A program made the position numbers and the translations under genes. From IMG/VR virus record IMGVR_UViG_3300009135_000013, positions 1 through 25,194 of that record: 25,194 bases of DNA, one strand, 5' to 3'. A model generated the notes under the pieces. The model was not told the origin of the DNA, did no database searches, and worked only from the letters and a program-made list of their open reading frames with translations. The stretch comes from a virus. Every line of letters begins with the position of its first letter. Position 1 is the first letter of the stretch. Positions 1-25,194 of the stretch are shown here, piece by piece.

Positions 1-1
1 G

Positions 2-967
2 TACATGGAAAAATTTGCAATATTCGATGTCGAGAAATATACGGGCGGGAAGTTTACTGACCTGTTCGGAGCTGAAGATGAAGTCTGGTTCACAGACGGC
101 TCGATGTTCATGGAATTGCAGACCGCAGCGCTCGACGCCAAGCTAGCTGAGTTTGAGAAGAAGGGATGGAAGTGTCAGCAGGTAGACTACTGGCAAGGCT
201 ATGCCTACACGAAGACGGCGAAGAAGAAGGGCGGCACAGTTATCTACGCCCGTGATCCACGCAGCGGATCGGTCGAGTTTCACGTGGGCTACAAGAGAAA
301 CACAGCCAGTGGCGCAGCACCGAAGGCGAAAGCAGCAAAGGGAGAGAAGGTTGAGAAGCCGGACACATCGAAAGCATTCGATCATTACATGGCAGAGACA
401 CGACACTACGCCGTGGCAGCAGAGATGGCGGACGATGAAACCAGTGGACTCGTCGCAACAATCATCCTGCTCGTCAAGCAATGCGACAACATCTCTATCC
501 GCAATCAAGGATCGATGGTCAAAGGTACGGCACAGCTCGACAGCATATGTGCGAGCGCTAACTATACGGCAGTAGCCAAAGAGTTCGCGGCCACGATGAA
601 GTGCATGGGCATCAAGCCGGACGCGATGATGTGGGACATTGACATTGCGAAGGTCGCAAAGAAACTTCAGGAGTACGACACCAAGAGTCTGATTCAAATG
701 GTTGGCACGATCATGGCCAGGAACTGGACGCTATCAGGTGACGGCAAGGACAGCGATGCGATCGGCAAAGCCCTCGGCCTGACTTCAGTGCGGGAGTGGG
801 AAGTTGACGATGCGTTCTTGGATGGCATCACCAACAAGGACACGCTGCTCAAGATCGCGAAGCTGAATCACGTCACGGTCAATAGCAAGATGACACTGAA
901 GGTGATACGAGCCAAGCTGAAGGCCGGTATCCCTGCTGACTACCGACCGGAGTGGTTGAACTTCTAG
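2..967 (+). CDS. ParB-like partition protein, C-terminal part (5' end cut by window)
   Basis: The frame is open to the left edge, so the methionine at base 5 is probably internal. The first visible residues (FDVEKYTGG, TDLFG, then W-F-T-D and a helix ending KKGWKCQQVDYW) resemble the region after the helix-turn-helix in phage and plasmid ParB/RepB-like proteins, which is often written as GG...RDLF...AEGW. A lysine- and alanine-rich linker follows at about residues 100-120, then a helical C-terminal domain ending ADYRPEWLNF. The nuclease and DNA-binding domains would lie upstream, outside the window. ParB family proteins bind centromere-like sites and aid partition; phage versions may instead act in transcription or DNA handling. 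It is the only + strand gene here and runs head-on into the late genes. The family call rests on remembered C-terminal patterns, without the diagnostic N-terminus. Confidence 0.6.
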   Translation, partial: YMEKFAIFDVEKYTGGKFTDLFGAEDEVWFTDGSMFMELQTAALDAKLAEFEKKGWKCQQVDYWQGYAYTKTAKKKGGTVIYARDPRSGSVEFHVGYKRNTASGAAPKAKAAKGEKVEKPDTSKAFDHYMAETRHYAVAAEMADDETSGLVATIILLVKQCDNISIRNQGSMVKGTAQLDSICASANYTAVAKEFAATMKCMGIKPDAMMWDIDIAKVAKKLQEYDTKSLIQMVGTIMARNWTLSGDGKDSDAIGKALGLTSVREWEVDDAFLDGITNKDTLLKIAKLNHVTVNSKMTLKVIRAKLKAGIPADYRPEWLNF

Positions 968-1245
968 TCTTCGATGCGTTGAGCTGCGATCTCATCAATG
1001 AATGCGTTCCAACGAGTCTCAATCGTGTCGATGTCTTCGCTGTTCTCGGCCACATCGTCGTCATGTTTTTCTTCAAGATTACCGACGCGGGTATCAAGAG
1101 CAGTGACATCTGATTGAGGCACGATGCCAGCGTTGGCGAGCTGCGTTGCAATCTCTTGCTTCACATACACAGTGAGCAGGAAGGCCAGCACTAAACCTGC
1201 TGCGCCGACAACTGGAATCAAATTATTTTTTATCCACTCACTCAT
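964..1245 (-). CDS. Membrane-anchored coiled-coil protein, unknown function
   Basis: This 93-aa protein has one N-terminal membrane segment (about residues 8-28, NLIPVVGAAGLVLAFLLTVYV). An acidic, probably coiled-coil domain follows to the C-terminus (about 45-90, with TRVGNLEEKHDD and ETRWNAFIDEI). The short polar N-terminus MSEWIKNN suggests a type II or III topology with the coiled coil on one face of the inner membrane. The ATG overlaps the stop of the upstream secreted-protein gene (ATGA), and GAGG lies 8 bases before it. The TAG stop shares its bases with the stop of the convergent ParB-like gene. A second i-spanin, a superinfection-exclusion factor or a holin accessory are all possible; nothing in the sequence decides between them. 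Confidence 0.75.
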   Translation of the reverse strand: MSEWIKNNLIPVVGAAGLVLAFLLTVYVKQEIATQLANAGIVPQSDVTALDTRVGNLEEKHDDDVAENSEDIDTIETRWNAFIDEIAAQRIED

Positions 1246-1835
1246 TTCTTAATCCTCAGTGCCGCAGCTGCCTCCTCCGAGAGTAAAGGGCGCTGCTCTA
1301 TTACAGTTCTTTCTATGACCTGCGGCCTTTCATTCAACTCATCTTCAAGGCGTGCGATGCGATCATCGTAATCGATCTGCATCTGCAACTGATCTTCATG
1401 CCATCGTGCTTCTTCTTCCTCATGCTCGCTGTTGTCCGGCATCATTACAGCAGCTTCGGAAACTTCTACAAAAAAATCATGAGCCTGTTCGCACTCTGCT
1501 TCGTTCTTAAACTCCTTCACCATCTCCGTGTTGCAGATAGCAATGGCAGCAAGATCCGGCTGACCTGTCTTGATGTAAAACTCAGCGAGACACACCCAGT
1601 TGAGGACAAGCTTCTGCTTGCCCCCAACAATGGTGTCCCAAGCTGTTGATCCCATGCACTGATTGATGTCCACGTCGAACGACGAGCGACCCAGGCCGAG
1701 TGCCCGGGACGTGCTGCCAGTGAGTGAGACATCACCAGTGGCAACCTCCGTTGCAACATCAGTGACGTTGATGTTCTTGTCCCCACTTGCCAGTGCGACT
1801 AATGGGAAAAGCAATAGGATCAGCAGCCAGCGCAT
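1242..1835 (-). CDS. Secreted phage protein with C-terminal coiled coil, unknown function
   Basis: This 197-aa protein starts with a clear signal peptide (MRWLLILLLFPLVALA, AxA cleavage motif at residues 14-16). There is no lipobox cysteine, so it is probably released into the periplasm. The mature part has a cysteine-containing domain (NQCMGS near residue 59, then KQKLVLNWVCLAEFY and AICNTE, later ECEQAHDF). I recall this pattern from unassigned podovirus proteins next to tail and lysis genes. The end is an acidic then mixed-charge helix, likely a coiled coil (about 136-175). The start codon overlaps the previous stop (TGATG), and the stop overlaps the next start (ATGA). It may act at the cell envelope with the following membrane protein. 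Confidence 0.75.
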   Translation of the reverse strand: MRWLLILLLFPLVALASGDKNINVTDVATEVATGDVSLTGSTSRALGLGRSSFDVDINQCMGSTAWDTIVGGKQKLVLNWVCLAEFYIKTGQPDLAAIAICNTEMVKEFKNEAECEQAHDFFVEVSEAAVMMPDNSEHEEEEARWHEDQLQMQIDYDDRIARLEDELNERPQVIERTVIEQRPLLSEEAAAALRIKK

Positions 1836-2038
1836 CAGCCTGGCTCTGCGTCTGGTGTGTCTTCACCGACAGGCGTGGCTTCCAGTCCGTTAGCTTGTGG
1901 GAGTTGCTGTTGCAGCTGGCTCTGCATTGATTGCCACAACTGACCACGGAGATTTGATTGCTCCATGTTCAGGTTAGCGCCAGCCAGCACAGCCTGGATG
2001 AGCTGCATTTCGTTTTGTTCCAGCCTTAATACATACAT
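1835..2038 (-). CDS. Small glutamine-rich helical protein, unknown
   Basis: This 67-aa product is preceded by a good ribosome binding site: GAGG seven bases before the ATG, overlapping the upstream stop codon. Residues 4-45 look helical and rich in leucine and glutamine (LRLEQNEMQLIQAVLAGANL, then LWQSMQSQLQQQL). The tail is acidic and proline-containing. No signal peptide or membrane segment is visible. It could be a small virion or chaperone-like helper, but I do not recognise a family. Confidence 0.7.
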   Translation of the reverse strand: MYVLRLEQNEMQLIQAVLAGANLNMEQSNLRGQLWQSMQSQLQQQLPQANGLEATPVGEDTPDAEPG

Positions 2039-2047
2039 TGTAGTTCC

Positions 2048-2641
2048 TCACTTGGGGGTAATGCGCCAATAGAAAGCGCGAAATTCAATGTCGTCATCGA
2101 AGCCCCACGGAAGGGTAGGTCTTACCTTCTGCATATACGTGGTGCCGATGGGTGCAACGTGTGTCATATGCCGTGGTGCCACTTCGATGATCTTGTTGCC
2201 GATGGATTCTACCACCAAATGTTTCGATAGACCCTGAAGGAAGGGAGGCAAGGCCGGAGCGCCGAAGCCTGTAGTCCTGTAATCGTAGTCCAGCCGGCGT
2301 CCTGACACGGTTCCATAGCACTCATACACAGGTACGTCGTCAGTGTAATCGGTCCACCTGTGTTCACCATTGAACCAAGTGACCCAGAAGTAACCGGGCA
2401 GATATGGCAGGGACTCAGGCGTGCCGTCCGCTATGACCTTGAGCGTGCCACCCATAGAATTGCCAGCGAGGTTCATCACAGGTCGGAGGCAGTAGGTTCC
2501 TGCAGGAGCATCGACACCTGACGGGCCACAGCTATAGCCGAGACGTTCAGCCAGGCGGAGCTTGTTAAAGATCCATCTGTCGGCACGATCAACTAATGGG
2601 TAGGCCGCTCGTTCCTCAATGTCAGCAGGCAGGTCAATCAT
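2048..2641 (-). CDS. Unknown phage protein, paralogue B of a tandem pair
   Basis: This 197-aa protein is clearly homologous to its upstream neighbour (2638-3240). Shared landmarks, in order, are DRWIFNKL near residue 21, GTYCLRPVMNLAG near 48, a tryptophan-rich stretch with WVTWFNGEHRWTDY near 86, and L.GLSKHLVVE..GNKIIEVAPR near 138-157. I recall similar RWIYNKL...VRP..NL.GMG proteins of unknown function in marine podoviruses. The order of an RPV..L strand, a later acidic stretch and a late VE.xGxxIIEVxPR strand is reminiscent of ATP-grasp folds. The usual ATP-binding lysine would be replaced by arginine, so this is only a hypothesis. The start overlaps the previous stop (ATGA), with AGAGG upstream. 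Confidence 0.8.
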   Translation of the reverse strand: MIDLPADIEERAAYPLVDRADRWIFNKLRLAERLGYSCGPSGVDAPAGTYCLRPVMNLAGNSMGGTLKVIADGTPESLPYLPGYFWVTWFNGEHRWTDYTDDVPVYECYGTVSGRRLDYDYRTTGFGAPALPPFLQGLSKHLVVESIGNKIIEVAPRHMTHVAPIGTTYMQKVRPTLPWGFDDDIEFRAFYWRITPK

Positions 2642-3240
2642 CTTTCGATTTCCTCTAGGTAGAACGCACCGTCACGATACACCGTTCTCATGTAAGGCTG
2701 AAAGCCCCACTTGCCATAAGGCGGAGCTTGGTAGTCAGGATCAAACTGGCGATAGTCCTCGATGATGTCTTCACGCATCTGCTCATTGGACAGCCGAGGA
2801 CTCACATCAATGATGCGATCGCCAAGATACTCGACCAGCATATAGCGTGAGATACCACGCAGCCTGTCGGGTAGTTCTATCTCCGGCTCGACCTCAATCA
2901 TTGTCTCGAGGCCATCGGTGTAGTCGATAGTCTTCTCTGAATACCAGCACTCATCGTCAACAAAGGTGTGCCACTCACGATAACCATTAGTCCAGGGCGT
3001 GACGCAATGACCAACCGGCTCTTGTATGAAGCCGGACTTCTCAAGTATCACCCTTCGGAACCCACCGGCAGCCATGCCCATCAGGTTGATGACCGGCCGC
3101 ACACAGTAGTCGCCCGGATCGAATCTCATGCCTACTGGCTTTGCTCCCTCGAGCTCGATCTTGTTGAAGATCCACCTATCCTCTGCCGGCACATCAGGAT
3201 AAGCCATCCACTCTGGTATGTATGGCGGAAGGATAATCAT
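2638..3240 (-). CDS. Unknown phage protein, paralogue A of a tandem pair
   Basis: This 200-aa protein is a sister of the next gene. It carries DRWIFNKIEL near residue 21, GDYCVRPVINLMGM...GG near 43-60, a tryptophan-containing middle (VTPWTNGYREWHTF), and LRGISRYMLVEYLGDRIIDVSPR near 129-151. Its C-terminus (PPYGKWGFQPYMRTVYRDGAFYL) parallels the end of the paralogue (LPWGFDDDIEFRAFYW). The copies are too diverged to be a recent duplication. It lies between tail-appendage genes and envelope-protein genes. A virion or adsorption role would fit the neighbourhood, and an enzyme role cannot be excluded. Translation is probably coupled to the upstream gene by an ATGA overlap. Confidence 0.8.
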   Translation of the reverse strand: MIILPPYIPEWMAYPDVPAEDRWIFNKIELEGAKPVGMRFDPGDYCVRPVINLMGMAAGGFRRVILEKSGFIQEPVGHCVTPWTNGYREWHTFVDDECWYSEKTIDYTDGLETMIEVEPEIELPDRLRGISRYMLVEYLGDRIIDVSPRLSNEQMREDIIEDYRQFDPDYQAPPYGKWGFQPYMRTVYRDGAFYLEEIER

Positions 3241-3992
3241 GTGCCCGTCACTGTTAGGTCAAGAGCATGGGAAGCCACAGCTATACCTGAACCAGTAGCT
3301 CGGATCTCCACGTCGACTTCAGTTCTGCCAAAGCCTGTGTTCGGTGTCTTCGCTGTTCCGTTTCCACGGTTGATGCCCATCGCTCCCTCATCGGTCGCGT
3401 CTGCTGCATCATTCGATACCGTGTCCAGCAAGTACCATGTTCCAGACACTCGATCCGTTGGGCCAACTGTGTCCTGAAAGTAATGCCTCGCTGTTGGCGT
3501 GCCTGTCTCAACTTCGTTCAGGTATCGGATGTCCCAATTCAATCCCTCGTTTACGTCAGGTTGATCAGGCCACCAGTCATTCGTGTGATTGTTGGCATCG
3601 TCTGATTGCGTAGTAAGCGGAGCATACAAGACTGCGGTAACCGTGCCAGTACCGGCCCACCATTCGAGGCCACCGTCACTGTCATACCAAAGGGAGATGC
3701 GTGACTGAGCTGGTGCGACATTCGATTCATCATCGGTGATGTCTTGCAGGTTCGGCATCGTGCCACCAGCTGCAACTGGATACGTGAACGGGTGCTGGCC
3801 TACAGATCCTCGTTGATACTTCGGCATTCCGAAGCGACGCATACCCAACAGGTGATTGAGCTCGCCGCGGCGTTCACGCCACAACTGCTCCCAGGTACGT
3901 CGAGGTTTTCTGAACCAGTCGGGGCCATAGAGTCCTCGCAGCAGGTAGACCATCTCCTCCTCGGAAGGAGACACCATAGCGAACCAACTCAC
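3237..3992 (-). CDS. Hypothetical protein, possible tail appendage or adaptor
   Basis: This 251-aa protein starts at a GTG that overlaps the stop of the giant tail-appendage gene (GTGA). The N-terminal 60 residues are helical and charged (PSEEEMVYLLRGLYG, WEQLWRERRGELNHLLGMRRFG). The rest looks beta-rich, with many Asp, Thr, Trp and Gly residues (SLWYDSDGGLEWWAGTGTV) and an alternating hydrophobic C-terminus (TEVDVEIRATGSGIAV). That layout suits a virion surface or baseplate-adaptor protein working with the preceding fibre. No family is recognised. An internal ATG five codons downstream has no better ribosome binding site, so the coupled GTG is preferred. Confidence 0.75.
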   Translation of the reverse strand: MSWFAMVSPSEEEMVYLLRGLYGPDWFRKPRRTWEQLWRERRGELNHLLGMRRFGMPKYQRGSVGQHPFTYPVAAGGTMPNLQDITDDESNVAPAQSRISLWYDSDGGLEWWAGTGTVTAVLYAPLTTQSDDANNHTNDWWPDQPDVNEGLNWDIRYLNEVETGTPTARHYFQDTVGPTDRVSGTWYLLDTVSNDAADATDEGAMGINRGNGTAKTPNTGFGRTEVDVEIRATGSGIAVASHALDLTVTGT

Positions 3993-6900
3993 GGCGTAAT
4001 GCCTGAACCCCAGCAGTAGTAAACCGTGGCAGATTCCCGCCAGATGTTCACCACACCACCGGGGCCAATCGTGATGCCACCCGCCGAGTCAACTCGAGTG
4101 GTTCCATCGAGGACATACAGTGTCGTGCTGGCTCCCTCGTTCACAGTGTAGTTGCCAGAGGTGAAGGCGTTCACCACCGTTGTCATCGTTTCAACAGGGA
4201 AGTCGAGATCAACATTCGATGCCAGCGTCAGCGTGCGAGCTGTTGCCGCATCCTTGAAACACATCTGCCCTGCGTGCTGCGCCTCGAGTGTGTCATCTAC
4301 ATTGTCGTTGAAGATCCGCAGATCATTGAAACCAACGTCATGCAGTATGGCTCCGTGATCCTTGACCTGTGCACCAGTCGTATTGCCGGTCGCTGTGTTG
4401 GACTGCAAGAAGAACTGATCTATACCTGCACGCTGCAATCGCAGATCCACAGCAGAAGATGTAGCGACGCGGGCGATACTACCGATGCAAGAGAGCTGGA
4501 GCTGGTTGGTCGAGGCAGCCTGCTCAACAGCCACGCCGACAGCATCAAAGATAAACTGAGTTGCGCCTACCTCTGTGACCCTAACATCTGCACCGTCATG
4601 CTGGATGTTGACTGAATCAACATCAGCCGCACCGTTTTCGTAGATCGTCAGGCCGCCAGTCTCTTCCATCTCCAGCATCGTATTGATGCCGCGCTGGATT
4701 CTGAAGATGTGCCCAGAGGTTTGGCTCAATGTCATCAAGCCCAGTGTGTCTGAGAATTGCAGCGACCCCCGCTCAATACCACCGTCTTCAAATGTGATGA
4801 AGCCACCTAAGGCATCGTTGACAACCAGACCTTCTTCGCACTGAACTACCGCATCGTTGAACCGATAGAAGTTTGCACCGAAGAATTGCAGAGATGATGA
4901 TGCGTTGCTCAGGTTGATGTTGAACTGCGTGGTGGATACCGGATCGAGCTCAACGTACTCAGCCTCAGTCGTTTCGTACCACCGCCACACGCTGCCGGTC
5001 GTGGACCGAATCTCATTAGCTGCACCGCAACTGATGTTGATTCCCTGAGCCGCAGAAATACTCATGCCGCCAATGGGCGCATTGAGGAAGAAGGTGCTAG
5101 TGATGATGGTCGTGCCGATCGCGCCGTACACCGTGCCAACCTGATCCGCAAAGCCAATGCTTACCGCAGCACCAGCACCCGTGGTGTTACCGTCGCGGAA
5201 GTTGATCGCCTCACCACCGCCAGCAGTTTCCCAGATGGTTGCGAAGGTGGCGCCAACGTGTTCGATGTGCATCTGCGTGCCATCGAAATCCATTAGGAAG
5301 TCTTGACCAGTACCGAACCTGATCTGTTCATTATCAGCCAGGTCGATCGGAGGCGTGAAGCCACCACCAGCAGGCACAGAGTAGTTGCCTGTCTCATCAA
5401 GATAGTTTGTCGCAACGCCGGCAGTTGTCAGCGCCACACCATTGAAGTCAGTCGCCGTTAGATTGTCGAAGTCTGCATCTACCGCAGGTGCATTGATGCT
5501 GGTAAAGCCAGTGATACTCCAGATACCTGAGCCAACCATGTTGAACTGCGTGCTGTTCCACAACATGCTGACGTCATTGCCAGTACCAAACTCAATCGAT
5601 CCGTTATCGTTGAGGCCGAGAGTGTTGGCCTGCAAACTCCAGTCACCAACGAACAGACCTTCAATGGCAGTGACGTTGCCGATCGACACCTGAGCTGTGA
5701 CGACATTGATACTGAGTGCGCCAGGGAAGTTTGAAGCAGTGTCATCGTTGCCGCCGATGAAAAAGAAATCATCCTGCATATGCAGGTAGCCGAAGTCGGC
5801 CGAGTCGCCGGCACTGGTGTCATCATGTATCCGAATCTGAAAGCCAGCTCCGAATATCTCAAGGTGCTCATCAGTCCAAGTGAAGTCTGAGCTCGCACCG
5901 AACGCACCGCCGTTGTTGAAAATAATCTCAGTGTCAGAACCTGGAGGTGAACCACCAGTGCCAGGAGGTGTGGCCCACGTTCCGTCAGCACGCAGGTAGT
6001 TGGTCGTGCCGCCACCCGATAAGGGTGTCAGTCCTTTAAGTCCTGACGTAAAGAGCGGCAGCATTGTGTTGACTTGTGATCCCTGCAAAGCCTGAACCAC
6101 GCCACCGACATTACCGACAATCCTATCTGTTATTACGGAGAGGTCTTGGGGTGCGCCCGAACCAGTCGTGCGTACCTTGACTGTGTTCGCAGCCATATCT
6201 GCAAGCTGCGTATTACTAACTGTGTTGGCAGGGATGGTCGCTGCTTGCGATCCAGATCCCGGGCCAGCAGTCACGTCACCTGTCAGCTCTGTGATGCCGG
6301 TATCAGAAACAAGGTCAGAGGTTGTCAGTACACGCTCAAAGCCTGCACCCGTTACTGTGTTGTTGACCTCGAAGCCACCACTCCCGATGAGTGCGGTGCG
6401 TGCCATAGCTGTGTTGTTGTGACGTAACTCGACCTGGCCATCGCGAGTCATGTGTATCCACACGTCCTCGGCTGCGCCGGCGCTGCTGATCTGTCCGAGC
6501 TGCCCATGTCCCGTCGTGGTATTGACGTTCATGTTGATGCCGCCGGCAGAGTTCCGACCCATAATCGAAACGGCTGTCGCTGCGCCTGAGTTGTTCAGGT
6601 CAATCAGATTGGCAGTCAATTCTAATGGGGCAGTGAGCGGATCGTTCGAGCAGTCGAGCGCCAGGTAGGTAGTAGCAAGATTCAGCGACGCTTCAGTGAA
6701 GTGAATCGTTCCGTCCGCTATGTGCGTATCAATCTGAGCGTGAGTGTTTACGCCGATGTTGGTCAGCAGTGTGTGGTCAGTAACACCACCAGCAGCAGCT
6801 TCGAGACTGATCTGGCCACCGGCATCGTCGTAGGTCAATACGAAGTTGTCCTGTCCCGCGCCGACAGCCTGATCCGTGTCGAACACATAGTTACCCATCG

Positions 6901-9682
6901 TTAACTGGAGTGCTTCTGCCCGGAGCGCTTCAACTCCGCCAGCTACAAGTGAGGCCATGTTGCCGCTATGAATTGAGAGTCCGGTGTCCTCGTCACCCAA
7001 GCGAGTAAAGCCTGGATTGGTGGCAGTCATGGACTCGAACATCATCTCCGCGCCGCCGGCGGTATTCATCAGGAGCCGGTCGTTCTGGATGATGACTGAA
7101 TTTACAGCGCCAGCAGCGAAGCGAACAATGTCATTGCCAGTGAAGTACATGCCGGTGTTGATGTCACCAACATTACCGAAGGCAACACCACCGGCCGAAC
7201 CATTGGCCGCATGAAAGAGTCCGCCGCTGGTGATACGAGCTTGTGTCTCTTCAACCCAGGCCGCACCATCCCATCGCAGAACAGCGTCAGTTACTGTGCC
7301 GGCAGGCAGCGAACCACCCGCGCCACCACCTGCAGGAGATACGGCAACGATCGCCATGCGTGTGTTGTTCGTTGGCTCACCACCTGAGCCCTCGATGATG
7401 TTGGCGATCTGATAGGTGCGGTACACACCATCGTCGACGAAGGTATCAGTCTCGATGATGATGTACTTGGTTGAGTCGGTACGATCCTGCATGTACAGGA
7501 CAGCACCATCATCGACCAGCGCATCGAGGAACGCAGCAACATCATCGCCAGTGTCATTGGTCTCATGGAGATAGAACTCAGTGGCCAGAGACACGTCAGC
7601 GTTATCGAATCGGATCTGACCAGAGGCAGGAGGCGCAACAGTCTCCGTCCTGTACCGCCAGATGCCAAGACCATTGAAGCCCGGAGGGGTCTGCACCCAA
7701 GCATTGTTGTTGCGAACGTAGTCGTTGCTGTCGGCCGGAGCATCAGCGTAATGAATGTTCGTGTCTGCAATGTGAGAATCAATTGCAGCGTGCGAATTGG
7801 TTCCAATGTTTGCGATCGCAGTATGGTCGATCGACGCTTCAGTGAAATGAATCGTAGCGTCTGCAATGTGCGTGTCGATCTGAGCGTGCGTGTTCGTCCC
7901 GATGTTCAGGATGTTGGTGTGATCGATCGCACCTTCTAGGAAGTGAATCGTACCGTCAGCAATATGAGTATCAATAGCAGCATGGCTATTAACACCAATA
8001 TTCGAAATCGCCGTATGGTCAATGGACGCTTCGGTGAAGTGAATCGTGAGATCAGCGATGTGAGTATCGATCGCAGCATGGCTGTTGACTCCGATATTGC
8101 TGATAGCTGTATGGTCGATCGAACCTTCAGTGAAGTGGATCGTGCCATCCGCAATATGAGTGTCGATCGCAGCATGGCTGTTCACCCCAATGCTCGCAAT
8201 GTTCAGGTGATCGATCGATGCCTCGGTGAAGTGGATCGTCGCATCAGCAATGTGGTTGTCTTGGTTCGTACCATCGAGGGCAACGTCGCGGCCGTCGACA
8301 GTACCGCTGATGATGATGTCACCAGTGATATCGAGATCCCCACCCAAGCGGGACGGCGCAGTACCGGTGTGATCGAGGAAATAAACATTCGTCGCCGCGT
8401 TCAAAAGGGAGCGGACAACAGAGATCACCCGGCCAGCACCACCGAAGGTCATGTTCGGGAAGTTGATACCGTAGTAGGCCGTCATGTTCTCAGTGCCGGC
8501 ACCAGGCTGGAACAGACCAACAGCAGGAGCAAAGCAATCGAGACCCGTTATCGTGCCGAGGTTGACCGTCGAGCCAGCCACCGTTCCGTATGTCGGAGAG
8601 CAGCGCACAGCAGTCTGCGCAGTCTTAGTCATAACCGCGCCAGCGATAAAGGTACGTGTGCCCGGCGAGAAACTAATGCCAGTGATACCGGTAGTCGTGC
8701 TCGTACCAGCCGTGTTCCTCTGGTGCGACATACCGATGTTCATCACCAGCGCAGGAGGCAGGTCGAAGTTGCCGTTGTTTGCTATTACTGCCAGCTCATT
8801 GATGAAGGTAATGGCGCTGAATCCCGGCGCCGCACCAATGTCGTACCTGTTCGTATCCGAGAAGATCGCCGGTATGAATACGCCAGTCACCACGTCGAAG
8901 ACAGTGGAGCAGGAAAGCGCACCGCCTATATAGCTGGCATTGATTGTTGGTGCTGCATCCCAGGTCATGAAGAACTGAGGCTCAGTAGCTTGGAACGTAT
9001 CGTAATCAATTATGATTGCGCGATTGATTGCGATCTGTTCGTCATCCACCCGCATGATGTCGACGTCCAGCTCATCGCGTAGCGCGAACACATCCTCACC
9101 AGCAGAGGGAACATCGAAGGTTACGGGCTGACCAGCGTTCGGAGTGATCTGAGGAACAGCAGGTGTGACACCGTAGATAATTTGCAAACTGGACAGGCCG
9201 AGGGCGGCAGCCAGGTCAACAGAAAAGTCAGGGCCAAGCGACTGCTCAATGTTCAAGATCGTGCCGAACAGACCAGACAAGAAGAAGGCAGTATTCTGCT
9301 GGTTAGCTACAGTGACAGTCTTGGTGGTGCCAGCACCCGAAGCAGTCACGCCATCGCCAACGAAATCGAGGGTATCCGCGAAGCCGGCCAGAGGTGCGCC
9401 TTCATCTTGGATAATCATTCCGGGGAACATACCGGGGAGAGCCTGCCAACTGGCAGAGGTTGGGCCATCGGCCAGCAGCGCCCACCCCACGGTGAGGCCA
9501 GTCAGATCAAGAAGGTTTACCTCGGCAGCAGTCGCACTGACATCGGTAATGTCAGTCTGAACTAATGGGACAGTAGCAGCACCGTCGATGTCATTGAGAA
9601 TCTGTGCAAGCCGTAAGCGTTCAAGATCCTCGGGTGTTGGCCGATTAATTCCTCGCTGCGTATTTCGTATTCGGCGTGGCAT
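3989..9682 (-). CDS. Giant tail fibre / tail appendage protein with 32-residue repeats
   Basis: At 1897 aa this is the largest gene. The N-terminus is basic (MPRRIRNTQRG) and is followed by DVSATAAEVNLLDLTGLTVGW, a sequence type common near the base of phage tail fibres. The remainder is low in Lys and Cys and rich in Gly, Ala, Thr, Asn and Asp, as expected for a trimeric beta-structured fibre or appendage. Residues 477-645 hold five full copies and one partial copy of a 32-residue unit with regularly spaced histidines; a lone copy recurs at 969-1001. The C-terminus (VNEGASTTLYVLDGTTRVDSAGG, then NIWRESATVYYCWGSG) resembles conserved phage fibre ends. It probably mediates host recognition. 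It follows the o-spanin gene with a TAATG overlap. Confidence 0.85.
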   Translation of the reverse strand: MPRRIRNTQRGINRPTPEDLERLRLAQILNDIDGAATVPLVQTDITDVSATAAEVNLLDLTGLTVGWALLADGPTSASWQALPGMFPGMIIQDEGAPLAGFADTLDFVGDGVTASGAGTTKTVTVANQQNTAFFLSGLFGTILNIEQSLGPDFSVDLAAALGLSSLQIIYGVTPAVPQITPNAGQPVTFDVPSAGEDVFALRDELDVDIMRVDDEQIAINRAIIIDYDTFQATEPQFFMTWDAAPTINASYIGGALSCSTVFDVVTGVFIPAIFSDTNRYDIGAAPGFSAITFINELAVIANNGNFDLPPALVMNIGMSHQRNTAGTSTTTGITGISFSPGTRTFIAGAVMTKTAQTAVRCSPTYGTVAGSTVNLGTITGLDCFAPAVGLFQPGAGTENMTAYYGINFPNMTFGGAGRVISVVRSLLNAATNVYFLDHTGTAPSRLGGDLDITGDIIISGTVDGRDVALDGTNQDNHIADATIHFTEASIDHLNIASIGVNSHAAIDTHIADGTIHFTEGSIDHTAISNIGVNSHAAIDTHIADLTIHFTEASIDHTAISNIGVNSHAAIDTHIADGTIHFLEGAIDHTNILNIGTNTHAQIDTHIADATIHFTEASIDHTAIANIGTNSHAAIDSHIADTNIHYADAPADSNDYVRNNNAWVQTPPGFNGLGIWRYRTETVAPPASGQIRFDNADVSLATEFYLHETNDTGDDVAAFLDALVDDGAVLYMQDRTDSTKYIIIETDTFVDDGVYRTYQIANIIEGSGGEPTNNTRMAIVAVSPAGGGAGGSLPAGTVTDAVLRWDGAAWVEETQARITSGGLFHAANGSAGGVAFGNVGDINTGMYFTGNDIVRFAAGAVNSVIIQNDRLLMNTAGGAEMMFESMTATNPGFTRLGDEDTGLSIHSGNMASLVAGGVEALRAEALQLTMGNYVFDTDQAVGAGQDNFVLTYDDAGGQISLEAAAGGVTDHTLLTNIGVNTHAQIDTHIADGTIHFTEASLNLATTYLALDCSNDPLTAPLELTANLIDLNNSGAATAVSIMGRNSAGGINMNVNTTTGHGQLGQISSAGAAEDVWIHMTRDGQVELRHNNTAMARTALIGSGGFEVNNTVTGAGFERVLTTSDLVSDTGITELTGDVTAGPGSGSQAATIPANTVSNTQLADMAANTVKVRTTGSGAPQDLSVITDRIVGNVGGVVQALQGSQVNTMLPLFTSGLKGLTPLSGGGTTNYLRADGTWATPPGTGGSPPGSDTEIIFNNGGAFGASSDFTWTDEHLEIFGAGFQIRIHDDTSAGDSADFGYLHMQDDFFFIGGNDDTASNFPGALSINVVTAQVSIGNVTAIEGLFVGDWSLQANTLGLNDNGSIEFGTGNDVSMLWNSTQFNMVGSGIWSITGFTSINAPAVDADFDNLTATDFNGVALTTAGVATNYLDETGNYSVPAGGGFTPPIDLADNEQIRFGTGQDFLMDFDGTQMHIEHVGATFATIWETAGGGEAINFRDGNTTGAGAAVSIGFADQVGTVYGAIGTTIITSTFFLNAPIGGMSISAAQGINISCGAANEIRSTTGSVWRWYETTEAEYVELDPVSTTQFNINLSNASSSLQFFGANFYRFNDAVVQCEEGLVVNDALGGFITFEDGGIERGSLQFSDTLGLMTLSQTSGHIFRIQRGINTMLEMEETGGLTIYENGAADVDSVNIQHDGADVRVTEVGATQFIFDAVGVAVEQAASTNQLQLSCIGSIARVATSSAVDLRLQRAGIDQFFLQSNTATGNTTGAQVKDHGAILHDVGFNDLRIFNDNVDDTLEAQHAGQMCFKDAATARTLTLASNVDLDFPVETMTTVVNAFTSGNYTVNEGASTTLYVLDGTTRVDSAGGITIGPGGVVNIWRESATVYYCWGSGITP
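6680..6778 (-). repeat. Detached single copy of the 32-residue fibre repeat
   Basis: Residues 969-1001 of the giant appendage protein (DHTLLTNIGVNTHAQIDT, then HIADGTIHFTEASLN) match the repeat unit of the main array. They lie more than 300 residues downstream of it. This copy most resembles unit 4, which also has NTHAQIDT. It suggests segmental duplication or module exchange within the fibre gene. Confidence 0.9.
7748..8254 (-). repeat. Tandem 96-bp repeats encoding a 32-residue histidine-patterned unit
   Basis: There are five complete units plus the first nine residues of a sixth. The consensus begins HIADGTIHFTEASIDH and continues TAISNIGVNSHAAIDT. Histidines occupy positions 1, 8, 16 and 27 of each unit. 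Unit length is constant, while codons differ between copies, so the repeats are old or held by protein selection. The array likely forms a shaft segment of the appendage. Confidence 0.95.
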
Positions 9683-9975
9683 TACTGTTCTCTGAGATAC
9701 TTGACAAGGGCATTGTGCCTCGCCCTGCAGGTGGACGCATCAAGGACGTTGTGCCCGTGAGTGACAAGGATCTGCTCGATGTCGCCAGAGGTGTACTCAG
9801 TTAGTGCCTTGCAGTCCTGCATCAGAAGCGTCGGCAGGGGAGGCAATTTGAATTCCGTTACCGGCACGAACTTGGTTGTTGAGCATCCCTGCATAAGCAG
9901 GGCCAAGATCAGCACACTCAGGGGTAAGCTCCACGATGCGTTCCACCACTTTTGGAATCTCGATCTCGACTTCAC
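9682..9975 (-). CDS. Outer-membrane spanin (o-spanin, Rz1-like lipoprotein)
   Basis: This 97-aa protein has a basic start, a hydrophobic segment (about residues 17-29) and a lipobox-like LLMQGC with the lipidation cysteine at residue 31. A short proline-containing stretch (FKLPPLP) follows. The C-terminal helix holds two more cysteines (LMQDCKAL and DASTCRARH). The mature lipoprotein would sit in the outer membrane and bind the i-spanin to fuse the membranes at lysis. The gene starts inside the i-spanin gene in another frame and overlaps it by 179 bases, as Rz/Rz1 pairs often do. The start is GTG, supported by a strong GGAGAGG at 9980-9986. Met and Gln at -3 and -2 make the lipobox slightly atypical. 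Confidence 0.85.
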   Translation of the reverse strand: MKSRSRFQKWWNASWSLPLSVLILALLMQGCSTTKFVPVTEFKLPPLPTLLMQDCKALTEYTSGDIEQILVTHGHNVLDASTCRARHNALVKYLREQ

Positions 9976-10204
9976 GAATCCTCTCCACTATTTTTTCCTC
10001 GACCCTAATGGCCTCGGTTGCTGCGACCACTGATGCAGCCCATCGAGCTTCCGCTTCTTCCTCTGCTCTGACCTGAGCCTCGATGATGTCTTGCTGCACT
10101 TCCTGGTCGCGCTTGTTGTAGCCGGCAGAGTGAAGACCTTTAGCCGCTGCACCAGCAGCACCGATGATCAGTGCCGCGAGTGCAACGTAAGCCCAGACTT
10201 TCAC
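9797..10204 (-). CDS. Inner-membrane spanin (i-spanin, Rz-like)
   Basis: This 135-aa protein has an N-terminal membrane anchor (about residues 4-22, WAYVALAALIIGAAGAAAK). A long charged helix of periplasmic coiled-coil type follows (about 30-92, with RAEEEAEARWAASVV and VEEKIVERIREVEIEIPKVVERI). A single cysteine lies at about 97, before a disordered Ala/Gly-rich tail. Together with the overlapping lipoprotein gene this is a classic two-component spanin that fuses inner and outer membranes at the end of lysis. Translation starts at GTG overlapping the holin-like gene's stop (GTGA), with AAGG seven bases upstream. Confidence 0.88.
   Translation of the reverse strand: MKVWAYVALAALIIGAAGAAAKGLHSAGYNKRDQEVQQDIIEAQVRAEEEAEARWAASVVAATEAIRVEEKIVERIREVEIEIPKVVERIVELTPECADLGPAYAGMLNNQVRAGNGIQIASPADASDAGLQGTN
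9980..9986 (-). promoter_or_regulatory. Ribosome binding site of the o-spanin gene
   Basis: GGAGAGG lies four bases before a GTG start, within the i-spanin coding sequence. It fixes the GTG as the start of the nested o-spanin gene. Confidence 0.7.
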
Positions 10205-10389
10205 TTGATTACCTTTTCCTTCTTGAAGTAACCGCCAAGTGTTGAGAGCGCGACGATCACAGTTTCACTGGCTCCCGGTGGCATGGCCTTGTAAGTTTCC
10301 GGCGAGACTACTGCCAGTCCGATGAAGGCGAGAGCGACTACTGCGCCGACTCCGCCTGCTGCTTTGATCGTGCTTGATGGTTTGTTCAT
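10201..10389 (-). CDS. Small membrane protein, probable holin
   Basis: This 62-aa protein has a hydrophobic N-terminal helix (about residues 11-28, AGGVGAVVALAFIGLAVV), a polar turn with two prolines, a second shorter hydrophobic stretch (TVIVALSTLGGYF) and a basic end (KKEKVIK). Size, topology and charged C-terminus fit a phage holin with one or two membrane helices. It lies between the DUF5675 gene and the spanin pair, the expected slot in a lysis cassette. The start is well supported by GGAG seven bases before the ATG, and both ends overlap their neighbours. Holin sequences are poorly conserved, so the call depends mainly on context. Confidence 0.7.
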   Translation of the reverse strand: MNKPSSTIKAAGGVGAVVALAFIGLAVVSPETYKAMPPGASETVIVALSTLGGYFKKEKVIK

Positions 10390-10844
10390 TCCGGTTCTCC
10401 GTCGATCCAGTTGATATGAATCACGGCTTCCTCACCGTTCAGCCACTCCATGATTTTTTCCATTGCCTTCCGTGAGCTTCCTACAAAATTATCTGACCGG
10501 CTAAGGCCGGGAGCGATGCAACCGATTACGTCTGCGCTTGTGTTCCCACTGTGCAGAAGTATGAGAAATCGTCCAACCGAGTTCGGTCGATCCAGTTCCT
10601 CGTAATACACCGCATGGCCGGGGTTTGACAGAGCCATCACTTTGTCACCGTTCGGCCTGATGTGTCGGATCAAGTCATAGCGCCCTGCAGGAACGCATGA
10701 GTTGTTCGACTCACCACCTGGCGCAGTCGGTCGCCACTCTTGCTCAACCGTGTGGATCTGTACCACGCCATCATCAAACCACGACAAGCGACCCATTGTT
10801 TCAGAATCAGTTGATCGTTCTCTTTCCAAATGAAATTCTTTCAT
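10386..10844 (-). CDS. DUF5675 family protein in the endolysin position
   Basis: This 152-aa protein shows the landmarks I associate with DUF5675. These are an early acidic start (LERERSTDSETMGRLSW), VEQEW near residue 33, SCVPAGRYDLIRH near 49-61, FLILLHSGNTSADVIGCIAPG at 93-113 and VGSSRKAM near 121. The H98, N101, D105, C109 arrangement looks like an enzyme active site. It resembles loosely the His...Gly-Cys layout of YkuD L,D-transpeptidases, though homology is unproven. It precedes the holin-like and spanin genes, and no conventional lysozyme, amidase or endopeptidase is visible in this window. A role in peptidoglycan cleavage at lysis is therefore likely by context but undemonstrated. 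The start overlaps the previous stop (ATGA) and lacks a strong ribosome binding site. Confidence 0.8.
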   Translation of the reverse strand: MKEFHLERERSTDSETMGRLSWFDDGVVQIHTVEQEWRPTAPGGESNNSCVPAGRYDLIRHIRPNGDKVMALSNPGHAVYYEELDRPNSVGRFLILLHSGNTSADVIGCIAPGLSRSDNFVGSSRKAMEKIMEWLNGEEAVIHINWIDGEPE

Positions 10845-11092
10845 GGGTTCAGGATTGCATCCAACTCCGCTATTCGTGCGATCACCGCATCGAGGTCAGC
10901 TCGCAATTCGGGGCGCTGATCCCGTAGCTGGCGCAGCTCGCGTCGCATTGCCTTGCGATTCATTTGCGGCAGATCGCTGATCTCATCGTGCCTGTCCAGA
11001 ATGAAGTCGAGCCCTATTTCAACGCCCGCATTATCAGCCTCGTCTTGCAAGAAGGCGACAATGTCTGCTCTCTGTTCAGCTGTTAATGGCAT
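10841..11092 (-). CDS. Small helical protein, unknown
   Basis: This 83-aa protein starts at the ATG at 11092, whose A is the last base of the tail fibre stop codon (TGATG). A TTG one codon earlier is a less likely start. It is highly charged and helical throughout: the first part (TAEQRADIVAFLQDEADNAG) is acidic, the middle basic (RKAMRRELRQLRDQRPELR), and the end (DLDAVIARIAELDAIL) amphipathic, so a coiled coil is likely. There is no membrane segment. It lies between the fibre and the lysis cassette. It may be a fibre chaperone or a lysis regulator; the sequence does not decide. Confidence 0.7.
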   Translation of the reverse strand: MPLTAEQRADIVAFLQDEADNAGVEIGLDFILDRHDEISDLPQMNRKAMRRELRQLRDQRPELRADLDAVIARIAELDAILNP

Positions 11093-12405
11093 CAATCAAG
11101 CCTGTAGCTGATGTGCCAGCCTTCCTCAAGTGCCCGGCTACCAGAGGCAGTCCATGTGGTGAAGCTGTACGAGTTCGCAGCACCACCTGTCGGGTAGTAG
11201 AAATCAATCTGCCCTGACGATTCGATCTTGAACAGGGCGCAGACAAATGCCGAGTTATCGCGAAGGAAGCAGACACCAGTCTGTTGAGTAGCCGGTCGCA
11301 GGGCCACTGGCAGTCCCGTCATGGCGAAGGTCGTAGCGTTCGCAGTGTCAATGATTCCAGCGTGACAGCTCAGGTGAACAACATCGTCGCCACCAGTGAC
11401 CGCGATCCTCGCCCACTCGATCGTGCCTGTGCCGGCGCCCACTACACCAGTGATCGTGCCGGTGAAGTTGCCGCTCGTTGCATCAGCACCGACAGTCAGG
11501 CCGAAGACAGCGCCGAGCTCGTCTTGGAAGTACGGCAGCGCATCGGCTTGGTCGATAAAGAACTGACCAAAGCCCAGAGCATCAGCACCACCCGCCGCTC
11601 TCTCCGGCAGGTAGACACCACCATTCGGATTGTTCAAAAGCAGCTGGCTGGCAGCACCAACGATCTCAACATTGCCCCATGTATCGTCATGCTGAAGCTG
11701 AACTCTTTCAGTACCAAGTCCATTGGTCGATGACACGTAGCCATTCGACTGAGCATTGAAATACCCAACAGCTCGAACACCAGTGTTGAAGTGATACTCG
11801 CTCGATGCACCAGTGAAGTTGATGCCAGCACCAGTGGTGTCGATCGTAGCCGGGTTCGAGGTCTGCGAGATTGTCAGAGTCTGGGTTTGTCCAGCATCTT
11901 CCATTGAGAGTACGCCGCCGAGCTCCATCACGATGCTGTTGTCTGTCGTATTGCCTACGTCAGTGACCTGCTGGAGACTGTTGGTTAAAACTCCGCCAGC
12001 CTGGTTCGCGGCCAGCTCCTGCATGATCGCGATGTGGTTGTTCTGCTCATCGTTCAGCAACGGCATAGAGAACGGGCCAGTCGTCGGATAGTTGGAAAGC
12101 CTCTCGATGACCGTTGATCGCAAGATCCTGATACTCGAGTTCAAGTCGGCACCAATGGGCAAAACAAGTGTGATCTCGCCGCCAGTAAATCCGCTGCCTT
12201 CCTGTCCCGGTGGGACTGTTAGAGATGAGAAGAAGTAATCAGTGATCAGCTCGTACACGGTCTCGACAAGCAGGGCATCAGTGACGATAACAACAACGTC
12301 CTGTTGCTTGAGGAAAGAGAACGGCACAACAAAAGGGCCGACACTGGATGATGTGACCGCGTAGCTAACGTCGATCGGTTCGCTTGGGATTGAAATTTGA
12401 GTCAT
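11092..12405 (-). CDS. Tail fibre / tail spike protein
   Basis: This 437-aa protein begins with the virion-attachment type of N-terminus common to podovirus fibres: FVVPFSFLKQQDVVVIV near residues 25-41, SGFTGGEITLVLPIG, then RILRSTVIERLSNYPTTGPF and NDEQNNHIAIMQEL near 92-131. The central part is Gly/Asn-rich beta structure. The C-terminal domain (WARIAVTGGDDVVHLSCHAG, GLPVALRPATQQ, then SSGQIDFYYP and GWHISYRLD) resembles the compact beta-sandwich tips of many phage fibres (a GLPxxLRP pattern). It probably attaches directly to the tail tube and contacts the host or carries further fibres. ATGA couples it to the 1370-aa ejection protein gene, and GAGG lies seven bases before the start. Confidence 0.87.
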   Translation of the reverse strand: MTQISIPSEPIDVSYAVTSSSVGPFVVPFSFLKQQDVVVIVTDALLVETVYELITDYFFSSLTVPPGQEGSGFTGGEITLVLPIGADLNSSIRILRSTVIERLSNYPTTGPFSMPLLNDEQNNHIAIMQELAANQAGGVLTNSLQQVTDVGNTTDNSIVMELGGVLSMEDAGQTQTLTISQTSNPATIDTTGAGINFTGASSEYHFNTGVRAVGYFNAQSNGYVSSTNGLGTERVQLQHDDTWGNVEIVGAASQLLLNNPNGGVYLPERAAGGADALGFGQFFIDQADALPYFQDELGAVFGLTVGADATSGNFTGTITGVVGAGTGTIEWARIAVTGGDDVVHLSCHAGIIDTANATTFAMTGLPVALRPATQQTGVCFLRDNSAFVCALFKIESSGQIDFYYPTGGAANSYSFTTWTASGSRALEEGWHISYRLD

Positions 12406-15400
12406 GTCTCTGCCTCGATTGCGTCTGGGATTGCCCGCTGCGCCCTGTTAAATACCTCGTTCCACCAAATCAGATTGTTGTACGGGATCATATACCTGAT
12501 CGCCCTGGCCGCGTCGTCGGTCTCAGCGTTATCAGAAGTCAATCCATACATCAGAGTCAGCCATTGGTTCGGAACTGCGCCTACTGTACCCATTCTGTTC
12601 GCCCAATTGGGAGAACGCTCACGGATGTCCATGCCAAGTGCAGGCCGTATGCCAAACCCACCAGCAGTCATGCGCTCAATAGTGTCGTTCACATCGAGCA
12701 AGATGCCTGTGACTGCGCTTAATTCGACAGCTCGCAGGATCTGTTCTTCAAGTGTCAGTGAAATGTAATCAGGTCGCTTGAAGGCATCGACCATCATGGC
12801 AATGCCAACCATTGACGCGAATCCTGCGTACTTCTGCATACCCTTCTGGTGGATACCTGCACCCATGATCCGATGCGTAGCAGCGATCGAGAATCCTCGA
12901 TACTGCCCGATCACTTTCCACCACTCTCCCTTGAGCAGCGCCTTCGGTTTGTCCACCGCACCCGGCGTCGGCACCATCCGTCCGATCTCTGTATTGATTG
13001 CCGCACGGAATGTCCTCTGTCCTTGCTCGCTCACCCACTCTGACGTATTAGCGATGAACATATTTTTGTGCTTGAGCTTGCCGCTGGCTTCCCATTCTTC
13101 AGCAAACTGAATGGCCTGCTGCTTGTTGATGCCAAGACGACTCATGATTGTGATTTCATCTTCAGGAAGATTGCCGGCTCTCCACAGCAGAGAGTTCTCG
13201 ATGATCTTCGATTGCACCATGCCGCCAGAGAAACGACGCGCCATGTCAGTCCACGGGCCGAGCAGGTTGTACAAGAAGAAACGCTGAGAGGCCGCGGCGA
13301 GACCCTTTTCAAACTTGGCCAAGCCGGGATACTTCGATGAGCCGACAGCGATGCCGAAGTCTGTCATCTGGTGGTAGCGCATTCCGAGAATGACTTCGCT
13401 CACAGAGCCGGCCAGGTCAACCTCGGTACGAATCATTTTGACATTGCCATCAGTCAGGCCAGAGGCGAAGTTCTCAACAGCGTATCCAAGTGAGCGACGT
13501 AGCCCCTGAGACATTACGATGTTGCCAGTGTCACCGAGAGCCATGAGAACGCTTCTACCCATCGCTCCCAAGATGTTGAAATTCCTGAGCATTCTGAGAA
13601 TACGAGGAGTGATTGCATCAGGGTTGTCAGGGATCTGGTAGACGCCATGCACGATGTCCCGCAGATCATTCATTGCAGTACGCGCTCCGTCAGCCTCCTC
13701 TATCAACTGTGCTTTCAGTTGCGGATCAGTCGTAGCGTCAGCGAGATCCATAGTCTCTTGATACAACTCATCGATGTGCGTCTGAGCGCGAGCGTCACCG
13801 AACACGCGGGCGGTCTCAATCATCGGAGCAGTTCGAGAAACGTAATGCTGCATCCAGGTCGTGATGTCGCTCTCGATGAGATTCATGTTCAGCAGTTCTT
13901 TATCGTCAAGATCAAGTCTGCGTGCGATTAAAGGGCCGGAAGCTCCGTGGATGTCTGCGCCATCAGCGATGCGTCGCAGTTTTTCGTCGATGATTTCGAT
14001 CTGCTTCTTGGCAGTTCGGGCAGACAGAGCGCCATTAGCGTCACGGAAAGAACCGTCCTCGATCGCGGCCTTGCGACCTTCAAGCCACTGGCGGCTGTTG
14101 CCGTTGTTCGGTGCGTAAGCTCCGTTGTTGCCGGTGTCAGCCTCATGCAAGATCGCTGCATACGCTTCATTGACTCGCGCGCGAACGTCGTCCGGGTGCT
14201 GCGGAATTACATTGCCGTCCTTGTCCCTGAACACCTGCTTCGGGTTGTTAGTGAACTCGCGTGTCAGGATGTTCTTCAGCTCGACCTCTTGAGCCTTCAC
14301 TTCTTCAGCGATCCACATCCTGTGAATGAAGTTCGGATTGTCGGCATCGATGTAGCCCTGCGCCATGTCCTCGAGATCCATCTTCTCAAGTTCCATTTTG
14401 TTCCGCAGGTCACGCAAGCCAGGCGGCAAGGTGTTCTCGGTGTACTTCTTGCTGGCAATCCATCGCTCATTGAAGTTCGCAATATCCTGATCGACCTTCG
14501 CCACACGTTTCGCGATGTTGACCTGTGTCGCGAATACGCCGAGCTTCTTACCCTCGTCACCAATTGACTTGATGATCGGGATGTATAGCTGCGCGGCCTT
14601 CGCCACCTCTGGCACCTCATGCTTGCCGCCATTGGCGATCGCCATGCTGATCTGTCGATCAAACTCCTGAATCGTGAGCTTGCCTTCCGGCGTTTCAGTC
14701 GTTGGCCCTTTGCCTTCCCACCTGTTGACCGTTCCGCGGACTCGCTGCTGCTGGTCGATGAAGAAGTGCTTCACCTGTCCGGACGATTTGCCGTGGCCAG
14801 TGTAGACACGATAGATTTGCTGCGCCTCGCGGGTAGCACCAAGCCACCTGCCGGTGTACTCGATGATAAGAGACTCGACGCTTGGCCCTGTCGTGTGGCC
14901 GAGCTTGTTTCCCTGATTGTTCAGGCCGGGAGTCGACGCCATTCGCAATGCGAACATCTGATATTTGACTGCAATCTCAGGAGCCATTTTTCGCAGGGGA
15001 GTCTTGATGAGCCTCCACCACGGAAATTGATCCAGCTTGCCGAGCAGCGTGTTATAGCCAGTCGGCAACAGATCCCAATCGGCAACCGCCTTCTCATCGA
15101 GTAGCAGCGCAGCTTGGATGTTGATGTCCTGTGCATTCCGCTTGGCGATGATGGCCTGGCGCTTGGCTACCTCTGTTTGCTGGATGAGCTGGTCGAGCGC
15201 GTTCCTCGCTTTGGTCTTGGCGCCACCTGCAACGGGTGCTTTTTCCCACTTCGCAGTGAGTTCTATGACAGCGGCATCGAGAATCTTGACTTCCATCTCG
15301 GCTTTTTCCGCTTGGGCGTTCATGTCATCGAGCGCGACCCTTGCCTCTTTCGGAATCGGGGTAGCGTCGATGAGCGGCAAAACCTCAAACAATGGTTTGC

Positions 15401-16514
15401 CGTCTGTCGCGATACGCTCTCCGCCTTCGACCCTGAAGTTTGGGTTCTCTTTTACGTTGAACCCGTCTTTCTCGAAAGCCTTGAACAGAGCGACAGCATC
15501 CTCGGTCATTCGCTGGAATGGCGTTACCTTCAGTCCGTGTTCTTCTGCGTACTTGAGCGCTTCGCGTACAGCAAAGGATCCAATTCCCTGACGTTGCAGC
15601 TCCTTCGGTACTGACACACCGATCTGTAGCTCGTCTCCGACGTGCCAGGCGGTAACAATCTCTCCGCCGTCCTTGTGTCTGATGGATACGAATTTGCGAT
15701 CGGGGAAAGAGTCATCAATGTGGACTGTCACATCATCAGGATTGACCTTCGTCCACGCTGGATCGCCATAGCTGGCGGCCGATTTGAGTGCAGCAGTTAC
15801 CCGGGCGAACAGGTTCTTCGGAGATCCGCCGTGAGAGTACGGAATGCCGGCGAACATCGAGGTGGTTCCCTGCGGAGGAATCAACTTGTTCAGCGCGGTA
15901 CTGACAGTCATCGTGTTCTTCGGGATCGCACCGACAGCGCCACCAATCAGACCCATGAACAGCGTACCGCCAGCGACCGCGAACAGTGTTTCCTCGGCGG
16001 TAGATGTCGGATCGATCTGATGCCGTATAGCTTCCGTGGTAGCAACGATAGGCGTGCCGCCAGCGAGCGCCCGTTTCAGCCCTACGCCGAATCCCTTACC
16101 GATTGCGAAAGGGACAGGGATCAGGTTGATCGGATCGAGCAAGCCAGCGAACAGGCGAGTGCCGCCCCAATCCTGAAGCTGAGTGCGAAGATCAAGATTT
16201 TCCTCGATCATAAATTTGATGAGTGCAGTTTCTTCTGGCGACGTGGAGAGAGTGAACTCATCCATGAAAGACTCGAAACCATCAAGCTCGCCGGGGATCT
16301 GGAACGGGTTGTATCCCTCTACCACTCGTCGATCTGGTGGACTCAGAGGCACACCGAAACCGCGCGCAGCGCCTGCAAACGTAGCGGCCTGGCCGATAGA
16401 GGTATCCAGAAGGTAAGCGTTGCGAACAGCTCCCAACCAGCTGCCGTTACGCTCACTCTTGTCAGCGTATCGCGGTAGTGGTTGTCCGATGATGTCTCGT
16501 AGCTTTGTCGTCAC
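12402..16514 (-). CDS. Internal virion (ejection) protein with embedded GNAT-like domain
   Basis: This 1370-aa protein is in the position and size class of T7 gp16. The N-terminal part has hydrophobic segments (about residues 120-195, with LLDPINLIPVPFAIGKGFG and FAVAGGTLFMGLIGGAVG), as expected for a protein ejected through the host membrane. Residues about 258-378 look like an inserted GNAT acetyltransferase. Strands precede VSVPKELQRQGIGSFAVREA (acetyl-CoA loop QRQGIG at 307-312), then DAVALFKAFEKDGFNV. A long helical region follows. The C-terminal part (RRFSGGMVQSKIIENSLLWR, KGEWWKVIGQYRGFSIAATHR) is typical of large podovirus ejection proteins. I see no lytic transglycosylase motif, unlike T7 gp16. 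The start is GTG overlapping the previous stop (GTGA). Confidence 0.85.
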   Translation of the reverse strand: MTTKLRDIIGQPLPRYADKSERNGSWLGAVRNAYLLDTSIGQAATFAGAARGFGVPLSPPDRRVVEGYNPFQIPGELDGFESFMDEFTLSTSPEETALIKFMIEENLDLRTQLQDWGGTRLFAGLLDPINLIPVPFAIGKGFGVGLKRALAGGTPIVATTEAIRHQIDPTSTAEETLFAVAGGTLFMGLIGGAVGAIPKNTMTVSTALNKLIPPQGTTSMFAGIPYSHGGSPKNLFARVTAALKSAASYGDPAWTKVNPDDVTVHIDDSFPDRKFVSIRHKDGGEIVTAWHVGDELQIGVSVPKELQRQGIGSFAVREALKYAEEHGLKVTPFQRMTEDAVALFKAFEKDGFNVKENPNFRVEGGERIATDGKPLFEVLPLIDATPIPKEARVALDDMNAQAEKAEMEVKILDAAVIELTAKWEKAPVAGGAKTKARNALDQLIQQTEVAKRQAIIAKRNAQDINIQAALLLDEKAVADWDLLPTGYNTLLGKLDQFPWWRLIKTPLRKMAPEIAVKYQMFALRMASTPGLNNQGNKLGHTTGPSVESLIIEYTGRWLGATREAQQIYRVYTGHGKSSGQVKHFFIDQQQRVRGTVNRWEGKGPTTETPEGKLTIQEFDRQISMAIANGGKHEVPEVAKAAQLYIPIIKSIGDEGKKLGVFATQVNIAKRVAKVDQDIANFNERWIASKKYTENTLPPGLRDLRNKMELEKMDLEDMAQGYIDADNPNFIHRMWIAEEVKAQEVELKNILTREFTNNPKQVFRDKDGNVIPQHPDDVRARVNEAYAAILHEADTGNNGAYAPNNGNSRQWLEGRKAAIEDGSFRDANGALSARTAKKQIEIIDEKLRRIADGADIHGASGPLIARRLDLDDKELLNMNLIESDITTWMQHYVSRTAPMIETARVFGDARAQTHIDELYQETMDLADATTDPQLKAQLIEEADGARTAMNDLRDIVHGVYQIPDNPDAITPRILRMLRNFNILGAMGRSVLMALGDTGNIVMSQGLRRSLGYAVENFASGLTDGNVKMIRTEVDLAGSVSEVILGMRYHQMTDFGIAVGSSKYPGLAKFEKGLAAASQRFFLYNLLGPWTDMARRFSGGMVQSKIIENSLLWRAGNLPEDEITIMSRLGINKQQAIQFAEEWEASGKLKHKNMFIANTSEWVSEQGQRTFRAAINTEIGRMVPTPGAVDKPKALLKGEWWKVIGQYRGFSIAATHRIMGAGIHQKGMQKYAGFASMVGIAMMVDAFKRPDYISLTLEEQILRAVELSAVTGILLDVNDTIERMTAGGFGIRPALGMDIRERSPNWANRMGTVGAVPNQWLTLMYGLTSDNAETDDAARAIRYMIPYNNLIWWNEVFNRAQRAIPDAIEAET

Positions 16515-19111
16515 GGCGATATCGGTATGCGCCTGGCTTCTTCTCTGTCAGTGAGGCCAGTTTCGCGATTCCTCTCCCGTTGTCGTTGCAGCTCTTTTTC
16601 AAATTCCGCTCTCGCGTGATTGAGATTGAACGGAAGAAGTCTACCGAGATTCAGTCCGTCCATCGTTAAGGCTTCTGTCATCACGCCGCCCCTATCCACG
16701 ATAACTATTCTCCAGCTTGGAGTGTAGATCCCCTCGTTGTTGTGGGCTGCTGACAGATCCGAATCAAACTGAAGTCCGGCGTTGACTCCAGCGACAAAGA
16801 CCTCTCCCTCACCACGCAGCTTTGCCATCTCATCGAGCACGTCTTGGAAGTCCTTCCAGACAAACTCCATCAGCTCATCATCGCGGTTGCCATGAGAATC
16901 GACAGCAAAGTTTTCAGGTGGTCGGTCAACTACAGCCCATTCCGGCTTGAGGTCAAACCATGTCTTAGGATTCCAGATCACCGTGTCGTTGTAGTTGCTG
17001 TAACGAAGCGGAGAAAAGCCGATCTTTGAAGCACCGTAGTCGTTCCGATTCATCACATCACGAACCACATGAGCAACAAATGGCATGAACTCAGATTCGC
17101 TGTTCTCGTTGATCTGGCCTGCAAACGGTTTCAAGCCTTCTTCAACTTGTCGCATCAGTTCAGGTGGAATATCGCCTACGTTATCGCCAAACAAATTCCA
17201 ATCGAATTCCGGTGCAGACGTCCGTCCCTGTTGAGTCCAAAGTGAGCGCCAATTCGCTTCGAGTGATCGAGTAATCATCGACTTCGCAGCGTTCATATAT
17301 GCCGCTTTTGATTCCGGGCTTCTGTCTGCCCAATCCTGATAAGGCGAGTGAGATGGATCAGCGAACCTCTCCATTGTCTTGCGGAGATCCTGAGCGGAAA
17401 TTCTTCCATTCCTGCCGAACACGTTGTGAAGCATGTCTCCAAGATCATTGCCGAGAGCGCTGTCGTCTCTCATGTTCCTGCGGAATGTTGGCTGATCCCA
17501 GAACAGGCGAGCGAGTCTCAGCGTCTGGTCGAGCGTGTCCTGATTCATTCCCTCTGAGTTCATCAGGCGTCCGATGATCGTATCTCTCAGTGCATCATCC
17601 CAGATGCCAATGCGACCCATACGCTGCGGAACCACCGCCTCAAGTCGTTGCCACTCAGGATGATTCGGGTCGTTGATGAGATCCGAGTAATACTCGCGAT
17701 TCATATCAACGCCGGTCAGTGCCGTGTAGAACGGAGTGACTTCTGTAGCGCCACCCTTTGTCTGCTCACGGTATCCGCCCGGTATGTTTCCGATTCTCTC
17801 TACTGCTGCGCGCCAATGATCGCGAAGCTCGACTTCTGTGAAGTCGGTCTTCGGCGCTCCACCTCGCAACCTCTCCTGCTCTGCCTCCATCTGAGCGTGC
17901 CATTCAACCCACCCAGGAATGAACGCTTTCTGGAATGCTGTCGGCGCACCACCTGTGCGAGCGACATTCTGCTCCATCAGTTTGAGGATCGCATCACGCA
18001 GCGTGGACTTGTAGCCATTCCCTATGACATTCAAATGCGCCTTGTTGAATTCGCGCACAAGCCTGTCAGTATCGATAGGCGTGTTCTGCGTCAGAGACTC
18101 CATCGCGTGCGGCGCGTACCAGTTGAAGAACTCCTTCATGTCTCGCATCAATCTTGAGTCGAGAGTGTTATCGAATGCTTCAAATTGAGCGCGCACAACG
18201 CCGGTTGCAAACTCAGCGATCGCCATGCGTTCAGCAGGGCTTATCGGCATCTCATCTAATGGGACATGAGCGATTCCGCCAAACTCATCGACCATCGGGA
18301 ATGTGCCTTCGCCCATTGCGAAATTGTTCAGAGCCTCTGCGAACTCGACGTGTGCAACCTCATCACCAGGAGGGAGATTTGAGATCATGTTGGTGATCGA
18401 TGCGACCGCGTACTGTCGATCTAATGCGTCAAGCCTTTCCGCTTTTTCGTCATCCAGCCAGAAGTGCAGCTCATCGCCCTGCTCTATTGCTGCGCGCGCT
18501 TGCAGCATCGCTGCGCCAGATAATTCTGGATCATCGATGTAGCCGGCCATGTCATCCATGTGGCCTTGAATCGTTTGTATTTGTAAGCCTTTGGCCTCTC
18601 TGTGATCGCGCTCTGCCTTCACCCTGATGATGTGGTTGAAGTGCTCGACCATCTTGATCTGAGCGGTGTCGTTGACAGTGGGCTTCAGGTAATCGGGCGC
18701 CAGCTCAGTGACTTTCGAGACATAGCCTTCAGCCAGAATGCGGAACGCTTCAGGATCGAACGGATTGTCAGCAGCAATAACATTCAGATTCTCGGACACA
18801 TCGAGGGTCATCTGCTGCATGTAACGCTGGCTGACCATCTGCGTGTATTCGCGATCGTAGATGCTCGGGGCGAGCAGGCCGTCCTCAGTCATCGGCACAG
18901 TCGGTGCCATCAGGAATCCGTCTACGTCGCGCTCGAAGTTCAGCTTGCCGGCATCGCGTATCGCTTCCTGGGTGCGAATGTCTGCCTGCTTCTCGAACTG
19001 TCGATCAGCAACTTGCCCGGCTGTTCTGACAAGGGCCGGTCCGAAACTGGCTGGAGCCGGCAGCCTGACCTGCGCGGTGCGTATTCCAATCCGTCTGGTT
19101 TCTCTGGCCAT
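16511..19111 (-). CDS. Internal virion (ejection) protein, gp15-like position
   Basis: This 866-aa protein lies between the 185-aa and 1370-aa ejection proteins, as T7 gene 15 does. It is largely soluble and helical, with long charged stretches (GQVADRQFEKQADIRTQEAIRDAGKLNFERDVDGFL near residues 32-67). Tryptophan-rich segments lie later (WRAAVERIGNIPGGYREQT, WLDDEKAERLDALDRQYAVA). The C-terminal part (NLGRLLPFNLNHARAEFEKELQRQRERN) ends in a basic, arginine-rich tail. Such proteins form the periplasmic tunnel that carries DNA into the cell. The assignment rests on gene order, length and composition rather than a recognised motif. Translation is coupled by TAATG to the preceding gene. Confidence 0.75.
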   Translation of the reverse strand: MARETRRIGIRTAQVRLPAPASFGPALVRTAGQVADRQFEKQADIRTQEAIRDAGKLNFERDVDGFLMAPTVPMTEDGLLAPSIYDREYTQMVSQRYMQQMTLDVSENLNVIAADNPFDPEAFRILAEGYVSKVTELAPDYLKPTVNDTAQIKMVEHFNHIIRVKAERDHREAKGLQIQTIQGHMDDMAGYIDDPELSGAAMLQARAAIEQGDELHFWLDDEKAERLDALDRQYAVASITNMISNLPPGDEVAHVEFAEALNNFAMGEGTFPMVDEFGGIAHVPLDEMPISPAERMAIAEFATGVVRAQFEAFDNTLDSRLMRDMKEFFNWYAPHAMESLTQNTPIDTDRLVREFNKAHLNVIGNGYKSTLRDAILKLMEQNVARTGGAPTAFQKAFIPGWVEWHAQMEAEQERLRGGAPKTDFTEVELRDHWRAAVERIGNIPGGYREQTKGGATEVTPFYTALTGVDMNREYYSDLINDPNHPEWQRLEAVVPQRMGRIGIWDDALRDTIIGRLMNSEGMNQDTLDQTLRLARLFWDQPTFRRNMRDDSALGNDLGDMLHNVFGRNGRISAQDLRKTMERFADPSHSPYQDWADRSPESKAAYMNAAKSMITRSLEANWRSLWTQQGRTSAPEFDWNLFGDNVGDIPPELMRQVEEGLKPFAGQINENSESEFMPFVAHVVRDVMNRNDYGASKIGFSPLRYSNYNDTVIWNPKTWFDLKPEWAVVDRPPENFAVDSHGNRDDELMEFVWKDFQDVLDEMAKLRGEGEVFVAGVNAGLQFDSDLSAAHNNEGIYTPSWRIVIVDRGGVMTEALTMDGLNLGRLLPFNLNHARAEFEKELQRQRERNRETGLTDREEARRIPISP

Positions 19112-19668
19112 TATGCGTTCACTCCGGGGCCGAAGCCGGGAACATCAAGAATTCCGACTCCATGAGTTCTGTTGATGCCAGATCCTGAAACAGCCTTCGT
19201 GCCAGTCGGAGGTGATTTCGCTGTCTTTCCGAGTTGCCCTTTCGCATCCATAGCTGACAACGCTGTGCCTGCAATCTCAAAGATTCCAGCAATCGCCGTT
19301 GCCCTGCTGTTCGCTTTCAGTATTGCGATCTGTGCAGACGTACCAGCTCGCGCGGCAAACTTGTTCAGTCGGATGTTTTCAATGTCATCCATTCCCATCT
19401 GGAAGTTGAACGCGCGCGCAGCAATCAGCGACGGTGAAGCCCACGCTTCAATGCCACTGTTTTGCACAAGCATGTCCTCGTTCGCCAAACGCAATGCGAT
19501 GAGCCTTTGGTTCTCCTCATCCAACGCTTGAAGCTCTTGCTGCCGAAGCTCTTGCTCGAGGATCTGTTGTCGTCGTTTGTTTGCATTGATCGTGTCAATG
19601 GTAGTGACAGCAGTACCCGCCGCCATCGCCGCCATTGCTAAGTAAAAAGTTGCACCACCGTCAGCCAT
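19111..19668 (-). CDS. Internal virion protein, gp14-like
   Basis: This 185-aa protein has an N-terminal hydrophobic Ala-rich helix (about residues 7-24, TFYLAMAAMAAGTAVTTI). A long coiled coil follows (about 29-62, NKRRQQILEQELRQQELQ...). A second Ala-rich hydrophobic helix lies near 118-138 (ATAIAGIFEIAGTALSAM), and the end is Gly/Ser/Pro-rich and disordered. This matches the architecture of T7 gp14-type ejection proteins, which form the outer-membrane pore. The position directly after tail tubular protein B and before two large ejection proteins supports it. TAATG overlaps join it to both neighbours, and AGAGG-type sequence precedes its start. Confidence 0.85.
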   Translation of the reverse strand: MADGGATFYLAMAAMAAGTAVTTIDTINANKRRQQILEQELRQQELQALDEENQRLIALRLANEDMLVQNSGIEAWASPSLIAARAFNFQMGMDDIENIRLNKFAARAGTSAQIAILKANSRATAIAGIFEIAGTALSAMDAKGQLGKTAKSPPTGTKAVSGSGINRTHGVGILDVPGFGPGVNA

Positions 19669-21857
19669 TAGTATTCCACCTCTGCGCCAAGTGCCAGCGC
19701 TTCACACGGCACCGGAATATCGTTTGAGATAGTCAGCGTCGGACGTTCATCGTATCCAAAGAGATAGAACTTCTTCAGCCCTGTAATCGGTTCGGGCGGT
19801 AGATTCAAATCTATCTGTCCGAGGAAGGTCGTGATCCTCTTGCCCTCGAGCTGGATCGCGAGCGTCGATGCCATGTAGACATCAGCCGATACAATCCGCT
19901 TCGGCATTCCACCTGTCACACCATTCTGATCCTTCACTTCCAGTGGCATGATCTCAAGCTCCGATGTATAGCCAAGCCCAATGGTCACGTTATCCACTTC
20001 AATTGGTGACAAGTCAAAGTCTGTGAGTGAGTAGTCGTACTCCCCTAAGTAGTAATCAGGATTGTGTTCCGACTGAACGACGCTGGTGCCGACCTGTACG
20101 AACGCTCCGGTGAGTGCCGGGTGATCGGTGTTCCAGTATGATTTCGCAGCAGAGGTAACTTGCAATGCACAGTCGAGTGTCACAACGAGCTCGAAGCGCT
20201 CAAGGAATAATCCGGTCGGTCGATCGACCAGTGCGTACAGCTTGTCCTCAATCACCGCGAGCGATTTGTAGTCGCCCTGGGTTTGCCAGATTCCCCACGT
20301 TCGGATCTGTTCCGCGCGAGCTGCGTGATACCAAGTGATGTCGCCGTTGCCAGTAACAAAGAAAGCGATCTGCTCTGGTCGGTCATAGCCGCCGTAAAGC
20401 ACCTCGACTTCCTGAACGTCTGCGATGTGTTCTTCAGCAATGAGAGATATGGCATCGGACGAATAGCCGCTGGTGCTATCCACCCAGATGAACTCACGGA
20501 TTGCGTTGCCTTGCGCCTGCACGTACAGAGTCGACTCATCGAAAATCTTCGGTTCGATGTTTCCGTTCGCGCCGTATCGAGTCTCTTTGATGAGGTTGAA
20601 CGTCTCAGGGACAAGAGGCTCGTTCTCACTCTGCGGCGCATAGAACTCGCCGGCGTCGGTGAAGACTTGTAAGTGCCGGCCACTGACCACATCTGTAATC
20701 ATGTTGATCTGTTTGTCAGCGATCACTACTTGAATTGAATCAGCAGGGAACGCATCGCCCACGTCGAAATTAAAAAACGCAGCAACCCTCGACCCGAAGA
20801 TATGGGCTGGAAGTGAGGAACTACCTGCAAGCCAAAGGCGCTGCGAGTGGAACTCGATCACACTTGGATACCCATGCACCTCCGTGAAGGCTTCCTCGTC
20901 CCAATCTTTGGAAGGCACCGGATTTATGTTCGAGTTAGCTGTAATCGTAGCGACGTTTCCGCTGGTGAGTCCTTCCACTTCCTCAGTCGAAAGGGCAGGA
21001 AAGGAACCACCAATCATTCCGATTGTAATTTCGTTCGTGGTCTTGCTGATGACCTGGCCCTTCACGCCAGAGTCTCGCCCGACAATGATCTCGTCAATCT
21101 CAAAATCACTGGCAGCGTCAGTCGCCCCGAACTGTAAGACAGCGCCGGGATCAAGATCCTCGATGATCGTTCCCGTCGCCGTTGTGGAAGGAGGGCCAGC
21201 TACAGCAGTAATCAGAATCTGATGTCCTCGGTAGCGTATAGCCCTGTTTATGTGCCGTGTCGTAAAGATCGCTTCATTCGATGTGACGGTAACAACGTCG
21301 CCTTCATCGATGCCATCGACCTCGATTGTGTTCGCAAGCGCCTCAAACTTCACGAAAGGCATTGCCTTCGGGTAGTCGTTCGCAAGCCCTTCGCCCTCGA
21401 ACATATATTCTTCTTGCACGAATGTCGTTGCCGAAGTGCGTCGAATCATGAGCGTCGGGAAAAGTGTATGAGCGCAAAACATCACATCAGCAGTCTGCGT
21501 GATCGATAGCTTCTTGATGATCGTTGCGTTCCATGCCGGCAAGCCGACAATCGGAACCGTGTCGATTAGTGCGCCAGTCTCATTGTCGTAAACGGTGACT
21601 TGGTTGGGTGCCGCGTCAAACGAAAACAGGTACGTCTGAGTCTCGGAGAAAACGAAAGCCTCGATGCGAACAGAGGCTGCATTTTCTCCGAGGTACAGGG
21701 AACCAGGTCGGCGTCGCATTCCACCAGTGACCTTCGGCCACCAGTTAGTGAGTAGCTTGCAGCCGTTTTCGTATTGCGCCAGATCGAGTCGGCCAAGCAT
21801 TCCCTCGGACAACAACCCGCCTGAGAAGTTGGTCTGGAAGTTGCGGAATTTTGGCAT
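19668..21857 (-). CDS. Tail tubular protein B (tail nozzle, T7 gp12-like)
   Basis: This 729-aa protein begins with the recognisable nozzle signature: NFQTNFSGGLLSEGMLGRLDLAQYENG near residues 7-33, then NWWPKVTGGMRRRPGSLYLG near 38-57 and TYLFSF near 75. Later landmarks are SVIEFHSQRLWLAGSSSLP, LQVFTDAGEFYAPQ and EREF-type strands (AIREFIWVDSTSGYSSD). The protein forms the hexameric nozzle at the tip of the short tail, through which DNA leaves. Its length is close to that of T7 gp12. It follows tail tubular protein A with a TAATG overlap. Confidence 0.93.
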   Translation of the reverse strand: MPKFRNFQTNFSGGLLSEGMLGRLDLAQYENGCKLLTNWWPKVTGGMRRRPGSLYLGENAASVRIEAFVFSETQTYLFSFDAAPNQVTVYDNETGALIDTVPIVGLPAWNATIIKKLSITQTADVMFCAHTLFPTLMIRRTSATTFVQEEYMFEGEGLANDYPKAMPFVKFEALANTIEVDGIDEGDVVTVTSNEAIFTTRHINRAIRYRGHQILITAVAGPPSTTATGTIIEDLDPGAVLQFGATDAASDFEIDEIIVGRDSGVKGQVISKTTNEITIGMIGGSFPALSTEEVEGLTSGNVATITANSNINPVPSKDWDEEAFTEVHGYPSVIEFHSQRLWLAGSSSLPAHIFGSRVAAFFNFDVGDAFPADSIQVVIADKQINMITDVVSGRHLQVFTDAGEFYAPQSENEPLVPETFNLIKETRYGANGNIEPKIFDESTLYVQAQGNAIREFIWVDSTSGYSSDAISLIAEEHIADVQEVEVLYGGYDRPEQIAFFVTGNGDITWYHAARAEQIRTWGIWQTQGDYKSLAVIEDKLYALVDRPTGLFLERFELVVTLDCALQVTSAAKSYWNTDHPALTGAFVQVGTSVVQSEHNPDYYLGEYDYSLTDFDLSPIEVDNVTIGLGYTSELEIMPLEVKDQNGVTGGMPKRIVSADVYMASTLAIQLEGKRITTFLGQIDLNLPPEPITGLKKFYLFGYDERPTLTISNDIPVPCEALALGAEVEY

Positions 21858-22489
21858 TACCGATTACGCCAGAACTTGTCGAGACTCCCACCCCTGCCGC
21901 GAACGAGTCTTCGCAAGTTGACCTTCTGATTTGTCTGAGCTTGCGCGTCCTCAGTTTTCGCTTTCTGCCAATGCTCGTCGGCAAGTCCCTTCATCGATCC
22001 GGCGATGTCTTCCTTTCGCGCGATCGAGAATGAAAGCATCGTCGCCAGTCGGTAGATGACCAGCAAGCGGAAGTAAGGATTCCAGACAGACTCATCAGCA
22101 CGGAACCGATACTTCAGGATTACGGTTTCGTTCTCAGTGTCGTAGGTATGGATCTGATCCTGAAATCTGTCGTACTCAATCGTCCGGCGATCGCCCGACG
22201 AACTTCCATCAGGAACAAGAACCGTATCGACCGACAGCACATCATTCGGAATCTGGTACGCGACATTGTATTTCGTGTCAGGCACACCAACGAGAATGTT
22301 CGGAGTGAGGTCGAACGTCTTTGTTGCGAAGCGCCACTTGTACAGCGACAGCTCGGCAAGCACGATCAGCTCGTACCACTCGTTACAAAAAATTGCCTCT
22401 GCTGTTCCCTGAGAAAAACTGGTAATGGGATTGACGCCAGCACCGAGGCACGCCTTGTTGGAATTGTCTAACCGGTCTACTTCTGCCAT
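21857..22489 (-). CDS. Tail tubular protein A (adaptor ring, T7 gp11-like)
   Basis: This 210-aa protein shows features of podovirus tail adaptor proteins: AIFCNEWYELIVLAELSLYKWRFATKT near residues 33-59, YNVAYQIPNDVLSVDTVLV near 74-92, KYRFRADESVWNPYFRLLVIYRLA near 126-149, and a basic C-terminus (RRLVRGRGGSLDKFWRNR). It forms the ring between portal and nozzle. I place the start at the ATG at 22489 rather than at a TTG two codons upstream. No clear ribosome binding site precedes either, and a stable hairpin ends nine bases before the ATG. That is unusual in this window, and it may lower expression of tail genes relative to head genes. Confidence 0.9.
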   Translation of the reverse strand: MAEVDRLDNSNKACLGAGVNPITSFSQGTAEAIFCNEWYELIVLAELSLYKWRFATKTFDLTPNILVGVPDTKYNVAYQIPNDVLSVDTVLVPDGSSSGDRRTIEYDRFQDQIHTYDTENETVILKYRFRADESVWNPYFRLLVIYRLATMLSFSIARKEDIAGSMKGLADEHWQKAKTEDAQAQTNQKVNLRRLVRGRGGSLDKFWRNR

Positions 22490-22498
22490 AAGCAAATA

Positions 22499-22529
22499 GG
22501 GCCGAGGCTAGACTAGCTAACCCCGGCCC
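22499..22529 (-). terminator. Terminator-like hairpin between head and tail genes
   Basis: On the - strand a nine-pair stem (GGGCCGGGG with CCTCGGCCC) encloses a 13-base loop. One pair is G-U on this strand and a mismatch on the other, so the RNA structure favours the late transcript. A moderately U-rich tail (UAUUUGCUU) follows, then the start of the tail tubular A gene. It sits in the same genomic place as the T7 terminator after gene 10. It may be a leaky terminator, an mRNA 3' end stabiliser or a translation block. Confidence 0.5.
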
Positions 22530-22550
22530 GACTCCTTTACCAGTCTGGTT

Positions 22551-22835
22551 TTACGTGCCGTTGAGGACAGTGACCGGAGTAGCTTTGGAAGCGCTAGTCA
22601 CAGCCAACATATCGATCGTCGGTGCGTTGTTGTCCGACACGATGATCACATCGCCGTTGTTCAACAGTTCAGCGTGGGGATTGAAATACCCACTCGTCAC
22701 AATTGCGGCGAGGTTATCTGCGTCAGAGCGATACAACCAGAGTGTGTTAGTGCCGACTTGCACGCGATTCATGTTGGTCGCGTCAAAGGCACACGGAAGG
22801 AACCGGAGAACAAATTGTATGAATAGTTTCTTCAC
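22551..22835 (-). CDS. Small head-associated protein (candidate capsid decoration)
   Basis: This 94-aa protein starts at a GTG, two bases after the capsid stop codon, with GGAG eight bases upstream. The core (VQVGTNTLWLYRSDADNLAAIVTSGYFN, LNNGDVIIVSDNN, TIDMLAVTSASK) matches a type of small protein that I recall directly after the capsid gene in many podoviruses. Its function there is unproven, with decoration or head stabilisation suggested. Unlike typical members it carries an N-terminal basic-hydrophobic leader (MKKLFIQFVLRFLPCAF), similar to those of the scaffold and capsid proteins. The hairpin downstream would end the head-gene transcript after this gene. Confidence 0.8.
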   Translation of the reverse strand: MKKLFIQFVLRFLPCAFDATNMNRVQVGTNTLWLYRSDADNLAAIVTSGYFNPHAELLNNGDVIIVSDNNAPTIDMLAVTSASKATPVTVLNGT

Positions 22836-22837
22836 GA

Positions 22838-23701
22838 TTAGGTCTCCGTTGAGCGGATGCGATAGCCACCGAGGTCGTCGATGAGGCACGCATTCATAGA
22901 CATTGAGCCAACCGCGAGATGCGACTGCTCTTTGCCCTGCCAGGTGATGTCCATCATGACATCCTGCCCAGAGGCGTGTCCGACAGCCGACCTGTGGTAT
23001 GCAACATTCTCGCGAATGGTGCCACCGGTCAGTGTAAGACCTGAGAAGGAAAAGACGTGGAAGGAAAACCACGGTTTCGCGCTGAAGCCGACCTTCGGAA
23101 AGGGCAGATCAGATTCTGGAACGAAGTCCAGAGATGCGAACTCAGTGATATTCATGAGGTTTGTCCAGCCTTGCGGAGCAACGCAAAGGAATCGCTGGCC
23201 ATCATCGGGAACGTCGCCATTGCCCATAAACTCATAGGCTTCCTCGACCTTCGCTTGTGTGACTACGCCAGCGGCAGCAGTCTCACCCGTGAAGGTGTCG
23301 GTAATGGCAGTAATGTCCGAATCAGAGGCACGACCCAGGGCGGCAGCGATGGAAGTTGTTACAGCTCCACGCTCGTCATGCTCGATCTTCAGCTCGTCCA
23401 GCTTGTCAATGAACTCACCGCCATAGCGATCAGCGAGAATACATTCGACGTTGGTGTGAACGAGATTCAGAATCGGAACTTGACCGTTCCGGGTCTTGGT
23501 GCCAGCGATACCCTTACCTATGATCTGGAAGGTTGTGGACTTGCCGACGACATTTGTCTTTCGACGAACCGTGTTCAGGAGTTTGGAACCGAAGCGCTGA
23601 TACGCTAAGTGAACTTCACTCTCAAACTGTTTCGTGAAAGCAACGTCAATCGAGTTTTGCTGCCTCGGAAAGAGGGCAAGCAAGAATCGAAGCAAGAACA
23701 T
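22838..23701 (-). CDS. Major capsid protein
   Basis: The 287-aa product belongs to a podovirus capsid family recognised by AFTKQFESEVHLAYQRFGSKL near residues 21-41, NVVGKSTTFQIIGKGIAGTK near 50-69, then LADRYGGEFIDKLDELKIEHDER near 89-111 and AALGRASD near 120. The fold is presumably HK97-like. The start is the ATG at 23701, preceded by GGAG six bases upstream; an ATG ten codons further up lacks this. Before the conserved domain is an extra leader, MFLLRFLLALFPRQQ. A stem-loop covers the 5' untranslated region. High expression is expected from this arrangement. Confidence 0.93.
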   Translation of the reverse strand: MFLLRFLLALFPRQQNSIDVAFTKQFESEVHLAYQRFGSKLLNTVRRKTNVVGKSTTFQIIGKGIAGTKTRNGQVPILNLVHTNVECILADRYGGEFIDKLDELKIEHDERGAVTTSIAAALGRASDSDITAITDTFTGETAAAGVVTQAKVEEAYEFMGNGDVPDDGQRFLCVAPQGWTNLMNITEFASLDFVPESDLPFPKVGFSAKPWFSFHVFSFSGLTLTGGTIRENVAYHRSAVGHASGQDVMMDITWQGKEQSHLAVGSMSMNACLIDDLGGYRIRSTET

Positions 23702-23707
23702 TGATTT

Positions 23708-23711
23708 CTCC
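23708..23711 (-). promoter_or_regulatory. Ribosome binding site of the capsid gene
   Basis: GGAG lies six bases before the ATG at 23701 and decides the capsid start. Its first G closes the base of the upstream stem-loop, so the structure leaves the site almost fully exposed. Confidence 0.75.
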
Positions 23712-23750
23712 AAGTAGGTTGAGGATACCATTCCAGGTTATCTCTACTTG
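23711..23750 (-). promoter_or_regulatory. Stem-loop in the capsid 5' untranslated region
   Basis: A perfect seven-pair outer stem (CAAGTAG with CTACTTG) and an inner six-pair stem (GATAaCC with GGTATC, one bulged A) enclose a TGGAAT loop. Six unpaired bases lie on one side between the stems and one on the other. The structure ends at the capsid ribosome binding site. It lies in the only clear untranslated gap of the head module. It could be a ribonuclease III-type processing site, a 5' stabiliser or a protein-binding operator. No -35/-10 promoter is convincing here. Confidence 0.6.
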
Positions 23751-23755
23751 AAGCC

Positions 23756-23830
23756 TTAGTCGGTTGTGCCGGGGAACCCGGGCCGAGGCAACTGGTAGCG
23801 GCCTTCGACCCGAATAGTAATCCCGTTCAC
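23756..23830 (-). CDS. Candidate 24-residue micro-gene or scaffold frameshift tail
   Basis: A 24-codon frame (MNGITIRVEGR then YQLPRPGFPGTTD) starts at a GTG that overlaps the scaffold stop codon as GTGA, the same coupling used elsewhere in this window. It ends at a TAA just before the capsid stem-loop. There is no obvious independent ribosome binding site. The frame is -1 relative to the scaffold, and CAAAAAC lies in the last scaffold codons, so a minor -1 frameshift product is an alternative. A 24-codon frame can occur by chance, so this is tentative. Confidence 0.4.
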   Translation of the reverse strand: MNGITIRVEGRYQLPRPGFPGTTD

Positions 23831-24651
23831 TGGTTTTTGTAAAGTCTCTCGTACCCGTCCTGCACTTTCTTAATGAATACGGGGTCTTTGTCCTGCCAGT
23901 ATCGCTTGTCGTTTTGCATCGAGCGCAGCTCCTCCAGCGACAGTGGTGCGCCGCCTGAATCTGCGTCGAAATCGCTTGGCCCTGCCTTTTTCATAAGCGT
24001 CTCAAGTGCTTCCACCTGAGCGGCAGAGTTAAGAAGTGGATTCAACGAGGCCAGCTGATCCTCTGTAAGTGAGGTTTCAAGCCAGTTGTGGACTCGCATC
24101 ATGCGATCCTGGCCGTGGTCGCCAAGCTTCCCGATCTCCGCTTGAATGTCCACCATGTTGCCAAGCTCGATGCCGACATACTCATTCAGCGCCTTGTCGA
24201 CAGTCTCCTGAGACATCCCGTTTTCTTTGGCAAAGCCGAAGAACCAGCTCACCAGCGGATCATCGGTAGAGAAATCCAGCTCCACATTATCGGGAATCTT
24301 CAGGTCTTCCGACAGGTTGACGGTGTACTCGTCCGGAGCGGACGCGATCATTTCCGCGCGGATTTCTTCCCTGATCGCGTCGGCGTTGCCTCTGAGTTTT
24401 CCTTCGAGTTCGTTGTAGGCTTTGCCGAGTTGTTCAGACCGAACAGTTTTCGTATCCGGATTCCAAAACTTGTCAGCCACCCAATCTGGCTTGGCGTCTG
24501 GGTCGCTTCCACCGAGGGGCTTTTGCTGACCATCGCCTCCCTCGCCGCCTTCTCCCTCGCCGCCCTCGCCGCCCTCGCCCTCGCCGCCTTCCCCTTCGCC
24601 ATCACCTTCTCCTTTCGGGAACATCCACAACAGCCACTTGAAATATTTCAT
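23827..24651 (-). CDS. Capsid assembly scaffolding protein
   Basis: This 274-aa acidic protein lies directly before the capsid gene, as scaffold genes do. After a leader (MKYFKWLLWMFP) comes a Gly/Glu repeat tract (about residues 13-40). Next is the typical scaffold entry motif KPDWVADKFWNPDTKTVRSEQLGKAYNELEGKL near 54-86, then helical acidic sequence. The C-terminus is basic and aromatic (DKDPVFIKKVQDGYERLYKNQ), the sort of segment that contacts the capsid shell. It would guide procapsid assembly and leave before packaging. Translation starts at an ATG overlapping the previous stop (ATGA), with GAGG upstream. Confidence 0.88.
   Translation of the reverse strand: MKYFKWLLWMFPKGEGDGEGEGGEGEGGEGGEGEGGEGGDGQQKPLGGSDPDAKPDWVADKFWNPDTKTVRSEQLGKAYNELEGKLRGNADAIREEIRAEMIASAPDEYTVNLSEDLKIPDNVELDFSTDDPLVSWFFGFAKENGMSQETVDKALNEYVGIELGNMVDIQAEIGKLGDHGQDRMMRVHNWLETSLTEDQLASLNPLLNSAAQVEALETLMKKAGPSDFDADSGGAPLSLEELRSMQNDKRYWQDKDPVFIKKVQDGYERLYKNQ
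24541..24618 (-). repeat. Low-complexity GEGEGG coding tract
   Basis: Short near-repeats of GGCGAGGGC type on the - strand encode alternating Gly and Glu in the scaffold N-terminus, between the hydrophobic leader and the helical body. It is probably a flexible acidic linker. The DNA is slippage-prone, so copy number may differ between relatives. Confidence 0.8.
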
Positions 24652-24956
24652 GGTTTCTTTTCCTCACCGTCTTTAATTCTTGTTGAAATAATGCCCATCA
24701 GCCAACGGGCTCCTTCCTGATACGGATACGCAAGCGGATCCAAACTCGGCGGTAATACTCGCCCAGTCGTCACAGACTTCAGATAGTCGATAACATCTTG
24801 ACCAGCCGCGCTGTTGAAAATGATTGCAAACTTTTCATTCAGCTCACGCTCAAATTTTGGCGGACGCTTGAGACCATCTGGCCCCACGTATTGCGTCGGC
24901 TTTTTTCGTGTCTTCTTCGGCGGTCGTATGTCCTTACCGGTTATGTCGTCGCTCAT
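24648..24956 (-). CDS. Bbp19-like small phage protein
   Basis: This 102-aa protein lies between portal and scaffold. The N-terminus is basic and disordered (MSDDITGKDIRPPKKTRKKP). The C-terminal half (FERELNEKFAIIFNSAAGQDVIDYLKSVT, then AYPYQEGARWLMGIISTRI) fits the short family named after Bordetella phage Bbp19, which occurs beside portal genes. I recall its pattern as F...F.t..G..VL..L, then ....EG.R..v..I. Its function is unknown; a head assembly or packaging accessory is plausible from position. ATGA overlaps join it to the portal and scaffold genes. Confidence 0.7.
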   Translation of the reverse strand: MSDDITGKDIRPPKKTRKKPTQYVGPDGLKRPPKFERELNEKFAIIFNSAAGQDVIDYLKSVTTGRVLPPSLDPLAYPYQEGARWLMGIISTRIKDGEEKKP

Positions 24957-25194
24957 TGCCCAATAGCGGCTTGAGCAGGCAGTCCTCCAGGTTGTGCATC
25001 TTGTGCGAGTTCTGCAGCTCCAGCCAACATCCTCTCTCGTTCAGCCTCTGGCCGCACCATCTTCTGCGGCACTTCCCACTTAGCTTGCAGTTCGTCAACC
25101 AGCTCGTCGTGATCGAGATATAGTTGTCCGGCCTGCGGGCCAAGCATCCCAATGACATCACCCGCGAAGCCGCGGATTCTCTCAATTTCCTCAA
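24953..25194 (-). CDS. Portal (head-tail connector) protein, C-terminal end
   Basis: Only the last 80 codons are in the window, and the frame is open at the right edge. The visible part begins EEIERIRGFAGDVIGMLGPQAG and continues with a helical segment (DHDELVDELQAKWEVPQKMVR), ending in an Ala/Gln/Gly/Pro-rich tail. This is the usual C-terminal crown and tail of T7-like portal proteins (..vP...VRs.eE......). Position directly before Bbp19-like, scaffold and capsid genes supports it. The terminase large subunit is probably upstream, beyond the edge. Confidence 0.8.
   Translation of the reverse strand, partial: EEIERIRGFAGDVIGMLGPQAGQLYLDHDELVDELQAKWEVPQKMVRPEAERERMLAGAAELAQDAQPGGLPAQAAIGQ

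Follow-up and report, generated by a model that had tools for sequence, protein, structure and literature searches.

Why should three neighbouring head proteins of a short-tailed phage, each of them otherwise ordinary, begin with the same kind of short peptide? The question is raised by a 25,194-base virus record, called the window below, whose minus strand encodes the late genes of a T7-like short-tailed phage. The scaffold protein, the major capsid protein (MCP) and a small protein each carry a leader of 12–14 hydrophobic and basic residues ending in a hydrophobic residue and proline, and the sequences and positions that the original prediction had assigned to this shared leader were found to be correct. 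The features of the locus are the following:

23827–24651, minus strand: scaffold protein gene (T7 gp9-type), matching Pfam PF05396 Phage_T7_Capsid assembly protein (E 3.6e-07, residues 123–272)
24616–24651, minus strand: scaffold leader MKYFKWLLWMFP, followed by an acidic Gly-rich linker
24662–24665, minus strand: scaffold ribosome binding site GAGG, read from the sequence and kept in all relatives
22838–23701, minus strand: MCP gene, matching Pfam PF19821 Phage_capsid_2 (E 2.9e-48, residues 19–286)
23666–23701, minus strand: capsid leader MFLLRFLLALFP; leader-less relatives start (M)ANTID at the next residue
23708–23711, minus strand: ribosome binding site GGAG of the capsid leader start, read from the sequence and kept in relatives
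22551–22835, minus strand: gene of the small, probably capsid-bound protein, with a GTG start and 94 residues (phrog_18004)
22794–22835, minus strand: small-protein leader MKKLFIQFVLRFLP, modelled as a helix over residues 2–11
22844–22847, minus strand: ribosome binding site GGAG of the small-protein leader start, read from the sequence and kept in relatives

The MCP also matched phrog_3437 (major head protein) and the MCP of phage LME-1 (9eg4_A, E 8.6e-13), and the portal of the phage carries no leader (MKLSGQALLKRF...). The linker that follows the scaffold leader (24480–24615, minus strand) is rich in Gly, Glu and Asp, and its length and make-up differ among relatives (GEGEGG, PAPAPPP, DPAPDPAP), the body of the protein being conserved.

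Shine-Dalgarno-like sites were found ahead of the three leaders (TGAGGA for the scaffold, TTGGAGA for the capsid protein and ACGGAGA for the small protein), and they are kept in relatives. The list of open reading frames placed the capsid start at 23731, 10 codons earlier than 23701; as a close relative (L001) has a stop just ahead of MFLL, the start was set at 23701. From the leader to about residue 50, the capsid gene of the window shows no ATG, GTG or TTG when read from the sequence, and because no later start codon lies near the domain, the capsid leader must be translated. In the small protein, the ancestral start codon is now a Cys codon, and MNR, the next possible start, falls within the conserved domain and is preceded by no ribosome site. 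An untranslated upstream extension was thus ruled out by the kept ribosome sites and by the lack of an alternative start near the capsid domain, and the arrangement of the gene starts indicates that all three leaders are translated.

The likeness among the three leaders is not a matter of chance. A position-specific score, trained on the leaders, was compared with 898 ribosome-site-backed N-termini of leader-less relatives, among which the maximum was 9.1, whereas the window's three leaders scored from 18.4 to 19.2. In the window no other start reached a score of 6, the one exception being internal to the capsid gene itself and in frame with it. When a leader's own family was excluded from the training, the capsid leader kept a score of 15.1 and the small-protein leader one of 6.8, the scaffold leader reaching only 3.6, so that the shared signature is partly family-specific. 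A cruder leader rule gave 86 hits in 355 kb of leader-clade DNA, which is partly redundant, versus 2 (both in one ORF) in 480 kb of leader-less relatives.

The distribution of the leader was followed by scanning viral contigs with the capsid protein, which yielded 80 loci, and with the terminase, which yielded 79 further loci including a sister group. The 20 nearest capsid relatives (80–94% identity) showed a leader of the type MFLLRFLLGLIFP-M-xxxNSID wherever the start was visible, and the N-terminus of capsid relatives of at most 60% identity, MADNTIS or MANTID, coincided precisely with the residue that follows the leader's proline. Scaffold and small protein followed suit where they were visible, and all three leaders were present in each of the 15 contigs (12 of them distinct) in which all three genes are visible, and a pattern of mostly single leaders was not observed. 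No leader was found on the scaffold, the MCP or the small protein in the terminase-scan loci, which include the sister clade (MCP 58–60% identical), or in any remoter relative, in agreement with the earlier claim that ordinary members of these families lack it. In a maximum-likelihood tree inferred from the post-leader part of 57 capsid proteins, the leader-bearing capsids form one side of a branch with support of 100/99, a topology that indicates one evolutionary gain of the triple leader; because of this single gain, the contig count overstates the strength of the co-occurrence as evidence. In every comparable family the leader stands directly ahead of ancestral residue 1, and in the small protein the C-A after the leader aligns with the M-A of leader-less relatives. 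The leader clade consists of uncultured short-tailed phages, and genome contigs scanned with the capsid protein yielded a single leader-less relative and no clade host.

In three leader-less relatives from Vibrio phages (L114, 2030–2866; L119, 1564–2403; L122, 1607–2446), the scaffold starts with its own short hydrophobic-basic peptide (MFKLANYFTKM, MWTLNKLFAAMKM), followed by an acidic Gly-rich stretch, and the capsid proteins begin with MANLTRDVSP or MANLNRDVSP. It may be that the triple leader is younger, or less common, than an N-terminal anchor on the scaffold.

Leaders were detected on further proteins of the clade. A 39-kb relative (G003) carries them on a protein of 286 residues (MNFLKSILKLFFP-M-AEFS), on one of 168 residues (MKFFMKLLWLFVPR-M-PAYS) and on one of 1332 residues (MRLRDFLRKVLSLFLP-M-DITR). 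In addition, the gp14-position protein of another relative (G001) and its near-copies carries the leader MFDRFLVWVLSRFIP, which is missing from this protein in the window and in other clade members, being found in the L006 group only. For the 286-residue protein, matches were obtained to phrog_240 'head protein' and to Pfam Gp80 'Podophage GP4 fiber I protein' (E 8.9e-62). In its relatives from other phages the alignment sets in at residue 14 or slightly earlier, and those whose start was read are leader-less, as is a 36% relative on another viral contig; scans of viral contigs with the 168-residue and fiber proteins returned few relatives. The fiber-type homologues in four clade contigs (L086, L090, L096 and L097) have leaders of 13, 21, 21 and 26 residues, respectively, on bodies that are about 85% alike, and leader length varies from 11 to 26 residues. 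In several of the added leaders the old start Met still stands right after the proline. The leader families thus comprise the scaffold, the MCP, the small protein and up to four others, and the notion that the leader is confined to three head proteins was ruled out by the fiber-type, gp14-position, 1332-residue and 168-residue bearers in relatives.

Anchored at the proline, the leaders have Leu at position −5 in 36 of 44 distinct sequences and commonly a polar or basic residue at −7 or −8, and the junction reads hydrophobic-hydrophobic-Pro, followed by M, C, R, K, F, T or L. Each of the three families has its own signature (LRFxLGLIFPM in the capsid protein, LLRFLPCA in the small protein and KYLLxLLWLFxPR in the scaffold), and in the small protein no other 7-column window is as conserved as the LRFLPCA junction. 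Codon positions 1, 2 and 3 of the capsid leader differ in 0.38, 0.08 and 0.54 of comparisons, and the capsid leader has a dN/dS of 0.26, the small-protein leader one of 0.23, values which indicate that selection acts on the leader peptide. Judged by their sequences, the three leaders are one kind of element, namely a short N-terminal hydrophobic and basic segment, proline-ended, placed ahead of otherwise ordinary virion proteins. As for codon use, the Cys after the small protein's leader (22791–22793, minus strand) is encoded by TGT in all 17 distinct sequences, TGC being preferred overall (68 to 45); this uniformity may be chance through common descent.

At the DNA level, leader-to-leader matches between genes were no higher than those of synonymous re-encodings of the same peptide (p 0.06–0.78). 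Recent copying of one DNA cassette between genes was therefore left unsupported, as the likeness is no higher than the peptide imposes, and either the copying is old or the leaders arose separately. Within genomes, covariation of the leaders was mostly absent (scaffold–capsid, p 0.06; scaffold–small protein, p 0.38), and DNA identity of the capsid and small-protein leaders gave p 0.001 in one of six tests, uncorrected.

The predicted model of the small protein (mean pLDDT 86) places residues 2–11 as a helix outside the domain, with a mean pLDDT of 75 for residues 1–10 and of 68 for residues 11–20. This model matched the capsid protein orf16 of phage LME-1 (9eg4_H; Z 11.4, rmsd 1.6 over 74 residues, 34% identity), and a sequence profile also related the two (E 4.4e-4); the match to 9eg4 came from a second aligner, a Foldseek search of the model against the PDB alone giving no significant match. 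Since the MCP and orf16 are both present as 7 chains in the LME-1 capsid entry (9EG4), the small protein is probably a stoichiometric capsid-bound protein. The predicted model of the capsid protein was poor (mean pLDDT 38.7). The LME-1 capsid shares with the clade the capsid-protein family and the small capsid-bound fold, but its MCP and orf16 are both leader-less by alignment, orf16 beginning with MAFGINYMGR. The open literature searched yielded no paper on either the LME-1 capsid or leaders of this kind.

Regarding their physical character, the leaders are hydrophobic with a net charge from 0 to +3, some scaffold leaders having no net charge, and most combine K or R with at least 7 hydrophobic residues out of 10, like the basic n-region and hydrophobic h-region of Sec signals. 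A classical Sec signal peptide or anchor is nevertheless not favoured, its defining features being absent: there is no AxA, and in most leaders 10–13 hydrophobic residues are followed by Pro and charged or polar residues, a length too short to span the membrane (about 20), which also speaks against a transmembrane reading. A lipoprotein signal on the small protein was discarded too, as nearly all copies read F-L-P-C versus the lipobox L-[AS]-[GA]-C, and the other families have no Cys after the leader. In the amphipathicity check that had been proposed, the hydrophobic moment exceeded that of shuffles (no more than 5% of shuffles as high) in only 4 of the 14 leaders tested.

From the sequence features we infer that the leader would be a targeting tag acting on new subunits for assembly. 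The reading we favour, and hold tentatively, is that this short targeting peptide of virion proteins is most likely a weak membrane tether, through which virion subunits would be concentrated and assembly would proceed at the cell membrane. A membrane tether is preferred because the bearers lie in different particle parts, the length is flexible and the extreme N-terminus is hydrophobic and basic; moreover, the leader is exactly N-terminal, added ahead of the ancestral first residue. Since scaffold, shell, capsid-bound, Gp80-type fiber and gp14-position proteins belong to different places, a common pre-assembly surface fits better than one site in the finished particle, and since leader length varies over 11–26 residues while the fiber body is about 85% alike, the signal would be physico-chemical rather than shape-fitting. 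A more extended version, which we regard with greater reserve, is that of a sorting tag, in which one peptide type, reusable by unrelated proteins, might gather the proteins of scaffold, shell, cover and appendages at one shared membrane surface, the place of particle building. Against a tether, the amphipathic pattern is weak, net charge is lacking in some scaffold leaders, and the release step lacks a candidate, as no prohead protease was recognised among the proteins searched, which were part of the clade's proteins; furthermore, the strong conservation of the small protein's junction suggests specific recognition rather than greasiness alone. The main rival of the membrane tether, somewhat less likely in our view, is a docking peptide: leader helices would pack on one another or fit into grooves on their virion partners, joining scaffold to capsid, capsid to small protein and fibers to shell, no membrane being involved. 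Scaffold and capsid must meet in assembly, the capsid protein and the small-protein homologue have 7 chains each in the LME-1 entry, every family keeps its own conserved signature, the small protein is most conserved at its junction, the leader of the 168-residue protein is of the scaffold type, and docking would make a release step unnecessary. However, the bearers belong to different parts of the particle, including a Gp80-type fiber, leader length varies within one family, and the pairing of scaffold leaders with capsid or small-protein leaders within genomes shows no clear covariation. The original prediction of a docking peptide joining scaffold, shell and decoration thus stands as to the sharing of the leader and fails as to its being exclusive to the three head proteins, the same leader on fiber and other late proteins making a docking site unique to head proteins unlikely.

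Cleavage of the leader, or its lack of any function as a peptide, are both less likely than a tether or docking. The conserved hydrophobic-hydrophobic-Pro directly ahead of ancestral residue 1 in each comparable family could mark a propeptide that carries proteins into the procapsid and is then cut near the proline, but we consider this improbable: a proline beside the cut is unfavourable for signal peptidase, whose AxA is missing, no protease was recognised in the partial set of proteins searched, and LxE/IxE prohead-protease sites are not consistent at the junction, LxE occurring only inside two scaffold leaders (MKYLLELLWLFLP). The maturation cleavage signal that had also been put forward is, in a T4-type form, disfavoured for the want of a consistent motif, even though the internal proteins of T4, whose head maturation offers the model, have N-terminal targeting propeptides of 10–19 residues (PMC9026906). 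That the leader serves translation start or acts at the RNA level, or is a neutral fusion that was fixed a single time, would agree with its single gain on the capsid tree and its location at gene starts; this appears very improbable, given that second codon positions are the most conserved while synonymous sites vary, that leaders were added again inside the clade, as on the fiber protein and on the gp14-position protein of a single group, and that the leaders of different genes show no DNA-level likeness beyond the peptide's demand.

Short N-terminal targeting peptides in phage heads are already known from T4, and what appears to be new is that, in T7-like phages, a strongly hydrophobic, Pro-ended form stands on the scaffold, the shell, the capsid-bound protein and a fiber protein. 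We know of no earlier example of such leaders, and the open literature searched showed none on virion proteins of T7-like phages in which no prohead protease is recognised. The T4 capsid targeting sequences resemble the leaders in being short N-terminal peptides (about 10–19 residues) common to several otherwise unrelated head-associated proteins, namely IPI, IPII and IPIII, the last of which needs its first 10 residues for incorporation (PMC9026906). However, they are located on internal proteins and are removed by the protease gp21, whereas the leaders of the clade are also present on scaffold, major shell and fiber proteins, are strongly hydrophobic and Pro-ended, and show no consistent gp21-type site. 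T4 head assembly starts at the cytoplasmic face of the inner membrane (PMC9026906); there it is the portal gp20 that makes the membrane contact (YidC), whereas in the clade the portal is leader-less and scaffold and shell bear the leader. A second likeness is offered by MreB of Gram-negative bacteria, which has an extra membrane-binding helix of 7–9 N-terminal residues, absent from the MreB of other bacteria and binding weakly when single and strongly in polymers (PMC3163269), and by the membrane-targeting peptide of bactofilin, MFSKQAKS (PMC12448750). In both cases a very short hydrophobic or basic N-terminal extension is involved, confined to one family branch for MreB, but these are host cytoskeletal proteins with demonstrated membrane binding, which is putative for the phage leaders, and the latter are longer, more hydrophobic, less clearly amphipathic and Pro-ended. 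The T4 and the MreB or bactofilin peptides work alike and are not homologous to the leaders.

The assembly site of T7-like phages without a recognised prohead protease is seldom revealed by sequence. With the leader on several unrelated virion proteins of one clade, and leader-less sisters as controls, the question of how the parts are gathered becomes testable, and should the leader prove to be a transferable tag, foreign proteins could be directed with it into or onto these particles.

Other differences between the leader clade and its relatives were also noticed. Between terminase and portal, the leader clade encodes a small protein with a basic-hydrophobic C-terminal part AFRKKLRGIFSLLSGGF (L085, 16442–16654, minus strand; L083, 16184–16573, plus strand), which has almost no match in leader-less relatives and is a possible candidate partner of the leaders. 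The gp14-, gp15- and gp16-position proteins (window 12402–19668, minus strand) are nearly without matches in leader-less relatives, whereas portal, capsid and terminase do match, and the internal proteins of the leader clade seem to form a set of their own. Finally, two overlapping lysis-type genes in the layout of an Rz/Rz1 pair were found at 9682–10204 of the window (minus strand), where a 97-residue protein with a spanin-like match (phrog_456) lies mostly within another frame of a 135-residue protein that has an N-terminal hydrophobic segment.
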